From Humisphaera borealis (GTDB lineage: Bacteria; Planctomycetota; Phycisphaerae; Tepidisphaerales; Tepidisphaeraceae): DNA of 64,000 nt. A program made the translations under genes and the position numbers. Positions 1 through 64,000 of the stretch are shown one piece after another (positions within the stretch are counted from its first letter, which is position 1; every line of letters starts with the position of its first letter). Location of the stretch: NCBI RefSeq assembly GCF_015169395.1, contig NZ_CP063458.1, forward strand, positions 1,860,001 to 1,924,000. The letters are read 5' to 3'. Below the pieces are notes generated by a model. The model saw nothing but the letters and a program-made list of their open reading frames with translations, was not told the origin of the DNA and made no database searches.

Positions 1-726
1 GAGATCAAGCTCACCAACGTCCTGTATCACGGCATCGCCGTGAAGGCTGGCAACGAAACGTTCGCCGGCAACCGCTACCATCTCCAGAACGTCGGCGGAG
101 CACCGGTTTACATGGACGGCAAGGGGTACGACCTGGGCACCTGGTTCAACTCGTACGAAGCGACCGGCCAGGCCGTCAAAGCCAATTACGTCGATCCCGA
201 GCGAGATGCCAAGTCGTACAGCGCCACGCTCGGCGGTGCTGGCACCAACGAAGACTTCCTGGCCAAGGCCCGGGCCAATCGCAAGGACAATTTCAACCCG
301 GCGTACACCGCCTCTCTGGCAAACAGCTACATCCGCGCCGGCTTCGTGGACCGCGGCGATTCGTCGCCGGCCATCCCCACCGACTACGTTCCGCCGGTCA
401 GCGAGGTTCCGCCGACGATCGATACGCCGGTCGAAACACCGACGCCCACACCGACCCCGGTCGAGCCGACGCTGCCGCCACCTCCCCCGCCGCCGGCCTC
501 CAATCCGACGACGGAAACACCGACGACCAGCCCCGGCTACCACACCGTCGTTGGTGCCGACGGCAAGATCAAGGTCATCTGGGACAACAACGCCCCCGTT
601 CCGACCGAGCCCACGCCAACGGAACCCGTCCCCGAGCCCGAGCAGAACGCACCGGACGTCGTTTACACTCAGCCGTCCACCCCCGGCACGATCGTTTATG
701 CCGGCGGCTATTGGTACATCTCGTAG
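1..726 (+). CDS. C-terminal part of a secreted-type proline-rich protein (5' end outside window)
   Basis: The reading frame is open from base 1, so the start lies upstream; 241 residues are visible. The first ~110 residues are polar and rich in Asn, Gly and Tyr, with phrases such as NRYHLQNVGGAPVY that resemble the last turns of a right-handed beta-helix (pectate-lyase-like fold). This is followed by a long Pro/Thr/Glu linker (roughly residues 125-215) broken by a short folded-looking patch (YHTVVGADGKIKVIWDNN), ending in YAGGYWYIS. Such linkers are typical of planctomycete surface or secreted proteins. A hairpin follows at 779-810. The function is unknown; the beta-helix reading is an inference from composition and cannot be confirmed without the N-terminal part. 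Confidence 0.6.
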   Translation, partial: EIKLTNVLYHGIAVKAGNETFAGNRYHLQNVGGAPVYMDGKGYDLGTWFNSYEATGQAVKANYVDPERDAKSYSATLGGAGTNEDFLAKARANRKDNFNPAYTASLANSYIRAGFVDRGDSSPAIPTDYVPPVSEVPPTIDTPVETPTPTPTPVEPTLPPPPPPPASNPTTETPTTSPGYHTVVGADGKIKVIWDNNAPVPTEPTPTEPVPEPEQNAPDVVYTQPSTPGTIVYAGGYWYIS

Positions 727-778
727 CCAGAGGCTTGCATCCTGTAACCAGAGGCTCCGACCGAGTGGCAGATTCAAC

Positions 779-810
779 GGCGGGCATGACGATTCATCGT
801 CAGGCCCGCC
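779..810 (+). terminator. Hairpin, likely terminator of the first gene
   Basis: The sequence GGCGGGC-a-TGACGA, loop ttca, then TCGTCA-GGCCCGCC forms a strong stem with a single bulge about 50 nt after the stop codon at 726. It is followed by ttcgttcgttcg, which is only moderately T-rich. It lies between two genes read in the same direction, so a transcription stop is plausible. Confidence 0.55.
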
Positions 811-882
811 TTCGTTCGTTCGAAAGCCGTTCGACCCCTTGGGCAACTTCACATCCGACGTCCAAGCTGCGATAGTCGGGGT

Positions 883-1677
883 ATGCCGACCATTGCCTGC
901 ATTCAGTTCGACATGGCCTGGGAAAACAAGCCAGCCAACTATCAAACCGTCGCCGAGATGGTGCGTTCGGCGAACCTTGCGCCTGGATCGCTCCTGGTGG
1001 TACCGGAGATGTTCGCGACCGGCTTCAGCATGAACGCCACGGGTATCGTCGAACCCGTGCGCGGCCCGACCCACGACTTTCTTGCCTCGCTCGCGCGGCA
1101 ACACCAGCTCTTCGTTCTCGGCGGCGTGGTGCAACCAGGTCCGACCGGAACCTGGCCGGCGCTTAACGGACGTCCGCGGAACGAGGCAATCGCGATCAGC
1201 CCAGACGGGCAGTTGCTCGCCCGTTATGCAAAGATGCACCCCTTCACGCTGGGTGGTGAGAAGGACCATTACGCCGCCGGCGACGAGATTGTGCAATTCG
1301 AGTGGCAAGGCCTGAAGGTGACGCCGTTCATCTGTTACGACCTGCGTTTTCCCGAGCTGTTCCGCCGCGCTGCAAAGCTGGGGACCGATTTGTTCGTGGT
1401 GATCGCGTCGTGGCCGGCACCGCGAACCCATCACTGGACGACCCTGTTGCAGGCCCGTGCCATCGAGAACCAGGCGTTTGTGATCGGCAATAACCGCTGC
1501 GGCTCCGATCCTAAACTGACCTATGACGGCCGGAGCCTCGTCATCGATTACGCCGGCACAATTCTCGCCGATGGCGGCACAACCCCGTCAGTCGTCACCG
1601 CGGCGATCAACCCGGAAGCCATGCGAAGCTGGCGGACTAAGATGCCCTTCCTGGCCGATATGCGTGACGACCTCTGA
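883..1677 (+). CDS. Nitrilase-superfamily amidohydrolase, omega-amidase (YafV/Nit2) type
   Basis: A 264-residue carbon-nitrogen hydrolase. The Glu-Lys-Cys triad of the superfamily is visible: E42 in VVPEMFATGF, K117 in YAKMHPF, and C151 in FICYDLRFPELFR. The PEMFATGFSM segment and the short length are close to E. coli YafV and mammalian Nit2, which hydrolyse 2-oxoglutaramate or 2-oxosuccinamate to the 2-oxoacid and ammonia. No signal peptide is seen, so it is expected in the cytoplasm. It stands alone between a terminator-like hairpin and the large cytochrome gene. The superfamily call is firm; the exact substrate is inferred from the motif around E42 and could be another short omega-amide. 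Confidence 0.88.
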   Translation: MPTIACIQFDMAWENKPANYQTVAEMVRSANLAPGSLLVVPEMFATGFSMNATGIVEPVRGPTHDFLASLARQHQLFVLGGVVQPGPTGTWPALNGRPRNEAIAISPDGQLLARYAKMHPFTLGGEKDHYAAGDEIVQFEWQGLKVTPFICYDLRFPELFRRAAKLGTDLFVVIASWPAPRTHHWTTLLQARAIENQAFVIGNNRCGSDPKLTYDGRSLVIDYAGTILADGGTTPSVVTAAINPEAMRSWRTKMPFLADMRDDL

Positions 1678-1747
1678 CGACCCCGGCGCGGGAAGTTCGT
1701 CGTCGTTGCATTCAAACGTCCGCCTTCTCCAACGGTAACGATTTGTA

Positions 1748-4700
1748 ATGACTGCGACCTCCGCCCGCTTTCTCGCCCTGCTCATCCTTGCAACGGCCTC
1801 GACGGCCGCCGGTGCCGACCAGCCCGTGGACTTTGTCCGCGACATCAAGCCGATTTTCGAAGTACGCTGTTACGACTGCCATGGCGCCGCCAAGCAGAAG
1901 GGCGGCATCCGGCTCGACGCCCCGGTCTCTCTCAAAGGCGGAGACTCCGGCTCTCCCCTTTTCACCCCCGGCGACCCGGCCAAAAGTCATCTCCTCAAGC
2001 TCGTCCGCTCCGACGATCCCGACGAAGTCATGCCACCCAAAGGCGATCGGCTGTCGGCCCCGCAGATCGACCTGCTGACGCGATGGATTCAGCAGGGTGG
2101 AAACTGGCCTCAAACCGTCGTCACGGCCAAACCGAAGCTGAAGCACTGGTCATTCAATGCGCCCGTTCGGCCCCCGGTGCCGCAGGCGGCGATCGGGCCT
2201 GCGCGCAATCCGATCGATCAGTTCATCCTCGCTCGCCTGGAAAAAGAAGGGCTCAAGCCGTCACCCGAGGCGGACAAGCACGCGTTGATTCGCCGGGTCA
2301 CGTTCGCGTTGATCGGCCTGCCCCCTACACCCGCCGAGGTTGACGCTTTCATCGCCGACAAATCGCCCGATGCCTATGAGAAGGTCGTGGACCGGCTTCT
2401 CGCCGCACCGCAATTCGGCGAACGCTGGGCCCGCACCTGGCTCGACCTCGCCCGCTATGCCGACAGCAAGGGCTACGGCTCCGACCCGCTGCGGTTCACA
2501 ATCCATCCCTACCGCGACTGGGTCATCAGCGCGTTCAACCAGAATAAGCCTTACGACACATTCACCGTCGAACAGCTCGCCGGCGATCTGCTCCCGAACC
2601 CGACCATCGATCAGCTCGTCGCGACGGCGTTTCATCGCAACACGATGACCAACACCGAAGGCGGCACCGACGACGAAGAGTTCCGCGTCGCCGCCATCAA
2701 GGACCGCACCGACGTCACCTTCCAGGTCTGGATGGGGCTGACGATGGGCTGCGCCCAGTGCCATACGCACAAGTTCGACCCGATCACCAATCGCGAGTAC
2801 TACTCGGCGATGGCGTTCTTCAACCAGTCGGAAGACGCGGACCGGGCCGATGATTCGCCGACCATCCCCGTCCCCTCCGCCGACGACCTGGATCGCCAGA
2901 AGTCGCTCGAAGACCAGATCGCCAAACTGGAGGCCGGCCTCAAGGACTCCGCCGAAGTCGCCGCCGCCCAGGCGAAATGGGAGAAGGCGCAGTCTGACCC
3001 CGAGTCCGGCTGGACGACGCTCAAGATCGCTTCGGCCAAAAGCGCCGGCGGCGCGACGCTGACATCGCAACCGGACGGTTCGATCCTCGCCAGCGGCACA
3101 TTGCCCAAGACCGACACCTACACGGTCGTTGCCGAAGGCATGACCAAGGGCATCACGGCATTCCGCATTGAGGCGCTGACAGACGATTCTCTGCCGTCCA
3201 AGGGCCCCGGGCGGGCCGGCAACGGCTCGTTCATCCTCAATGAACTCAAAATCGCCGCTTCGCCAGTCGCCGAGGACGCCGCCGTCAAAATCACCGGCCG
3301 CTACGTTCGCATCGAGCTTTCCAAGAAGCCGCACCTGGCTTTGGCCGAGGTGCAGGTACTCTCCGGCACCGAGAATATCGCGCGAAAAGGGAAGGCAAAG
3401 CAGTCCACCACCGGTTACGGCGGCAAGGCAGAGTTGGCGATCGACGGCAATACCGACGGAGACTTCTACGGCGGAAAGAGCGTCAGCCATACCGGGGAAG
3501 GCGACAACAATCCCTGGTGGGAAGTCGACCTCGGCTCCGAACAGCCCATCGACCGCGTCGTGATCTGGAATCGCACCGACGGCAACGTCGTCCGGCGATT
3601 GGCGGACTTCAAGCTGTCGGTGCTGAACGCCGACCGCGTCATGACCTGGGGCGAAACGATCTCCAAGGCCCCGAGCCCGTCCGCCAGCTACGGCCCCGGC
3701 AAGCAGCAGGACGTCGCACTGGCCAACGCCTCGGCAACGTACGAGCAGCCCACCGAATCCGGCTGGACCGCCGCCAAGGCGATCGACGGCAACCCGGCGG
3801 CGAATTCCGGCTGGGCGATCGGCGGCCAGACCGGCCGGCGCCAGGTGGCGGTGTTTGAAGCACCGTCGGTTCCGCATTTCGCCGGCGGAACCCGGCTCAC
3901 CTTCTCACTTGTTCAGAACTTCGACACCGGCGCGCTCGGCCGCTTCCGTCTGTCGGCGACCACCCAGCCGCGGCCGGTGCGAGTCCTGCCGAACGACGTG
4001 TCGGCGGTATTGGCGATCGCCCCCGCCAAGCGATCGCCGGAGCAAAGCCAACGCCTTCGCGATCATTACCTCGCGATCAATGCAGGCACGCTAAAGGAAC
4101 ACGCGAAGATCGCCGACCTTCGAAAGCAGCTGGCCGCGTTGAAGCCGTCGCGCGTCGCGATCATGCGCGACCTTCCGGCGGATAAGCAGCGGCAGTCGAC
4201 GATCCTCATCAAGGGCAACTTCCTTCAGAAGGGCGAGCCGGTTTCCCCCGGCGTGCTGGGCGCGTTTCACTCATTGCCCGCCAACGCACCGGCCAATCGG
4301 CTGGGCTTGGCGAAGTGGATCGTTTCCAGGGACAACCCCCTGACCGCCCGCGTGCAGGTCAATCGCATTTGGGCTTCGTTCTTCGGAACAGGCCTGGTCG
4401 AGACACAGGAAGACTTCGGCGAGATGGGCACACCGCCCAGCCACCCGGAGTTGCTCGACTGGCTCGCCGTCGAGTTCATGGAGCCGACGGTCGGCGGATC
4501 GGGCACGCCTTGGGATATGAAGCGGCTGATGCGGCTGATCGTGACCAGCCAAACCTACCGTCAGAGCGCCAAGGTTGATCCCGAACTGCTCGAGAAGGAT
4601 CCGGGTAACCGGCTTCTCGCCCGTATGCCGCGTCAACGGCTCGAAGCCGAGATGGTTCGCGACCAGGCGCTGGCCGTCAGCGGCTTGCTGAGCACGAAGA

Positions 4701-5254
4701 TGTTCGGCCCCAGCGTCTACCCGCCGCAACCGGAGGGCATGTGGCAGGCGGCGTTCAACGGCGAACGAACCTACCCGACCAGCAAGGGTGAAGACCGCTA
4801 TCGTCGGGGCGTCTACGTCTTCTGGCGGCGAACGGTCCCTTATCCGAGCATGCAGACCTTCGACGCCCCCAGCCGAGAGGTCTGCACCATCCGCCGAATC
4901 CACACGAGTACGCCGTTGCAGGCGTTCGTGACGATGAACGATCCGGTCTACGTCGAATGCAGCCAGGCGCTTGGCCGACGGCTGATCAAAGACGGTGGTG
5001 AGACGCCGGAGGCCCGCATTCGTTTCGGCCTGGAGCTGATCCTGCAGCGACCCGCATCCGCCGAGCAGATCAAGCCGCTGGCAAAGCTTTACCAGTCGGA
5101 GCTGTCGCACTTCCTTCAGGACGCCGACGACGCGAAAAAGCTCTCGAGTGATCCCATCGGACCCTTGCCGGCAGGAATGACACCGGCCGAAGCCGCGGCA
5201 TGGACGGTCATCGCGAATGTGATGTTGAATTTGGATGGCGCAATGACGCGTTAA
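1748..5254 (+). CDS. Planctomycete cytochrome protein: PSCyt1-DUF1549-discoidin-like-DUF1553
   Basis: This 1168-residue protein begins with a signal peptide (about residues 1-23, cleavage near AAGADQ). A haem-c type site CYDCH at C41-C44-H45 belongs to a PSCyt1 domain. A DUF1549 (PSCyt2) domain covers about residues 150-355 and holds a second CAQCH site at C335-C338-H339. Residues ~540-630 resemble an F5/8-type (discoidin) carbohydrate-binding domain (AIDGN...WWEVDLGS). DUF1553 (PSD1) covers about 850-1120, and the protein ends in the family's usual [12 protein letters not shown]. Members are abundant in planctomycetes, where they are thought to be exported haem proteins linked to polysaccharide breakdown, but their chemistry is not established. 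The DUF1501 gene 156 bp downstream is the customary partner. Confidence 0.93.
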
Positions 5255-5265
5255 CGAACGGCCCC

Positions 5266-5381
5266 GTCAGTGACACGGGCTTCCAGCCCGCGCTGGCGAT
5301 GCAGTAGTAGAAGAGACTTGGATACGCGAATCATCTTTACGCCAACGTCGCACGCACGGGCGGGAAGCCCGTGTCACTGAC
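5266..5381. repeat. Paired-hairpin (BIME-like) element, family A
   Basis: Two 25-nt arms (5266-5290 and 5357-5381) are inverted copies matching at 24 of 25 positions, around a 66-nt loop. Each arm contains its own hairpin, for example CGGGCTTCCAGCCCG. The element fills most of the gap between the cytochrome gene and the DUF1501 gene. The same arm sequence recurs at 10888-11040. Confidence 0.85.
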
Positions 5382-5410
5382 AGAGCGGCTGGCATAATCG
5401 CAGTGCAAGC

Positions 5411-6895
5411 ATGAACAGCAACCTTCAACACGCCCGCCACCTCACCCGCAGGCACTTCCTCACGAAGTGCAACTCCGGCCTCGGCGCGCTCGCGCTGGCT
5501 TCCCTTCTAGGCAAGACGTCGCCCGCGCAGGCGGCGAGTGCCAAGGTTCTGCCCTACGGCCCGGCCGACATGAGCCGTCCGATGGCGGTGCGGCCGACGA
5601 TGTTCGCGCCCAAGGCCAAGCGCGTCATCTACTTGCACATGTCCGGCTCGCCGCCGCAGCATGACCTGTTTGACTACAAGCCCCTGCTGACAAAGCTAGA
5701 CCGCCAACCCTGCCCCGACGAGTACATCAAGGGCGAGCGCTTCGCATTCATCAAAGGCCATCCCAAGTGCTTGGCGAGCCCTTACAAGTTCGACCGCGTC
5801 GGCGACCGTGGCACGTTTATCAGCGAACTACTTCCCGGTATTCGCACCATCGCCGACGACATGACCATCGTCCGCTCGATGTGGACCGACCAGTTCAACC
5901 ATGCCCCGGCCGAGATGATGCTGTACACCGGCAACATGCGGGCCGGCCATGCCTCGATGGGCTCGTGGGTAACGTGGGGCCTGGGCAGCGAGAACCAGGA
6001 TCTGCCCGGCTTCGTCGTGCTCGTCTCCGGCGGAACCGATCCGACGGCGGGCAAGAGCGTCTGGAGCAGCGGCTTCCTGCCCAGCGTGTTCCAGGGCACG
6101 CAGTGCCGCAGCAAAGGCGAACCGATCTTGTACGCCAATAACCCCGCCGGCATGGACCGCGACGTCCGCCGGCGATCGCTCGACGCACTGAAGGAACTGA
6201 ACGAGATCGAGGCCAAGACCTTCAACGACCCCGAAACCGTCACACGCATCAACCAGTTTGAACTGGCGTATCGCATGCAGATGGCTGTCCCGGAAGTGAC
6301 CGACGTCTCAAAAGAGCCACAGCACGTACTCGACGCCTATGGCGCCAAACCCGGCGACGGCAGCTTCGCCAGCAACTGCCTGCTGGCTCGCAAGCTCGTC
6401 GAGAATGGCGTTCGCTACGTTCAGCTCTTTGACTGGGGCTGGGACATGCACGGCACCCAGAACGGCGACGACCTCACGACAGCTCTGCCGAAAAAGTGCA
6501 AGCAGGTCGATCAGGCGGCATCAGCGCTGATCAAGGATCTCAAGCAGCGCGGCCTGCTTGACGAAACACTCGTCGTCTGGGGCGGTGAGTTCGGTCGAAC
6601 TCCCATGAACGAAGAGCGCGGCGGCAGCAAACTCCTCGGCCGCGACCACCACCCCCATGCGTTCACCATCTGGATGGCCGGCGGCGGTATCAAGCGCGGT
6701 TTCGACTACGGCGCGACCGACGACCTCGGCTACTTCGTCAACGAAGACAAGATGACCGTTCGAGACCTGCAGGCGACAATCCTGCACGCGCTGGGACTGG
6801 ACCCACACAAGCTGCACTATCCGCACCAGGGCTTAAACGAGCGTCTCATCGGACCAACTAACGAGCCCAAGGTACACACGAAGTTGTTCGCCTAG
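5411..6895 (+). CDS. DUF1501 family protein, Tat-exported, sulfatase-like fold
   Basis: A 494-residue protein with a twin-arginine signal (TRRHFLTKCNSGLGALALAS, from about residue 12) and the DUF1501 layout: YLHMSGSPPQHDLFDYKP near the N-terminus, MWTDQFNHAPAEM in the middle, and WGGEFGRTP and GRDHHPHAF towards the end. DUF1501 proteins are related to the alkaline phosphatase/sulfatase superfamily, and the His/Asp-rich motifs may bind metal. In planctomycetes the gene almost always follows a PSCyt1/DUF1549/DUF1553 gene, as here, so the two products probably act together outside the cytoplasmic membrane. The catalytic activity of the family is not known. Confidence 0.92.
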   Translation: MNSNLQHARHLTRRHFLTKCNSGLGALALASLLGKTSPAQAASAKVLPYGPADMSRPMAVRPTMFAPKAKRVIYLHMSGSPPQHDLFDYKPLLTKLDRQPCPDEYIKGERFAFIKGHPKCLASPYKFDRVGDRGTFISELLPGIRTIADDMTIVRSMWTDQFNHAPAEMMLYTGNMRAGHASMGSWVTWGLGSENQDLPGFVVLVSGGTDPTAGKSVWSSGFLPSVFQGTQCRSKGEPILYANNPAGMDRDVRRRSLDALKELNEIEAKTFNDPETVTRINQFELAYRMQMAVPEVTDVSKEPQHVLDAYGAKPGDGSFASNCLLARKLVENGVRYVQLFDWGWDMHGTQNGDDLTTALPKKCKQVDQAASALIKDLKQRGLLDETLVVWGGEFGRTPMNEERGGSKLLGRDHHPHAFTIWMAGGGIKRGFDYGATDDLGYFVNEDKMTVRDLQATILHALGLDPHKLHYPHQGLNERLIGPTNEPKVHTKLFA

Positions 6896-6921
6896 GACGT
6901 CTATTACGAGGACCGGGTGAT

Positions 6922-7137
6922 GTGGAGGACAGACATTCATTCTTGTCTGTCACTCGGGACCCGGATGCGCTTTCGAACTTCGGCCGGCCGCTCTGTCGTT
7001 CGTGCTGAGTGTCTGAATGAATCAGACGGCTATCGCAGAAGGCAGTGCGATCATGTCAGTTACAGTTAAAAGAGTCCCGCGGTTGCTTGATGCACCCGTC
7101 GGGTCCCGAGTGACAGGCAAGAATGCCTGTCCTCCAC
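6922..7137. repeat. Paired-hairpin element, family B, with 38-42 nt arms
   Basis: The left arm (6922-6963) and right arm (7100-7137) are inverted copies: 36 of 38 positions agree once a 4-nt insertion (attc) in the left arm is allowed for. Each arm carries an internal hairpin (GACAGGCA-ttct-TGCCTGTC in the consensus). The element occupies nearly the whole gap between the DUF1501 gene and the DUF1080 gene. No gene is seen in its 136-nt loop. Confidence 0.85.
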
Positions 7138-7153
7138 GCGTTTCGAAGTACTT

Positions 7154-8011
7154 ATGCGGAGAAGGAAAGTGAACAAGCGAATTCTCACCAGCGTCCTCAG
7201 CGTAGTTACCGCCTTCGGCGGATTTGCGATCGCGCAGCAGCCGGCCCCCAAGGATCCGGCCAAGCCCGCAGCCCCCGCCAAGCCTGCCCCAAAGCCCAAG
7301 CCTGTCGCCCCGCTGCCGGAGTACACAGGCCTGAACCCCAAGACGATGGCCCCCACCGCCGGCACGGCCGACAACACGGCCCCCGAGGGTTTTGTCGCCG
7401 CGTTCAACGGCAAAGACCTCACCGGCTGGGTCGGCCTGCTGAAGGCACCGAACGACAATCCCATCAAGCGGGCTGCCCTGTCGGCCGAGGACCGCGCCAA
7501 GGCCACCGCCGAGGCCGAAGCGAACAAGATCGCCAACTGGAAGGTCGAAGACGGCGCGCTCGTCTTCAGCGGCAAAGGCCGCAGCCTCTGCACCGCCAAC
7601 CAGTACGGCAACTTCGAAATGTGGGTGACCTGGAAGATCAAGGAAGCCGGCGACAGCGGCATTTATCTTCGCGGCTCGCCGCAGGTGCAGATCTGGGACA
7701 CCAATCTCAAGAATGGCGCCCACGTCGGCTCCGGCGGTTTCTACAACAACCAGAAGAACCCTGCGATCCCGCTGAAGAAGGCCGACAAGCCCGTCGGCGA
7801 ATGGAACACGTTCTTCATCCGAATGGTCGGCGAGAAGGCGACCGTCTACCTCAATGGCGAACTGGTCGTCGATAACGTCACACTGGAAAACTACTGGGAC
7901 CGCACCCAGCCGATCTTCGCCAAAGAGCAGATCGAACTGCAGAACCACGGCAACACGCTCTGGTTCAAGAACATCTACATCAAGGAACTGCCCGACTCGG
8001 CGGCGAAGTAG
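7154..8011 (+). CDS. Secreted DUF1080 (3-keto-disaccharide hydrolase-type) protein
   Basis: This protein has up to 285 residues with an N-terminal signal peptide (KRILTSVLSVVTAFGGFAIAQQ), a Pro/Ala/Lys-rich linker (about residues 29-60), and one concanavalin-A-like domain. The domain carries the DUF1080 hallmarks FVAAFNGKDLTGWVG, WKVEDGALVFSGKG, GIYLRGSPQVQIWD and a final WFKNIYIKEL. DUF1080 (PF06439) includes 3-keto-disaccharide hydrolases and carbohydrate-binding proteins. The first ATG is at 7154, but an in-frame GTG at 7169 is preceded by GGAGAAGGAAA, a strong ribosome site at good spacing, and may be the true start; that would remove only five residues. The ligand cannot be told from the sequence. 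Confidence 0.88.
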   Translation: MRRRKVNKRILTSVLSVVTAFGGFAIAQQPAPKDPAKPAAPAKPAPKPKPVAPLPEYTGLNPKTMAPTAGTADNTAPEGFVAAFNGKDLTGWVGLLKAPNDNPIKRAALSAEDRAKATAEAEANKIANWKVEDGALVFSGKGRSLCTANQYGNFEMWVTWKIKEAGDSGIYLRGSPQVQIWDTNLKNGAHVGSGGFYNNQKNPAIPLKKADKPVGEWNTFFIRMVGEKATVYLNGELVVDNVTLENYWDRTQPIFAKEQIELQNHGNTLWFKNIYIKELPDSAAK

Positions 8012-8042
8012 TTCGGGCCGCGCGATCAGCGCGCCCCCCGCC

Positions 8043-8177
8043 TGTCATCCTGAACGAAGTGAAGGACCTGGTGTCCCAGCCGTGAAGACGGCGAGCCACA
8101 AGCGATGTCGAGAGCCGATCGGTTCACGACGCCGGTTTGGCGGGGATACAAGGTCCTTCGCTTCGTTCAGGATGACA
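8043..8177. repeat. Paired-repeat element, family C (TGTCATCCTGAACGAAG)
   Basis: Inverted arms of 35 nt (8043-8077 and 8143-8177) match at 32 of 35 positions. The arm begins TGTCATCCTGAACGAAG, a type of dispersed repeat seen in many unrelated bacteria. It fills the gap between the DUF1080 gene and ybaB. A more complex relative lies at 43196-43381. Confidence 0.8.
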
Positions 8178-8235
8178 CTGCGCGCCCCCATCTTCCTACG
8201 TGGTCAACGCTGGCGTTTCGGGTTAACGTCTGGGC

Positions 8236-8580
8236 ATGTTCGACAACCTTAAGAATCTCGCCAACATGCCCGCCATGCTCGCCAAGGCCCGCGAGCTGCA
8301 GGAGAAGATGAAGACCATGCAGGAGGAGCTGGTCCGCAGGACGGTCACCGCCGAGGCCGGCGGCGGCATGGTCGAAGCGACCTGCAACGGCAAGATGGAA
8401 CTCGTCAAGTTGCGCATCGACAAGTCGAAGGTCGATCCGAACGACACGGAACTGATCGAAGACCTCACCGTCGCCGCGGTTCACGCCGCACAGGTGAAGG
8501 CTGCCAACATGGCCAAGGCCGAAATGGAACGCATCGCCGGCAGCCTGGGTCTGCCGCCTGGCGTGCTGCCTGGTATGTGA
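8236..8580 (+). CDS. YbaB/EbfC family nucleoid-associated protein
   Basis: A 114-residue protein with the YbaB/EbfC pattern: an N-terminal helix rich in Met, Lys and Gln (LAKARELQEKMKTMQEEL), the glycine-rich AGGGMVEATCNGKMELVKLRID strand region (read as two parts), and a C-terminal helix with AAQVKAANMAKAEMERIAG. Family members are small dimers that bind DNA and often sit beside dnaX and recR. Here neither is adjacent; the gene lies alone between two palindromic repeat elements. Family assignment is firm. Confidence 0.93.
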   Translation: MFDNLKNLANMPAMLAKARELQEKMKTMQEELVRRTVTAEAGGGMVEATCNGKMELVKLRIDKSKVDPNDTELIEDLTVAAVHAAQVKAANMAKAEMERIAGSLGLPPGVLPGM

Positions 8581-8625
8581 GGTGGAGCAGCGTTTGCCGC
8601 ACGCTTGTGAGACAAGTGCGTCTTC

Positions 8626-8718
8626 GGTGCCACGGGTCGGCGGTACTCCGCAGACCCGCGCCAAACGGCGACCCACGCACCCTCACGGGACTGCCGAGTA
8701 CGACCGACCCGTGGCACC
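8626..8718. repeat. Paired-hairpin element, family D, single copy
   Basis: The left arm starts GGTGCCACGGGTCGGCGG at 8626 and the right arm ends at 8718 with the complement. About 25 of 28 outer positions pair. The left arm itself folds as CACGGGTC ... AGACCCG with a GCGGTACTCCGC tip. The same arm is found twice in each of the composite arrays at 41.7 and 53.7 kb. It lies between ybaB and the PilZ gene. Confidence 0.8.
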
Positions 8719-8845
8719 AGATCGCGTTTCACGTTTTCACCCACCGCCATGGCCGTCTCATAATCCTCGGGCGAGCAAACCTGATTTCCCCCTTTTTCTC
8801 GCCCCGCATCTAAACCCCTGACCATTTCCCGCCGATGTCCGGGGC

Positions 8846-9166
8846 ATGCTCGCACAAACCATCGCCGCGCCATCGTCTACCGTCCCGTTCGAAGAGCGCC
8901 GTCGCTCCGTCCGTCGGCCGACGGTCTGCGAGGCGTGGGTACGCTCCCCGACCGACACCGACGACACCAAGATCGAAGTTACAGCGCTGGACCTCTCCCG
9001 CCACGGCGTAGGCTTCGAGAGCCGCCAGCCGCTGCAGGTCAACTGCTTCTACTGGATCGAGTTGGAGATCGGCGACAAGCAGATCGCCCAGGAGGTGCGC
9101 GTCACCAGTTGCCTGGAATCCGATGACCTGCCGGGCGTTTATCGCGTGGGTGGAAAGTTCTGCTGA
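8846..9166 (+). CDS. PilZ domain protein (probable c-di-GMP receptor)
   Basis: A 106-residue single-domain PilZ protein. Both c-di-GMP-binding signatures are present: an arginine cluster RRRSVRR (residues 18-24) at the domain's start and D49-L-S51-R-H-G54 further on. The rest alternates in short beta strands as expected for the PilZ barrel, ending in VYRVGGKFC. It has no other domain, so it probably acts as a stand-alone adaptor reading the second messenger c-di-GMP. The next gene is in the same direction about 106 bp downstream, but nothing links their functions. Confidence 0.87.
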   Translation: MLAQTIAAPSSTVPFEERRRSVRRPTVCEAWVRSPTDTDDTKIEVTALDLSRHGVGFESRQPLQVNCFYWIELEIGDKQIAQEVRVTSCLESDDLPGVYRVGGKFC

Positions 9167-9272
9167 GAAACCCGGGCCCGCACCACCGGGCCACACCGAT
9201 CGCAAATCGGTCGACACGGCCTATTTTGACGGCGACGGATGGACGAACTTTCGGTATTGTTCGGCCACCCGC

Positions 9273-10883
9273 ATGGCCACCGATCGACGCATCTACTTCG
9301 TCAACCCGCCCTACGAGCGGATCGCCCCCGGCTACGCGTTCATCAAGCACCTGACCAACCGCTCGCCGTCGCTGGGTTTGCTTCACCTGGCGGCACAGGT
9401 GCGCGAGGTCGGCTACGAGCCGACGATCCTCGAAAGCGATATCCTCGATCTCGACTTCGACGGCGTCGCCGACCGCATTATCGCTGCGGCGCCGAGGTAC
9501 GTCGGCATCACCCTTTTTACCGTCGGCGTCTGGGGCTCGGCCCGCATCGCCCGCAAGGTCAAGCAGGCTCTGCCGGACACCGTGATTATTGTCGGCGGGC
9601 CACACATCAGTTCGATGGGGCTGGAGACCGTCAAGCGGTTCACGGAGTTTGATGTCGCCGTCCAAGGGGAAGGGGAAAAGGTTCTTGTCGAACTGCTCAA
9701 GGCGTACGACAAGGCCGCCGAAACCGGCCAGCCCGTCGACCTGTCGCCGGTGCCGGCGATCATCTACCGCAAGAACGGCAAGACGACCGTCAACCCCGCC
9801 CTTCCGCTGGAACTGGTGCTCGACGAGCTCCCCTTCCCCGCATGGGACCTGTTGCCGAACTTCCCGCACGCCTACAAGCCGGCCGTTTACGACTACCCGC
9901 GCGGCCCGGTCGCGACCATCGCCGCCAGCCGCGGCTGCCCGTTCCACTGCAAGTTCTGCGACACGTCGACCTTCGGCGCCAAGGTGCGGTATTACTCGCC
10001 AAAGAAGGTCTTCGAGATGATGGTCTTTCTCCAGAAGAAATGGGGGATTCGCCACATCATGTTCGTGGACGACCTGTTCCTGGCGAGCCGTCAGCGGACG
10101 ACGGAGCTGTGCAATCTGATTCTTGAGCACGGCCTGAAGATGACCTGGACGTGCGATGCCCGCGTCGACACGGTCAAGCCCGATCTGCTCGATCTGATGA
10201 AGCGGGCCGGCTGCTGGCAGATCAGTTTCGGCCTGGAGACGGGTTCGGACGACATGCTCCGCCGGATGGATAAGTCGGCGCGGGTGGAAAAGAGCGAGCG
10301 CGCCGTCAACTGGGCCGCCGAGGCGGGGATTCGCGTCAAAGGCCTGTTCATGCTCGGCTATCCGGGTGAGACGCGTGAGACCATCGAGATGACCAAGGCG
10401 TTCGTCCGCCGAATCCCGATGACGATCATGAACCTGACGAAATTCACGCCCTACCCCGGTTCGCCGGTCTATCGCGAGCTGTACGGCACGACGATCCGCG
10501 ACGACCACTGGGAAAAGATGAACGGGATGAACTTCGTCTGGGCCCCCGACGGCATCAGCGTCGAAGAGCTCGACAAGCACTACCAGGAAGTCATCGGCTG
10601 GTTCTACAAGCAGAAGCGCGTCCGCCGGCGGTACGTGAAGGAGTCGTTCCGCAACCCCGGCCACCTGATCCGCCTCGGCCGCGCCGGGCTGGGCTTCGCG
10701 ACGGCGAAGGTGAAGAGCTACCTGAAGGGGCGACGGGGTTTGCTCATCGATCGCGTCGAAACGGACCTGGACATGAAAACCGATCCCGCCACGGTTCCTG
10801 CAGTCGCCGGCGAATCCTGCGGCACCGGATGCGGCACCTCAGACAAAGCCGGCGGACTCGTGAAGCTAAAGATTTCGAGGTGA
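9273..10883 (+). CDS. B12-binding domain radical SAM protein
   Basis: A 536-residue protein with an N-terminal cobalamin-binding-type Rossmann domain (about residues 1-150; IYFVNPPYERIAPGYAFIK, VGITLFTVGVW, VIIVGGPHIS) followed by a radical SAM domain. The 4Fe-4S motif is RGCPFHCKFCD with C222, C226 and C229. Later motifs are FVDDLF, CDARVD, SFGLETGSD and FMLGYPGET. This layout is shared by enzymes that methylate or rearrange unreactive carbons, for example in lipid or cofactor synthesis; the substrate is unknown. The frame is open from 9123 inside the PilZ gene, but MATDRRIYFV at 9273 begins where family members begin. The tail carries an extra Cys-rich piece (ESCGTGCGT). Confidence 0.88.
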   Translation: MATDRRIYFVNPPYERIAPGYAFIKHLTNRSPSLGLLHLAAQVREVGYEPTILESDILDLDFDGVADRIIAAAPRYVGITLFTVGVWGSARIARKVKQALPDTVIIVGGPHISSMGLETVKRFTEFDVAVQGEGEKVLVELLKAYDKAAETGQPVDLSPVPAIIYRKNGKTTVNPALPLELVLDELPFPAWDLLPNFPHAYKPAVYDYPRGPVATIAASRGCPFHCKFCDTSTFGAKVRYYSPKKVFEMMVFLQKKWGIRHIMFVDDLFLASRQRTTELCNLILEHGLKMTWTCDARVDTVKPDLLDLMKRAGCWQISFGLETGSDDMLRRMDKSARVEKSERAVNWAAEAGIRVKGLFMLGYPGETRETIEMTKAFVRRIPMTIMNLTKFTPYPGSPVYRELYGTTIRDDHWEKMNGMNFVWAPDGISVEELDKHYQEVIGWFYKQKRVRRRYVKESFRNPGHLIRLGRAGLGFATAKVKSYLKGRRGLLIDRVETDLDMKTDPATVPAVAGESCGTGCGTSDKAGGLVKLKISR

Positions 10884-10887
10884 TAAT

Positions 10888-11040
10888 CAGTGACACGGGC
10901 TTCCGGCCCGTGCGCGCGACGTGGTCGTCGAAAGTTCCCCATACCCCGAAAACCACCTCTTTTTTGCGAAAAAGATAAGACGGTGCGAACGGCTCTTGGC
11001 CCGTCGCGTCGCCAGCACGGGCTGGAAGCCCGTGTCACTG
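10888..11040. repeat. Paired-hairpin element, family A, second copy
   Basis: Inverted arms 10888-10913 and 11015-11040 match at 25 of 26 positions and share the CAGTGACACGGGCTTCC core with the element at 5266-5381. The loop (101 nt) is unrelated to the loop of the first copy. It lies between the convergent radical SAM and ABC ATPase genes, so it may also act as a bidirectional transcription stop. Confidence 0.85.
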
Positions 11041-11065
11041 ACTGAACGTCTACCCGGCGCGGAAT

Positions 11066-11785
11066 CTACGCATTCACCAGCTCTCCGTCCTGCATCCGCA
11101 TCCGTTTCGGAAACCGCCCGGCCAGCTCCATGCTGTGCGTGACGACGACCAGCACGCTGCCGGTCTTGCTCGCCAGGTCGAACAGCAGGTCGGCGACCTG
11201 CTGCGCGGTTTTAGGGTCGAGGTTGCCCGTCGGCTCGTCGGCGAGCATCAGCGTGGGGCTGTTCATCATCGCCCTAGCGATTGCGACACGCTGCTGCTCG
11301 CCGCCCGACAGTTCTGACGGCAGGTGTGAAGCGCGATCGGCGAGCCCGACATCTTTCAGCAGTTGCCGTGCACGGTCGCCATCGGCTTTCGTTGCCTTGC
11401 CCTGGGCCAGCTTGGCAACCAGCACGTTCTCGGCCGCCGAAAGCTGCGGCAGCAGTAGGTGATCTTGAAAGATGAACCCGATCTTCGTGCTGCGGAACGA
11501 CGCCAGATCTTTCGGCGACAGCGTAAACGGATCGACGCCGTCGAGCGTGAAACTGCCGCCGGTCGGCTGGTCGAGCGTTCCGAGGATGTTGAGCAGCGTG
11601 CTCTTACCGGAGCCGCTGGGCCCGACGATCGCCAATGGCGTTCCACGCGAGAGCTCGAGGTTGACGTCGCGCAAAACCACGAGCGGATCGTTCGGGGTGG
11701 GGTATTCCTTGCGCAGGTCGCGAACGACCACTGCCGCCTTGGCGGTGGTCAGCGGTGCCATCTGTGATATGCCGGTGGTGGTCAT
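11066..11785 (-). CDS. ABC transporter ATP-binding protein, LolD/MacB type
   Basis: A 239-residue ATPase with Walker A GPSGSGKST, Q-loop FIFQDHLLLP, signature LSGGEQQRVAIARA, Walker B LMLADEP and switch VVTHS. The sequence around LRDVNLELSRGTPLAIVG and LNILGTLDQPTGG fits the LolD/MacB/FtsE group, which powers MacB- or LolCE-type permeases for lipoproteins, peptides or antibiotics. No permease gene is adjacent, which is unusual. The frame stays open upstream to 11923, but those residues are a translation of the palindromic element at 11830-11918; the ATG at 11785 has a GAGG ribosome site and is chosen as start. Confidence 0.9.
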   Translation of the reverse strand: MTTTGISQMAPLTTAKAAVVVRDLRKEYPTPNDPLVVLRDVNLELSRGTPLAIVGPSGSGKSTLLNILGTLDQPTGGSFTLDGVDPFTLSPKDLASFRSTKIGFIFQDHLLLPQLSAAENVLVAKLAQGKATKADGDRARQLLKDVGLADRASHLPSELSGGEQQRVAIARAMMNSPTLMLADEPTGNLDPKTAQQVADLLFDLASKTGSVLVVVTHSMELAGRFPKRMRMQDGELVNA

Positions 11786-11829
11786 GGTCCCTCGTCCTGC
11801 TCGTTCCGCCTCGAAGTTCTGTTCAAATT

Positions 11830-11918
11830 GGGTGGCATGGGCGAGCGTAGTCGCCTGCCCGTGGTGACCGTCGCCAGTGTTCGCCACGGGCAAACGAGTA
11901 CGCTTGCCCATGCCACCC
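11830..11918. repeat. Paired-hairpin element, family E
   Basis: Arms of 35 nt (11830-11864 and 11884-11918) are inverted copies at 31 of 35 positions. Each arm starts GGGTGGCATGGGC and ends TGCCCGTGG, folding on itself around a GTA-containing tip. It fills the gap between the glycosyltransferase and ABC ATPase genes. Related elements are at 14998, 23883, 38392 and 58165. Confidence 0.85.
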
Positions 11919-11947
11919 GGCACGGAACTCGCAGCCCACCGTCGTTC

Positions 11948-13276
11948 TCACACCGCCACCTTCTCCTCCGCGATCGTCTTCTCGAATACCGCGAGCATGT
12001 CGTTAGACATTCTCCGCTCGCTGAACTTCTCCGCGACAGCGGCCTGACCCCTGCGACCAAGCTCACGCGCCTTGCTCGAATCATGCAGCAGGTCCGACAG
12101 CGCCTCGGCCAGCGCTTGCGCATCGTTCGGCGGAATCAGCACGCCGCCGCCCGTCGCCGCCACGAGTTCGGGGAACGAACCGTGGTTCGGCTGCACCACC
12201 GGCACGCCACGAGACATAGCCTCGATGATGCTGACGCCCTTGGGCTCGGGGATCGTCGTCGGCATGGTAAAGACGTCGATCGAATCGAGCAGTTCGATCT
12301 TCTTCTCGATGCTCACCTCGCCCAGCCAGTCGATCTGATCGCCCAAGCCGGCGGCGGTCGCGCGCTTCTTCAGGTCGGCGTACCACTTGGCGTCGCGGCT
12401 GCCGATATAGCCGGCCACTTTCAGCCGCACGTTCCACATGTTGGGCATGCCGCGCAGGCGGATCATCGCCTCGATCAGCAACCCCAGCCCCTTCTCCGGA
12501 CAGGCCCGACCGACATAACCGATCGTCTGCGATTTACGCTTGCCGTTGGTCCCTGTACCGGCCTTGGGGGTCGCCTTGGGCGCGAAGTATTCGTTCGACA
12601 GCCCCGTGTAGACAACGTCGATTTCGCTTCGCTCGATACCCAGATACTCCGCCATCCGGTCGGCGTAGTAACTGCTGGTGGAGACGAACTGCGACACATG
12701 CTTCGCCCGGTCGCGGATGATTCGGCGGATCTGCTCGCGGTCGTCGGCACCCATCGCATCGAGGAAGATGTCCTCGCCCGTCAGCTCGCAGATGACCGGC
12801 ACCCCGATGCGCTCGCGGAACTCCCGTGCCATGCCGGCGAACATCAGGTTCGGCAGGCAGATGACCTCGGGTTTCACGTGGTCGCGCATGAACTCCGTCA
12901 GACGGTGCAGTTCTTTTGCCGCCGCCCCGTCTTCGCCTTGCAGGACGTCCATCGTCAGCCCGGCAAACTTACCGGGGTCACCCTGTGCGCCGAACTTGCC
13001 GGCCATGTTGAGCAGCCAGGGGCGATCGAACACCCAGTCGAGCATCCGCGGCGTTTTGCGGAACATCGGCGACGAGTGCTGCAGATAGAGGTTCACCCCG
13101 CCGTAAAAGACCTCGTGCGTCGTGGTGACATCTCGCTCGTTTTTCAGCGGGGTGTAAAGCGGGATCAGTGTGACGACATGGCCCTGGTTGCGCAACGCAT
13201 GGGCGATGGCGCTGTCACGAAGGCACGATCCGCAGTACATGCCGCCGGCGCCGGCAGCGAGAATACTGATGTTCAC
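11948..13276 (-). CDS. Glycosyltransferase family 4 (GT-B fold)
   Basis: About 442 residues. The N-terminal half has the GT-B acceptor-domain glycine-rich start (ISILAAGAGGMYCGSCLRD), and the C-terminal half has the GT4 donor-site pattern IGYVGRACPEKGLGLLIEA, then TIPEPKGVSIIEAMSRGVPVV containing the E-x7-E motif. Such enzymes are retaining transferases that use nucleotide sugars. A GTG at 13285 is the first possible start, but the GTG at 13276 has GGAG eight bases upstream and fits better. It lies upstream of the ABC ATPase on the same strand with a palindromic repeat between them. Donor and acceptor are not predictable. Confidence 0.88.
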   Translation of the reverse strand: MNISILAAGAGGMYCGSCLRDSAIAHALRNQGHVVTLIPLYTPLKNERDVTTTHEVFYGGVNLYLQHSSPMFRKTPRMLDWVFDRPWLLNMAGKFGAQGDPGKFAGLTMDVLQGEDGAAAKELHRLTEFMRDHVKPEVICLPNLMFAGMAREFRERIGVPVICELTGEDIFLDAMGADDREQIRRIIRDRAKHVSQFVSTSSYYADRMAEYLGIERSEIDVVYTGLSNEYFAPKATPKAGTGTNGKRKSQTIGYVGRACPEKGLGLLIEAMIRLRGMPNMWNVRLKVAGYIGSRDAKWYADLKKRATAAGLGDQIDWLGEVSIEKKIELLDSIDVFTMPTTIPEPKGVSIIEAMSRGVPVVQPNHGSFPELVAATGGGVLIPPNDAQALAEALSDLLHDSSKARELGRRGQAAVAEKFSERRMSNDMLAVFEKTIAEEKVAV

Positions 13277-13285
13277 AGGGGCCAC

Positions 13286-13645
13286 TCCTCTAAAGCAAAA
13301 GCACGGTTGGCTGGTCGCGTTCGTATTCTAGGCAATTGTCGGAAAATGCCAGTCGAATTGTGATCGGGTTCGCGGGGTATCCAAAAACCCCTTCGGCGCG
13401 GTCAAAGATTCAACACAAAGACCCAGAGGCCCGGAGACGAACCGCAGATTGCGCAGATTTCGTAGGAGTCAATCTGCAATACCTTCAGTTTCGCTTCGCT
13501 TTGCCGGTGTACGCAACGGATTTCCTGCCGCTTTGGCGCCTTGGCGTTCCTCTCGTCGATCGCGGCGGCCGGTGCTGTACCGGTCGCTTGATGTTTCAGG
13601 CCGCCCCCTTACCCTTGCCGGCGACCACCAACCGGAGCATCCACC
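13286..13645. other. Intergenic region between divergent genes; degenerate repeats, no gene
   Basis: About 360 bases separate the GT4 gene (minus) and the DUF1015 gene (plus), so promoters in both directions are expected here. The stretch holds pieces resembling degenerate dispersed repeats (CGCAGATTGCGCAGATT near 13441 with a weak partner CAATCTGCAAT near 13470, and TTTGGCGCCTTGGCG near 13530). No convincing coding sequence or RNA gene is seen. Confidence 0.4.
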
Positions 13646-14953
13646 TTGGCCCATATTCGCCCGTTCCACGCGATTCGCTACGCCCGCCGGCCCGACCTTG
13701 ACCTGTCGAAGCTGATCGCCCCGCCCTACGACGTGCTCGACGAGAAATCCAAGGCTGCGTATGTCGCGCGTCATCCGAACAACATCGTGTCGGTCGATCT
13801 TCCCTGGCTTCCGCCCAAAAGCGTCGGCCCGGACTCGGCTTATCAGAACGCCAATATCACGCTCCAGAGCTGGCTCAAGACGGGCATCCTGACACAGGAC
13901 AAGCGACCGGCGACCTACCCGTACATGCAGACGTTCGAGCATTCCGGCCGGACGTACCATCGCCGGGGTTTTATCTCGCTGGTCCGCCTGTCGCCGTTCG
14001 GGCAGGGACAGGTCGTGCCTCACGAAAAGACGTACGAAGCGCCGATCGAAGACCGCCTGAAGCTGATGCGCGCCACCAAGGCGCAGCTCTCGCCCATCTT
14101 CGGACTTTATTCCGATCCGCGGCACGAGGTGAACAACGCGCTCTACGCCAACGTCGGCAAGCCCGAACACGCCGGCGATCTGGACGGCGTCAAGCATCAG
14201 CTCTGGAGCGTGACCGACGCCGAAGTGGAAAACCGTGTGAGCGACCTGATGGGCAACAAGCCGATCTACATCGCCGACGGCCACCACCGTTACACGACCG
14301 CGCTGGCCTACCAGAAGGAAGTCGCCGCGCAATACCAGGCCGAGCACGGCAGCCCCCTTCCGCCGTCGCACCCGGCCAACTGGTGCCTGTTTGTGCTGGT
14401 CGGCATGCAGGACGACGGCATGCTCATCCTGCCGACGCACCGTATTCTGGGGAACGTTCCGAAGTTTGATATCGCCACATTCACCCGCGTCGTGTCGCCG
14501 AACTTTGAAGTCACCGAAACGCCGCTGCCGCCGGACCAGGTGGACGAGTTCGTCCGCAACATCCTGCCCATGCAACCGGCCCACACGTTCGGGCTGTACG
14601 ACGGGCGGGCGAAAAAGCTGTACCAGCTCGCCTGCAAGAACCCCGACGTGCTCAAGAACCTGGAGCCCGGCCAGAGCGAGCCTTGGCGCCGGCTGGATGT
14701 GGCGATCCTGCAGCGCTACTTCCTGGACGAAGTTGTCACGCCGCTATTCGGCGAGCCAACGAAGTCGTACACGGCGTATGCAGACCAGGTTGTCCCCATG
14801 ACCGATGGCGCGAAGAACCAGGTGGCGATCCTGCTCAAATCAACGCCGCTGGCCGCCCTCGAACAGCTCGGTCGCCACGGCGAAGTCATGCCGCAGAAGA
14901 GCACGTTCTTCTACCCCAAGCTCGCGACGGGCATGGCGATCAACCCGTTGTAG
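13646..14953 (+). CDS. DUF1015 family protein
   Basis: A 435-residue protein that matches DUF1015 (PF06245) along its length: an N-terminal AHIRPFHAIRYA and IAPPYDVLDEKSK, a central VVPHEKTYEAPIEDRLKLM, and the DGHHRYTTALAYQ motif. The family is widespread and cytoplasmic, often near amino-acid metabolism genes; its reaction is not settled. The start is a TTG at 13646, supported by GGAG nine bases before it and by the match of LAHIRPF to the usual beginning of the family. It is followed by a palindromic repeat. Confidence 0.88.
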   Translation: MAHIRPFHAIRYARRPDLDLSKLIAPPYDVLDEKSKAAYVARHPNNIVSVDLPWLPPKSVGPDSAYQNANITLQSWLKTGILTQDKRPATYPYMQTFEHSGRTYHRRGFISLVRLSPFGQGQVVPHEKTYEAPIEDRLKLMRATKAQLSPIFGLYSDPRHEVNNALYANVGKPEHAGDLDGVKHQLWSVTDAEVENRVSDLMGNKPIYIADGHHRYTTALAYQKEVAAQYQAEHGSPLPPSHPANWCLFVLVGMQDDGMLILPTHRILGNVPKFDIATFTRVVSPNFEVTETPLPPDQVDEFVRNILPMQPAHTFGLYDGRAKKLYQLACKNPDVLKNLEPGQSEPWRRLDVAILQRYFLDEVVTPLFGEPTKSYTAYADQVVPMTDGAKNQVAILLKSTPLAALEQLGRHGEVMPQKSTFFYPKLATGMAINPL

Positions 14954-14997
14954 GGTTTAACGACTCTTCTGCTGGCCGGCGGCTGTGTCGTCGCAGG

Positions 14998-15071
14998 GTG
15001 GCATGGGCAAGTACCCTTGCCCGTGTCTGCCGGCGACCAAAGGCACGGGCATGCGTACATGCCCATGCCAC
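14998..15071. repeat. Paired-hairpin element, family E
   Basis: Arms 14998-15025 and 15044-15071 (28 nt each) pair at 25 of 28 positions. The three differing positions keep each arm's own internal stem paired (AAGTACCCTT in one arm, ATGTACGCAT in the other), as expected for structure-conserving change. It lies between the DUF1015 gene and the next gene. Confidence 0.82.
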
Positions 15072-15161
15072 AAAGAATCCGCCGAGCCGGTGCCCGTTTC
15101 TCCAACCGCGCATCACGGGCCATCCTGCCGTACAATGTCGGCGGTATTTGGAGATAACTAC

Positions 15162-16244
15162 ATGCGCGCATTCGTGACCGGACAAATCGGCGTCGATAAA
15201 GGCCCCTACCTCAAAGCCGTCCAGGAGATGGCCACCAAGAACGGCCATCAGCTCGAAATCTGCCACATCGGCAAGATGATGTACGAGGAGGCCCCCGACG
15301 TACCGGCCGGCCGAATCCTCAACCTGCCGATCACCCGCCTGAACACCCTGCGTCGCAGCGTTTTCAAGGAAGCCGTCCGCGCCGCTGAGACCAAGCCAAA
15401 CGTATTGGTGAACACCCACGCCACCTTCCGCTGGCGACACGGGCTGTTCTCGGCGTTCGACTTCGACCACATCAAGGCGTTTAACGCCGACCTGTACATC
15501 ACGATTCTCGACAACATCGAGAGCGTGCACCAGCGCCTCATCAAGGACCACGACATCGACCACACGCTGAAAGACCTGATGGTCTGGCGTGAGGAAGAAA
15601 CACTCGCCACCGAGATTCTCGCCAACATCACCCGCGGGCACGGCCACTTCTTTATGGTCAGCCGCGGCCGCAGCATCCCCACGGTACAGACGATCTACCG
15701 CCTGATGTTCGAGCCCTGGCGCAAGAAGGTGTACCCCAGCTTCCCGATGAGCCACGTCATGGACCTGCCTGACACGCTGGCCGAGATCGACCGGTTCAAG
15801 GCGACGCTAAACGAGCATTTCATCACGTTCGACCCGGCCGATGTGGACGAGTTCGTGCTCCACACGATGGCGCTTAAGGCGCTCGCCGATGGACAGCTTC
15901 ACTTCGACGCCGTCGGCGCCGAAGGCCCGATCACGCTGAAGACGGCAGACGTCGCGCAGATCAGCGGCGACATCATGGGCCAGATCTACGCCCGTGATTT
16001 CAAGATGGTCGATCAGAGCGACATGATCGTGAGCTTGGTCCCCGAGCTGCCCAACGGCAAGCCGGGGCTGAGCAGCGGCGTGGAACGCGAATTGCACCAC
16101 GCGTTCGAAGGTGGCAAAGAGGTGTACGTCGTTTGGGCCTGCAAAGGGACGCCCAGCCCGTTCATCACCGAGACGGCGACGCGGGTGTTCAGGAGTGTGG
16201 ATGAGGGAATCGAGTACTTCAGGACGAAGGGGTATATCCGGTGA
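15162..16244 (+). CDS. Two-domain protein: adenylate kinase-like plus nucleoside 2-deoxyribosyltransferase-like
   Basis: A 360-residue protein. The N-terminal ~180 residues resemble archaeal-type adenylate kinases or related P-loop kinases (FVTGQIGVDKGPYLK; VLVNTHATFRW; DLYITILDNIE), but the P-loop is degenerate: the Lys is kept while the following Ser/Thr is replaced by Gly. The C-terminal ~110 residues resemble the nucleoside 2-deoxyribosyltransferase fold (IYARDFKMVDQSDMIVSLV, then GLSSGVERELHHAFEGGKEVYVV). The frame is open from 14985 through the repeat, but ATG 15162 with GGAG before it is the better start. It overlaps the next gene by 4 bp. A role in nucleotide metabolism or sensing is an inference. 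Confidence 0.6.
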   Translation: MRAFVTGQIGVDKGPYLKAVQEMATKNGHQLEICHIGKMMYEEAPDVPAGRILNLPITRLNTLRRSVFKEAVRAAETKPNVLVNTHATFRWRHGLFSAFDFDHIKAFNADLYITILDNIESVHQRLIKDHDIDHTLKDLMVWREEETLATEILANITRGHGHFFMVSRGRSIPTVQTIYRLMFEPWRKKVYPSFPMSHVMDLPDTLAEIDRFKATLNEHFITFDPADVDEFVLHTMALKALADGQLHFDAVGAEGPITLKTADVAQISGDIMGQIYARDFKMVDQSDMIVSLVPELPNGKPGLSSGVERELHHAFEGGKEVYVVWACKGTPSPFITETATRVFRSVDEGIEYFRTKGYIR

Positions 16245-16783
16245 GCGAATGGCGAGCGGACAGGAAGCCGTCGCAGCCTGCGTTTGTCGTGACGGAAGAC
16301 GACAGCGATCGTCCGCCGCCGGATCCGAAGACAGAAAAGCGGCGGGACTCATGCGCGGTGGGCTGCATCGGAGTTCTCGCCGTCCTGGGCGTAACATTCG
16401 TGTTGCTGTGGCCGTATCCGCAGAATCACGACTTCACGTTCCGCGGCACGGTGACCGATATGAATGGGCAGCCGATTTCGGGGGCGACAGTCACCTGCCT
16501 GATGAAGATCGATGAGGATATGTTTCCGCTCCCGATTCCGTTTACCGGCAAGCCTCCCCGAAGCGAGAATTTGACCGCAGTGTCGGATTCGTCCGGAAGG
16601 TTCGCTTTTAACGGGCGGGCTCGCGAGGTGCGCGTCCACGCTTACTCTAAACCTCACGGCTGGGCTGTGAGCGAGGACATGTGGGGATTTGATAAGACGC
16701 CCGTGTTGACGGTAACGCTGAAACTCGATCAACGGCCTGGCGGATCGTCCGTCAGGATGCCTGTGACGAGGTCGGCAAAGTAA
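16241..16783 (+). CDS. Membrane-anchored protein with carboxypeptidase-regulatory-like domain
   Basis: A 180-residue protein starting with GTG that overlaps the stop of the upstream gene by 4 bp, so it is probably translated by coupling. A charged 37-residue N-terminal tail is followed by one membrane helix (SCAVGCIGVLAVLGVTFVLL, residues ~38-57) and a beta-sandwich segment of the carboxypeptidase-D-regulatory type (FRGTVTDMNGQPISGATVTC ... TAVSDSSGRFAFNG). Such domains are found on planctomycete surface proteins as structural modules. Its partner and function are not known. Confidence 0.65.
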   Translation: MSEWRADRKPSQPAFVVTEDDSDRPPPDPKTEKRRDSCAVGCIGVLAVLGVTFVLLWPYPQNHDFTFRGTVTDMNGQPISGATVTCLMKIDEDMFPLPIPFTGKPPRSENLTAVSDSSGRFAFNGRAREVRVHAYSKPHGWAVSEDMWGFDKTPVLTVTLKLDQRPGGSSVRMPVTRSAK

Positions 16784-17002
16784 CATCGTGCCCTCTCGGC
16801 GGTTCTCTCACACCCGAAGAACCGACGCTCCTTAAAAACGCCACTGCTGATGCCTGTGGCTGCGCTAGCGACATTGGATTGCGTCGCTGCCGAACGCAGC
16901 GCGAACGGGCATATACGCTCGATTGCAAGGCGGAGTGCTAGGAAGGTAGTCTTGCGCAAAGGGGCGTCGACTGACAGCGATCGAGTACCCGACGGACCAC
17001 CT

Positions 17003-17596
17003 ATGCCCTCCATCACCGTCTATCTCTCCAGCAGCAAAGACGTCGACGCCGTCTACCACGACGCCGCGACCGCTCTCGGCAAATCGATCGCCGCGGCCGG
17101 CTGGACGCTGGTCTACGGCGGCAACCCCATCGGCCTGATGGGCAAACTGTCCGATGGTGCCCGCGCAGGCGGCGGGAAGGTGGTCGGCATTACGCCGCAG
17201 CTCATGGCCGATGAAGGCATCGCCGACAAGGCGTGCGACGAGCTGATCGTCACCACCACCATGCGCGAGCGAAAGCACCTGCTCGAAACCCGCGGCGACG
17301 CCTTTATCGCCATGCCCGGCGGCATGGGGACGTTTGAAGAGCTGTTCGAAATCCTCGTCGGCCGCATCCTGGGATATCACGTCAAACCCATCATCCTGCT
17401 GAACATCGCCGGGTACTACGACCCACTGCTGGCGATGATCGAACACGGCATCGTGCAGCGGTTCATCAAGCCGCGGGCGAAAGAGGCTTACTTCGTCGCG
17501 ACCACCGTTGACGGCGCTATCCGGCACCTGCACGACTGTTTTTCCGGACGTCTGCGGAGAGAGCATCCCGAAGGGGAGCCGTCGGCAAGGGAATAA
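17003..17596 (+). CDS. LOG family protein (cytokinin riboside 5'-monophosphate phosphoribohydrolase type)
   Basis: A 197-residue Rossmann-fold protein of the TIGR00730/LOG family. The signature PGGMGTFEELFEIL is present along with the upstream VYGGNPIGLMGKLSDGA and the TTTMRERKHLL segment. LOG enzymes release the base from nucleoside monophosphates; bacterial members act on AMP or cytokinin nucleotides. The open frame reaches 16850 but the family starts at the MPSITVYLSSS found at 17003. The C-terminal tail (RREHPEGEPSARE) is charged and not conserved in the family. Confidence 0.88.
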   Translation: MPSITVYLSSSKDVDAVYHDAATALGKSIAAAGWTLVYGGNPIGLMGKLSDGARAGGGKVVGITPQLMADEGIADKACDELIVTTTMRERKHLLETRGDAFIAMPGGMGTFEELFEILVGRILGYHVKPIILLNIAGYYDPLLAMIEHGIVQRFIKPRAKEAYFVATTVDGAIRHLHDCFSGRLRREHPEGEPSARE

Positions 17597-17643
17597 GACG
17601 CAACACGTTCCCGAAGGCTATACTTTGCGTAGGTGCCTCGCCG

Positions 17644-19032
17644 ATGACATCTTCGTCGGCGTCGGTTCGTCTCATGCAAGGCCGTGACCTTCCCATTCTC
17701 GCGATCGCCTTGGGCATTTCCGGTGTGTTCCACCTGGGCCTGTATGGCGGCGCGCGGCAGATTCCCGTTCACGGCCTGGGCGGGGGAGGCTGTGGCACCG
17801 GCCGGCTGGCCGGCGTAAGCCTTCTGGGTGATGGCACTGTCAAAGACGACTCGGCGGATATCCTCGCGAGCCTGATCAAGCCGCCACCGCTGCCAGAACT
17901 CCCTCCCACCCTTCCGCCGGAGCCTGTCGAGCCGCCAAAGGTCGAACCCCCTCCGCCAAAGGAAATGCCGCCGCCCAAGCCCGAGGTGGAGAAGTTTCCC
18001 GACAAGATCGGCCTCTTTGACGGAACGGGAATCGGCACACACAAGGCCGACGGCGACAAGCCGATGAAGGCCCAGAACGCCGACAGCGATCAGCCGTTCC
18101 TCAGCCGTGATCCGCGCGGGCCGGGGAAGATCGGCGATCCGTCCAAATCGACGATGCCCCCGGGGCAGAACGGCATCGGCGGTCCACCGGGCGGCGCACT
18201 GCCGCAGGAACCGGTCGTCGTACAACCCGCCCCGCCGCGACCGGTGCCGAAGATGCCGGATGCGGAGGTCGGCCAGTTCCGCCCCGGGCCGATCGAGGTG
18301 AAGATCCCGGTGCGGGAGGACGGCATCGACACGGCGGCCGAAAAGATCGACGAGAAAGTCGCCGAGCGTGGGCCACTGACGCCGGCGCGGCCGGGGGTCG
18401 ACCCAAACGCAGTTGATCCGGGTCCCGCCAATGGCGGTGTAGCCGAGGCGACGGACCTGACCAAGCCCGTGCGATCGGCCCTCGAGTTGACGCCCCCGCC
18501 GCCGGCAAGGGCCGCGATGTCACCCCCGCCGGCTCCGCCGCTGCTTCGATTGCCCCCCGCCGTGGCGGCCCCGGTGGTGCCCGAAGCGCCCGCGATCGCG
18601 ACGATTCAGCCGACACAGCCACAGGAGAAGCCGGGCCTGGCGAACACGGCCGTCCCCGGCCCGCCGACACCCGCCGCCGACCCGGCGCAGGAGAGCGAAT
18701 CGGAGGTCGATCCGTTCAGTAAGATCGAGGCGGTGGTCCGGCAGGACGGCAAGATCGATCCGCAGTTCGGACGCGAGGTGAAGACCGTCCGCCCGCGGAT
18801 CCCCATCGTCGGCATGATCGACGCGATCTCCGGTGCCCGGCGGGTGACGCTAAAAGTCCGCATCGGCCCCGACGGCAAGGTGCAGACGGTGCACGTGTTC
18901 AAGAGCAGCGGCAGCAACGAAATCGACCAGCCCTGCCTGATCGCGATGTATGACTGGTGGTTCGAACCCCTTAAAGACAAACGCGGCGTGCCGGTACCGG
19001 ACACGATTCTGTTTACCCTGAACTTCAGGTAA
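17644..19032 (+). CDS. TonB-like energy transducer with long proline-rich spacer
   Basis: A 462-residue protein with a single N-terminal membrane helix (LPILAIALGISGVFHLGLYG, about residues 15-34), a spacer of more than 300 residues very rich in Pro, Glu, Lys and Val, and a C-terminal domain of ~80 residues (VTLKVRIGPDGKVQTVHVFK, then CLIAMYDWWFEPLKDKRGVPV) that resembles the TonB/TonB-like C-terminal fold. TonB proteins carry energy from ExbB/ExbD to outer-membrane receptors. No exbB or exbD gene is in the window. The spacer is much longer than in enterobacterial TonB. ATG 17644 is used; an ATG at 17677 would also keep the membrane helix. Confidence 0.75.
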   Translation: MTSSSASVRLMQGRDLPILAIALGISGVFHLGLYGGARQIPVHGLGGGGCGTGRLAGVSLLGDGTVKDDSADILASLIKPPPLPELPPTLPPEPVEPPKVEPPPPKEMPPPKPEVEKFPDKIGLFDGTGIGTHKADGDKPMKAQNADSDQPFLSRDPRGPGKIGDPSKSTMPPGQNGIGGPPGGALPQEPVVVQPAPPRPVPKMPDAEVGQFRPGPIEVKIPVREDGIDTAAEKIDEKVAERGPLTPARPGVDPNAVDPGPANGGVAEATDLTKPVRSALELTPPPPARAAMSPPPAPPLLRLPPAVAAPVVPEAPAIATIQPTQPQEKPGLANTAVPGPPTPAADPAQESESEVDPFSKIEAVVRQDGKIDPQFGREVKTVRPRIPIVGMIDAISGARRVTLKVRIGPDGKVQTVHVFKSSGSNEIDQPCLIAMYDWWFEPLKDKRGVPVPDTILFTLNFR

Positions 19033-19038
19033 ATGTCA

Positions 19039-19115
19039 CTTGTCATTGGTCACTGGTCACTTGTTGCCAGAACCAGAACCAGAACCAGAACCAGTGACCA
19101 GTGACCAGTGACAAG
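19039..19115. repeat. Palindrome with CCAGAA tandem repeats in its loop
   Basis: Inverted arms 19039-19060 and 19094-19115 (22 nt) match at 21 of 22 positions; the arms contain repeated TGGTCAC. The loop holds four tandem CCAGAA hexamers (19067-19090). The right arm ends ten bases before the queE start, so it would sequester or crowd the translation start if it formed in RNA. Confidence 0.85.
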
Positions 19116-19124
19116 CGATCAGCA

Positions 19125-19814
19125 GTGAAACTCTCCGAACTCTTCTACTCGATTCAAGGCGAAGGAAAGCTGGTTGGCGTTCCTTCGGTGTTCATTCGCG
19201 CCAGCGGGTGCAACCTGCGATGCACCTGGTGCGATACGCCTTATGCGAGTTGGAACCCTGAAGGCGACGATGTCCCGGTTGCCGAGATCATGCGGCAGGT
19301 GGCCGCGATCGGCGCAAAGCACGTGGTGATCACCGGTGGCGAGCCGATGATCATGCCCGATATCGAAGACCTCTGCGTCGCCCTCAAATCCGCGGGCCAT
19401 CACATCACCATCGAAACGGCGGCGACGGTCTGGAAGGATGTTCCGCACGACCTGGCGTCGCTGTCGCCCAAGCTGGCCAACAGCACGCCGACCGAACGTG
19501 AAGAGGGCAAGTACGCCGCGGCGCACGAGCGGCAGCGACTGAACTATTCCGTCATCCAGCGCTTCATCGATTCGGCCCCGGTGTTCCAGCTCAAGTTCGT
19601 GGTGGCCGGCGAAGCGGACCTCACGGAAATTGAACAGATTCTGGCCCGGCTCGACGACTGGACCCCGGCCGACGTGCTTCTGATGCCGGAAGGCACCGAC
19701 GCGGCCACGCTCAATAGCCGCACACATTGGGTCAGCGAAGTGTGCAAGAAACGGGGCTACCGCTTCTGCCCGAGACTGCACGTGATGATGTACGGCAACA
19801 GGCGTGGCACCTGA
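19125..19814 (+). CDS. queE: 7-carboxy-7-deazaguanine synthase
   Basis: A 229-residue radical SAM enzyme that converts 6-carboxy-tetrahydropterin into 7-carboxy-7-deazaguanine on the route to queuosine and other deazapurines. The start LSELFYSIQGEGK and the cluster motif SGCNLRCTWCDTPYASW (CxxxCxxC) are diagnostic, with GGEPMI as the SAM-binding GGE motif. A GTG at 19101 is in frame but lies in the palindromic repeat; the GTG at 19125 (VKLSELF) matches family starts. The other queuosine genes (queC, queD, queF, tgt) are not in this window. Confidence 0.9.
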   Translation: MKLSELFYSIQGEGKLVGVPSVFIRASGCNLRCTWCDTPYASWNPEGDDVPVAEIMRQVAAIGAKHVVITGGEPMIMPDIEDLCVALKSAGHHITIETAATVWKDVPHDLASLSPKLANSTPTEREEGKYAAAHERQRLNYSVIQRFIDSAPVFQLKFVVAGEADLTEIEQILARLDDWTPADVLLMPEGTDAATLNSRTHWVSEVCKKRGYRFCPRLHVMMYGNRRGT

Positions 19815-19852
19815 AACGCGGCGACGAAACGCCGAACTTTCCGCTCGCAAAT

Positions 19853-21178
19853 CTAGATGGCCGGATAAACCCACGGCGCGCGATACGGCCGGCTGAGCAG
19901 TGCGTTGGCCTGCGGGTCGTTGATGACCAATTCCTTGTCTGCGTCCCACTCCAGGCTCCGACCCACCTTGCACGAGACCTGCGCCAGCATCGGCAACACC
20001 GATGACCGGTGCGCCAGGCCAATGTCGGCCACGCCCGGCCGGCGGATCTCGATCGCTTCGATGAAATCTGCCCAAAGCAGCTTGATGTTGTGCCCGTCGG
20101 GCTGCTGCAACTGGGCGTCTTCGTGCACCTGCTTCTCATTGCTGCTGGTAGGGTAGAAGGTCCACCCGTCGCGCCAGCCGATGTGCAGCGTTCCCTTGGT
20201 CCCGTAGAAGTATGCGCCCAGCTTATGCTTCTCGGCGTCATTGCCGGCGAAGGCCCGGTTCTCCCAGACGCAGGTGAAATCCTGGAACTCGAACGTCGCG
20301 GTCTGGTGGTCGGGCGTATCGGTGGTCTGTTCGCGATCGTTCAGAATCGCCGCCCCGCGAATGGGCCGGCCGGCGGTGCTGAAGACGCGCTTCGGGTACT
20401 TCTCGCCACTCCACCACATCACCTGGTCGAGCCAGTGCACGCCCCAGTCGCCAATGGTGCCATTGGCATAGTCCAGGAAGTTGCGCCAGCCGCCGGGGTG
20501 CAGCTTGGTGTTGAACGGCCTCAGCGGCGCCGGTCCGCACCACATGTTCCAGTCCATGCCATCGGGCGGGGCGCTGTTGGGCGTTGGTTTTTCCGGGCCG
20601 GTGCCGCCGCCGTGGACGAACAGTCGCACCATGCCCACCTTGCCCACCGCCCCCGACCGCAGGAACTTCATGGCGCTCACGTGATGCGGGCCGATCCGAC
20701 GGTGCAGGCCGACCTGCACCAGCCGCTCCGCCTGCTGCGACGCCCGCAGCATCGCCCGGCTTTCGTTCACGGTGTGCCCCGTCGGCTTCTCGACAAACAC
20801 GTGCGCGCCGGCCTTGAGCGCGGCGATGGTCGTCAGGGCGTGCCAGTGGTCCGGCGTGGCGACGATGACCACCTCGGGCTTGTCCTTCTCGAGCAACTCG
20901 CGGTAGTCCTGATACGTCTTTGGGTCATCCCCTGACAGCGCGGCGATTTGATCGGCCGAGACTTCCAGGTTGGCCGAATCGACATCGCAAAGCGACGTCA
21001 CCTTGCACCGGCCGGAGGCAAGGCCTTCCTTCAGGATGTTCTTGCCCCACCAGCCACTGCCGATCAGCGCGGTACGGTACTTTCGACCGGCATCGGCACC
21101 GCGAAGAATATAGGGCGCAGACAGATACGCGGTTGCGGCGGCGGTTGCCGACAAAAAGCGGCGGCGGGAAAGCGTCAT
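19853..21178 (-). CDS. Gfo/Idh/MocA family oxidoreductase, Tat-exported
   Basis: A 441-residue protein with a twin-arginine signal (SRRRFLSATAAATAYLSAPY), a Rossmann NAD(P)-binding domain (YRTALIGSGWWGKNILKEGL, then VIVATPDHWH and FVEKPTGHTV) and the C-terminal Gfo/Idh/MocA domain. The family oxidises sugars and inositols; exported planctomycete members are common and their substrates are mostly unknown. The open frame extends to 21241, but ATG 21178 places the Tat motif properly at the N-terminus. It is 23 bp downstream of the PQQ-propeller gene on the same strand, so the two probably form an operon. Confidence 0.92.
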   Translation of the reverse strand: MTLSRRRFLSATAAATAYLSAPYILRGADAGRKYRTALIGSGWWGKNILKEGLASGRCKVTSLCDVDSANLEVSADQIAALSGDDPKTYQDYRELLEKDKPEVVIVATPDHWHALTTIAALKAGAHVFVEKPTGHTVNESRAMLRASQQAERLVQVGLHRRIGPHHVSAMKFLRSGAVGKVGMVRLFVHGGGTGPEKPTPNSAPPDGMDWNMWCGPAPLRPFNTKLHPGGWRNFLDYANGTIGDWGVHWLDQVMWWSGEKYPKRVFSTAGRPIRGAAILNDREQTTDTPDHQTATFEFQDFTCVWENRAFAGNDAEKHKLGAYFYGTKGTLHIGWRDGWTFYPTSSNEKQVHEDAQLQQPDGHNIKLLWADFIEAIEIRRPGVADIGLAHRSSVLPMLAQVSCKVGRSLEWDADKELVINDPQANALLSRPYRAPWVYPAI

Positions 21179-21201
21179 GGTTCTGGCTCCGAGTCTCGGC
21201 G

Positions 21202-22413
21202 TTACTTGCGAACGTCCACGCACACGATCTGCCCCTTCCAATTACGGCAGTAGATCCGACCGTCCGACAGGACGGGGACCGTCCAGCACTTGCCGGTGAG
21301 GACCCGGGCACTGGCGACCTGCTTAAACCCCTGCGGCGACGCCGGGGCGACCGACAACTCCCCGTCGGCGGCCAGGGCAATCAGCTTGCCGTCGGCAAGA
21401 ATGACCGTGCCCGAACCGAACCCGGGGTGCACCCACTTCTCGGTGCCGGTGCTTAGTTCGACGCACTTCAGCGACGCCTTCTCCGTCGTGTCCCCGTCCA
21501 CCCCAAAAAGATGACCGTCGAACAGGACCGCCGCGTTCATCTGCGTTCGCAGCACGCGCGACTTCCAGACCTCTTTCGGCGGCTGATCGGCGGTCAGTTG
21601 CACCAGCGTGCACCCCTTGCCGTAGCCACTGCTGATAAACATTCGGCCGCCGTCAACGATCGGATCGGCGGCATTCACCCCAAACTGCGTCACCCAGCGG
21701 ACACGCCATGCCTCCTTTCCGGTCTGCGGATTCACGGCGATGTATGACTGGGCAGACCCGAAGATCGCCAGCGTGTCCGTTCCGACACGGGTAAGGTACG
21801 GCGTGGAATAGCCGGCATCCTTCTTCCCCGATTGCCAGACGACCTTGCCGCTGGCCTTGTCGAGTGCGACGCCCGCTTCGCCGGCGTTCAGGAGCAGCAG
21901 ATCCTGGTGCACGACGGGCGCGCCGCCAAACCCCCAACCGGGGACGTTTACGCCGAGCTGCTTCTGGATGTTCGCCGACCAGATCGGCTTGCCCGCGGCG
22001 GCATCCAGGCACCAGACATCGCCCGCGCGGCTGAGAAAGTAAACGCGATCTCCGTCCACGGTCGGCGTGCCGGTGGTGCCGCCTTCGAAGAACTTAGCGC
22101 CCAGTTCCGCAGGGTAGCTGTGCTTCCAGACGACCTTGCCGGTCTCGGCGTCCAGGCACACGATCGAGTCGGCATCGTCGGCATAGCCGGCGGTGTAAAC
22201 CCTGCCCCTGGCGGCAACGAATGACGAGAATCCCACGCCCACCTGCGCCCGCCAGGCGATTCGCGGCCCCTTTTCGTCCCATGGAGCCCATCCGGCCTCG
22301 GTGGAGATGCCGCTACCCGATGGCCCGCGCCACACGGGCCAGTCGGCCCCGCGCGACGTCGTCGCCGCAAGCAGGAGCACGGAGCAGATCATCATTGGGA
22401 ATCGCAGGGTCAT
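21202..22413 (-). CDS. Secreted PQQ-binding-like beta-propeller repeat protein
   Basis: A 403-residue protein with a signal peptide (FPMMICSVLLLAATTSRGAD) and a series of PQQ-like propeller blades, for example VYTAGYADDADSIVCLDAET, KVVWKHSYP, VWCLDAAAGKPIW and TGKEAWRVRW. Such proteins resemble BamB or the propeller of PQQ dehydrogenases but lack an obvious dehydrogenase active site. It is the first gene of a likely operon with the Gfo/Idh/MocA oxidoreductase, which suggests a shared extracytoplasmic job. The start at 22413 precedes the signal peptide; the upstream frame to 22473 is a translation of a direct repeat. Confidence 0.88.
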   Translation of the reverse strand: MTLRFPMMICSVLLLAATTSRGADWPVWRGPSGSGISTEAGWAPWDEKGPRIAWRAQVGVGFSSFVAARGRVYTAGYADDADSIVCLDAETGKVVWKHSYPAELGAKFFEGGTTGTPTVDGDRVYFLSRAGDVWCLDAAAGKPIWSANIQKQLGVNVPGWGFGGAPVVHQDLLLLNAGEAGVALDKASGKVVWQSGKKDAGYSTPYLTRVGTDTLAIFGSAQSYIAVNPQTGKEAWRVRWVTQFGVNAADPIVDGGRMFISSGYGKGCTLVQLTADQPPKEVWKSRVLRTQMNAAVLFDGHLFGVDGDTTEKASLKCVELSTGTEKWVHPGFGSGTVILADGKLIALAADGELSVAPASPQGFKQVASARVLTGKCWTVPVLSDGRIYCRNWKGQIVCVDVRK

Positions 22414-22428
22414 AAAAAGCACCTCGGA

Positions 22429-22456
22429 CGGATATCTTCTCTGCGGATATCTTCTC
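22429..22456 (-). promoter_or_regulatory. Direct repeat upstream of the propeller/oxidoreductase operon
   Basis: The 13-mer CGGATATCTTCTC occurs twice, at 22429-22441 and 22444-22456, with a 15-bp period. It lies 16-43 bases upstream of the start codon at 22413. Each copy contains GATATC. It could be a regulator binding site, but no matching regulator is known here. Confidence 0.4.
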
Positions 22457-22568
22457 GAACAGTCGACCGACATGGCAACTTCCGACGCCGGACTTTTCTG
22501 ACGGTCTCAACCAACGCCTCGCAACCTGCGACGACGCCACCCAGTTTACCACCGAACCAGGAAATCTG

Positions 22569-22985
22569 ATGAAACCCGACAGCGCGTCCACTCCGAAAAC
22601 CGTCGAACAGGATCCTCGCGTCATCTTTGCCGCCGAGCGAACCCTGCTCGCGTGGATTCGAACCGGCCTGGCATTGATGGGGTTTGGCTTTGTGGTCGCA
22701 CGGTTCGGGCTGTTCATCGCGGAACTTACCGCGGCCCGGGCCGGCGCGGGGCAGATCCCCGCCGACTCAAGCCGCGGCCGGGTGAGCTTGGCGATCGGCG
22801 TGGTGCTGGTGGTCACCGGCGTGGTGATGAACCTGCTGTCGACCATGAGCCATGTTCGCACGATGCGCCGTCTGCGCGACGGCGTCGCGATCACACCCAA
22901 CGCCTGGTCGGCCGCGACCATGCTCGCACTCCTGATGGCTGCCCTAGGCGCGGCGATGGCCTGTTACCTTCTGTTCGTGCACTGA
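22569..22985 (+). CDS. DUF202 family inner-membrane protein (YidH type)
   Basis: A 138-residue protein with three predicted membrane helices (LALMGFGFVVARFGLFI, LAIGVVLVVTGVVMNLL and AATMLALLMAALGAAMACYL). The N-terminal DPRVIFAAERTLLAWIRTGL is the DUF202 signature (PF02656), shared with E. coli YidH/YidG and the yeast VTC complex membrane domain. The function in bacteria is unknown. It is divergent from the propeller operon and followed by a secreted lectin-like gene 94 bp downstream. Confidence 0.88.
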   Translation: MKPDSASTPKTVEQDPRVIFAAERTLLAWIRTGLALMGFGFVVARFGLFIAELTAARAGAGQIPADSSRGRVSLAIGVVLVVTGVVMNLLSTMSHVRTMRRLRDGVAITPNAWSAATMLALLMAALGAAMACYLLFVH

Positions 22986-23079
22986 TGTGGCCCGGTCCAC
23001 CGGATCCTAAGGGTCCCCCCGCTCCAGCAACATTCAGGGCCGGCCGGCGTTATCGGTAGGAGACCACTCAAGGAGAACC

Positions 23080-23856
23080 ATGATCAGTGCCAGGAACGTC
23101 AAATCCATTCTTCTCGCCGCCGCTTTCGGCTCGCTCGCCTTCTGTGGCTTGGCAAACGCCGATCAGAAACCGGCGATGGCGGTGCCCGGCAAGGTATTGT
23201 TTGAGGACGACTTTTCACGGTCCGAACTCCCGCCGAAATGGAAACTCGGCAAAGGGTTCTTTGCCATCAACGACGGCGTCGTCACCGTCACCGAGAACCC
23301 GGCCGACAACCATGGCGCTTATTTCAAAGCACCCTTCGCCTACAAGGACATCGTCGCGGAGTTCGCCTTCAAGTTCGACGGCGCTAAAAGCTTCAACTTC
23401 GGCGTTGACGATCTCTCATACAAGGGTTCACACGCCGGACACATTTGCCGCGTCGTGGTGACGCCGACCCAGGTGAACCTCGGCGACTCCAAGAATGGCT
23501 CGATGAAGAACGAAGTGTACGAGAAGATGAAGGACCCCAAGACGACGCCGGAAGAGAAGAAGAAGATCAACGAAAGCATCAAGCCGCTGACGAGCATCTA
23601 TAAGGTGAAGTTGGACACCGCCGTCTGGCACAAAATGCGTGTGGAAATCGTCGGCGATGAAATGCTGGCGACGATCGACGGCGCGCCGGTCGGTTACCTG
23701 AAGGCGCCGGGTGTCGCTCACGAAACCAAAGCACTGATGGGTTTCACGGTCACCGGCAAGAGCACACTGCTCGATAACGTGAAAGTGTGGGAAGCAACAG
23801 CCTCGCCGGAGTGGGCAATGAACAAGGACGCGGTGTTGGCGGCGATGAAAAAGTAG
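23080..23856 (+). CDS. Secreted concanavalin-A-like protein (DUF1080-related)
   Basis: A 258-residue protein with a signal peptide (KSILLAAAFGSLAFCGLANA) and one jelly-roll domain. The pattern LFEDDFSRSELPPKWKLGKG, then FAINDGVVTV, then WHKMRVEIVGDEMLATIDG and TLLDNVKVWEA is that of DUF1080 or family-16-like laminin-G domains of planctomycetes. A Lys/Glu-rich loop (MKDPKTTPEEKKKINES) interrupts the fold. A strong AAGGAG ribosome site precedes the start. It has no obvious catalytic residues, so a carbohydrate-binding role is possible but unproven. Confidence 0.78.
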   Translation: MISARNVKSILLAAAFGSLAFCGLANADQKPAMAVPGKVLFEDDFSRSELPPKWKLGKGFFAINDGVVTVTENPADNHGAYFKAPFAYKDIVAEFAFKFDGAKSFNFGVDDLSYKGSHAGHICRVVVTPTQVNLGDSKNGSMKNEVYEKMKDPKTTPEEKKKINESIKPLTSIYKVKLDTAVWHKMRVEIVGDEMLATIDGAPVGYLKAPGVAHETKALMGFTVTGKSTLLDNVKVWEATASPEWAMNKDAVLAAMKK

Positions 23857-23882
23857 ATCTGACGTCGCCAACGAGATCGCAC

Positions 23883-23918
23883 GTGGCATGGGCAAACGTC
23901 ATTGCCTGCCCATGCCAC
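23883..23918. terminator. Family E hairpin between convergent genes, likely bidirectional terminator
   Basis: GTGGCATGGGCA and its perfect complement TGCCCATGCCAC surround a 12-nt loop. This is a simple, single-hairpin version of the family E repeat. It lies between the stop of the lectin-like gene (plus) and the stop of the TPR gene (minus), so it can serve both as a transcription stop. No T-run is present. Confidence 0.55.
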
Positions 23919-23944
23919 CCAATTCCGGACTTCATGGCAATCTC

Positions 23945-25330
23945 CTAGATCTTGCCCGCCGGCTTTGTCGCCGGTTGCTCGGCCTTCATCCCGGCGTACT
24001 TGCCGATCAGGTTAGTCAGCTCAATCCGGCGGGGGTGTTCGGGTTCCAGATCCAGCACCATCTTCCACTGCGTGACCGCCTGCTCGTACTTCTGCGCTTC
24101 TTCATAGGCGCTGCCGAGCGACAGGTGGAGCGACGCCGTCTGTGGGCTCTGACCGACGGCTTTGATCAGATACTCGATGTGCTTTTCGAGATCGCCGGCC
24201 TGGTTGTATTGCTCGGCGACTTTCAGGTACGCATCCACCAGCGTGGACTGGTACGCCCCGGCGTCGAGCTTGATCGCCTCCTGAAGCCGGGCGAGGTAGT
24301 CGTCGTACTTGCCCAGCCCGAACGCGGCCTGACCGTAGTAGTAGTGGAACAGCGCCTTGTCTTCCTTGGGGATCGCCTTTTCGAGCTGAGCGAACATCTC
24401 GTGGGCCCGCTGATACCGGCCGGCATTGAGATAGATGTTGGCCATCAGAAAGCGGATGTCGGTCCGCTCTTCCAGCCCCTCGGCAACCGCCTTGGCCACC
24501 TGGTACACGGCCGATGCCGACGGCGCGGCCCGCCAGTAATCCTTCTTGCCGGCGACGGGTTCGATCAGGAACCACTCCTGATGAATCGACTCGGGCTTGC
24601 CCGATTTGATCATCACTTCCTGCGTCTGCCCGAAGTAGTTCCGCAGGTTGAAGTACGCCGACGCCAGCTTGTAATGCAGCACCGGACTGTGCATGCCGCT
24701 GGCCAGCGCCCGCTGATAAGCATTGGCGGCGAGAGCAAAGAAATTACCCGACAGGTAGATGTTGGCCAGCTGGTAATGGTCGCTGGCGCTGTTGGGATTG
24801 AGCTTGAGCGCCTCCTCGAAGTTGCTTCGTGCCGATTCAGTATCGCCGAGGTTGAACTTGGCCTCGGCGAGCAGGTGATAGGTCGTGTAGTCGTGGCGGT
24901 ACTTGAGCAGCGGTTCCAACGTCTCGGAAACCTGCTTCCAGTTCTCGGCCCGGGCATAGATCTCGGCGAGCACCTGGCCCGCTTCGACATGGTCCGGCGT
25001 CTGCTTCAGGACTTCCTCCAGCAGCGCCTCGGCTTCCTTCGGCTTGCCTGCGTAGCGATAGGCGCGGGCAAGATGCATGCGGTAGCTGGACTTGGACTTG
25101 TCCAGCGACGCTGCCTTGCTCAGCAGATCGACGGCGCGAGTGTAGTCGCCCTGATAGAGGGCGTCGGACCCGCTTTTGAAGATCGCCTCGGCTTGCGCCG
25201 CGGGGTCGACCGGCTGGGTGGACGGTTTGGTTGCCGGCGCGTCCGCGGCGTGGACGATCGTGACATTAAGCGTGCCAAGTCCGATCGCGGAGAGGACTGC
25301 TGCAACAAGTGTGATTCTTTGAGATCGCAT
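23945..25330 (-). CDS. Exported TPR-repeat protein
   Basis: A 461-residue protein with a signal peptide (ITLVAAVLSAIGLGTLNVTI ... HAAD) and about ten tetratricopeptide-like helix pairs, such as ALYQGDYTRAVDLLSKAASL, RAYRYAGKPKEAEALLEEVL and LSLGSAYEEAQKYEQAVTQW. TPR proteins act as scaffolds for protein complexes. The start is placed at ATG 25330, in front of the signal peptide; the frame runs on to 25417 without support. It lies 137 bp downstream of a much larger TPR gene on the same strand, and the two may be co-transcribed and form part of one envelope complex. Confidence 0.85.
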   Translation of the reverse strand: MRSQRITLVAAVLSAIGLGTLNVTIVHAADAPATKPSTQPVDPAAQAEAIFKSGSDALYQGDYTRAVDLLSKAASLDKSKSSYRMHLARAYRYAGKPKEAEALLEEVLKQTPDHVEAGQVLAEIYARAENWKQVSETLEPLLKYRHDYTTYHLLAEAKFNLGDTESARSNFEEALKLNPNSASDHYQLANIYLSGNFFALAANAYQRALASGMHSPVLHYKLASAYFNLRNYFGQTQEVMIKSGKPESIHQEWFLIEPVAGKKDYWRAAPSASAVYQVAKAVAEGLEERTDIRFLMANIYLNAGRYQRAHEMFAQLEKAIPKEDKALFHYYYGQAAFGLGKYDDYLARLQEAIKLDAGAYQSTLVDAYLKVAEQYNQAGDLEKHIEYLIKAVGQSPQTASLHLSLGSAYEEAQKYEQAVTQWKMVLDLEPEHPRRIELTNLIGKYAGMKAEQPATKPAGKI

Positions 25331-25433
25331 GGGGAGTCTCTTTTCGCTGGCGGACGAGCCCAGCTCTTCGGGCGTGGCGCTGAAAGTGGGTGCGAGCGCC
25401 GTCGTACTGTTCTTCACTATGTCTGGTTGTTCT

Positions 25434-25464
25434 TTGCGTACTGCTTAATGCGTACTGCGTACTG
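25434..25464. repeat. Short GCGTACTG direct repeats between two TPR genes
   Basis: The octamer GCGTACTG occurs three times within 31 bases between the two TPR genes, the last two in direct tandem. Nothing else is recognised in the 137-bp gap. Confidence 0.5.
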
Positions 25465-25467
25465 ACT

Positions 25468-28400
25468 TCACAACCGATACGTCTTGATCCAGGTGATCTG
25501 CTCTTTCGCTTTCTCGATCATCGGACCCTGCGGGAAGCTGTTGACGTAGTTGCCGTAGCTGTCCATCGCCTTGACCCACTCGTTGAGGTGTTCGTAGTTC
25601 TCGGCGACGGCGAACTGGGCGTCGGCGGCGCGATTGCTGCCGCGGTAGTTCCGCAGGAACGACTTGTAGGCGTCGATCGCCTCGGCGTACTTGGCGTCGC
25701 GTTCGTAGTTCTGGGCGATGCGCCAGCTTGCCTCCTCGGCGACTGCCGTCCCGCTGAACTGCCGGACGATTTCGAGCCAGGTCGCCATCGCCTGCTGCGA
25801 ATCGTTCAGCCGTTCGCCGTAGATCGTCGCGACGCGAAGTAATGCTTCGCCGGCCTTATCCGCACCGGGCACCTTGCCGGCGGCGGCGTACGACTCGACC
25901 GCCTTCCGCAGCGCGACGTTGATCTTGTCCTGCTTGTCGGCGAGCTGCGAACAGGTCATCGCCTCGATGTCCTGCTGGGCCTTGGTGGCGGCCATGTTCA
26001 CGGCGGCCTGGTCCCACAGGAAGTTGTCGTTGGCGCCGCGGGCTTCTTCGAGCTCGGCCTGTGCGCCTTTGCCGCCCTGCCGAAGCTCCTGGATCTTCGC
26101 CTGCTGGGCGGCGCGGTTACTGACGCGGGCAGAGTTCACCCGGCCGTACGCCTGCTTCTGCTGCACGTCCTTGTTTAAGTCAAACTGCTGCTCGCGGGTG
26201 TAGCCGGCGATCTGCTGGGCCTCTTCTTCGTAACTCTTGCCGATCGCCAGCAACGCGTCGTCGGCGAGTGGGCTTTCCGGGTAGGTCCGGGCCATCACCG
26301 CCATCGCATCGCGGGCGTCGCCGGTCCGGTTGAGGCTCAGGTACGACAGCCCGACCTGGTACAGCGCGTCGTCGGCAAGATGGCTGCCCGGCCACTTCTG
26401 CGCCACCTTGCGGAACTCACCGACCGCCTTGGTCGGATTGCCCAACTGCCCCTGCGTGATCGTGGCGATCTGGAACTGGGCGTCGAACGCCTTGGGGCCG
26501 TTCTCGTCCACGAGCTGCTGGTATTTGGCGATGTCCTTCAGGATGCCCGTTCGGCGATTGGCCTCGGCGACGCGGGGGTCCTTCGGGTAGCTGTTGACGA
26601 ACGACTGATACGCCCCGATCGCTTCCCGCCAGAGGCTCAGGTTCAGCGTGCATTCGGCAATCGCCCAGCGGGCTTCCTGCACCCACTGCCCGTTCGATGC
26701 GTATTCGATCGTCACGCGCTTGTACGCTTCGATCGCGTCGGCCCAGGCTTCGTTTGTCTGGTGGATCTGGCCGATCATCGTCAGTGCCTGACCTGCTTCA
26801 GGATGCCGGGGGAAACTGGCGACGAACGTGCCCAGCACGTGCAGCGCCTCCACCCAGCGGCTCTGCTGCTTCAGGCTGGCGCCGATTTGGTAGATCGCAT
26901 TCTGCGCCGCCGGGTCGGCCCCGCCGCGGGCGAAGTTGATTTCCAGGTAAACCTCCGCCGCCCGCAGCGGCCGGCCCAGGTTCGACTGGTAGCTCGCCGC
27001 CATCTGCTGGGCGGCCTGCTGGGCGAGCGGGTTGGCGGGGAACTGAATGACCAGGTCGTTCCAGACGCTGATCGCTTCTTCGTGGAAGCCGCGGCTGGTG
27101 AGCTCCTGCGAGATGTCCCAGAGAATCTGCGGGATTGTCTGTACCTGCGGGTGGTCGTAGTACTCGCCGGCGGCGCGCTGCATTTCCTTCACTGCTCGCA
27201 CGTACTGGCCGCGGGCTAGCGTCGGGCTGCTGTTGCCGACGGTGTGTGCCTGCGTCAGGAAGCTGGTCGCCAGTTGCCACTGGGCGTCGAGCCGCAGCTG
27301 CCGTTCGTCGGGGAACTCGGCGACGATTCTCGCGAACTCGGCGCGGGCGGCGTCGAACCGCTTGCTGACTTCGGCAAGGAACAGCTGCCGGTTGTTGCCC
27401 ATCTTGGCCGGGTCAACCGATTGGCCTGCCCAGGCAAGCGTGTCCTGCGCGATCGCCAGCCGCAGCCTCGGCAGTTCGGCGTCCTTGGGGTTGTCCGTGA
27501 GAAAGGCGCGGGCCTGCTCGGCGGCGCGCTGCCACTGCCCATTGGCCCGCCAATGACCGACGATCACCATGATTTCGCCGCGCGACTGCTCGGCGGTGCG
27601 CGTCGCGGCGTACTTCTTGCGGATATCGCGGAAGATCTTGTTCGCCGACTCCAACGCGGCGGACTGCCGGGCAATCTCGGCTTCCGAAAGCACCGGTGGT
27701 GCGTCGCCGGGTCGCTGCTGTCCCTGCTGCGCGGGCATTTCCTGCGGCTGGTTGGCGGCGTTCTGGTAGTTTAGCTTGCCTTTCATTTCCTTGGCGTCGC
27801 GAAGCTGGGCGATCATCGCCGACCGCCGGGCTTCCTGTGCCGAAATCGCCGCGATGACCTCGCGGTCGGCACGGGCCAGGCTGTCCTCGGCTTTGACGAA
27901 CTTCGACGCGTCACCGCCAAACGCCCCCGCATCGCTCATGGGTTTGCCGGTGGCGGCGGTCTCTGGCATAGGCGTGGAGGCTGGTCCCGACGCTCCGATA
28001 CCTCCGCCAAACGCCGAGCCCACCGGTGCCGAGACCGCCGGTGGCGGCACCCCGCCAGGCACCGGCGTGGTGGGCGCCATCGCGACGCCGCTGACCGTCA
28101 GGCCGGAATCCGGCGACACGCCCTGGCGGCCTGATGTCAGCGCCGTCAGCACCTCTCGCGCGTGATCGGGCATCACCTTGCCGATCTGGCACATCCCGCG
28201 GGCGAACTCCAGTCGCTCGGGGTCGCGAATCTTCAGCTCCGGCTTGAGCAGCACGGCGTAGACGCCGTCGGCGACATCCCATGCATCAACCCGCGTCCAG
28301 TCGAGCGCCATCGCCATCACTCGACCGATCGCAGCGCCCACCAACGCGCTGTCGGGACGAGCCTTGATGTACGTCTCGTAGGCCGCCAGGGCGGCGGTGT

Positions 28401-30939
28401 AATCGTCGGTGATTTTCGTCGGCGGCGTGATCTCCCCTTTCTCCGCCGCGCGGGAGGCCTGCAAGGACGCCCTGGCCTTGTTTTCCATCGCGCCGATCGC
28501 TGCAAATGCCGCCCGCTCTTCCAAGCTCGGGCTGATGGGCGTCGCCTGCGACAGCGCCGGCTTGCCGGCGGCAAAAGTCGCCAAGTCGCGGTAAATCTGC
28601 GCCGCCGCGTCGAAGGCGCCCTGCTGCTGGTAGGTATCGGCGACGGCCAGCACCGCTTGTGCCGATTGCTCGGCCAGCGGGTCGGTCGGGTGGTCGGCGA
28701 TGAACTTGGTATGGGCGGCGATCGCCGCCTTCATCGCATCGGACAGTGCCAGCACTTTGCTTCCGCCGAACTGCGACAACTGATCGGCCAGCTCACGTCG
28801 AGCCGCATCAACCGACAGCCGGGCGAGCTGGAACTGGGCAAACGTATCGCCGGCCGGTGAAGGTTTCGCACCAGCACCCTGCGGCTTGGCCGATGCGATG
28901 GTGCGGGCGGCCGCGAAGTCCTTCTTTTGTGCGTAATGATTCACGATCGACAGAGACAGCGAGCGAACCTGCTGAAGGTAGGGATCTGTCGGCGACCGAT
29001 CGGCCTGCAACTCGTAAAGCCGCTGTGCGGCCTTGAGCAGCCTGGCGTCGACGTCCTTCCCCACCGCCAGCCCGGCGGCGGTCAGGCGGTTTTCGTCGTC
29101 GATCGCCTGGCGGATCCAGAGATTCACCAGCGCCAAGTCCACTTGCTGCTTTTGTGTCGCGGGCAGCAGTCCGGCCAGTTGGGCGTATGCCGCTTCGGCG
29201 TTGGCGTGCTGGTTGGCGGAGGTCCAGGTCAGCAGGTGAGAATTGAGGCGGTCAAACGCACGCGGCGCGGCCGACACCTGCCGTTTGACGATCTCGCCGA
29301 GCACGGCGATCAGGTCCTGCTGCGGTTGACTGAGTTTGGCATTGTCGGCGGCCTTGCCGGCGGCGACATTGTCGCGGAACAGTTCCACCGCCGACGCATT
29401 CAGCAAATCGACCTGCCGCCAGGCCGCTTCTGCCCACTCCGGTCGGTCCGGCGACAGGGCGGCGAGCAGCGGCGTATTGACGCTCAAGGCCAGCTTGACC
29501 ACCGGCACTTCGCGGCCGACTTCTGCAATTGTGCGGGAGGCCATCGCGACGGCGGTCGTGTCGGCGTTGTCCTTCACCACCGGCAACGCAACCTGCACGG
29601 ACCAATCGAGCAGCGGCTTGAGCGCTGTCGGCTTGTCGCCCCACGGGATCTGCGCCGCGAGCTGGCGGATCTGCTCGGCCATCGCGGCCTGTTCCTTCCA
29701 TGCCCCACCGCCCGCCGGCTCCTTGTTAATCGCGGCGAAGACGCGCAGCACCTCGGCCACACCCGCCGGCAACTGCCCGGCAGGCCCTTTCACCTGCCCG
29801 GCAGCCACCAAGGCCTCCAATTCGGCGATTGCCAGCTTCATCGAATAGCGGGCATCGGCGCGGAGGGTGATCAGGCGACTGCTGGAGGTCGGATTGCTTT
29901 TGAGCAGCGCTTCGGCACCCGCTTTGGCGGCACCGACAGCACCAAACTTCTCGTACCGCTCATTGAGATAGTTGACGATCCGGTTCGTCAGCGAGACGGC
30001 TTCATCGGCCTTGGCGACCTGCTTGTACATCAGCGTGGTGGCTTCGATCGCCGCCAGGTCAGACGGCGACAGCACGGCGTCGCGTCGCGGTTCGCCGCCA
30101 ACGCTCGCCAACGCCAGATAGCCATCGATCAGCCGTCGTCGGGCGGCCGGCAGCTGCTCGTGCGTGGGGTGATCGGCGATCCACTTGGCGAGCGCCGCGA
30201 CCTTCGCCGCGTCGAGGCTCTGACTGAGGTCGTAGTTCAGCAGTTCGAACTCGGCCAGCGCAGCCGACGGCGTGTTGGGATTTTTCGCGACCACGTCGCG
30301 CAGGGTTTCCAGCCCCTCGAGCACCCGGGAATCATTGGTGCGAACCTTCGCCAGCCCGATCAGCGTGCGGAGCTCCGGATCGTTCGCCATCGCCGGCTGC
30401 GTGACGAGCAGCTCGCTCGCGGTCGTCAGCGCGTGAGGCGTCTTGCCGATGGGGAGCAAGCCACGCATGCGGAGAATGGACGCCTTGGCGCGCTGGGAAT
30501 CGGTGAGGGCACGGTCGGCGAGCAGCCGATCGGCAGCGGTGACGGCCGAATCCCAGAGCTCGTCCTTCAGCAGCGCCTCGATGATGCTGAGCGTCGTATC
30601 AGCCGATGCCTTCTGGCCGGTCAGGACCTTGAGCATCTGTTTGGCATAGGGCTCGTTCGGCGCCAGCACCGACGTCTTCTGCCAGGCGGCGACGGCCGCA
30701 TCCACCTGCCCCAGCTGGTACTCGGCCTTGCCGAGCCAGAGGTACACCTCGGGGTTCTTGTTGTCAGTTTGCGAGGCGGTCGCGAAGAGCTCGCGGGCCT
30801 TGTCGAACTGGCCGGCGTTAAACGCCGTCACCCCGTCCTTGAAAGCCGCCCCTGCCACTTCCTGCCCGGATGAGATCGCCGGCATGCCACAGGAAAGAAC
30901 CGCCGCCACCAGGATCGCCCGGACTCTGTTTCGACTCAT
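25468..30939 (-). CDS. Giant exported TPR-repeat protein (1823 aa)
   Basis: The product starts with a signal peptide (AILVAAVLSCGMPAISSGQE) and consists mostly of helical TPR-like repeats. The N-terminal part (about residues 30-110) is a standard TPR stretch (AFNAGQFDKARELFATASQT), and the last ~700 residues contain many YbgF/BamD-like repeats such as ALYQVGLSYLSLNRTGDARD and AVAENYEHLNEWVKAMDSYG. In between are Ala-rich helical regions and a Gly/Pro/Ala-rich break near residue 970-1010. GGAGGCAAGCA precedes the ATG. It may act as a periplasmic scaffold; with the 461-aa TPR gene downstream it probably forms one unit. No enzymatic motif is seen. Confidence 0.85.
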   Translation of the reverse strand: MSRNRVRAILVAAVLSCGMPAISSGQEVAGAAFKDGVTAFNAGQFDKARELFATASQTDNKNPEVYLWLGKAEYQLGQVDAAVAAWQKTSVLAPNEPYAKQMLKVLTGQKASADTTLSIIEALLKDELWDSAVTAADRLLADRALTDSQRAKASILRMRGLLPIGKTPHALTTASELLVTQPAMANDPELRTLIGLAKVRTNDSRVLEGLETLRDVVAKNPNTPSAALAEFELLNYDLSQSLDAAKVAALAKWIADHPTHEQLPAARRRLIDGYLALASVGGEPRRDAVLSPSDLAAIEATTLMYKQVAKADEAVSLTNRIVNYLNERYEKFGAVGAAKAGAEALLKSNPTSSSRLITLRADARYSMKLAIAELEALVAAGQVKGPAGQLPAGVAEVLRVFAAINKEPAGGGAWKEQAAMAEQIRQLAAQIPWGDKPTALKPLLDWSVQVALPVVKDNADTTAVAMASRTIAEVGREVPVVKLALSVNTPLLAALSPDRPEWAEAAWRQVDLLNASAVELFRDNVAAGKAADNAKLSQPQQDLIAVLGEIVKRQVSAAPRAFDRLNSHLLTWTSANQHANAEAAYAQLAGLLPATQKQQVDLALVNLWIRQAIDDENRLTAAGLAVGKDVDARLLKAAQRLYELQADRSPTDPYLQQVRSLSLSIVNHYAQKKDFAAARTIASAKPQGAGAKPSPAGDTFAQFQLARLSVDAARRELADQLSQFGGSKVLALSDAMKAAIAAHTKFIADHPTDPLAEQSAQAVLAVADTYQQQGAFDAAAQIYRDLATFAAGKPALSQATPISPSLEERAAFAAIGAMENKARASLQASRAAEKGEITPPTKITDDYTAALAAYETYIKARPDSALVGAAIGRVMAMALDWTRVDAWDVADGVYAVLLKPELKIRDPERLEFARGMCQIGKVMPDHAREVLTALTSGRQGVSPDSGLTVSGVAMAPTTPVPGGVPPPAVSAPVGSAFGGGIGASGPASTPMPETAATGKPMSDAGAFGGDASKFVKAEDSLARADREVIAAISAQEARRSAMIAQLRDAKEMKGKLNYQNAANQPQEMPAQQGQQRPGDAPPVLSEAEIARQSAALESANKIFRDIRKKYAATRTAEQSRGEIMVIVGHWRANGQWQRAAEQARAFLTDNPKDAELPRLRLAIAQDTLAWAGQSVDPAKMGNNRQLFLAEVSKRFDAARAEFARIVAEFPDERQLRLDAQWQLATSFLTQAHTVGNSSPTLARGQYVRAVKEMQRAAGEYYDHPQVQTIPQILWDISQELTSRGFHEEAISVWNDLVIQFPANPLAQQAAQQMAASYQSNLGRPLRAAEVYLEINFARGGADPAAQNAIYQIGASLKQQSRWVEALHVLGTFVASFPRHPEAGQALTMIGQIHQTNEAWADAIEAYKRVTIEYASNGQWVQEARWAIAECTLNLSLWREAIGAYQSFVNSYPKDPRVAEANRRTGILKDIAKYQQLVDENGPKAFDAQFQIATITQGQLGNPTKAVGEFRKVAQKWPGSHLADDALYQVGLSYLSLNRTGDARDAMAVMARTYPESPLADDALLAIGKSYEEEAQQIAGYTREQQFDLNKDVQQKQAYGRVNSARVSNRAAQQAKIQELRQGGKGAQAELEEARGANDNFLWDQAAVNMAATKAQQDIEAMTCSQLADKQDKINVALRKAVESYAAAGKVPGADKAGEALLRVATIYGERLNDSQQAMATWLEIVRQFSGTAVAEEASWRIAQNYERDAKYAEAIDAYKSFLRNYRGSNRAADAQFAVAENYEHLNEWVKAMDSYGNYVNSFPQGPMIEKAKEQITWIKTYRL

Positions 30940-31090
30940 TGCTTGCCTCCGCTGTGTGAACGAGTCTTCAGACGCGCCGGCGGCAAAAGAGTTTCAAGAA
31001 TGTGGAAGCTGAAACTCTGCTGCGGCTCGCGCGTCAGAGAATTGAGAGAACCGGCTCTCGTCCGTTTTCACTTCATTTCCTGAGGTCCTC

Positions 31091-31693
31091 ATGAACCGTT
31101 TAATCCCCATGGCGCTTCTGGGTGTCGCGATGTCCTTCGGCGGATCGGCGATCGCCGGTGAGAGGACGACCGTGACAGTGACCGTCGAAACCCCGAAATG
31201 CCAGCCGGTCCCCGTCAGTCCGCCGGTCTCCGTTTGCCCGCCGGTGCGATGCTGGGTGCCGCCGGTGTACGAAGAGAAACGCGTGCAGGTATGGGTGGAT
31301 GCGGTGTACCGCACGATCCCGCAGCGTGCCTGGGTTCCGCCGGTCTATCGCACGGTATACGAACGCATCTGCCGCCCCGCGGTGACGAAGACCGTGTTGG
31401 AACGGGTCTACATCCCCGACCAGTGGGAAACACGAACGGTCGTCCGCTGCGAAGGCGGCACGACCTACACGACACGCGAGCGTGAGCTGGTTCAGCCGGG
31501 TCACTTCGAGTCACGCTCGACGCAAGTCGTCGTCACGCCAGCGCGAGAGGAAACCATCGAACGCCAGGAAGTCGTCAGCGCCGGACACTACCGTGAGGAA
31601 CTGAAGCAGGAACTGGCGTCTCCCGGGCGTTTTGAGTACCGCGTGGAGCGCGTCGTCGTTCGGCCGGGGTACTACGAGGTGGCGGCACGCTGA
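31091..31693 (+). CDS. Secreted repetitive protein with Val/Tyr/Arg-rich beta repeats
   Basis: A 200-residue protein with a signal peptide (PMALLGVAMSFGGSAIAGER). The mature part is made of short imperfect repeats: RCWVPPVYEEKRVQVWV, RAWVPPVYRTVYERICRPAV, then LVQPGHFESRSTQVVV, VVSAGHYREELKQEL and LASPGRFEYRVERVVV. The alternation of Val, Tyr and Arg suggests extended beta structure. Similar WVPPVYR repeat proteins occur in planctomycetes without known function. A GAGG ribosome site precedes ATG 31091. It is divergent from the giant TPR gene and convergent with the next small gene, sharing a terminator with it. Confidence 0.72.
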   Translation: MNRLIPMALLGVAMSFGGSAIAGERTTVTVTVETPKCQPVPVSPPVSVCPPVRCWVPPVYEEKRVQVWVDAVYRTIPQRAWVPPVYRTVYERICRPAVTKTVLERVYIPDQWETRTVVRCEGGTTYTTRERELVQPGHFESRSTQVVVTPAREETIERQEVVSAGHYREELKQELASPGRFEYRVERVVVRPGYYEVAAR

Positions 31694-31746
31694 AGTCTCG
31701 TCGCCGCGAGTCCTTCGAGAACCCATCATTCGCCTGAAACAAGAAC

Positions 31747-31779
31747 GCCGACGCCGGGTGACATTCACCCGGCGTCGGC
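31747..31779. terminator. Perfect hairpin, bidirectional terminator
   Basis: A perfect 15-bp stem (GCCGACGCCGGGTGA, loop cat, TCACCCGGCGTCGGC) is followed by tcgtttactttt. It lies between the convergent stops at 31693 (plus) and 31813 (minus), the right place for a shared terminator. Confidence 0.8.
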
Positions 31780-31812
31780 TCGTTTACTTTTCGTCGCATT
31801 CGCGACGTTCGC

Positions 31813-32049
31813 TCAACGGGCCTGGTAGCCGCTGACACGCGAGCCGACGGTTACCGGGACCAGGTGCACCTTCGGCGCGGCCTGTTCGCGGCCGGTCAGG
31901 GCGTAGGGACGAGCCGCGTGATCCTGCGTCACGACCACCGGGACAACCGTGCGGCCCGCCTGGACATGGCGGACTTCGGCCGTATGGCCGGCTAGGGCAG
32001 CGGAGGACATCAGGGTCACGGCAAACAAGGCAGCAAGTTTCGCGATCAT
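31813..32049 (-). CDS. Small secreted protein (78 aa), unknown function
   Basis: A short protein with a clear signal peptide (KLAALFAVTLMSSAALAG) and a mature part of about 58 residues rich in Val, His and Arg (VRHVQAGRTVVPVVVTQDHA). The reading is supported by a strong AAGGAG ribosome site six bases before the ATG and by the shared terminator at its 3' end. No family was recognised. Its Val/Arg-rich composition is similar in style to the neighbouring convergent repeat protein, but no sequence relation was shown. Confidence 0.68.
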   Translation of the reverse strand: MIAKLAALFAVTLMSSAALAGHTAEVRHVQAGRTVVPVVVTQDHAARPYALTGREQAAPKVHLVPVTVGSRVSGYQAR

Positions 32050-32461
32050 GGCAGACTCCTTAAAAGAGGTTATTTCTCAAATGTCTTGGTCAATCATTCG
32101 TACGCCTATTGGATGCCGAGGCCCGGGCTTCAGTGACAACTCGACTGTGGTCGAAGTAAATTTTTCCAAGCCGCGGAGCGAAGCATGCGGCATATGAATC
32201 CAGATTGCAGACGCCAAACAGGTGTAAGGCCGCTGTCGTGTCGGCGACATGTCTCGGGGTATATATGCGTCAACGGAAACACGTTTTCCTGACTCATTGT
32301 GCCTTGAGGCTCTGCTCCGACGCAATACCGGTTTTCAGATTCCCTGGTTCCCCGCGCCGGCCCGGACGGTGTAGCCGCAATTTCCGACTGTGCGACACGT
32401 TTAGACATCCGCCCGGGCGACACCGGCAGGCTCACTGGATCATTCAACCCGCCACCACACC
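32050..32461. other. Intergenic region upstream of divergent genes, no gene seen
   Basis: About 410 bases with lower GC than the surroundings, including A/T-rich patches (gaagtaaatttttccaag near 32153, ggggtatatatgcg near 32258). It should hold promoters for the small secreted protein (minus) and the sulfatase (plus). No coding sequence, tRNA or clear repeat is seen. Confidence 0.4.
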
Positions 32462-33973
32462 ATGACTTTAAACGCCACCCTTCGCTGGTCCGCACTCGTG
32501 GTTCTTCTGGCCTGCGTGCCGGCGTTGTCGGCCGAGCGCCCGAACTTCGTCTTCATCAACATTGATGACCTGGGCTACGCCGACGTCGGCTGCTACGGGT
32601 CGAAGATCAACAAGACGCCGAACATCGACCGCATGGCCGCCGAAGGGATGAAACTCACGAGCTTCTATGCCGCCCCGGTCTGCTCGCCGTCGCGGGCTTC
32701 GCTGATGACCGGCAGCTATCCGAAGCGGTGCCTGCCGATCCCGCACGTGCTGTTTCCAGGTGATGCGGTCGGATTGAACCCGTCGGAAGTCACCATCGCC
32801 GAACTGCTGAAACAGCAGGGTTACGCGACGGGCATCATCGGTAAGTGGCATCTCGGCGATCAGACCGACTTCCTGCCCACGCGGCAGGGGTTCGATTTCT
32901 TCTACGGGCTGCCCTACTCGAACGACATGGGCCCTGCCGCCGACGGCGTGAAGAGCGATCTGGGCAAACCGCTGCCCGGGGCTGCTACCCGACCCGCGCA
33001 GGGAAAGAACGCACAAGGCAAGCAGCCCCCCACCAAGGCCGCACCGGCGAAACCCGCACAGGCCAAAACCGCACCGGGCCAGCCGCCGCTCCCCTGGCTG
33101 CGGAATGAGACGGTCATCAAGCGCGTCCTGCCGGACGATCAACAGTCGATGGTCGAGATGTACACGAAGGAAGCCGTCGCGTTCCTGAAACAGCACAAGG
33201 ACGAGTCGTTCTTCCTCTATCTGCCGCACAACTCGGTGCACTTCCCCATCTACCCGGGCAAGAAGTGGGCTGGAAAGAACCCCAACGGGCTCTACAGCGA
33301 CTGGGTTGAAGAAACCGACTGGAGCGTCGGACAGGTGCTCGACACGTTGCGCGAACTGGGACTCGACAAGAAGACCCTGGTCGTCTTCACCTCCGACAAC
33401 GGCGGCACGCAGCGCGCCAGCAATACCCCGCTGCGAGGCTTCAAGGCCAGCACGTGGGAGGGCGGCGTCCGCGTGCCGACGATCGCGTGGTGGCCCGGCA
33501 AGATCGCCGCCGGCACTACCTTCGACGGCATCTCCGGCATGATCGACATCCTGCCCACGTTCGTCCCACTGGCCGGCGGCCAACTGCCGACCGACCGCAA
33601 GTACGACGGCGGCGACCTCTGGCCGGTGCTGTCGGGTCAGCCGGGCGCCAAAGGACCGCGCGACACCTTCTATTATTACCGCGGGCTCAAGCTTGAAGCG
33701 GTCCGCAAAGGCACATGGAAACTGCACCTGGCCAAGGGTGAACTGTACAACCTTGCGACCGACGTCAGCGAAGCGCACGACGTTGCGAAGGACAACGAAA
33801 AGGTCGTCGAGGAACTCAAGGCGATGGCGCAGGCGATGGACGGCGACCTCGGCCTCGACGGCTTTGGTGCCGGCGTCCGAAAGCTCGGTAAGGTCGATAA
33901 CGCCCGGCCGATCATCGCACATGACGGTACGGTGCGGTCCGACCTCAAGTCGGAGCTGGCACCGGTGAAGTGA
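32462..33973 (+). CDS. Secreted sulfatase (arylsulfatase A-type)
   Basis: A 503-residue protein with a signal peptide (ALVVLLACVPALSAE) and the type I sulfatase architecture. FINIDDLGYADVGCYG supplies metal-binding Asp35 and Asp36, and APVCSPSRASLMTG carries the C-x-P-S-R motif whose Cys74 is converted to formylglycine. Further on are GKWHLG and FTSDNGGTQ. Such enzymes remove sulfate from polysaccharides, a common planctomycete ability. An unusual Pro/Ala/Lys/Gln-rich insert (residues ~178-215, AQGKNAQGKQPPTKAAPAKP) interrupts the catalytic domain. The formylglycine-generating enzyme is not encoded in this window. Confidence 0.93.
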   Translation: MTLNATLRWSALVVLLACVPALSAERPNFVFINIDDLGYADVGCYGSKINKTPNIDRMAAEGMKLTSFYAAPVCSPSRASLMTGSYPKRCLPIPHVLFPGDAVGLNPSEVTIAELLKQQGYATGIIGKWHLGDQTDFLPTRQGFDFFYGLPYSNDMGPAADGVKSDLGKPLPGAATRPAQGKNAQGKQPPTKAAPAKPAQAKTAPGQPPLPWLRNETVIKRVLPDDQQSMVEMYTKEAVAFLKQHKDESFFLYLPHNSVHFPIYPGKKWAGKNPNGLYSDWVEETDWSVGQVLDTLRELGLDKKTLVVFTSDNGGTQRASNTPLRGFKASTWEGGVRVPTIAWWPGKIAAGTTFDGISGMIDILPTFVPLAGGQLPTDRKYDGGDLWPVLSGQPGAKGPRDTFYYYRGLKLEAVRKGTWKLHLAKGELYNLATDVSEAHDVAKDNEKVVEELKAMAQAMDGDLGLDGFGAGVRKLGKVDNARPIIAHDGTVRSDLKSELAPVK

Positions 33974-34323
33974 CCGTTGACCGCGCGATCCGTTTCGCGT
34001 CCGATGGTTAGACGCGAAGCGGAGCGCGGGACGGTGCGCCGAGTGCGCCAGAATCAGCGCGGAACCGAGGGGGGTACGGAGCGCTACTCGTAGGTTTGTT
34101 CCCCCATACCTCTCTTTATCCGCGCAAATTTGAACTCATTCCCCGTCCAAAACGTTACTATCGGTGGGGAGTACAAGCACGACCCTTCTCCGGATTTAGC
34201 AAAATTGCCGTCAGACTCGCCCGGCTTCGGCAGTGATGCAGGTGTCGGTGCAACCCTGCCATCGGCTCATGCGCGACCGCAGCCGTAAACAGGAGTAGAA
34301 CCCGTACCCTTGCCATTGGAGCC
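33974..34323. other. Intergenic region after the sulfatase: palindrome only
   Basis: This 350-base stretch holds the palindrome at 33984-34028 near its left end. The remainder, including the A/T-richer part near 34080-34200, shows no gene or repeat recognised by eye; a promoter for the downstream cytochrome gene is expected. Confidence 0.4.
33984..34028. repeat. Imperfect palindrome after the sulfatase gene
   Basis: Arms 33984-34001 and 34011-34028 (18 nt) pair at 16 of 18 positions around a 9-nt loop. It sits 11 bases after the sulfatase stop and may be a terminator or a solitary repeat. Confidence 0.65.
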
Positions 34324-36933
34324 ATGCGCCGATCCATTCGATTCATCGGTCTGTCGGTCGTCGTACTCGGCGGCGTCTTTGCGGTGTCCACGCTGTCGTC
34401 ACGTGCCGCCCCTCCGGCAGCGGCCTCACCAGCGAGCGCGGCAGCACCCGCATCCCCCGCCGTTCAATCGTTTATCAGCGCCCACTGCGTCGACTGCCAT
34501 GACGCCGACAGCAAGAAAGGGAATCTCGACCTGACGGCATTGAAGTACGATCCGGCGTCGCCGCAGAACATGGCGGCGTGGGTGAAAGTGCACGACCGAG
34601 TCGTTGCCGGCGAGATGCCGCCGAAGAAAAAGCCACCGGCCGCCGAGCAGTCTGTTTTCGTCAAATCGTTGTCCGCATCGCTGACCGCCGCCGACGCCAG
34701 CCGAACCGTGCAGGCCGGTCGCGCCACGCAGCGTCGTCTCAACCGCTACGAATATGAGAACGCCGTCCGCGATCTGCTCGGCGCCCCCTGGCTGGCACTC
34801 CGCGACACGCTGCCGGAAGACGGCGAATCCCACCGCTTCAACAAGATCGGCGAAGCCCTCGACGTGTCCCACGTGCAGGTCTCCCGTTACCTGTCGACCG
34901 CCGACCAGGCACTGCGCGATGTGATGGCGACCCAGGCCGAACGACCCAAGACCGAGACCATCCGCTACTACACGAGAGATCAGAGCTCCTTCGTCGGCAA
35001 AATGAAGTTCAGCGTCTTCAACCGCTCGCCGGAACGGGCGACGTTCCCCGTGCTCGGCACGGCCGCCCAGCCGGATGTCCGCGCGCTAACTGCGCCGATC
35101 AGCGTCGGCAAGAAGGACCCCAAAACCCGCGAGCTCGAAGGCATGGGCGTGGTCGCCAGCACTTATGAGCCGCTGGAGATCAAGTTCAACAAGTTCGAAG
35201 CGCCGGTATCCGGGCGTTACAAGCTGCGGTTCAAAACCTGGACGGTCTGGGTCGGTCCCGGCAAGGGCAACAAGTGGTGGGTGCCCGATCTGGACAACGT
35301 CGCCCCCGGCCGTCGCGACGAACCGGTCACAATCTACGGCGAAACGCCGCCCCGCCTGCTCCGCCGACTGGGGACGTTCGACGCCAAGCCCGAGGCGGGC
35401 GTCGCCGAACTGGACGTACAGCTATTGGAAGGCGAAACCATCCGCCCGGACGCCGTCCGGCTGTTCCGATCGCGTCCGTCGGGCTGGCAAAACCCGCTGG
35501 CTGAGAAGGACGGCTGCCCCGGCGTCGTCTTCGGCTGGCTCGAAGTCGAAGGTCCGATCTACGACCAGTGGCCCTCGGCCGGCCATAAGCTGATGTTCGG
35601 CGACCTTCCGCTGAAGAAGACCGCCGACGGAATTGAAGCCGTCTCGCAGAACCCCAAGGCCGACGCCCAGAAGCTTCTGACCGGCTTCATGACCCGTGCC
35701 TATCGCCGGCCGGTCGAGCCGGCGGAAGTGGCGCGGTTCACCAAGGTCATTGATGCCGCGCTCGCCTCGGGCAGCACGTTCACCGACGCGATGATCGCCG
35801 GCTACACCGGCGTGCTCTGCTCGCCGGAGTTCATCTGCGTCGAAGAAAAGCCGGGCAAGCTCGACGACTTTGCCGTCGCCACCCGGCTGTCGCTGTTCCT
35901 GTGGAACACCGCCCCGGACGACACGCTCCGACAGCTCGCCGCCAAGGGGAAACTGCGAAAGCCCGGCGTGCTGGCGGCGCAGGTCGATCGCCTATTGGCC
36001 GACCCGCGGTCGCGGCAGTTTGTGGAAGCCTTCCTCGACTACTGGCTCGACCTCCGCAAGATCGAAGCGACCTCGCCCGATTCCATTCTGTATCCCGACT
36101 ATTACCTGGACGACCTGCTGGTCGAATCGGCAAAGGACGAAACGCACCTGTTCTTCACCGAGATGCTTAAGGCCGATCTGCCGGCGCGGAATGTCGTCGC
36201 ATCCGACTTTGCGATGCTGAACGAACGGCTCGCGAAACACTACGGCATCGAAGGCGTGCAAGGTGTCGCACTGCGGAAGGTTGCGCTGCCCAAGGGCAGC
36301 CCGCGCGGCGGCATTATGACGCAGGCCAGCGTGCTGAAAGTTACCGCCAACGGCACGACAACGTCGCCGGTCCTGCGCGGCGTCTGGGTGATGGAACGCA
36401 TCCTCGGCATGCCACCACCCCCGCCGCCGCCCAGCGTGCCGGCGGTCGAGCCTGACATCCGCGGTGCTGTGACCATCCGCCAGCAGCTCGACAAGCACCG
36501 CGACATCGCAAGCTGTGCCGCGTGCCACGTGAAGATCGACCCGGCCGGCTTCGCCCTGGAGAGTTTTGACGTTCTCGGCGGCTGGCGCGACAAGTACCGA
36601 GCCGTCGGCGACGGCGCAGCCGAAACCGGCTTCGGCAAGAACGGCCAGAAGTTCACCTTTCATAAGGGCCCGGCCGTCGATGCCTCCGGCCAGTTGCCCG
36701 ACGGCCGAAAGTTTGCCGACGTGATCGAGCTCAAGCGGCAGTTGCTGACGAACGAACGCCAGATCGCCAGAAACCTGGCGAGCCAGTTTATCGTTTACGC
36801 AACGGGTGCTCCGATTGGCTTCGGCGACCGGGCGAAGGTTGAGGCAATCCTCGACCGTACGGCGCCCAAGCAGTTCGGCACCAGGAGCCTGATCCACGCG
36901 ATCGTGGAGAGCGAGTTGTTCCTGAACAAGTAA
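34324..36933 (+). CDS. Planctomycete cytochrome protein: PSCyt1-like/DUF1587/1595/1592/1588/1585
   Basis: An 869-residue exported protein. After a signal anchor ([18 protein letters not shown]) and an Ala/Pro linker comes a haem-c-type CVDCH site (C55, C58, H59). Then follow DUF1587 ([16 protein letters not shown] near residue 137), a beta-rich insert, DUF1595 ([18 protein letters not shown]), DUF1592 ([20 protein letters not shown]), DUF1588 ([20 protein letters not shown]) and DUF1585. A second CAACH site (C731, C734, H735) sits just before DUF1585. The set is typical of planctomycetes and usually pairs with a DUF1552 gene, as here. A redox role outside the cell membrane is likely; the reaction is unknown. 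GGAG precedes the ATG. Confidence 0.93.
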
Positions 36934-36962
36934 CGATGACGATTGTACTTCGTGTGTAACCT

Positions 36963-38291
<1,329 letters not shown>

Positions 38292-38315
38292 ACAACTGCG
38301 TGGTGTTCAGTGTTT

Positions 38316-38363
38316 GTGGTGCAGGCGTCCCGCCTGCAATGCAACCGGGACGGCTGCATCACA
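38316..38363. repeat. Paired-hairpin element, TGCAGGCGTCCCGCCTGCA type
   Basis: The left arm (38316-38338) contains the perfect hairpin TGCAGGCG-tcc-CGCCTGCA; the right arm (38341-38363) is an inverted copy matching at about 19 of 23 positions. It lies directly before a family E element in the gap after the DUF1552 gene. Confidence 0.7.
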
Positions 38364-38391
38364 GTGGCGTTACCAGAAAGCGTCGACTATG

Positions 38392-38484
38392 GGGTGCCAT
38401 GGGCTGATGTACTCATCTGCCCGTGGCGTGTTCCTGCGGTAAAATGGAACCACGGGCAGCGGCGTACCGCAGCCCATGGCACCC
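38392..38484. repeat. Paired-hairpin element, family E
   Basis: The 35-nt arms (38392-38426 and 38450-38484) agree at 30 positions. The five differences fall in the inner stem: GATGTACTCATC in one arm and GCGGTACGCCGC in the other, both still able to pair. It lies between the convergent DUF1552 and RNase R genes. Confidence 0.85.
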
Positions 38485-38568
38485 GCCTTTAAGTTTTGCC
38501 CGAATCGCGACCGCGAGCACCCCTTTTCGAGATAGTCCCGGTGGCTCCGGCGACCGGCGGCTTCCCGC

Positions 38569-41016
38569 TTATCGCCTTCCACGACCACCGCCACCGCGCT
38601 TCGGCCCACCACCGCCACCACCGCCCCGCTTCGGGCCGCCTCCACCGCCACCCGATCGACCACCGCCACCACCGGGCCGGCCGCCGCCTCGGGCGTGTGG
38701 GGCACCTTTCTTCCCGCCGCCGCGAGGGTGCTGGTACTTCTGATGCTTCGCACCCGTGCGCGACTTTTCCTTCGGTTCTTCCGGTCGCGGCGGTTCGCCG
38801 GGGCGACCCAGGATCTTGACGATGTGCAGGTCCAGCTCGCGCCGGGGCACATCCACCTTTGCGACGGCAGCCTCGACGACATCGCCGATGCGGATGACCT
38901 TGCCCGTCCGCTGGCCGCGGATGCAGCCGGCCCGCTCGTCGACATCCCACCAGTCGTCCATCAGACGGTCGTAGCGAATCAGCCCGTCGATCAGGTAAGG
39001 CTGGATCTGCACGAAAATGCCGAAGTTGGCCACGCCGGTGATGACGCCGGTGTAGACCTCGCCGAGGTCGCGTTCCAGCAGCTCCAGGATCTTGATCTGC
39101 CTTAGTTCCTTCTCGGCATCGGCACTGCGACGTTCGGTGAAGGAGATGTGCTTGCCCAGCGCGACCAGGTCATCCCGGCTGGGGATCTGGTCCATCGGCA
39201 TCGCCGCCTTCTTGCGCTTGCCTTCGGCGCCGCGGCCGGACTGGCGGATTTCGAAGTAGGTGTCGAGCAGACGGTGCACCGTCAGGTCGGCATACCGCCG
39301 GATGGGCGAGGTAAAGTGGCAGTAGTTGGTGCTCGCCAGCGCGTAGTGGCCGATGTCTTCCGGCGAGTATTCCGCCCGCGTCAGGCTCTTGAGGATCGCG
39401 AGATTGATCGCAAAGCCTTCCGGCCTGCCTTTCACCTGCTGCAGCAGCGTCTGGATTGCCTTGCGGTCCAGCACCTTGGGAATCTTATAGCCGGCCACCG
39501 TGACGAACTGCCGTAACCGGTCGGTGTCGGTCATGTCGGGGTCGGGGTGGGTTCGGCGGATGAACGGAACGTTCAGCGAATCGAGCATCCGGGCGACGGC
39601 CTCGTTCGCCTCGACCATGAACATCTCGATCAGGGTGTGCGTGAAGCTCTGGTCTTCGGGCACGGCATCGACCACCTTGCCTTCTTCGTCCAGCTTCAGC
39701 TCGACCTGCGGCAGATCGAGGTTCATCTGTCCCTGGGCTATCCGCCGCTTCTGCAGCCGGCGGGAGAGCTTGTTCATCTCCAGCAGCAGTTCGACCACGA
39801 TCGGTTCGTAATCGCTGATCTTCTTGTCGCCTTCCGGGTGCGGGATGACATCGGCCCCGTCGATGATCGCCTGGGCCTCGCGGTAGCGCAACCGCTTGCA
39901 GCTTTTTATGACCGTGTTGGCGAACTTCGTGCCCACGGGCTTGGCATCCTGGTCGTACTCGATGAACGCGGTCTTGCAGAGCCGCGGAACACCTTCCTGC
40001 AATGAGCAGACGCCGTTGCTCAGCATCTCGGGCAGCATCGGGATGACATGCCCGGGGAAGTAGGTGCTGTTGCCGCGTTCCTTGGCTTCTTCGTCCAGCG
40101 GCGAACCGGCGGGGACGAAGTACGACACATCGGCGATGTGCACGCCAAGCTGCATGTTGCCGTTTTCCAGCCTTCGCAGGCTGATCGCGTCGTCGTAGTC
40201 CTTGGCGTCGTCGGGGTCGATCGTGCAGATGACTTCTTCGGTCAGGTCCACCCGGCGGGCGCGCTCGGCCTCGGGGTTGAAGTCGTCGATCGATCGGCGG
40301 GCCTGTGCCCGGACTTCCTCCGGAAACTCAGCCGGCAAGTGGTACTGCACCATGACCGTCTTGAGGTCGACGTCTTTCTCGCCGGCCTTGCCCAGCACCT
40401 CGGCGATGACGCCCTGGGCATCGACACCAGGCGCGGGGTATTGCGTCAGGTCGACGACGACCTTGGTACCCGGCTTGATGTGGCGCGAGCCGGCGTCGGG
40501 CGTGAGGATGGGCTCGGTCAGCGTGTTGCCGTCGGGCATCACCAGCCAGGTATGACCCTGCTTCACGAGCGTGCCGACGAACCGCTTGTTGGAGCGTTCG
40601 AGGATTTCAGAGATCTGGCCGCGGTACATGACCCGGCCTTCACGGCGCTCGGTGTTGACGATCTTGGCGCGGACCTGGTCGCCGGTCATCGCGCCGCCGT
40701 TCTGCCCTTCCGGGATGAACAGGTCTTCGTGGCTGCCGGGGTCGTTGGGGACGACAAAGCCGAAGCCGCGCTTGTTGTGGCGGTAGGTGCCGACGAACTC
40801 GTTCTTGGACGTGCTCTGGACGGGCAGCACGATGGTGCCGCCTGCCCCCATGACCACGCGGCCGGCGTGCATCAGGTCGCGGAGCGCTTCGCGGAACGCG
40901 GGGTAATCTTCGCCGTGGGCGACTTCCAGTTCCTTGGCCAGCCCGCGGGGCTGAGCCGGACGGTAGGTGTCGGACTTGAGATGGGAGAGAATCTTGGTTT
41001 GCAGTTGTTCAGACAT
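38569..41016 (-). CDS. rnr: Ribonuclease R with glycine/arginine-rich tail
   Basis: An 815-residue 3'-5' exoribonuclease. N-terminal helix-turn-helix and cold-shock segments (FVGTYRHNKRGFGFVVPND) are followed by the RNB catalytic domain with CTIDPDDAKDYDDAISL, whose Asp residues bind Mg, then GNSTYFPGHVIPMLPEMLS and a final S1 domain (GEVYTGVITGVANFGIFVQI). The C-terminus, about 75 residues, is basic and then dominated by Gly with interspersed Arg and Lys, an RGG-like RNA-binding tail. The enzyme degrades structured RNA and is used in rRNA and mRNA turnover. The start at 41016 (MSEQLQTKIL) fits; the frame extends to 41100 without support. Confidence 0.93.
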   Translation of the reverse strand: MSEQLQTKILSHLKSDTYRPAQPRGLAKELEVAHGEDYPAFREALRDLMHAGRVVMGAGGTIVLPVQSTSKNEFVGTYRHNKRGFGFVVPNDPGSHEDLFIPEGQNGGAMTGDQVRAKIVNTERREGRVMYRGQISEILERSNKRFVGTLVKQGHTWLVMPDGNTLTEPILTPDAGSRHIKPGTKVVVDLTQYPAPGVDAQGVIAEVLGKAGEKDVDLKTVMVQYHLPAEFPEEVRAQARRSIDDFNPEAERARRVDLTEEVICTIDPDDAKDYDDAISLRRLENGNMQLGVHIADVSYFVPAGSPLDEEAKERGNSTYFPGHVIPMLPEMLSNGVCSLQEGVPRLCKTAFIEYDQDAKPVGTKFANTVIKSCKRLRYREAQAIIDGADVIPHPEGDKKISDYEPIVVELLLEMNKLSRRLQKRRIAQGQMNLDLPQVELKLDEEGKVVDAVPEDQSFTHTLIEMFMVEANEAVARMLDSLNVPFIRRTHPDPDMTDTDRLRQFVTVAGYKIPKVLDRKAIQTLLQQVKGRPEGFAINLAILKSLTRAEYSPEDIGHYALASTNYCHFTSPIRRYADLTVHRLLDTYFEIRQSGRGAEGKRKKAAMPMDQIPSRDDLVALGKHISFTERRSADAEKELRQIKILELLERDLGEVYTGVITGVANFGIFVQIQPYLIDGLIRYDRLMDDWWDVDERAGCIRGQRTGKVIRIGDVVEAAVAKVDVPRRELDLHIVKILGRPGEPPRPEEPKEKSRTGAKHQKYQHPRGGGKKGAPHARGGGRPGGGGGRSGGGGGGPKRGGGGGGGPKRGGGGRGRR

Positions 41017-42167
41017 GTGAAAAGTTCCGGGGGCACGACGCGTCGGCGCGACGCTCGCAACGTGCCGGGGGTCTGGCCTCCGATCCCGGGTGCACAGCAC
41101 CCGGCGTGCGGATGTCGATTGCTCAGTAGCGAGCCACCGTGGCAGAAGTGTAATTCGTCCGCCCCCGGGCGGACAGGTTCCTTATGGAATCGAGACAATT
41201 GTCGCGGGTGTTCGCCCGAGGAATCGGACTGAAACTAACACTCGCTACGCCGATGTCTGAGCGAACTCGCCAAGACCCGGATGGACGGTGCCGCCCTTGC
41301 CATGTTTACGGTCCGGGCGTCTACGCTCACAGACCTTCAAATTCGTCTCAACGAGACGACCAGGGGCAAGCACCATTAAAACCGAAGGGAGCGAAGCGGG
41401 AGGGCGGTCGAAGGCGGGACACGAACTCTGCGGATCTTCCTCAGGTGGTTTAATAGTATGTTCGGTCGGTCCGGATTGCAACTGAAGCGGCAATTCTCTG
41501 GAATGGGTTGAGTTTTACGGGGCTGACTGGCGAGTGGGCTAAGATTCTGTTTGGCGATCTTCGTCGTTGACATCCCGGCTGCTACACCTAAAATATTACG
41601 AACACAAGGCCGGCGGGTGTTGCGCGCGCGGAGGATCCCGCCTCGGGTTCGTTCGGCGATGTCGTGTTGGTTCGTTCGGCAGACTGTTTCGGGTTCGTTC
41701 GGCGGAGTCGCGCCGGGTTCGTTCGGCAGCCCGCTACGATCTGGTGCCACGGCGTCGGCGGTACTCCGGAGACCCGTGCTATCGGCCGCACCTTGCGCAC
41801 GGGTCTGCGGCGTACCGCCGACCCGTGGCACCGCAACCGCCTCGGGTTCGTTCGGCAGTGTCGGGTTCGTTCGGCGAAGTCGCGCCGGGTTCGTTCGGCA
41901 GACCGCTACGATCTGGTGCCACGGCGTCGCCGGTACTCCGGAGACCCGTGCTATCGGCCGCACCTTGCGCACGGGTCTGCGGCGTACCGCCGACCCGTGG
42001 CACCGAACCGTCTCGGGTTCGTTCGGCGACGTTGAGTTTGTTCGGCACTCTCGGGTTCGTTAGGCCGGGCCGCCTCGGGTTCGTTCGGCAAAATGCTTGC
42101 CGAACGGCCGCCATCGTTGCATGCTACGGCGTCGCCGCTCGACCGACCGCCTGTACAGGAGAACGCC
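41017..42167. other. Long intergenic region between divergent genes, right half a repeat array
   Basis: The region holds promoters for rnr (minus) and the lipoprotein gene (plus). From 41101 to about 41630 no coding sequence, RNA gene or clear repeat was recognised; several short open frames there have no ribosome site or recognisable family. From 41645 to 42090 it holds a composite repeat array described separately. Confidence 0.45.
41645..42090. repeat. Composite repeat array 1: 11 GGGTTCGTTCGGC units and two paired-hairpin elements
   Basis: The 13-mer GGGTTCGTTCGGC starts at 41645, 41691, 41715, 41844, 41863, 41887, 42015 and 42078 (exact), with degenerate copies at 41668, 42034 and 42053; spacing is 19-25 bases within runs. 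Two family D paired-hairpin elements interrupt the runs at 41743-41832 and 41915-42004. The stretches 41691-41862 and 41863-42033 are near-identical tandem copies of about 172 bases. There is no supported coding sequence. The array ends 78 bases before the lipoprotein start. Confidence 0.9.
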
Positions 42168-43136
42168 ATGGAGCACCGTCGTTGGGTATCCGCCGGCCGC
42201 ACTCTGTCGTTTGCGTTACTCGCCGTTGTCATCGGTGGGTGCTGCGCCAAGAAGCCCGCCCCGCCGCCGGTGGTCCTGAAACCCAAGCCGCCTGAAGCGT
42301 GGATCAAGGCCGATGCCTTCTGCATCCTGCCCCTGTCGGAATCGGTCGTTCCGCCGACCGGCGGCCAGCTCGCCGACTCGATGTTGTCGGCCTGGATTAA
42401 GGCGTTCACCTTCCCCGACGCGGCAAAAGTCGTCACGCTCATCGGCGGGCGGTACCCCGCGATCGACGTCATGCGCGTCGATCTCAGCGACGCCGTCGCG
42501 ATCCCCAAAGCCAAACGCCCGAGTGTCGGCGAGTTGAAGCCGTCGGTTCAGAGCCTCTGGGTGTCCGATTTCTCGCTCGTCGCCGAGCCGTTGAGGTCGA
42601 AGGAAAGCGACTCGCAGGCCAACATGCAGATCACGGCGAGCGGGGTTCGGTTCGACGTCCAGAAGAGCAAGGACGGCATGCCCCTACTGATGATGGCCGA
42701 CGCGGGCAGCGGCACGCTGCACTTTGACACGCTGACCCGCGACCTCGAAAAGTCGATGCTGACGGCGGCGAAGGAACGCGGGTCGCGCGGCCTCGTCAGC
42801 GTCCGCAACATCAGCCTGGACTTCAAATCCGTCGGCCCGCGGTCGATCGATGCGGTCATGCACGTGAGCACGCTGGTCGGCTTCATCCCGGCGGGAATGA
42901 AGTTCACGGCCCGCGTCGACATCGACGACCAGATGAACGCGACGATCTACAACCTGACGGCCGAGGGGGACGAAGCGCTCGGACCGCTCATCGTCCAGTT
43001 CATCCGCCCGAGCCTGGCCAAGTACGACGGCAAGACCAAGCCGCTGATGAGCTTCCCGAACCCGGAGGTGAAGTTGAAGGACGTGCAGATCAGCGCCGGA
43101 GAGCGGATTACGCTGGATGCAGTGTTTGGGAAGTGA
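42168..43136 (+). CDS. Predicted lipoprotein, unknown function
   Basis: A 322-residue protein with an N-terminal lipoprotein signal (TLSFALLAVVIGGCC, lipobox VIGGC) and a Pro/Lys-rich stretch after the lipidation site. The mature part is mixed alpha/beta with a repeated style of strands (VQSLWVSDFSLVAEPLRSKE, NISLDFKSVGPRSIDAVMHV, MKFTARVDIDDQMNATIYNL). No known domain was recognised. AGGAG six bases before ATG 42168 supports this start; the frame to 42093 overlaps the repeat array. It is probably anchored in the outer or inner membrane. Confidence 0.75.
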   Translation: MEHRRWVSAGRTLSFALLAVVIGGCCAKKPAPPPVVLKPKPPEAWIKADAFCILPLSESVVPPTGGQLADSMLSAWIKAFTFPDAAKVVTLIGGRYPAIDVMRVDLSDAVAIPKAKRPSVGELKPSVQSLWVSDFSLVAEPLRSKESDSQANMQITASGVRFDVQKSKDGMPLLMMADAGSGTLHFDTLTRDLEKSMLTAAKERGSRGLVSVRNISLDFKSVGPRSIDAVMHVSTLVGFIPAGMKFTARVDIDDQMNATIYNLTAEGDEALGPLIVQFIRPSLAKYDGKTKPLMSFPNPEVKLKDVQISAGERITLDAVFGK

Positions 43137-43195
43137 AGTAGACGAACCAGGGTGTGCACGATTCTGTACCAATTGCGGTCCCGTCCCGCGTCAAT

Positions 43196-43381
43196 TGTCA
43201 TCCTGAGCTGAGCGCGTGCGACCTTTGAAGGTGAGCTTTGAAGGAGCCGCGCACGAAGTGTACTCACGCAGTAAGCGGGAACTGCGACGTTTCGAGGTCC
43301 ATTCCCGCTTACTTCGTGAGTACACTTCGTGCGCGGCTCCTTGAAGAATCACACGAGCGACGCGCCGCTTAGGATGACAAC
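43196..43381. repeat. Nested palindromes, family C outer arms with a long inner hairpin
   Basis: The outer arms begin TTGTCATCCTGAGC at about 43196 and end near 43381 with a diverged complement (CTTAGGATGACAA). Inside lies a second palindrome with 41-nt arms (43241-43281 and 43302-43342) matching at 40 of 41 positions around a 20-nt loop. The inner arm includes CGCACGAAGTGTACTCACG. It fills the gap between the convergent lipoprotein and ribokinase genes. Confidence 0.85.
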
Positions 43382-43422
43382 TGGTAGAGCGTAAGTCGGC
43401 CGGCATTCTGGTTCGGTTCCCC

Positions 43423-44346
43423 TCAGCTACCCAGCCGCCGCTCGACCTCTTCCAGCGTCGGCAACGACGGAATCGCCCCCTGCTTCTCGCACGCGATCGC
43501 ACCGGCGGCATTCGCAAAACACGCTGCTTCGTCCAGCGTCGCACCGTTGGCAAGCATGACGGCGAGCGCGCCGTTGAAGGCATCGCCGGCGGCGGTGGTG
43601 TCGACGACCTCGGCTTTGAACGCCGGGATGTGCCGTACGCCGTCCCGGTTGGCGACCAGCGCGCCGTCCTTGTCGAGCTTCAGCACGACGGCGCGAGCGC
43701 CGAGTTCGAGGAGTTTCCACGCGAGCACTTCCGGATCGACCACGTCGTCCGGCTGATGCCCGGCGAGGCGAAGCGCCTCGCTGCGATTGGGCGTGATGGC
43801 ATCGACGGCGAACAGTTCCGGCGGCAGGTGCGCCGGCGCGGGGGCAGGATCGAGAATCATCGGCGTGCCCAGCCGACGGCACATCGCCGCCAGTTCGACG
43901 ACGACCGCGATCGGCGTTTCAAGCTGGGCCAGCACGACGGCGGCGTCGGCGATGATGGGCTCGGCGCCCTTAAGGTCGTCGCTGGAAACGGCGCCATTGG
44001 CACCCGGGGAGACCACGATGCAGTTCCGCCCGTCGGCATCGACCAGAATCATCGCCGACCCCGTGCGAACCCCGACGGTCGGCTTCACGTGCGTGACATC
44101 AACGCCGTGCGCCGCCAGTTGGGGCGGCTGGTCGGGGCCGAACGGGTCATCGCCGACCCGGCCGACGAGGAAGACATCGCCCCCCAGCCTCGCCGCCGCG
44201 ACGGCCTGGTTGGCGCCCTTCCCGCCGGGCAACAGTTGCAGATCACCGCCGGCCACCGTTTCGCCGGCCTGGGGAAACCGCTCGACGCGGGTGACAAAGT
44301 CGATGTTGATCGAACCGACGACGACGATGGATTGGCGACGGGGCAT
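43423..44346 (-). CDS. rbsK: Ribokinase
   Basis: A 307-residue PfkB-family kinase that phosphorylates ribose at O5 with ATP. The ribokinase start VVVGSINIDFVTRVERFPQ, the GGKGANQAVAAARLG segment (residues 41-55) and the ATP/anion-hole motif DTTAAGDAFNGA with catalytic Asp255 are all present. Its ATG overlaps the TGA of the upstream ADP-ribosylglycohydrolase gene by one base, so translation is coupled. No ribose transporter is nearby, which suggests that it uses ribose released inside the cell. Confidence 0.92.
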   Translation of the reverse strand: MPRRQSIVVVGSINIDFVTRVERFPQAGETVAGGDLQLLPGGKGANQAVAAARLGGDVFLVGRVGDDPFGPDQPPQLAAHGVDVTHVKPTVGVRTGSAMILVDADGRNCIVVSPGANGAVSSDDLKGAEPIIADAAVVLAQLETPIAVVVELAAMCRRLGTPMILDPAPAPAHLPPELFAVDAITPNRSEALRLAGHQPDDVVDPEVLAWKLLELGARAVVLKLDKDGALVANRDGVRHIPAFKAEVVDTTAAGDAFNGALAVMLANGATLDEAACFANAAGAIACEKQGAIPSLPTLEEVERRLGS

Positions 44347-45284
44347 CAGTGTGTCTTCTCAAACCGTTCGAACAACTTCACCGCAAGGAGGTCGATATAG
44401 TCGCGGCCTTGCTCATCATTCTCAAGCCGATCGAGAAGGTGTTGTGGAATCGCCGTGATTCCAAGCGACGCGCCGCTGATGGCGCAAGCCATTGCGGCGA
44501 TCGTATCCACATCGCCTCCCGCGCGAATCGCAGATGCGAGCGTCTGCTCGTACGAGTCGCGAAACTGGTCGTAGCACAGAACGGCAGTGACAACAGAGGT
44601 GTGCGCTTCGACGCCATGGCCGAGAGACGATGGGGAGATGTCATTACCAGAAGTGGATGCAGTTTCTATTCGCTCGCGAAACTCGTCGGTTGCTACGCGG
44701 CCGTAGAGTTCTGCGTAAAACGTAGCCCGGTCGTAGACGTGAGGTTGTATCGCCATCGCCACCGCCGTTGCCAGCACGACGGCGCCCTCCACGCCGACCG
44801 GATGGCGATGGGTTACTTGTGCGGAGCGTGCCGCTTCGTAGGCGACTCGATCGAGATCACGATGGAAGCAGATGCCAATCGGCGCAACCCGCATTGCCGC
44901 ACCGTTACCAAACGAGCCACCGGGAAAGACGGTGTCCGGCATCGAGCTGGCGTCTTTGCCATCCTTGATCGCTTGAAGGATCTTTTTCGCTCCGCCACCG
45001 TAGCCGCGGCCAGGGTCGTAGTTTCGACCAAACGCGGTCGCCAGGTTTGCGGGGTCCGCGTCGCCGAACTCGATGAGCGTCTCGGCGACGCCAATCATCA
45101 TCTGGGTGTCGTCGCTGTAGCTGAGATTCTCGACAGGAGGAGAACGGACGATGTCGATCGCACGGCCGAACGATTGGAAGATTCCGTAGCCATCAATGCC
45201 TTCGAACGGAAGTCCGACGGCATCGCCAACAGCCAGCCCGAGGAGGCAACCGCGAAACCGTTCGATCATTAGAGGAGCAGACAT
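44346..45284 (-). CDS. ADP-ribosylglycohydrolase family protein
   Basis: A 312-residue all-helical protein of the ADP-ribosylglycohydrolase (DraG/ARH3) family. The N-terminal metal-ligand motifs FRGCLLGLAVGDAVGLPFEG and SYSDDTQMM and the C-terminal AGGDVDTIAAM supply the acidic residues that hold two Mg ions. Family members remove ADP-ribose from proteins, nucleic acids or small molecules. The start at 45284 is the most plausible ATG for the family, although the GGGAG before it is too close; ATG 45269 is an alternative. The stop overlaps the ribokinase start by one base. The frame upstream to 46370 is antisense to the aminotransferase gene. Confidence 0.88.
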   Translation of the reverse strand: MSAPLMIERFRGCLLGLAVGDAVGLPFEGIDGYGIFQSFGRAIDIVRSPPVENLSYSDDTQMMIGVAETLIEFGDADPANLATAFGRNYDPGRGYGGGAKKILQAIKDGKDASSMPDTVFPGGSFGNGAAMRVAPIGICFHRDLDRVAYEAARSAQVTHRHPVGVEGAVVLATAVAMAIQPHVYDRATFYAELYGRVATDEFRERIETASTSGNDISPSSLGHGVEAHTSVVTAVLCYDQFRDSYEQTLASAIRAGGDVDTIAAMACAISGASLGITAIPQHLLDRLENDEQGRDYIDLLAVKLFERFEKTH

Positions 45285-45410
45285 CTCCCGATGATGGTGA
45301 CCTTCGCGACGATGAATCTCAAGCGAATAGTCTGCTTTCTTCCCAGCGACCGAATGTGTTAGTCTTCCGGACTGCGGCCCATTTACACCGCGAAGGAACC
45401 ACGAGCGACG

Positions 45411-46619
45411 ATGTCCAAGACAGACGAAATTCTCTCCCGCGCGCAAGCCAGCCTCATCGGCAACTACGGACGCCTTCCGGTTGTAATGGACCGCGGCGAA
45501 GGGGCCTACCTCTGGGATGCCGAGGGCACGCGCTACATCGACCTTTTCGCGGGCTTTGGCGGCGGGATTTTGGGGCATTGCCAGCCGGATCTGGTCGCGG
45601 CGGTGCAGGCGCAGGCGGCGAAGCTCTGGCATGTCGGCAACACGTTCCATTCGCTGCCGCAAACGGAAATGGCCGAGCGACTGGTGAAGACGGCCTTTCC
45701 CGGCCGGGCGTTCTTTTGCCACAGCGGGCTGGAAGCGAACGAAGCCGCGATCAAGCTCGCCCGGCTGCGCGGACAATCCTTCTCCCCCAAGCGGTGGAAG
45801 GTGATCTCCATGCACCGTTCGTTCCACGGGCGGTCGCTGGCGACCATCGCCGCCACGGGGAACCCGGCGATTCGTGTCGGTTTTGAGCCGACGGTGCCCG
45901 GCTTTACCCACGTCGATCTCGGCGACCTTGAAGGGCTGACCGCGGCGATCGACGCCGAAACCGCGGGCGTGATCGTCGAGCCGATCCAGGGCGAAGGCGG
46001 CGTCCATCAGATGCCGCTCGAGTACGCGATCGAGCTCCGCCGCATCTGCGACGAGCGGCAGATCACGCTGATCTTCGACGAGGTCTGGACCGGCTGCGGG
46101 CGAACCGGCAAATGGTTCGGCCATCAGCATTTCAAGCGAGCCGATGGCAGCGTCGTCACGCCGGACATCATGACCATGGGCAAAGCGGTCGGCGGCGGGT
46201 TGCCGGTGGGCGTGATGTACGCTCGGCCCGAGGTCGCCGCGCTCTTCACCCCCGGCAAGCACGGCTGCACGCTGGGCGGCAACCCCATCTGCATGGCGGC
46301 GGCGAAGACGATCTTCGACGTCATCGAACGCGACGGCCTGCTCGGCCATGCCCAGACGCTCGGCGAGCACGCGATCGCCAGGCTGAAGAATGAGCCGTCC
46401 ATCAAGCAGAAGATTCAGCAGGTGCGCGGCAAGGGGCTGTTCATCGGCATCGAACTCAAGGAGCCGCCGACGGGTATTGTTGAGAGAGGCATCGCCAATG
46501 GCGTGCTGATCAACCTGACGAGCCAGAAGGTGGTTCGGCTCGCACCGCCGATGAATATCGACATCGACACCTGGAACCAGGGGCTGGACCTGGTGGTGAA
46601 GACGATCGCCGCGGGGTGA
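45411..46619 (+). CDS. Class III aminotransferase, acetylornithine aminotransferase-like
   Basis: A 402-residue PLP-dependent aminotransferase. YLWDAEGTRYIDLFAGFGG, FFCHSGLEANEAAIKLAR, VIVEPIQGEGGV, LIFDEVWTGCGRTG and TMGKAVGGG with PLP-binding Lys258 are all family features. The short length and the E-x-x-Q-G-E-G pattern fit acetylornithine/succinyldiaminopimelate aminotransferases, but ornithine- or 4-aminobutyrate-type activity cannot be ruled out. Divergent from the ADP-ribosylglycohydrolase gene, it is followed in the same direction by a lipoprotein and an aldehyde dehydrogenase. Confidence 0.85.
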   Translation: MSKTDEILSRAQASLIGNYGRLPVVMDRGEGAYLWDAEGTRYIDLFAGFGGGILGHCQPDLVAAVQAQAAKLWHVGNTFHSLPQTEMAERLVKTAFPGRAFFCHSGLEANEAAIKLARLRGQSFSPKRWKVISMHRSFHGRSLATIAATGNPAIRVGFEPTVPGFTHVDLGDLEGLTAAIDAETAGVIVEPIQGEGGVHQMPLEYAIELRRICDERQITLIFDEVWTGCGRTGKWFGHQHFKRADGSVVTPDIMTMGKAVGGGLPVGVMYARPEVAALFTPGKHGCTLGGNPICMAAAKTIFDVIERDGLLGHAQTLGEHAIARLKNEPSIKQKIQQVRGKGLFIGIELKEPPTGIVERGIANGVLINLTSQKVVRLAPPMNIDIDTWNQGLDLVVKTIAAG

Positions 46620-46651
46620 GACGCGCGAGAACCTTCGAGTAACGAGGACAC

Positions 46652-47650
46652 ATGCGAACGCCGAACGTCGATCGTCTAACGCAGAATATCGAATCGGATG
46701 CAGGATGTGGTCTGCATTCGACGTTCGGTGTTCGGCGTGCGACGTTCGGCGGTCGTACTTTCCGCCGTGTTGCGTTCACGGTGCTGATCCTCGGACTTTT
46801 GGGGACGGCACTCGTCTCAGGCTGTGGCGGCAAACCGCGCGCCGCGGTCGCCGCGACGCAGCCCGTCGATCCGATCGAGCAGGCACGCCGCGACAACTCC
46901 ATCGCGTTTCGCACGCCGGGGCAGTCGACGATCTTTTACCTCGACGTCTACCAAGTATCGGTGCCGATCGGCGCGGTCAGTCAGAGCGAGGAGTTCTGGC
47001 GGCTGGTGGATGAAGACCGCATCGACCCCGCCCGGCGCGACCTGCTGCTCAAGAACGGCGTTCGCGTCGGGATCGGGGAGACCGGCGACTGGGACTACTT
47101 CCGCAAACTGATCGAGAAGTCGCCGCACTTTGCCCGCACCGGATCGGCCGTCGCCACCGGCACGGGCACGCTGGAAATCACCATGAAGCAGAACGTCCTG
47201 ACGCAGGACATCTTTCTGCTTCGCGGGCAGGGGCACCTCTCCGGGCGCACCTACGACCGCTGCCATAACGTGCTCGGCGTCAGCTTCTGGCCCGACCCGC
47301 GCGAGGAAACGGTGATGCGGGTTTCCGTGTCGCCAACGGTTCGCTCGACGCGGACGTTCCTGGAATACAACCGCAAGAATGAAGAGAAGGAGCCGGCTTT
47401 CGTAGACCATACGCCGGAGTATCTGTACGACCTGAACCTCGACGTCCGGATCCCCGGCGATCGGTTTCTGGTCATGGGACTTTCGGAGGACGGTCGCTGG
47501 CCGACGAGCCTGGGGCATCAATTCCTGACCCTCGACGGTGATATCGAGAAGAAGGAACAGGTTTTGGTGTTCGTACCCCGCACGCGGGCAAGGCAAATGC
47601 CGGCGACCACGCAAGCCGCACCGGAAATCGATGCGGCTGCCAGGCAATAG
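46652..47650 (+). CDS. Predicted lipoprotein with a repeat-derived N-terminal extension
   Basis: A 332-residue protein. A lipoprotein signal (FTVLILGLLGTALVSGC, lipobox LVSGC) begins only after about 40 residues, which are the translation of a palindromic repeat (46655-46734). The ribosome site GAGG is in front of ATG 46652, so the repeat seems to lie between the start codon and the signal peptide. The mature part has no recognised domain; it includes FYLDVYQVSVPIGAVSQSEE and GDRFLVMGLSEDG. It may be a surface lipoprotein of unknown role. A later start just before the hydrophobic segment cannot be excluded. Confidence 0.65.
   Translation: MRTPNVDRLTQNIESDAGCGLHSTFGVRRATFGGRTFRRVAFTVLILGLLGTALVSGCGGKPRAAVAATQPVDPIEQARRDNSIAFRTPGQSTIFYLDVYQVSVPIGAVSQSEEFWRLVDEDRIDPARRDLLLKNGVRVGIGETGDWDYFRKLIEKSPHFARTGSAVATGTGTLEITMKQNVLTQDIFLLRGQGHLSGRTYDRCHNVLGVSFWPDPREETVMRVSVSPTVRSTRTFLEYNRKNEEKEPAFVDHTPEYLYDLNLDVRIPGDRFLVMGLSEDGRWPTSLGHQFLTLDGDIEKKEQVLVFVPRTRARQMPATTQAAPEIDAAARQ
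46655..46734. repeat. Palindromic repeat inside the 5' end of a coding sequence
   Basis: Arms 46655-46671 and 46718-46734 (17 nt) pair at 16 of 17 positions; the arm core is CGAACGTCGA with GAACGCCGAACG before it. The element starts directly after the ATG of the lipoprotein gene and is read in frame. Confidence 0.75.
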
Positions 47651-47707
47651 TGCCGGCTTGTGTTCCGGCAGTGTTCAACGACGCTTATCTCTCTTATTCT
47701 TCAACCC

Positions 47708-49297
47708 ATGAATCTCCACGGTAAGAATCTCATCGGCGGCGAGCAGTCCGGACAGGGCGAAACATTCGCCGCCGTCAATCCCGCCACTTCGCAAGCGCTT
47801 CCGACGAACTTCCACGAAGGCACGGCCGAAGAGGCCGATCGGGCGATGAAGCTGGCCCACGACGCCTTCCAGACCTTCCGCAAGACGAGCAAGAATGTCC
47901 GCGCCTCGCTGCTGGAAAACATCGCGCTCAACATCGAAGCGATCGGCGATGCCCTTCTGGAACGGGCCAATCTGGAAACAGCGCTGGGCATCCCCCGCCT
48001 GACCGGCGAGCGCGCCCGCACCTGCTTTCAGCTTCGCATGTTCGCCCGACTGGCGGAGGACGGGTCGTGGGTCGATGCCCGAATCGACAAGGCGATCCCC
48101 GACCGCAAGCCGCTGCCGCGGCCCGATCTGCGCCGCATGCTCATCGGCATGGGGCCGGTCGTCTCGTTCTCGTCCAGCAACTTTCCCCTGGCGATCTCCG
48201 TCGCCGGTAATGATCTGGTGTCGGCGTTCGCCGCCGGTTGCCCGATCGTGGTGAAGAACCACCCGAACCATCCGGGCACGTCGGAAATCATCGCAAGCGC
48301 GATCACCAAGGCGATTGCCGATCTGAAGCTGCCGCACGGCATTTTCTCGATGATCAACGGCCGCAAGACCGACATCGGCATGGCGCTGGTGAAGCACCCG
48401 CTGACAGAGGCCGTCGCGTTCACCGGCTCGCTGCGCGGCGGGCGGGCGATCTTCGACGCCGCCAACAGCCGGCCGGTGCCGATTCCCGTCTTCGCCGAGA
48501 TGGGCAGCGTGAACCCGGTCTTCCTGCTGCCGGGCGCGCTCGCCGAGCGCGGACCCAAGATCGCCGAGGCGTACAAGAACTCGATGACGGTCAGCGTCGG
48601 GCAGATGTGCACGAACCCCGGCGTTGTCGTTGGCCTGAAGGGCGACGCGGCGACGGCGTTCGTGTCGGCCGCCGGCAAGCTGGTCGAGGAGACGCCATCC
48701 GGCACGATGCTTTATGCCGGCATCCGCGACGGCTTCGAGAAGGAAGTCGGCAAGTTCGAAAAGGTGCCCGGCGTCAGCGTCGTCGCCCGCAGCAAGACCG
48801 AGCCCGATGCCACCAAGACCCAGGCCCGACCCACGCTGCTGACCACCGACGCCCGCACGTACCTGGCCAACCCGCTGCTGAAGGAAGAGGCGTTCGGCCC
48901 GGCGTCGATCTTCGTCGCCGGCGAATCGAAGGAAGACCTGCTGGCGATCGCCAGAACGATGGACGGCAGCCTGACGGCGACCATCCACGGCACGCCCGAG
49001 GATCTGAAGGAATACGCCGACCTCGTGCGACTGCTCGAGCAGAAGGCCGGCCGACTGGTGTTCAACGGATTCCCCACCGGCGTCGAAGTCGTCCCCAGCC
49101 AGCAGCACGGCGGGCCGTACCCGTCGACAACGGACGTCCGCACCACCAGCGTCGGCACGGCAGCCATTCAGCGGTTTGTCCGCCCGGTGTCGTATCAGGA
49201 CTTCCCGCAGTCGTCGCTGCCGGATGAACTGAAAGACGAGAACCCGCTGGGAATTTGGCGGATGGTGGAAGGGAAGCTGACGAAGGACACGCTGTAG
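47708..49297 (+). CDS. NADP-type aldehyde dehydrogenase, alpha-ketoglutarate semialdehyde (2,5-dioxovalerate) type
   Basis: A 529-residue aldehyde dehydrogenase. The catalytic cysteine is C301 in VGQMCTNPG and the general base E264 in FAEMGSVNP. The start with NLHGKNLIGGE, the FSSSNFPLAISVAGND segment and the GQMCTNPG pattern match the subfamily that oxidises 2,5-dioxovalerate to 2-oxoglutarate in the non-phosphorylating pentose and hexuronate pathways. The first frame start at 47660 is unsupported; ATG 47708 matches the family. No other gene of those pathways is adjacent, so the substrate is an inference. Confidence 0.87.
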   Translation: MNLHGKNLIGGEQSGQGETFAAVNPATSQALPTNFHEGTAEEADRAMKLAHDAFQTFRKTSKNVRASLLENIALNIEAIGDALLERANLETALGIPRLTGERARTCFQLRMFARLAEDGSWVDARIDKAIPDRKPLPRPDLRRMLIGMGPVVSFSSSNFPLAISVAGNDLVSAFAAGCPIVVKNHPNHPGTSEIIASAITKAIADLKLPHGIFSMINGRKTDIGMALVKHPLTEAVAFTGSLRGGRAIFDAANSRPVPIPVFAEMGSVNPVFLLPGALAERGPKIAEAYKNSMTVSVGQMCTNPGVVVGLKGDAATAFVSAAGKLVEETPSGTMLYAGIRDGFEKEVGKFEKVPGVSVVARSKTEPDATKTQARPTLLTTDARTYLANPLLKEEAFGPASIFVAGESKEDLLAIARTMDGSLTATIHGTPEDLKEYADLVRLLEQKAGRLVFNGFPTGVEVVPSQQHGGPYPSTTDVRTTSVGTAAIQRFVRPVSYQDFPQSSLPDELKDENPLGIWRMVEGKLTKDTL

Positions 49298-49422
49298 GAA
49301 CCCACTGCAGACCGATGTTGCGAGAGCCCAGCGACTCTGTCGCGGGGACAGTCCATTCGCGATACCGCGAAGCGACTGGCAGGTTCCATGGCGAGCGTAT
49401 GGGATCGGGTGTTCCAAATGAG

Positions 49423-49453
49423 GGACGTCGCGCCTTATGAAGACGCGACGTCC
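49423..49453. terminator. Hairpin between convergent genes, likely bidirectional terminator
   Basis: A perfect 10-bp stem GGACGTCGCG / CGCGACGTCC with an 11-nt loop lies between the stops of the aldehyde dehydrogenase (plus, 49297) and the MoxR-like ATPase (minus, 49499). Confidence 0.6.
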
Positions 49454-49498
49454 TTCGTTGGTCGTATGTTCTGGTCCGAAATGCGGACCCTACCGCGA

Positions 49499-50932
49499 TT
49501 ACTTCTTAAAGAACGTCTTCCCTTTGCCACTGTACTTGCTCAGCCGGTTGTTGACGTACAACCCTTCCAGCAGGAACTCGCCGACGCTCGCCAGCATGCC
49601 GGCGTCGTTGGGATTCAGCTTCAGTTCTTTGGCAAGTTGAGCTGCTGACTGCGGCAGCGTTTTGACCGCCTTCATGTTGGCGACGAACTCTTCGCCGCTC
49701 AGGTCGTCGCCGGCGGGGAAGGTGAGATTGCCCTTGAACTGCTCGACGATCGGCTCGTAGTCGTTCTCGTCGGCGTATCGGCCGAAGACCTTCTTCACCG
49801 CTTCGCCGATCAGGCTCTTGAGGAGTTTCTCTTCCGCGCCTTCTTCCTCGCTCAGCGTCATTTCGATCTTGCCGCGGCAACTGGCGGTCAGGAAGTTCAG
49901 ATCGCAAATCCGCGGGACGACCTCCCCCTCGCCGGTCGTCAGGCCCCGGCGTTCGCTGTTGCTGATCAGGGTTTCCAGGTTCGCGATGCTCGTCCGCACC
50001 GACACGCCACTCGCCTGGCTCACGTGCGGGCTCGACCGCGCCAGCCGTACCACTTCCTCGACGATCTCGCTCATGAATCGCGGCACTTCCACCTTCACGC
50101 CCGACCCGCTCTCGCCGGCTTCGCGCGCCGTCCAGGCGTTGTCCTCGGCGATCTTGATGCTCTCGTCCAACGACTCAGGATAGTGCGTGCGAATCACCGA
50201 CCCGATGCGGTCCTTCAACGGCGTCACAATGCGGCCGCGGTTGGTGTAGTCTTCGGGGTTGGCGCTGAAAACGAGGAAGACGTCCAGATCCAGCCGGATG
50301 GGATAACCGCGAATCTGCACGTCCCGCTCTTCCAGCACGTTGAACAAACCGACCTGGATGCGCGGGGCCAGGTCCGGCAGCTCGTTGATCGCGAAGATAC
50401 CCCGGTTGGACCGCGGGATCAGCCCGAAGTGCATCGTGCTTTCGTCCGACAGGTATCGGCCCTCGGCGTGCTTGACCAGGTCGATCTCGCCGATCAGGTC
50501 GGCGATAGTCACGTCCGGCGTGGCGAGCTTTTCCTTGTATCGGTCCTTGCGATGGACCCATTCGATCGGGGCATCGTCGCCATGCTCCACAATCAGTCGT
50601 TTGCCGGTGCGGGTGGTCGGGCGGATCGGGTCGTCGTTGATCTCGGTACCGGCGAGCGCGGGCATCCATTCGTCGAGCAGGTCGGGCAGCATGCGCAGAA
50701 TGCGCGTCTTCGCCTGGCCGCGCAGGCCGAGAAGCAGCATGTCATGCTTTGACAGGATGCCGTTGACGATCTGCGGAACCACCGTATCGCGATAGCCAAG
50801 AATCCCGGGGAAAAGCTCTTCGCCGGCCCGGAGTTTCTTGATCAGGTTCCGGCGGAGTTCGTCCTTGACCGAGCAAGGCTGGTAGCCGGTTTCCTTCAGT
50901 TGACCAACAGTCGCGGCACGGGGGTGAGTCAT
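49499..50932 (-). CDS. MoxR/magnesium-chelatase-like AAA+ ATPase
   Basis: A 477-residue cytoplasmic AAA+ protein. The N-terminal half contains Walker A-like LLLGLRGQAKTRILRMLPDL, a Walker B region GIFAINELPDLAPRIQVGLF and sensor-1-type VFLVFSANPEDYTNRGRIV, with LKDRIGSVIRTHYP as an arginine-finger region. The C-terminal half is helical and holds a stretch similar to the lid of magnesium chelatase subunits. Family members remodel protein complexes and usually partner with a von Willebrand factor A protein, which is not found next to this gene. The start is ATG 50932; the frame further upstream belongs to no gene. Confidence 0.85.
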   Translation of the reverse strand: MTHPRAATVGQLKETGYQPCSVKDELRRNLIKKLRAGEELFPGILGYRDTVVPQIVNGILSKHDMLLLGLRGQAKTRILRMLPDLLDEWMPALAGTEINDDPIRPTTRTGKRLIVEHGDDAPIEWVHRKDRYKEKLATPDVTIADLIGEIDLVKHAEGRYLSDESTMHFGLIPRSNRGIFAINELPDLAPRIQVGLFNVLEERDVQIRGYPIRLDLDVFLVFSANPEDYTNRGRIVTPLKDRIGSVIRTHYPESLDESIKIAEDNAWTAREAGESGSGVKVEVPRFMSEIVEEVVRLARSSPHVSQASGVSVRTSIANLETLISNSERRGLTTGEGEVVPRICDLNFLTASCRGKIEMTLSEEEGAEEKLLKSLIGEAVKKVFGRYADENDYEPIVEQFKGNLTFPAGDDLSGEEFVANMKAVKTLPQSAAQLAKELKLNPNDAGMLASVGEFLLEGLYVNNRLSKYSGKGKTFFKK

Positions 50933-51027
50933 GAGCAGGGTATCTCCAGATTGGGTCACGGGAGATGGTAGGACAGTAAAGGCGTTCTGGGGAGTAAATC
51001 TGTTGAAGACAGAGACGGCGAGACTCA

Positions 51028-51402
51028 CTACAAATCCACGTCCCGGTCTTTTCCGTCTTCCGGCTCCACCTTCGCCCGGCGACCAGCCTCCGCCCAGGCG
51101 TCTACGTATACCGTCGGTTTGGCTCGGGCCAGCGGGGCGCGGGGAAAGAAAAACCGGCCCGGGCGGAACGTCAGCAGCAGGCCGGCGAACAGCACAAACA
51201 GCACCACGCAGAGCATCAGGACCGCGGTCGCCTGCAGGTGCTCGCGCTGCCGCTGGTCTGCGTCCTTCATCGCCGCCATCGCCGGCAGCAGATAGAGCTT
51301 CATCGCGGCCAACAGGACCAGGCTGAACACGATCAGGAAGATGATCGCACGGACGAGCACGCGGCCAGGGCGGGGCAAGGTTCTCCCGATGCGTGCACTC
51401 AT
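51028..51402 (-). CDS. Small membrane protein (124 aa), unknown function
   Basis: This protein has two membrane helices (VRAIIFLIVFSLVLLAAMKL and AVLMLCVVLFVLFAGLLLTF) separated by a short charged loop (DADQRQREHLQ), followed by an Arg/Pro-rich and acidic cytoplasmic-looking tail. No family is recognised. It lies 95 bp upstream of the MoxR-like gene on the same strand and downstream of dnaJ-like, so it may be co-transcribed with either. Confidence 0.65.
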   Translation of the reverse strand: MSARIGRTLPRPGRVLVRAIIFLIVFSLVLLAAMKLYLLPAMAAMKDADQRQREHLQATAVLMLCVVLFVLFAGLLLTFRPGRFFFPRAPLARAKPTVYVDAWAEAGRRAKVEPEDGKDRDVDL

Positions 51403-51491
51403 GATCGGTTAACTCCGCCAAGCATAAAGCCGGGTGTCTTTCATCCGGATGCACACTTTGCCGCCGGACGGCAGGCACTCGACATTCACAG

Positions 51492-52463
51492 CTACAGCAC
51501 GACCGGCCGTTTAGCTTGCAGCGTCCTGATCACTTCCTTGTCCTCTTCGTCGAGGTCTTTCGGAACGATGATCTTGATCACGCAAAGCTGGTCACCCTTC
51601 TCGTCGCCGCGGAACACACCTCGGCCCTTGATCCGCAGCTTCGCCCCGCTGCTGGTTCCCGGCGGAATCGTGATCGTCACCGGTCCGTCAAGGGTCTGCA
51701 CGTTAGCCTTGGTGCCGAGCATCGCGTCATACACGCTCACGGGGACATCTATCAGGATGTCCAGTTCGTCCCGGCGAAATTGTTCGTGCGGGCGGACAGA
51801 CGTCACGATGTAGAGGTCGCCGGCCTCGCCGCCGTGCACATGCTGGCCCTTGCCCTTCAGGCGGACCTTGCTGCCGTCCTTGACCCCGGCGGGGATCTTA
51901 ATGTCGATCGTTTCCAGCCGTCCGTCGCGGTTGATCTGCAACGGCAGATTGACGCCCCGTGCAGCCTGATCGAAGTTCAGCGTGACGGCATGTTCGATAT
52001 CCGCCCCGCGAGCCGGGGCGACCGGTTCGGCGTGTCCGCGTGCCCGCCCGCCCCGCGACTGAGTCCGGGCCCCACCGCCACCGGCGCCGCGGCCGAAGAA
52101 CTGCTCGAAGATGTCGCCAAAATCGCCGGCGTTTGAAAAATCCTTCGGATCGAAATCCTGGACCGATGCGCCCCCGGCGTTCCAGTTGCCGCGGCCACCG
52201 GCGGGATTGCGCGGAAATCCGCCGAACGGATCGCCACCATTGGGCCCGGCATGGCCGAACTGGTCGTACTCCTTGCGCTTCTGCTCGTCCGAGAGAACGT
52301 CGTACGCTTCTTGGACTTCCTTGAACTTCTCTTCCGAGCTCTTGTTATTCTTGTTGACGTCGGGGTGATGCTGGCGGACCAGCTTTCGATGCGCCCGCCG
52401 AATCTCTTCGACGGTGGCCGACTTGGAGACACCCAAAACTTCGTAGTAGTCGCGTTTGGCCAT
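51492..52463 (-). CDS. DnaJ-type co-chaperone without zinc finger (CbpA-like)
   Basis: A 323-residue type II J-protein. The J domain (residues 4-70, HPD at 33-35 in VRQHHPDVN) stimulates DnaK ATPase; a Gly/Phe-rich linker (GGDPFGGFPRNPAGGRGNW, FFGRGAGGGG) is followed by the DnaJ C-terminal peptide-binding domains (IKIPAGVKDGSKVRLKGKG, ITIPPGTSSGAKLRIKGRG). The four CxxCxGxG zinc repeats of DnaJ are absent, so it is CbpA-like. It is expressed divergently from the AIM24 gene. Confidence 0.92.
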   Translation of the reverse strand: MAKRDYYEVLGVSKSATVEEIRRAHRKLVRQHHPDVNKNNKSSEEKFKEVQEAYDVLSDEQKRKEYDQFGHAGPNGGDPFGGFPRNPAGGRGNWNAGGASVQDFDPKDFSNAGDFGDIFEQFFGRGAGGGGARTQSRGGRARGHAEPVAPARGADIEHAVTLNFDQAARGVNLPLQINRDGRLETIDIKIPAGVKDGSKVRLKGKGQHVHGGEAGDLYIVTSVRPHEQFRRDELDILIDVPVSVYDAMLGTKANVQTLDGPVTITIPPGTSSGAKLRIKGRGVFRGDEKGDQLCVIKIIVPKDLDEEDKEVIRTLQAKRPVVL

Positions 52464-52573
52464 GGTTGCAGTCGCCTCCGGCGCAAGAACAGTTCGCTTG
52501 AGGCGCGTGGGGTGATTGTAGCAGTGAAAATCGTGGCTACCATTCTTCCGACACCACTTTGGAGCGATAACGC

Positions 52574-53581
52574 ATGAATGAATGGTACCTCATCGAAAAC
52601 GGGCAGAGCGTTGGCCCGATAACCCTCGACGCGCTGGTTGCCAGGCTTCCGGCGGCCGGCGGGCCCCAGGCGATGGTCTACGGCCCGGGCATGACCAACT
52701 GGTCCGCGGCGGCTCAGGTACCTGCCGTGGCGTCTCGCATGGGCGGGTTCCGCAGCGCTCCCGGTGCTCCGCCGTTGCCGCCCGGCGCCGGCCGACGGGC
52801 CGACGTCATCGACTACGAGATCTTCGGCAACGAGATGCAGTACGTCGAAGTCACCCTCGACCCCGGCGAGATGGCGCTCGCCGAGCCCGGCGGCATGATG
52901 TTCATGGAGCCCGGAATCGTCATGCAAACCGTCTTCGGCGATCCCTCGGCTCCACAGCAGCAGGGGTTCCTCGGCAAACTCATGACCGCCGGCAAACGCA
53001 TGGTCACCGGCGAATCGCTGTTCATGTCCACCTTCACCAACCAGGGCCACGGCCGCCAGAAGATCGCGTTTGCCGCGCCTTATCCCGGCAAAATCATCCC
53101 GATCCATCTCGAACAGCACCAGGGTGAACTGATCTGTCAGAAAGACTCCTTCCTCGCCGCCGCCCGCGGCGTTTCAATCGCGATCGCGTTCCAGAAGAAA
53201 ATCGGCGTCGCCCTCTTCGGCGGCGAAGGGTTCATCATGCAGCGCCTCACCGGCGAAGGGATCGCTCTGCTCCACGCCGGCGGCACCATCATGGAACGAG
53301 TCCTCCAGCCCGGCGAAACCCTTCGCGTCGATACCGGCTGCATTGTCGCGATGCAGCGAAGCGTCCAGTACGACATCCAGTTCACCGGCGGCTTCAAGAA
53401 CTCCCTTTTCGGCGGCGAAGGACTCTTTCTGGCCACCGTCACCGGCCCGGGTAAGGTGTGGCTGCAATCGCTGCCCTTCGCCCGCCTCGCCGGCCGCGTC
53501 CTGGCCAATGCCTCCGGCCGAGGGAAAGACGAGGGGAGCGTCCTCGGAAACCTTGGCGGGTTCCTGGGAAACAGCGACTGA
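52574..53581 (+). CDS. GYF_2-AIM24 (TIGR00266) fusion protein
   Basis: A 335-residue protein. The first ~55 residues (WYLIENGQSVGPITLDALVA ... NWSAAA) are a GYF_2-type domain, common in bacterial membrane or proline-binding proteins. The rest, from YEIFGNEMQYVEVTLDPGEM to FARLAGRVLANA, is an AIM24/DUF124 (TIGR00266) domain, a jelly-roll or cupin-like fold of unknown function related to the yeast mitochondrial protein Aim24. No signal peptide is seen. It is followed by the composite repeat array 2. Confidence 0.88.
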   Translation: MNEWYLIENGQSVGPITLDALVARLPAAGGPQAMVYGPGMTNWSAAAQVPAVASRMGGFRSAPGAPPLPPGAGRRADVIDYEIFGNEMQYVEVTLDPGEMALAEPGGMMFMEPGIVMQTVFGDPSAPQQQGFLGKLMTAGKRMVTGESLFMSTFTNQGHGRQKIAFAAPYPGKIIPIHLEQHQGELICQKDSFLAAARGVSIAIAFQKKIGVALFGGEGFIMQRLTGEGIALLHAGGTIMERVLQPGETLRVDTGCIVAMQRSVQYDIQFTGGFKNSLFGGEGLFLATVTGPGKVWLQSLPFARLAGRVLANASGRGKDEGSVLGNLGGFLGNSD

Positions 53582-53599
53582 CGAACCTCACACGGCTCC

Positions 53600-53987
53600 G
53601 CCGAACGAACCCGAGGCGTTTCGCCGAACGAACCCGAGAACGTCCGGTGCCACGGGTCGGCGGTACTCCGCAGACCCGTGCGCGCACACGGCCAATACCA
53701 CGGGTCTCCGGAGTACCGGCGACGCCGTGGCACCAGGTGGTACCGCTCCGCCAAACGAACCCGACTTCGCCAAACGAACCCGACAACGTCCAATGCCATG
53801 GGTCGGCGGCACCCCGCAGACCCGTGGCACCGGACGCGGCCGACGGCACGGGTCTCCGGAGTACTGGCGACGCCGTGGCACCAGGTGGTGCCGCTCCGCC
53901 AAACGAACCCGACTTCGCCAAACGAACCCGGCGCGGTTCCGCCAAACGAACCCGGCAACGTCCGGTGCCGCTCCGCCGAACGAACCC
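53600..53987. repeat. Composite repeat array 2: 8 GCC(G/A)AACGAACCC units and two paired-hairpin elements
   Basis: The 13-mer GCCGAACGAACCC (complement of the array 1 unit) starts at 53600, 53623 and 53975; its variant GCCAAACGAACCC starts at 53750, 53769, 53898, 53917 and 53941. Two family D elements lie at 53646-53734 and 53792-53882. The block joining them (13-mer, short spacer with GACTTC, 13-mer, hairpin element) is the inverse of the block at 41863-41950 in array 1. It begins 19 bases after the AIM24 stop codon. Confidence 0.9.
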
Positions 53988-54209
53988 GACGCCGTTTTGC
54001 CGCATCTGCCGGCTCGGGGCGGGGACGCAATACACGATCTCTCGAGCCGATCGCAGGCGATCGCACGAGGGGGTGCCGAGGCGAACGCGACTTTTCTCCG
54101 GCGCGACACATCTACCGCGGACGGATCACACCCATCCTCGATCGATCGCCGGTGAGCCACGACAGGCGCATCGCCAGCCCGATTTAGTTCGGTATATGTT
54201 AAGTTGCGG

Positions 54210-54235
54210 CCGCAAAAATGCAACCGCAAAAATGC
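54210..54235. promoter_or_regulatory. Direct repeat CCGCAAAAATGC upstream of dapA
   Basis: The 12-mer CCGCAAAAATGC occurs twice with a 14-bp period, 150-180 bases before dapA, followed by a partly complementary GCATTTCGGCC. It could be an operator or part of a leader structure, but no known riboswitch pattern was recognised. Confidence 0.3.
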
Positions 54236-54387
54236 CCGGCATTTCGGCCATCCGTCGGCGTAAACGGGTTCATCGAGCCGCGACCGTCAACCGCGTGCCG
54301 CGTGCTTCTTGAGAATCGTCATCCGCGACCTACAATCCCCCCTTCGCCGCGGGCTTCTCCGTGGCGTGATGGAAATGGAGACGAGCG

Positions 54388-55248
54388 ATGTTCAGCGGTG
54401 CGATGACTGCGTTGGTGACCCCCTTTCGTGAAGGCCGGCTCGATGAAGCCCGCCTTAAGGAACAGGTCGAGCACCAGATCAAAGGCGGCATCGACGGGCT
54501 GGTTCCGGTGGGGACCACCGGCGAGTCACCCACGGTTGACTTCGAGGAGCATGCCCGTGTCATCGAACTGACGGTCGAGTTCGCCAACGGCCGGGTTCCG
54601 GTCGTCGCCGGCACCGGCGGCAACGCGACGGCGGAGGCGATCGAACTCCACCAGATCGCCAAGAAGGCCGGCTGCCAGGGGTGCCTGTCCGTCAACCCCT
54701 ACTACAACAAGCCGACCCAGGAAGGCCTGTACCGGCACTTCATGACGCTAGCCGACCGCGTCGACCTGCCGATCGTCCTCTACAACATCCCCGGCCGAAC
54801 CGGCATCACCATGTCGCCGCAGACGGTGGCTCGGCTCAACGCCCACAAGAACATCGTTGCGATCAAAGAGGCGACCGGCTCGCTCGACATGGCGACCGAA
54901 ATCCTGTCGCTGTGCGACATCACGCTCGTCAGCGGTGACGACTCGCTGACGCTGCCGCTCATGAGCGTCGGTGGCAAGGGCGTGATCAGCGTGGCAAGCA
55001 ACCTCATCCCTGCCGAGATCAAGAAGCTGGTCAAGCTCGCCGCCGACGGCAAGTACGCCGAAGCGGCGAAGCAGCACATCCGGCTGTTCCCGTTCATTAA
55101 GAGCCTGTTCCTCGACGGCAACCCCGCCGGCATCAAGTACGCGATGAGCCTGGCGAACATGGACACCGGCGAGCTCCGCCTGCCGTTGTGGGAGGCGAGC
55201 GAGGCGACCAAGCAGACGATCGCCGCGGAGATGAAGAAGCTGATGTGA
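54388..55248 (+). CDS. dapA: 4-hydroxy-tetrahydrodipicolinate synthase
   Basis: A 286-residue TIM-barrel lyase that condenses pyruvate with aspartate semialdehyde, the first step of the lysine/diaminopimelate branch. All key residues are present: GTTGES (Thr43-Thr44), LYNIPGR with Tyr132 and Arg137, and the Schiff-base Lys160 in VAIKEATGSLD. GGAGA lies a few bases before the ATG. It is followed by the aroDE fusion gene in the same direction with a paired-hairpin element filling the gap. The related families (N-acetylneuraminate lyase, 2-keto-3-deoxygluconate aldolase) lack this exact combination. Confidence 0.93.
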   Translation: MFSGAMTALVTPFREGRLDEARLKEQVEHQIKGGIDGLVPVGTTGESPTVDFEEHARVIELTVEFANGRVPVVAGTGGNATAEAIELHQIAKKAGCQGCLSVNPYYNKPTQEGLYRHFMTLADRVDLPIVLYNIPGRTGITMSPQTVARLNAHKNIVAIKEATGSLDMATEILSLCDITLVSGDDSLTLPLMSVGGKGVISVASNLIPAEIKKLVKLAADGKYAEAAKQHIRLFPFIKSLFLDGNPAGIKYAMSLANMDTGELRLPLWEASEATKQTIAAEMKKLM

Positions 55249-55255
55249 TGATTTC

Positions 55256-55411
55256 GTAGGGTGGGGTTCACCCCACCGCATCGCGTGCGATGACCGGTTG
55301 TTTACCCCGACCGGATGTCCTCGCCGAGACGAAATGTCGACTGTTTCGCCGCTCCAGCGATCCGACACAACTTGTCCCCGCCGCTTCTCGGTGGGGTGAA
55401 CCCCACCGTAC
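55256..55411. repeat. REP/BIME-like element filling the dapA-aroDE gap
   Basis: Arms 55256-55278 and 55389-55411 (23 nt) match at 22 of 23 positions in inverted orientation. The left arm starts with GTAG, then a hairpin GGTGGGG-tt(c)a-CCCCACC. The element begins 8 bases after the dapA stop and ends 8 bases before the chosen aroDE start. Confidence 0.88.
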
Positions 55412-55419
55412 AGAATGCT

Positions 55420-57072
55420 GTGACTTACCTCTGCGTCGCCATCTTCGTCCAGTCTGAGCAACAGGCCCAGCGCGACATCGCGCTGGCCGCCGAGGCTGGC
55501 GCGGACATGGTCGAGCTGCGGATTGACGATCACGCGGATCTGGGCGCGATTGGCCTGGGGCAACTCTCGCTGCTTCTGCAAAGCAGTTCGTTGCCGGCGA
55601 TCGTGACGTGCCGGCCGATCTGGGAGGGCGGGCGCTCCAGGCTGTCGGATACGGATCGACTCGCCCTTCTCTCGGCCGCCGACGAAGCGGACGCGGCTTA
55701 CCTTGACGTCGAACTAGAGACAACCAGGCACGCCGAGGCCAAAGACTTCCTCGACGATAAGCTGCCCCGCCGCCGCGAAGAGCGAGCCGGGCTCATTTTC
55801 AGCTCCCATGATTTCACCGGCCGCCCGGCGAAGCTGACGGCCATTTTCGACGAACTGGTGCGCTCCCCCGCCGACGTCGCCAAGATCGTCTGGACAGCCC
55901 GCACCGTTCGCGACAACCTCGAGGCGTTCGAACTGCTGCGCCATCGCGCCAAGCCGACGATCGCGCTGTGCATGGGCGAGGCCGGGCTGATCTCGCGCGT
56001 GCTGGCCAAAAAGTTCGGCGCGTTCCTGACCTTCGCCTCACTCGAAACCGGCGGCGGAACCGCACCCGGGCAGGTGTCGGTCCGAGACATGAAGCGGCTC
56101 TACCGCTGGGACGCGATCGCGCCCGCCACGAAGGTTTATGGCGTCGTCGGATCGCCGGTGGCGCACTCGATGTCCCCCGCGATCCACAACGCCGCGTTCG
56201 ACACGACCGGCTTCGACGGCGTTTACGTGCCGCTGCTGGTCGAGCCGAGTTACGAGTCGTTCAAGGCGTTTATGGAAACGTTCCTGGCCGCCGAGGGACT
56301 GCACCTGTCGGGCCTGTCGGTCACGATTCCGCACAAGGAAAATGCGCTGCGCTACCTGAAGGAGAAGGGCGCCGAGATCGACCCCCTCGCCGAGCGGATC
56401 GGTGCGCTCAATACGATTGCCATCCGTAGGGTCCGCCTTGGCGGACGCGGTGGCAATGGCGTCGAAGAAAGCAACGCCGAGCCGTCCAACGCCGTCGCGT
56501 CCGCCAAGGCGGACCCTACTTTGTACGGCACCAGCACCGACTACGCCGCGATCCTGGACAGCATCACGACGAAACTGGGAATCAGCCGGGAACAGTTGAA
56601 GGACTACCGGGTCGCCGTGATTGGTGCCGGCGGAACGGGGCGAACCGCCGTCGCGGCGCTGGCGCATTACGGGGCGACGGTCGTCGTCTACAACCGTACG
56701 CGCGAAAAGGCCGACGCACTCGCCGCCGAGTTCAACGGCAAGACCGGCAAGGTGGTCGCCGCCGACATGGCCAAGCTCTGCGATTCCTGCTGCCAGATCT
56801 ATATCAACACGACCAGCATCGGTATGAGCCCGAATGTCGAGCAGAGCGCGTTCGGCGACCGACCGCCGGCGCTCAGCGCCGACAGCGTGGTCTTTGATGC
56901 TGTCTATAACCCGGTGCGGACGATGTTCATCAGGCAGGCCGAAGCCGCGGGTGCCCGAACCATCAATGGGGTGGAGATGTTCGTGAGGCAGGCTGCGGCG
57001 CAGTTTGAACTTTGGACCGGCACGCCCGCGCCCACCGACGTCATGCGCAACGTGGTCGAAAGCCGTCTGTAG
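55420..57072 (+). CDS. aroDE: Fused 3-dehydroquinate dehydratase/shikimate dehydrogenase
   Basis: A 550-residue bifunctional shikimate-pathway enzyme. Residues 1-~225 are a type I dehydroquinase: MVELRID, VTCRPIWEGG, catalytic His130 in FSSHDF and Schiff-base Lys155 in DVAKIVWTA. Residues ~238-550 are AroE: GVVGSPVAHSMSPAIHN, Lys306 in TIPHKENA, Asp374 in STDY, the NADP-site VIGAGGTGRTA and NRTREKAD. Residues 336-367 are an insertion between ALNTIAI and LYGTSTDY that comes from an in-frame paired-hairpin repeat. The start is placed at GTG 55420, because upstream residues are a translation of another repeat. All active-site residues remain, so the enzyme is probably working. Confidence 0.92.
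   Translation: MTYLCVAIFVQSEQQAQRDIALAAEAGADMVELRIDDHADLGAIGLGQLSLLLQSSSLPAIVTCRPIWEGGRSRLSDTDRLALLSAADEADAAYLDVELETTRHAEAKDFLDDKLPRRREERAGLIFSSHDFTGRPAKLTAIFDELVRSPADVAKIVWTARTVRDNLEAFELLRHRAKPTIALCMGEAGLISRVLAKKFGAFLTFASLETGGGTAPGQVSVRDMKRLYRWDAIAPATKVYGVVGSPVAHSMSPAIHNAAFDTTGFDGVYVPLLVEPSYESFKAFMETFLAAEGLHLSGLSVTIPHKENALRYLKEKGAEIDPLAERIGALNTIAIRRVRLGGRGGNGVEESNAEPSNAVASAKADPTLYGTSTDYAAILDSITTKLGISREQLKDYRVAVIGAGGTGRTAVAALAHYGATVVVYNRTREKADALAAEFNGKTGKVVAADMAKLCDSCCQIYINTTSIGMSPNVEQSAFGDRPPALSADSVVFDAVYNPVRTMFIRQAEAAGARTINGVEMFVRQAAAQFELWTGTPAPTDVMRNVVESRL
56426..56519. repeat. REP/BIME-like element inserted in frame within aroDE
   Basis: Arms 56426-56449 and 56496-56519 are perfect inverted copies over 24 nt. 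The arm begins GTAG, then GGTCCGCCTTGGCGGAC, a hairpin with an 8-bp stem. The inserted segment spans 32 codons (56425-56520) without stop codons. Confidence 0.92.
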
Positions 57073-57109
57073 GGCGGAGCATTTCCGGTATTGCCCGGAT
57101 CACACCCGC

Positions 57110-57883
57110 CTACTTCGCCGGCGCGGCCAGGAAGTTGTACGCCTGGAACGGATATCGCATCGACTTCTCGAACCGTTCAAACGCCAGCGGCTGACCGTCG
57201 GCGAGCCAGTCCTTCAGCAGGTAAACCCGGTACCCCAGCGACTGCTCGATGTAGTCGAAGATTTCCCGCGGCGTCGAGCCGGCGCTCTTTAAACCGTCGA
57301 TCGTGCATTCGAAGAGGATGTACGGCTTGCCCCGGGCGATCGTCTGCGCAGCGCCCTTGAACACCGACAGCTCGGCACCTTCGACATCCACCTTGATGAA
57401 GCCGATTGGCCGATCCGCCGGCACCATCTCGTCCACGGGCATGCAGCGGACTTTCACTTCTTCAATCTTGTCGGTTTCATTGGCGTGCACGTTCATGCCG
57501 CTGAAGCCCGAGCGCGTGATGTTGCGGTAGAAGGTGATCTCGCCGGGCTTGTCGCTGACGGCGCAGTGATGAATCTCGACATCCGAGAACTTCTTTTTGA
57601 GCCGAGCCGCCTTATCCGGAAGAGCTTCAAACGCGGCGTGCTTGCCCTTGGGGGCAAGCCGCAGAAGCTGGCTCAGAAACGAACCCAGATGGCAGCCGAT
57701 GTCGAGGCAGTTGGTGTCGGCCTTGACGACGCGGTCGAGCATGGCGTCGATACGGTCATTCTCGATGTAGATTTCCGCGAGCTCCGGATGCTTCCGCCGC
57801 TTGCGAAAACCAGCCAGATGGCGGAGCTGCTGGAGCGGGCGCTCGAGCGGCGTACGAATGAACATCTGTTTGAGAGCTTCCAT
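57110..57883 (-). CDS. FkbM family methyltransferase
   Basis: A 257-residue SAM-dependent methyltransferase. The SAM-binding motif NCLDIGCHLGSFLSQLLR is followed by HAAFEALPDKAARLKKKF and the FkbM-specific IGFIKVDVEGAELSVFKGA. FkbM enzymes O-methylate sugars or polyketides; the substrate here is unknown. The start at ATG 57883 fits the family better than the longer frame from 58078. It converges with aroDE with only 37 bp between stops. Confidence 0.87.
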   Translation of the reverse strand: MEALKQMFIRTPLERPLQQLRHLAGFRKRRKHPELAEIYIENDRIDAMLDRVVKADTNCLDIGCHLGSFLSQLLRLAPKGKHAAFEALPDKAARLKKKFSDVEIHHCAVSDKPGEITFYRNITRSGFSGMNVHANETDKIEEVKVRCMPVDEMVPADRPIGFIKVDVEGAELSVFKGAAQTIARGKPYILFECTIDGLKSAGSTPREIFDYIEQSLGYRVYLLKDWLADGQPLAFERFEKSMRYPFQAYNFLAAPAK

Positions 57884-58077
57884 CACGCAACACCATCCTG
57901 AAGCAGTCTCGTACGACGCCAATGCAGGCGTCGCGTCCGATATCCGGCGGTACGAAGTCGCTCCTCTCCGAGATATCGGCGAGGAACCCGTACGCCTTCC
58001 CCGAAAAGCGACCTGGAACCACTTTTGTTCCAAACGCTTCGGCAGGAAACATGGTCGGTGATGCGGCCGGAAATACA

Positions 58078-58110
58078 AGAGGGACCGCTTCGGGATGAAG
58101 CGGTCCCTCT
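58078..58110 (-). terminator. Perfect hairpin, likely terminator of the isomerase-like gene
   Basis: AGAGGGACCGCTTC and its perfect complement surround a 5-nt loop (14-bp stem). On the minus strand it is followed by ttgtatttcc. It lies downstream of the isomerase-like gene, beyond a family E repeat, and upstream of the FkbM gene, so it can separate the two transcripts. Confidence 0.7.
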
Positions 58111-58164
58111 GAAAGTCGTCGACTCGCGATGCTAGTGCGCTGCCATAGCCACCATTTGGGATTA

Positions 58165-58258
58165 GGGTGCCATGGGCTGGCGTACTCGCCTGCCCGTGGC
58201 TTGCCTCGTCTGGCGTCGCCCCGCCACGGGCAGCGGAGCACCGCAGCCCATGGCACCC
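58165..58258. repeat. Paired-hairpin element, family E
   Basis: Arms 58165-58199 and 58224-58258 (35 nt) start GGGTGCCATGGGCTG and agree except in the inner stem, where GGCGTACTCGCC in one arm corresponds to GCGGTGCTCCGC in the other; both can pair. It sits 18 bases after the stop of the isomerase-like gene. Confidence 0.85.
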
Positions 58259-58276
58259 AAATAGTCGCTCGGCTCT

Positions 58277-59329
58277 CTATTCCTTCCAGCCGTGCAGATC
58301 GCGTACCTTCACCATCGCGCCCAGGATGTCGTTCCAGGTTTGCGGCTTCATCATGACTTCGTTGGGGAACATGCAGCCGTCCCAGCAAATGTGCCGCAGG
58401 CGCTTCATGGGAACGCCGGCGTCGTTCTTCAGCCAGAAACCGGCGTGCTTCGGAATGTCGAGCTTGCCGGTGGGGTCGGTCGCCTGGCAGTGACGGCCGG
58501 TCTTGTCGTGGCTGCCCGAACCGAAGACGGTGCCGTTGTTCTGAGCGACGTGGAAGTCAATCGTCCAGGGGCGAAGCGCGGAGGTCAGCTTCTTGAGGGC
58601 CTCGTCGAGCTTCGCCTGGTCCTTCCAGTCGTAGCCTTCGGGGAGCAGCGCGTCTTCAGGGGCGTTGTAGCCCATGGTGTAGAGCAGCGTGTGGGCCATA
58701 TCGGCCTGGAAGCCGACCGTCGCCGGGCGATCGGTGAGTTCGAGCAGTTCGATCATGCGCTTCCAGGAGTGCATGCCGCCCCAGCAGATTTCACCCTCGG
58801 CGGCGAGGCGCTCGCCGTAGCCTTCGGCGACGTCGGCGGCCTGACGCCAGGTCTCAGCGATCTTCTTCTGATTGCCGGCGGGGTCGGCGTACCAGTCGTG
58901 CGGGCTGGAGGCCGAATCGATGCGGACGATGCCGTAGGGCCGCGCGCCGTGGCGGCGAAGCTTCTCGCCGATCGCGCACGCCTTACGGACGGATGCGACG
59001 AAGTTCTTGCGGTCGGTCTCGGAACCCATCGCCGCCCCGCCGCCCGTCGGCGGCCAGACCGGCGCGACGACCGAGCCGATCGACAGGTTCGCCTTCTGGA
59101 ACTTCTCGGCCAGCTTCTTGATGCCGTCGTCGTCGATATCGATCGACACGTGCGGGTCGAACAGGAACAGGTCCATGCCGTCGAACTTGACGCCGTCCAC
59201 CGAGGCGGCGGCGGTCATCTCGATCATCTTGTCGAGCAGGATCGGCGGCTCGGAATCCGGACCCTTGCCGACCAGGCCAGGCCAGGCGGCGTTGTGCAGT
59301 TTCGGATAGTTGTTCAGATGCGCGGTCAT
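58277..59329 (-). CDS. Sugar phosphate isomerase/epimerase-like TIM barrel protein
   Basis: A 350-residue protein of the xylose isomerase-like TIM-barrel superfamily (AP endonuclease family 2). Metal-binding style residues appear in [25 protein letters not shown] and [12 protein letters not shown], and acidic/His residues lie at strand ends ([15 protein letters not shown]). No signal peptide is seen. Members interconvert or degrade sugars and inositols; the precise reaction here is unknown. It stands alone, with a family E repeat and a terminator hairpin behind it. Confidence 0.82.
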
Positions 59330-59595
59330 GGACGGTTTTCTCCTTGGTCTGTATCTGGTTCAATGCCTCGCCGACGCCAGCTCACGAACTGCAGCCCGTC
59401 AGTCAATCGCGGATCAGCATTCTATCGACCTGCCGCGTGGGCGAAAGTCTGATCGTCGATCGGCGACGGCCGAAGAATTCCGTGATCAGCCGAATAGAAA
59501 CCTGGCTTCATGCGTAAGCTTGGTGATCTCCCGCCAAGCCGTTGTCTGAAGTCAGCGTCCGTCCATCCGCATCGAGGACGAATTCTCGGAACAAC

Positions 59596-60609
59596 ATGCA
59601 GATTCTTAAGCCATCAGGTCGTTCTGTTGCCGCGTCGCCCTGGCTCGCGCTTTTTGCACTCGCTGCCACGGTCGTTTGGCCTGCCGCCGACTGTTCGGCA
59701 CAGACGACTTCCGAACTGCTGGACCCGTGGACCACCAAGGGGTTCGGCGAGACTGTCGACCGCTTTTCCTACCAGGCACAGGCTGCTGTCGACGGAAGCT
59801 CGGCGACGACACAGATCTTCGCCTGGGATTCGGTCGGACGATTCCAACTCGCACCAGACAGCGTTTTGAAGCCGCACCTGGGCTATCGGTACCTCACGCT
59901 CAACTTCGATTCCAACGCGGCGACCCTCCCCGATACGCTTGATGAGCTCAGCCTGGCGGCAGGTGTCAGTCTGGGGTCGCTGGGGGGCGGCAAGCTTTCA
60001 GCGATCGCCGGCATCGGTTACAGCGGCGACAACCTGTTCGCCGACGCCGATGGCCTGTTCGGCATCGGCCACCTTTTGTGGGAACGGCCGCTGAACAAGA
60101 CCGACACGCTCGTGCTCTCGCTGGATTACGATCGCAGCGGAACGCTGCTGCCCGATGTCCCGTTACCGGGGTTCGCATATCGCCATACCGATGACATCTT
60201 GTCCTGGATGGTCGGCTTTCCCCGATCCGAGCTGCTGGTCAACCTGACAACCGGCCTCTCGCTGTCGGCGAGCTATGCCGCCCCGATGACGGCCGACGTC
60301 ACACTCGAACAGCAACTGGGCGACGGCCTCAGCGTCTTTGGCGGATATTCCAACTTCTTCAACGGGTTCTTCCTCGACGGCGAGTCTCGCGAGGATCGGT
60401 TCTTTCTGCAGATGCAGCGCGTCGAAGTCGGTTTGCGTTACATCAACGGCGACATGCTGGGCAAGGGTCTTTACCTGGACGCCGGGCTGAGCGTGGGCTA
60501 CGTGCTGGACCAGAGCTGGTCCCGGGGCTTTGACGTGCGCGACCTGGAAAACATCGGCAGTACCGAAGCCACGCCATTCGTAGGACTCGTGATTCGAGGC
60601 CGGTTCTAA
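59596..60609 (+). CDS. Outer-membrane beta-barrel-like exported protein
   Basis: A 337-residue protein with a signal peptide (WLALFALAATVVWPAADCSAQ). The mature part is rich in alternating Gly/Leu/Tyr strands (LKPHLGYRYLTLNFDSN, LSAIAGIGYSGDNLFAD, LSVFGGYSNFFNGFF, KGLYLDAGLSVGYVLDQSW) and ends in RGRF, a terminal Phe as in Bam-assembled outer-membrane proteins. The pattern resembles the uncharacterised DUF6268-type barrels of planctomycetes. The start is ATG 59596, giving a normal signal peptide; an ATG at 59542 is in frame. Its ligand is unknown. Confidence 0.72.
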   Translation: MQILKPSGRSVAASPWLALFALAATVVWPAADCSAQTTSELLDPWTTKGFGETVDRFSYQAQAAVDGSSATTQIFAWDSVGRFQLAPDSVLKPHLGYRYLTLNFDSNAATLPDTLDELSLAAGVSLGSLGGGKLSAIAGIGYSGDNLFADADGLFGIGHLLWERPLNKTDTLVLSLDYDRSGTLLPDVPLPGFAYRHTDDILSWMVGFPRSELLVNLTTGLSLSASYAAPMTADVTLEQQLGDGLSVFGGYSNFFNGFFLDGESREDRFFLQMQRVEVGLRYINGDMLGKGLYLDAGLSVGYVLDQSWSRGFDVRDLENIGSTEATPFVGLVIRGRF

Positions 60610-60708
60610 GTCGCCGACCGCGATTCGAGATTTTCCAGCCCACGGCAAGGCCGGCGGACTGGAAGGGCGATGTCGGCGCGAACGCGCGGTCACTGCGCTA
60701 CGCCGAAA

Positions 60709-61182
60709 TCACTTCACGCGCTGGAACTCGAGCTGCTTGGCGGTCGTGGGCTTTCCGAGCTTCTTCGGCCGATTCTCCGGACCTCCGGTGAGGTAGTCGA
60801 TGTACAGGTTGTCGCCGTCGAGCGCATAGAGCCCGAATCCCCCGTCGGCGGCGGTACCCCAGTCGAGCTGCGACGGCGACAGTTCATTACGCATCGTGTA
60901 CTGGACGGTTTTGGCGTCCTTCAGACCAGGGCCCTGGCGGATCGTCAGGTTGGTCGGCGTGAACTCGAACTGCATGGCGTCCGCGCCCTTGGTCGCATTC
61001 CACTTATCCAGGATGGCGGTCTTGTCCGAGTTGGGCCCGCGTGTGCCTTTCGTAGACACGATGGGTGGAGGCGTCGGGGTGGCCGGCGTTGTGGGCTTAG
61101 GCGGTGTCGTTTGCGCGGATTTGTCATCCTTGCAACCCGCAGTGATCGCCAGAAGTAGAACCACGAAATAGGTCAGCCGCAT
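60709..61182 (-). CDS. Small lipoprotein with TIGR03067-like tail
   Basis: A 157-residue lipoprotein (MRLTYFVVLLLAITAGCKDD, lipobox ITAGC) with a Thr/Pro-rich linker. The C-terminal half (LDWGTAADGGFGLYALDGDN, then LYIDYLTGGPENRPKKLGKP) resembles the planctomycete TIGR03067-type domain, in which a YxLDGDxLxI strand is followed by RPK/RPT. The function of that family is unknown. It is convergent with the barrel gene and divergent from the RTX-type gene. Confidence 0.65.
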   Translation of the reverse strand: MRLTYFVVLLLAITAGCKDDKSAQTTPPKPTTPATPTPPPIVSTKGTRGPNSDKTAILDKWNATKGADAMQFEFTPTNLTIRQGPGLKDAKTVQYTMRNELSPSQLDWGTAADGGFGLYALDGDNLYIDYLTGGPENRPKKLGKPTTAKQLEFQRVK

Positions 61183-61436
61183 TGAAAGATCCTCAGGATC
61201 AAGGGTGAGAGTTGCGTGAGCGCCATGGCTTAGGACGCGTCACTGAGCACAAACCGAAATCCGGCCCGCACCAGTATCTTAACAGGATAACGCCCCACAC
61301 CAACTCTGGTGAATCGCTTGTTATCGGCGAAGAACGGTCCGCCAGCTTAAGTCTCATTCTCCGGCAGTCGATGCCCACTGCTGTCCGCCGAAGCTGTGGC
61401 ATTGATGGGTCAGCAATTTCTACTGGAGACGGGAAC

Positions 61437-62714
61437 ATGAATCGCTTTGCACATCTGCCGGTCGCCGAGACGCTCGAGTCCCGCCGGTTCATGGACGCGA
61501 CGCTGGTCGGTGGTGAACTCCTCATTACCGGTACCGAAGCGAAAGACACGATCACAGTCTCGCTCGACGCGAACGACCCGGAACAGCTCTCGGTCAAGGT
61601 CAACAAGACCACCTACCAGTTCCCGCTCGCCGAGGTCGACACGATCAGCATTGAAGCCCTGGGCGGCAACGACAAGGTCGTCGTACTCGGGAACCAGGGC
61701 GCGATTTACACCAGCGTCAAAGTAGAAGGCGGCTCCGGCAACGACGTCATTACGGGTGGGACCGGCAATGACATGCTCGTCGGCGGCGACGGCAATGACA
61801 CCATCAACGGCGGCGACGGCGATGACTTTCTGTTCGGGGACGCCGGCAACGACAAGCTCACCGGCGGCAGCGCCAACGACTACGTCGACGGCGGCAATGG
61901 CAACGACAGCCTGACCGGCGGACTGAACGACGACACGCTCCTGGCCGGCGACGGCAAGGACAAGCTCGACGCCGGGACCGGCGACGACAACGTTGACGGC
62001 GGCACCGGGAAGGACGCCATAAAGACCGGCACCGGCGAAGATGCGATCGCCGAGGACTCCACCAACCTGAAGGAAGTCAAAGACCGCGGCGACGCTGATG
62101 CCGACTACACCCTCGGTGAACTCACCGAGGAACTCTCCGAACTGCACGAAATGGTCGTCCCCGGCAGCACGGTCTTCCGCTGCGAACTTGCCGACGGCCT
62201 CATGACGCTCTACTACCGCTTCGGCGAGGACCCGACGGCTTATAAGACGGTGCTGGACGTGAGTAATGTAGCCGACGGCGCCCCGCTGAGGGACAACGTC
62301 AATCTCGTCAGCCGCGAAGTGAGCACTTCAGAACTGCGCGACTCGGCCGTCGCGGTGTTCAACGCCCGAGTGCCGAACCTGGGCATCCTGTCGTTCAAGT
62401 CGGTCGGCAATGGCTACTCCGGAACGCTGGGGGAAGGCGCCGAGGAGATTCGCTACCGCGACATCTACGGAACGATTCAACTGATGTCGACCGACGATAT
62501 CGTCTGGACGCTCGACGAGGCGGAGGAAGACCTGGACAACGACGGCATCTTCGATAACTACGGCCAGCAGAACGAGGGCGGCATCCCTCTCGACCCGTCG
62601 TGGACGCCCTTCCCGTCCGGCGACGGACGGACGCTCTATCAGGACTTGCAGGGCAACTGGTTCGAGCCGGGGAATGACGGACTGTTCTACCCGCATTTCA
62701 GCGGCGGGCAGTAA
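61437..62714 (+). CDS. RTX-type calcium-binding surface protein with LEPR-like N-terminal motif
   Basis: A 425-residue protein. The N-terminus (AHLPVAETLESRRFMDATLV) resembles the LEPRxLLSA-type motif at the start of many planctomycete surface proteins. Residues ~95-205 hold about ten GGxGxDxhx nonapeptide repeats of the haemolysin type (GGTGNDMLVGGDGNDTINGG, GGDGDDFLFGDAGNDKLTGG), which bind calcium in a beta-roll. The C-terminal part is globular and unrelated to known domains; it contains LDNDGIFDNYGQQ. The frame extends to 61212, but ATG 61437 with GGAGA before it gives the motif at the right place. It is probably secreted. Confidence 0.82.
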   Translation: MNRFAHLPVAETLESRRFMDATLVGGELLITGTEAKDTITVSLDANDPEQLSVKVNKTTYQFPLAEVDTISIEALGGNDKVVVLGNQGAIYTSVKVEGGSGNDVITGGTGNDMLVGGDGNDTINGGDGDDFLFGDAGNDKLTGGSANDYVDGGNGNDSLTGGLNDDTLLAGDGKDKLDAGTGDDNVDGGTGKDAIKTGTGEDAIAEDSTNLKEVKDRGDADADYTLGELTEELSELHEMVVPGSTVFRCELADGLMTLYYRFGEDPTAYKTVLDVSNVADGAPLRDNVNLVSREVSTSELRDSAVAVFNARVPNLGILSFKSVGNGYSGTLGEGAEEIRYRDIYGTIQLMSTDDIVWTLDEAEEDLDNDGIFDNYGQQNEGGIPLDPSWTPFPSGDGRTLYQDLQGNWFEPGNDGLFYPHFSGGQ

Positions 62715-62770
62715 GCGACGAAGCAATCGCCTGTGAACCAACGTTGCTGCACTTTCGTGCCTGCCTGGGA

Positions 62771-63181
62771 CTACGCTACTTCGAGGACCGTGGCACGCTT
62801 AGGTTTGTTCGGATCGACAAGGACAAGTACCTGAGAGCCGACAGTGTACTTGTCAGCATACATCGTGGGCGTGTCACGACGCATCGTGTACTCGACGCCG
62901 TTCACGCTGTAAGCATAGGTGACCGGCCGAGAACCGCCCTTGCTCAAAGGGCTAATCGATCTGACCTGCCCTTGCACTTCAGTTCCGTGGCGGATCAGCC
63001 AGACGAAGTTGCGGACGGCGAAGAAAAGGATAGGCGGCGCGGCAAGCGTCGCCACCAGTGCCATCGCCAGCCAAACGTACGAACTAGACCAGACCGAAGC
63101 GCCCTTTGCGGGCACTTCCTGTCCGGACACGTAAAAGTAGCCGATCCACAAACCCGCCGTCACCAGCGCTTCCAAAGCCAT
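62771..63181 (-). CDS. DUF3592 domain membrane protein
   Basis: A 136-residue protein with two membrane helices (VWLAMALVATLAAPPILFFA and the N-terminal ALVTAGLWIGYFYVSG) and a soluble beta domain (GTEVQGQVRSI, VTYAYSVNGVEYT, YTVGSQVLVLVDPNKPKRAT) that fits DUF3592 (PF12158). Family function is unknown. The frame converges with the RTX gene, 56 bp from its stop. Confidence 0.72.
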   Translation of the reverse strand: MALEALVTAGLWIGYFYVSGQEVPAKGASVWSSSYVWLAMALVATLAAPPILFFAVRNFVWLIRHGTEVQGQVRSISPLSKGGSRPVTYAYSVNGVEYTMRRDTPTMYADKYTVGSQVLVLVDPNKPKRATVLEVA

Positions 63182-63260
63182 TCAGATCGGAACGAGAGTG
63201 CGAAGCCTCTTGTCAATTTCCGGACGTTTCGGATGCATATAGAGCCCCCCTGAGAGCAAG

Positions 63261-64000
63261 TTACAGCTTTACGCCGCCCTGATACTTGATGACCGGAGCA
63301 TCCGGATTCACCTCCGGCCCGAAGTAACGAAGGACGACAAGGTCCTCGGTGCCGCTGGTGTTCTCGTACGTCACACCGGCCTTGGCGGCGGCTTCGGTCA
63401 CGAACACTTCGTCTTCCGTCAGGTCGTGGAAGCGGATCAGCTTCGGGCAGTTCAGCCGGAGCTTGTTGATCTTGCCTTCACCGGCGACCACGATGATGCT
63501 GTTCGCCCCGCCGTCCTTGACCGTCACCTTCTGGCCCGGCTTGACGGTCAGTTCCTTGGCCGTGAAGAGCTGCTCGCCGTAAACCTTGCCGTAGACGATC
63601 CACTTATCGACATACCCTTCGGCGGCGCTGCCGGCGGCGACGATGGGTTCGAGGAAGTGGTTAGCCTTGAAGTGCGGGTCGACGTTGGCTTCCCAGTCGA
63701 GCTGCTCGACGATGAAGTCCAGGTCTTTGTGCTTCTCCTTGGGCATGTCCTTGACGAGCAGCGCCCAGGGCACCTCGCGGCCTTCGACCAGGCTCTGGTA
63801 CATGCCGAAGACGTCGGAGCCCCACTGCGGCTCGTAGGTGCAGAGCGAGCCGGGGGCGTGGAGGATCGCCGGGTGAATGAGCCAGCCGGTGCCCGGCTTC
63901 AGGCGGTACGCCTTGGACAGGTCGAGGATGCCGTTGTCGCCCTTGTTCCAGTCTTCGAGGGTCTTGCGGACCTGGGCCTTGGTGGTCCCGGGCTCGAAAC
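63261..64000 (-). CDS. Cupin-like protein, mannose-6-phosphate isomerase-type, 5' end outside window
   Basis: The frame is open to the end of the window; 245 C-terminal residues are visible. Segments such as YRLKPGTGWLIHPAILHAPG and KELTVKPGQKVTVKDGGAN are consistent with two cupin barrels, and IHPAILHAP has His residues at a position used for metal in cupins. The usual type I phosphomannose isomerase motifs are not seen in the visible part. The activity cannot be assigned without the N-terminal part. Confidence 0.55.
   Translation of the reverse strand, partial: FEPGTTKAQVRKTLEDWNKGDNGILDLSKAYRLKPGTGWLIHPAILHAPGSLCTYEPQWGSDVFGMYQSLVEGREVPWALLVKDMPKEKHKDLDFIVEQLDWEANVDPHFKANHFLEPIVAAGSAAEGYVDKWIVYGKVYGEQLFTAKELTVKPGQKVTVKDGGANSIIVVAGEGKINKLRLNCPKLIRFHDLTEDEVFVTEAAAKAGVTYENTSGTEDLVVLRYFGPEVNPDAPVIKYQGGVKL

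Follow-up and report, generated by a model that had tools for sequence, protein, structure and literature searches.

Array 2 of the 64-kb stretch of Humisphaera borealis DNA analysed here (hereafter the window) lies at positions 53600-53987 on the minus strand and belongs to a genome-wide family of promoter-headed, oriented 13-mer arrays, the existence of which is well supported. On balance, we favour the view, drawn from sequence comparison, that this family amounts to about 90 promoter-driven, lineage-specific repeat units, which would be non-autonomous relatives of a gene-bearing element, the 13-mer being the site of that element's protein. In sequence, each unit comprises 13-mers in one orientation, interspersed with palindromic or other cassettes and preceded by a sigma-70-like promoter and then a leader of about 50-460 nt. 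In this case a candidate trans-acting protein family can be named along with the repeat and its promoter, and to our knowledge most bacterial interspersed repeats have no known driver.

Array 2 contains eight 13-mers, counted as GCCGAACGAACCC or one-mismatch forms, which read GGGTTCGTTCGGC or GGGTTCGTTTGGC in the sense of transcription and start at 53600, 53623, 53750, 53769, 53898, 53917, 53941 and 53975. Their spacers measure 6, 10, 11 or 21 nt, or about 114 to 116 nt. Two copies of a two-hairpin palindromic cassette, C1, which also exists by itself at other places in the genome, are positioned at 53646-53734 and 53792-53882. On the same strand, a leader (53988-54195) connects the first 13-mer to a candidate sigma-70-like promoter of type P2 (54196-54223), with a -35 box TTGCAT (54218-54223), 16 nt and a -10 box TAACAT (54196-54201). 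The array is flanked on the left by a gene with AIM24 and GYF_2 domains (52574-53581, plus strand), convergent with array transcription and ending 18 nt before the array, and on the right by a gene of the dihydrodipicolinate synthase family (54388-55248, plus strand), divergent from the array promoter. Array 1 (41645-42089, plus strand) has the opposite orientation and holds eleven 13-mers (starts at 41645, 41668, 41691, 41715, 41844, 41863, 41887, 42015, 42034, 42053 and 42077) with two C1 copies (41743-41832 and 41915-42004). Its candidate sigma-70-like promoter (41567-41594, plus strand) is P3-like with a match of 0.79, and consists of TTGACA (41567-41572), 16 nt and TAAAAT (41589-41594). 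No tRNA, tmRNA or known RNA family was found in the 64-kb window.

The exact 13-mer GGGTTCGTTCGGC occurs 367 times in the 7,189,892-base genome (217 forward, 150 reverse), and the reversed, uncomplemented control does not occur at all. A 14-mer allowed one mismatch gives 288 and 211 copies, versus 3 and 3 for its control. A survey of 80 stretches around listed 13-mer copies, together with the two window arrays, yielded 96 groups comprising 532 units at up to two mismatches; groups hold 1-11 units, and 82 of them hold at least three. In any one array, all 13-mers have the same orientation, and the sole stretch with both signs, L056, corresponds to two separate arrays. Among the short spacers, lengths of 11 nt (122 cases) and 6 nt (39 cases) predominate. 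Among the 216 spacers of at least 25 nt, many fall into families common to several arrays, the largest having 55 and 45 copies, each in 34 arrays, and 59 are singletons. An upstream promoter, short repeats of one orientation and cassettes that can be exchanged between them could evoke a CRISPR-like or integron-like cassette array. We consider this reading extremely improbable in view of the 13-bp repeats, the 6- and 11-nt spacers, the number of arrays (about 90) and the recurrence of cassettes between arrays; an Rfam search, a weak test here, gave no attC-like match. Unlike the unique, uniform, repeat-length spacers of CRISPR, those of the arrays range from 5 to 362 nt and form families common to several arrays.

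Analysis of the flanks showed that AT-rich words are strongly over-represented on one side of the arrays. These words resolve to a sigma-70-like promoter, with a TTG-type -35 box, 16-17 nt and a TAACAT or TACAAT -10 box, and the motif is accompanied by a conserved start region. With a promoter called at a match of at least 0.75 within 500 nt of an array, 60 of 82 arrays have one on the right side and facing the array; the other choices of side and direction give 2, 1 and 0 of 82. The remaining 22 have no promoter within 500 nt, and some of these are cut by an IS element. Conversely, genome-wide scans with the promoter motifs returned 69 sites (29 + 40). A same-sense 13-mer is located within 1450 nt downstream in 67 of them and upstream in none; for random positions in the same stretches, an exact 13-mer was found downstream in 586 of 2000. 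In a blind check of 12 promoter sites without an array sampled downstream, ten had an array, one (L148) precedes a gene that itself carries 13-mers further downstream, and one (L150) had neither array nor gene. The arrays lie downstream of a conserved promoter and are probably transcription units. Base composition follows the same polarity: G exceeds C on the transcript strand in all 62 non-coding units with a promoter, the median composition of this strand is rich in G and T, its median skew is 0.13 as against 0.03 in flanks, and local GC skew in the analysed stretches follows array orientation, which confounds any replication-strand bias. For the gene beyond the promoter, divergent orientation predominates (48 to 26; p 0.014 in a two-sided binomial test). 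On the far side of the arrays, at a median distance of 112 nt, gene strand is random (37 to 36).

A promoter specific to the arrays, structured cassettes and a mostly intergenic placement would also suit RNAs that serve the host as regulators or as multi-site sponges and are kept for the benefit of the cell. As to placement, 76 of the 82 arrays are not mostly within a predicted gene, genes being called for this purpose with a simple codon-usage script rather than a standard gene finder. As to structure, the whole array 2 transcript folds better than shuffles (z -5.05), but its leader and its 13-mers alone fold no better than shuffles, so that the fold is explained by the palindromes. In addition, 13-mer doublets occur in 1 of 392 sampled phylum genomes, array content is highly variable and the left-gene orientation is random, as given above. 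Overall, a role as host RNA seems unlikely to us. A hairpin in the array 2 leader (54117-54139, minus strand) exposes a GTGTGAT loop (54125-54131) that is exact in 35 of 80 leaders, or 38 when one variant loop is counted. Its pairing control was marginal: with 28 distinct sequences out of the 38 leaders, changes on both sides were reached in 294 of 500 shuffles and the covariation score in 9 of 500. We therefore do not retain this hairpin as a proven RNA structure.

Ten units contain an intact gene of 313-449 codons, placed between promoter and 13-mers or overlapping the 13-mers. Gene-bearing units and non-coding arrays have both promoter and 13-mer in common. The encoded protein is conserved and uncharacterised, of the NAxKSTGPxTxEGKAxxRxNAxKHGL type; its NALKHGL-like motif is, we presume, one known from unannotated proteins. 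In all ten close gene copies, GGGTTCGTTCG is found at the 3' end, in frame 1 in six copies, where it reads VRSA, and in frame 2 in four, where it reads GSFG. The dN/dS ratio is below 0.5 in all 44 usable gene pairs (of 45; dS below 1.5) and is about 0.06-0.17 for close pairs. Taken together, the dN/dS values and the two frames of the motif indicate that the protein is under purifying selection and that the motif is conserved as nucleic acid. Retention of the motif regardless of frame, and of strand in a relative from the Isosphaeraceae described below, argues that the 13-mer is a nucleic-acid site acted on by the family protein, which we regard as its most likely role. The diverged copy L194 has no 13-mer motif.

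Database searches at E <= 10 returned no family in Pfam and NCBIfam for two representatives from this genome, and none in PHROGs for the one searched there. Representative A1 had no match among PDB sequences, and two relatives from the Isosphaeraceae metagenome-assembled genome (MAG) had no Pfam family. L194 gave one Pfam match below threshold (17 bits for a cut-off of 27). No confirmed relative of the protein was found in viral contigs and none among phage records, and plasmids gave two weak matches, judged by neighbouring annotation; on these grounds, a viral or plasmid origin of the protein was set aside.

Distribution was surveyed for both the 13-mer and the protein family. The exact 13-mer is present at most once per genome in the 60 other relatives searched, with 0 copies in the one same-genus genome among them (65% complete). 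Across 392 sampled phylum genomes, 11-mer doublets were found in one, Humisphaera borealis itself. Three stretches of viral contigs also have 11-mer doublets; they look like unrelated tandem repeats and were discarded as relatives. A match to the protein family was detected in 17 of 294 phylum genomes, with more than one match in Humisphaera borealis alone, with at most 13 candidates scored per genome. Near the family gene, 15 of the 16 other genomes lack GAACGAACC; the exception is L170, where one GGTTCGTTC occurs in another context. Literature searches with 13-mer strings gave chance matches only, and those with motif peptides and planctomycete repeats nothing relevant. In PMC11266412, the word "repeat" occurs 0 times and Humisphaera appears in two passages.

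A scan of a named genome collection for 13-mer doublets retrieved nine stretches, and a single Isosphaeraceae MAG accounts for four of these. This MAG, picked solely by its 13-mer doublets, contains 23 matches to the protein family, 22 of them at E <= 1e-3. Genes of this MAG carry GCCGAACGAACCC on the coding strand, where it reads PNEP; copy L212 has such a site and shows repeated PNEP at its end. Three GCCGAACGAACCC sites are present in family-like C-termini on each of the contigs L031, L036 and L038, and GAACGAACCC lies about 200-260 nt past the stop at loci L224 and L228. The motif is on the coding strand in the MAG and in the reverse orientation in Humisphaera borealis (G000). It was found in only 3 of the 20 family loci examined in the MAG, and UBA8133, which a 13-mer doublet likewise brought up, gave no match to the family. 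Since motif and family are also linked in this second planctomycete, a distant one, binding of the protein to the 13-mer and array movement caused by it can be put to a direct test. Tentatively, and as a possibility that we would not call probable, the whole might represent a new class of two-part selfish element in the Planctomycetota. Its protein would recognise a 13-bp DNA motif that its gene carries at the 3' end, whatever the frame or strand, and about 90 non-coding, promoter-driven satellite arrays would spread in trans and trade palindromic cassettes.

The boundaries of the units bear on their origin. When units are aligned in pairs, their homology in many cases sets in about 26-46 nt upstream of the -10 motif, the flanks being unrelated, and in most of the gene-bearing units compared it does so at AGATTCTTCTTG. 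Such a sharp start would fit a unit that is moved or copied, but also a constraint on the promoter. Neither a target-site duplication nor an empty site was found for the units. Alone among non-coding leaders, that of L081 clearly resembles the leaders of gene-bearing units; the leader of L095 has a 29-nt match to them. As only the L081 leader is clearly alike, descent of the arrays from a gene-bearing unit is not proved. The gene to the left of array 2 has close homologues in G006 and G012, where the other neighbours of array 2 are absent from the flanks examined. Under the reading that we favour, the non-coding arrays would most likely be non-autonomous relatives of the gene-bearing element that have spread through the chromosome.

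One may instead invoke neutral local expansion of 13-mers and REP-like palindromes through slippage, gene conversion and RAYT transposition, the promoter being incidental. The genome does contain 11 Y1/RAYT-type (Y1_Tnp) matches, C1-type palindromes stand alone, with no exact 13-mer nearby, in all eight stretches checked, and units can be locally homogenised, as in array 2. These points are outweighed in our opinion by the specificity of the promoter for correctly oriented arrays (67 of 69 sites), by the sharp common start of the units at the promoter and by the association, in two distant lineages, with a single gene family, which make an expansion of this type quite unlikely. Eight of the 11 RAYT loci were checked: one has a C1 palindrome nearby, one a C0 palindrome and none a 13-mer, and for C1 this frequency (2 of 8 for C1 and C0 together) is close to chance. 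At L137 (G000:C1 2122411-2122704), a RAYT-type gene is situated about 1 kb from a C1 palindrome; it is a possible driver of this palindrome, a proximity close to chance expectation.

The cassettes themselves are reminiscent of REP/BIME sequences with their RAYT proteins, as described in PMC2817692, since the array palindromes C1, C0 and C4 are REP-like and multi-copy, C1 also occurring alone. REP units are imperfect palindromes of 20-40 bp, whereas the 13-mer GCCGAACGAACCC is not self-complementary and the inserted cassettes are. Moreover, BIME units alternate, whereas the 13-mers have one orientation per array and are coupled to a promoter. The palindromic cassettes are REP-like repeats that would have been captured and then copied between arrays, in line with their occurrence alone. 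Separately, at least five arrays (L051, L097, L103, L110 and L128) are split by what appears to be the insertion of an IS-like element with a transposase, each time at an identical position within a single type of cassette.

The relation between the two window arrays can be assessed within this family. The initial annotation, which saw in array 2 an inverted, diverged relative of array 1, is borne out: with array 1 reversed, its alignment to array 2 reaches 76.6% over 384 nt (E 4e-78), units, spacers and palindromes included. Since this alignment takes in spacers and linkers, the similarity exceeds that of arrays assembled independently from the same short repeats, and chance assembly is ruled out by the alignment together with the genome-wide excess of the 13-mer. 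Inverted arms are formed by 41886-41960 with 53689-53763 (89% complementary over 75 nt) and by 41967-42029 with 53621-53683 (94% over 63 nt). The change said to be common to five of the eight array 2 13-mers is confirmed as well: these five are GCCAAACGAACCC, with the same G-to-A change. Growth of array 2 from a variant of its own, also proposed, holds as far as local homogenisation of one variant is concerned. The variant (GCCAAAC) is however not private to array 2, because it is found in 59 of the 82 arrays with at least three units. It represents 101 of 532 units, and makes up at least half of the units in array 2 and likewise in 12 other arrays.

The two arrays had further been presented as inviting inversion of the DNA between them. 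That they form a special pair is not supported: they are two members of a family of about 90 arrays. In the inversion scenario, recombination between the two as inverted repeats would turn round the intervening 11.6 kb. They are indeed opposite in orientation, their arms are 77-94% similar and their longest common exact stretch is 38 nt. Nevertheless, array 2 shares at least 38 nt exactly, and up to 42 nt, with 11 of 100 other analysed stretches, so that the same argument is equally valid for many pairs. Among analysed stretches, the best match of array 1 is not array 2, which comes next, but L060 (80% over 392 nt). Array 2 has array 1 as its best match, with L059, L060 and L064 close behind; these three and L069 match it at 75-81% over 260-389 nt. 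By blastn, the leaders of the two arrays are unrelated; that of array 2 has L127 as its nearest relative, and that of array 1 has no other match among the analysed stretches. In addition, no recombinase was linked to the pair in this analysis, and arrays of both orientations are found around the chromosome. Known invertible segments combine dedicated inverted repeats with a recombinase; here inverted repeats exist, but they are not unique to the pair. Support for an inversion is thus limited to the existence of inverted repeats, and we judge it very improbable. As a specific claim on arrays 1 and 2, it was abandoned. A simpler reading takes each array to run outward from the promoter that heads it: the two would be opposed since their units sit in opposite orientation, without a demonstrated inversion. 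More generally, paired repeat arrays seen in raw sequence call for a comparison with the whole genome before they are taken for inversion sites.

Two other types of repeat deserve comparison with this family. BOX elements are modular, with a central module in variable number, and number about 100 copies. In Streptococcus pneumoniae they are species-limited interspersed repeats, some large copies of which have expressed ORFs, and are judged parasitic, according to the abstract of PMC3049150. In their architecture, the arrays resemble BOX by being mostly intergenic (76 of 82), lineage-limited (1 of 392) and variable in module number (1-11 units). They differ from BOX in repeating a 13-mer, in having their own conserved promoter and diverse cassettes, and in sharing promoter and repeat with a separate gene for a conserved protein. 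Rickettsia palindromic elements are repeats found inside coding sequence in several frames. The 13-mer likewise lies inside coding sequence in different frames; unlike these elements, it is a 13-bp, non-palindromic motif, confined here to non-coding arrays and, within genes, to the 3' ends of a single family.

Other repeats were noted in the window. A lone C1 two-hairpin palindrome, without 13-mers, is present at 8626-8718. One palindromic repeat family, of GGGTGCCATGGGC type, occupies 11830-11918, 38392-38484 and 58161-58262; another, of GTCAGTGACACGGGCTTCC type, is found at 5261-5386 and 10887-11042 and is also a common array cassette. An inverted repeat with 51-nt arms (GGAGCCGCGCACGAAGT..AAGCGGG) spans 43231-43352, and a similar hairpin sits in the leaders of L152, L153, L155 and L159. 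Finally, 27-nt tandem repeats extend from 61763 to 62008 and presumably resemble glycine/aspartate-rich calcium-binding repeats.

Follow-up and report, generated by a model that had tools for sequence, protein, structure and literature searches.

The only shikimate dehydrogenase gene of a Humisphaera-like soil planctomycete carries, at positions 56426-56519 of the window (the whole 64,000-nt stretch analysed, contig positions 1860001-1924000 of a single-contig genome of 7.19 Mb), two inverted copies of a dispersed 24-nt GTAG-tagged REP, GTAGGGTCCGCCTTGGCGGACGCG, around 46 nt. In our preferred explanation, which we consider probable, two such 24-mers inserted separately and in opposite orientations into the tip of a surface beta-hairpin, each as a unit of its own, and the pair would bracket about 46 nt of native tip with no spacer carried in. 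They would have been mobilised in trans by RAYT (REP-associated tyrosine transposase), several of which the genome encodes, and would have no function in the enzyme, being merely tolerated since they lie in a variable, exposed and disordered tip.

An inverted REP pair lies in frame in aroDE

The gene, aroDE, encodes a bifunctional type I 3-dehydroquinate dehydratase/shikimate dehydrogenase (Pfam DHquinase_I 9e-49, Shikimate_dh_N 3e-22, SDH_C 1e-15), with a match to the aroE profile TIGR00507 that exceeds the cut-off, and homology points to the GTG at 55420 as its probable start codon (Table 1). The repeat has 34-nt arms of 88% complementarity that are perfect over their outer 24 nt (chance expectation 0.00), as a preliminary description of this DNA had noted in calling it a GTAG-type paired hairpin, and the reading frame stays open across it, between NTIAI and LYGTSTDY, also as described. 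As RNA the repeat folds at -70 kcal/mol (z = -9.8). An Rfam search of the window gave no match.

Between the flanking Ile and Leu lie 32 codons, where the AroE of relatives has about 7-12 residues. All 32 had been taken as extra residues encoded by the element; on our best reading the REP sequence itself supplies only 16 of them, the 46-nt middle looks native, and sequence comparison suggests that at most about 20-25 residues are truly extra. The preliminary description had also pointed out that a second intact aroE would make this gene dispensable; the Shikimate_dh_N profile matches a single gene in the genome, aroDE itself, which is presumably needed and working. The AroE half retains both catalytic residues, Lys (PHK) and Asp (NTD), as well as the glycine motif for NADP, and H73, K74, D142 and G170-G173 are invariant columns in an alignment of 36 AroE sequences. 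Just upstream of aroDE, a different GTAG repeat pair (GTAGGGTGGGGTTCACCCCACCGC, window positions 55256-55279 and 55389-55411) separates it from a dihydrodipicolinate-synthase-like ORF.

Table 1. Features of aroDE and of the other genes carrying the 24-nt REP; positions are those of the window unless contig G000:C1 is named
Feature	Position	Strand	Remarks
aroDE, bifunctional type I 3-dehydroquinate dehydratase/shikimate dehydrogenase	55420..57072	+	Pfam profiles, TIGR00507
Beta-hairpin of AroE substrate-binding domain	56413..56532	+	AlphaFold2 model, invariant columns
Hairpin first strand	56413-56427	+	AlphaFold2 model
Left REP unit, 24 nt, GTAG at outer end	56426..56449	+	with one host base reads RRVRLGGR
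Hairpin loop, low-confidence, disordered	about 56428-56517	+	AlphaFold2 model
46-nt spacer, most likely native hairpin tip (GNGVEESNAEPSNA)	56450..56495	+	coding score in gene frame
Right REP unit, 24 nt, inverted	56496..56519	-	read in gene as ASAKADPT
Hairpin second strand	56518-56532	+	AlphaFold2 model
Catalytic Asp codon (NTD motif)	56539-56541	+	invariant columns
valS REP pair, editing-domain hairpin (at domain start)	G000:C1:1040910-1041004 (L005 1501-1595)	gene on minus strand	in frame
Single 24-mer, PSCyt1/PSCyt2/PSD1 (DUF1549/DUF1553) gene	G000:C1:3516490-3516510 (L135 3001-3021)		in frame
Single 24-mer, 1758-aa PD40 beta-propeller/squalene-cyclase-like protein	G000:C1:5121458-5121478 (L410, ORF 515-5788)		in frame

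The insert is predicted to be a disordered hairpin tip

An AlphaFold2 model of AroE built with 36 aligned sequences (mean pLDDT 90.9, pTM 0.87) matches the fold of solved shikimate dehydrogenases in the PDB. The insert appears in it as a low-confidence loop that connects the strands formed by model residues 100-104 and 135-139, with tip block means of 44-53 pLDDT, and the rest is confident save for a few other residues. Modelling, as had been proposed, hence gives a confident fold with a presumably disordered insert loop, around which the enzyme is otherwise predicted to have its normal fold. The claim that the insert is close to the substrate/cofactor site stands for the base of the hairpin, since D142, the catalytic Asp, lies three residues past it; the insert itself is the disordered tip, which would presumably point away from the active site. 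The view that the insertion is tolerated is supported.

We compared the loop with that of relatives (the ones that bear a name are Phycisphaerales/Tepidisphaeraceae MAGs), as had also been proposed. The REP was absent from AroE in about 100 of them (family members plus 80 further loci, 75 of these readable), the insert being absent from the same-genus relative too, and tips in most are of 7-12 residues. The only other long AroE tip, in G005 (L038/L205), is without this REP. In G004 (L196), L244 and G009 (L199) the tip is coded by short tandem-repeat-like DNA, the repeat types at the tips of relatives being CTGGCAACT, CTCGAAA and CAATCAAC, as if the AroE tip tolerated junk DNA.

The 24-mer belongs to a dispersed family that never shifts a frame

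Searching the genome for the 21-nt core with up to two mismatches yielded 293 half-copies (152 on the plus and 141 on the minus strand), with none for a control pattern. At up to one mismatch there were 266 copies. The same-genus genome, which is 65% complete, had 10, two further family members had 2 and 1, and the remaining 22 had 0. Among 192 copies with flanks, conservation was 97-100% at positions 1-21 and 76-93% at positions 22-24, position 13 of single copies being the lowest conserved position (91%), and beyond position 24 it was near background save for a weak preference for A and GG as far as position 28. These copies share a GTCCGCC/GGCGGAC stem and GTAG at positions 1-4 (97-100%, with a search pattern that itself contains GTAG and allows two mismatches). 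Inward-facing partners within 250 nt were found for 147 of the 192 halves (77%), and outward-facing ones for 2. The family hence has these traits of the GTAG-tagged REP super-family: a stem-loop of 20-40 nt ending in an unpaired GTAG, high dispersed copy number, mostly intergenic location and inverted dimers.

The unit of 24 nt corresponds to eight codons and so never shifts a frame, and a stop occurs in only one of its six readings (the TAG of GTAG), the stop-free ones being VGSALADA, RVRLGGR, RVRQGGPY, ASAKADPT and RPPRRTL. An insert in frame and without a stop is therefore less remarkable than it appears.

The sampled genic copies are few and all in frame

Sites were sampled as 73 exact cores at 1-4.15 Mb and 33 sites in the contiguous 4.42-5.62 Mb. 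Only 4 of the 106 (about 4%) lie in conserved genes, namely aroDE, valS, the PSD1/DUF1553 gene and the PD40 protein gene, and each of these four is in frame. The other 102 are outside clear coding sequence. Genic sites are far rarer than random landing would give (3 of 73, p < 1e-40, with coding density assumed to be 80-88%), and most copies landing in genes would have been lost, the survivors sitting in disordered tips or loops. Like aroDE, valS is the sole gene of its kind in the genome, here for valyl-tRNA synthetase (ValRS), and the PSD1/DUF1553 gene is, with its single 24-mer, about eight codons longer there than its homologues. Long REP-spanning ORFs in L100, L110, L109, L126 and L144 are probably spurious, given their weak coding scores.

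The spacer between paired units is probably native

Seventy unique REP pairs enclose spacers of 16-197 nt, of all three length classes modulo 3, with no similarity among those that are unlinked, no more complementarity outside the 24-mer than re-paired spacers show (p = 0.68) and no convincing period in pair spacing. For the spacers of aroDE and valS, the highest coding score among the six frames is that of the gene's own frame, at 0.55 and 0.35 bits/codon, values reached by 1.5% and 2.1%, respectively, of 330 pair-spacer frame readings that include both spacers (the coding model is simple and was trained on 20 long window ORFs, aroDE among them). Removing the 24-mers in silico leaves a plausible tip in each, ...SNAVLYGTSTDY (also given as ...NTIAIRGNGVEESNAEPSNAVLYGTSTDY) in aroDE and ...NVSAEYVVVATTRPE (also ...SANGDNASDANTNVSAEYVVVATTRPE) in valS, the latter like ...TPEYVTVATTRPE of the same-genus ValRS. 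These two coding cases suggest that the spacer is probably not part of the element but native DNA. If so, a REP pair may arise when two units insert on either side of resident DNA, a point of relevance to how REPs move.

We consider it rather unlikely that the whole 94-nt doublet was instead inserted as a unit (a REPIN), replacing or displacing the ancestral tip of 7-12 residues, with its spacer diverging later. Such an event would agree with the proposal that REPINs are the replicative unit in Pseudomonas fluorescens (PLoS Genet 2011, PMC3116915), and with the short tips of relatives, as a native tip would need about 16 residues. It would also agree with the relative G022, where pairs of another repeat family keep their spacing constant at about 112 nt, with strongly diverged spacers between near-identical arms, and where pair and spacer may move as one unit; this constant spacing weighs against two separate insertions. 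However, the pair lengths, 94 in aroDE and 95 in valS, cannot be divided by three, and insertion as a unit would thus require compensating changes; the spacers of the 70 pairs are unrelated and vary widely in length; those in aroDE and valS are coding-like in the gene frame; and genes also hold single 24-mers. The G022 pairs further show that arm identity, from which the aroDE insertion had been judged recent, gives no insertion date, since near-identical arms there flank strongly diverged spacers; in the present family, too, arms are nearly identical throughout.

Different repeats occupy one ValRS hairpin

Palindromic pairs occur at a single ValRS hairpin site in 5 of the 21 family members in which the hairpin could be read: this 24-nt REP in the present genome (G000), GTGGCACGGGTTTTCAACCCGTG in G002 (L174), GTGGCATGGGCGTCTCGCCCATG in G016 (L177) and G022 (L176), and a GGGTTCAGGGTTCAG palindrome in G005 (L173). 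Repeats of the form GTGGCAYGGG-N7-CCCRTG are dispersed in G002 (349 copies), G016 (584) and G022 (307), with 0 for controls. Outside the family, ValRS tips across the phylum are of 6-17 residues in the loci readable by regular expression (about two-thirds), and that of Thermus is of 4. Finding four further ValRS hits among 20 genomes has p = 8e-8 to 4e-5 for a hit probability of 0.002-0.01 per gene per genome, where the base rate is an estimate and inserts are counted as independent, although some may share ancestry. In AroE, taken as the comparison gene, no other family member had a REP at the site. We tentatively propose that in this lineage several REP families repeatedly use this one permissive ValRS hairpin, and that the 24-nt REP inserts pairwise, in inverted orientation, around some 16-100 nt of existing DNA rather than as a doublet with its spacer. 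The recurrent site offers a natural series for testing a two-insertion origin of REP pairs.

The use of one site by pairs of different repeats, together with the stable fold of the aroDE hairpin, could also be taken to mean that the inserts are functional, that is, selected, reusable and tuning the enzyme or its mRNA, for instance through a stable hairpin that would delay the ribosome ahead of the NADP domain. This we regard as improbable: the peptides made are unrelated, the repeat is absent from every AroE relative examined, the tip is disordered in the model and nearly all sampled sites are outside clear coding sequence. A chance palindrome, an assembly artefact or a misannotated frame, for which nothing was found in favour, can practically be dismissed, as the genome-wide family with zero control matches rules out the first, the genome is a single contig, and conserved AroE sequence lies on either side in the same frame.

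Comparison with known repeat systems

The preliminary description held that such insertions are rarely seen outside rickettsial-type cases. However, the in-frame intragenic repeat is already known as a kind and is not only rickettsial: GTAG REPs in frame inside genes of many bacteria, tRNA synthetases included, were listed in 2013, as singles and dimers coding 20-30 residues, GTAG REPs/BIMEs were reported from Planctomycetes and Verrucomicrobia, and inverted dimers with variable spacers, mostly of 20-100 bp, are already published (BMC Genomics, PMC3733652). The present repeat resembles these in its GTAG terminus, short stem-loop, mostly intergenic location, inverted dimers and some in-frame copies in genes, but differs in being almost confined to one genus-level lineage, in its 24-nt unit, in spacers unrelated in all pairs examined and in a ValRS hairpin used by different repeat families. 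New here are the four in-frame cases in one genome, the putative 24-nt bracketing and the ValRS site shared by several repeat families.

With the REPINs of P. fluorescens (PMC3116915) it shares two inverted REPs with a spacer, the possibility of one hairpin and, presumably, a link to RAYT. REPINs are doublets moving with a spacer that keeps its length and complementary bases, whereas the 70 pairs analysed here have neither a conserved spacer length nor pair-specific complementarity. Rickettsia palindromic elements (RPE), of about 150 bp, code for a conserved peptide and are frequent in ORFs (PMC10969869). Like them, the present repeat occurs in frame in genes whose proteins work; unlike them, it is a 24-nt unit whose reading frame differs from gene to gene and which is mostly intergenic. 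Small mobile repeats can hence lengthen essential enzymes outside rickettsiae, and their tolerance is suggested by the eight-codon unit, the stop in one of six readings and the landing in disordered hairpin tips.

RAYT-type genes

RAYT-type genes are present in the genome, with 12 matches to the Y1_Tnp profile, and mobilisation in trans by RAYT would fit both the literature and the presence of these genes. A cognate RAYT gene with its own REP on the flanks is a further trait of the GTAG-tagged super-family. Counting against the preferred explanation, none of the RAYT genes in the stretches examined is flanked by this 24-nt REP, and one has a different GTAG family at its flanks. That gene, a weak RAYT-like (Y1_Tnp) match at G000:C1:5924500-5924724 (L032), has three GTAGGGTGGGCGTAC-type repeats around it in a REPtron-like layout. 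Elsewhere, two very similar RAYT-type genes lie in tandem at G000:C1:4158951-4160170 (L164), and another copy resembling them is located at 3071480 (L165).
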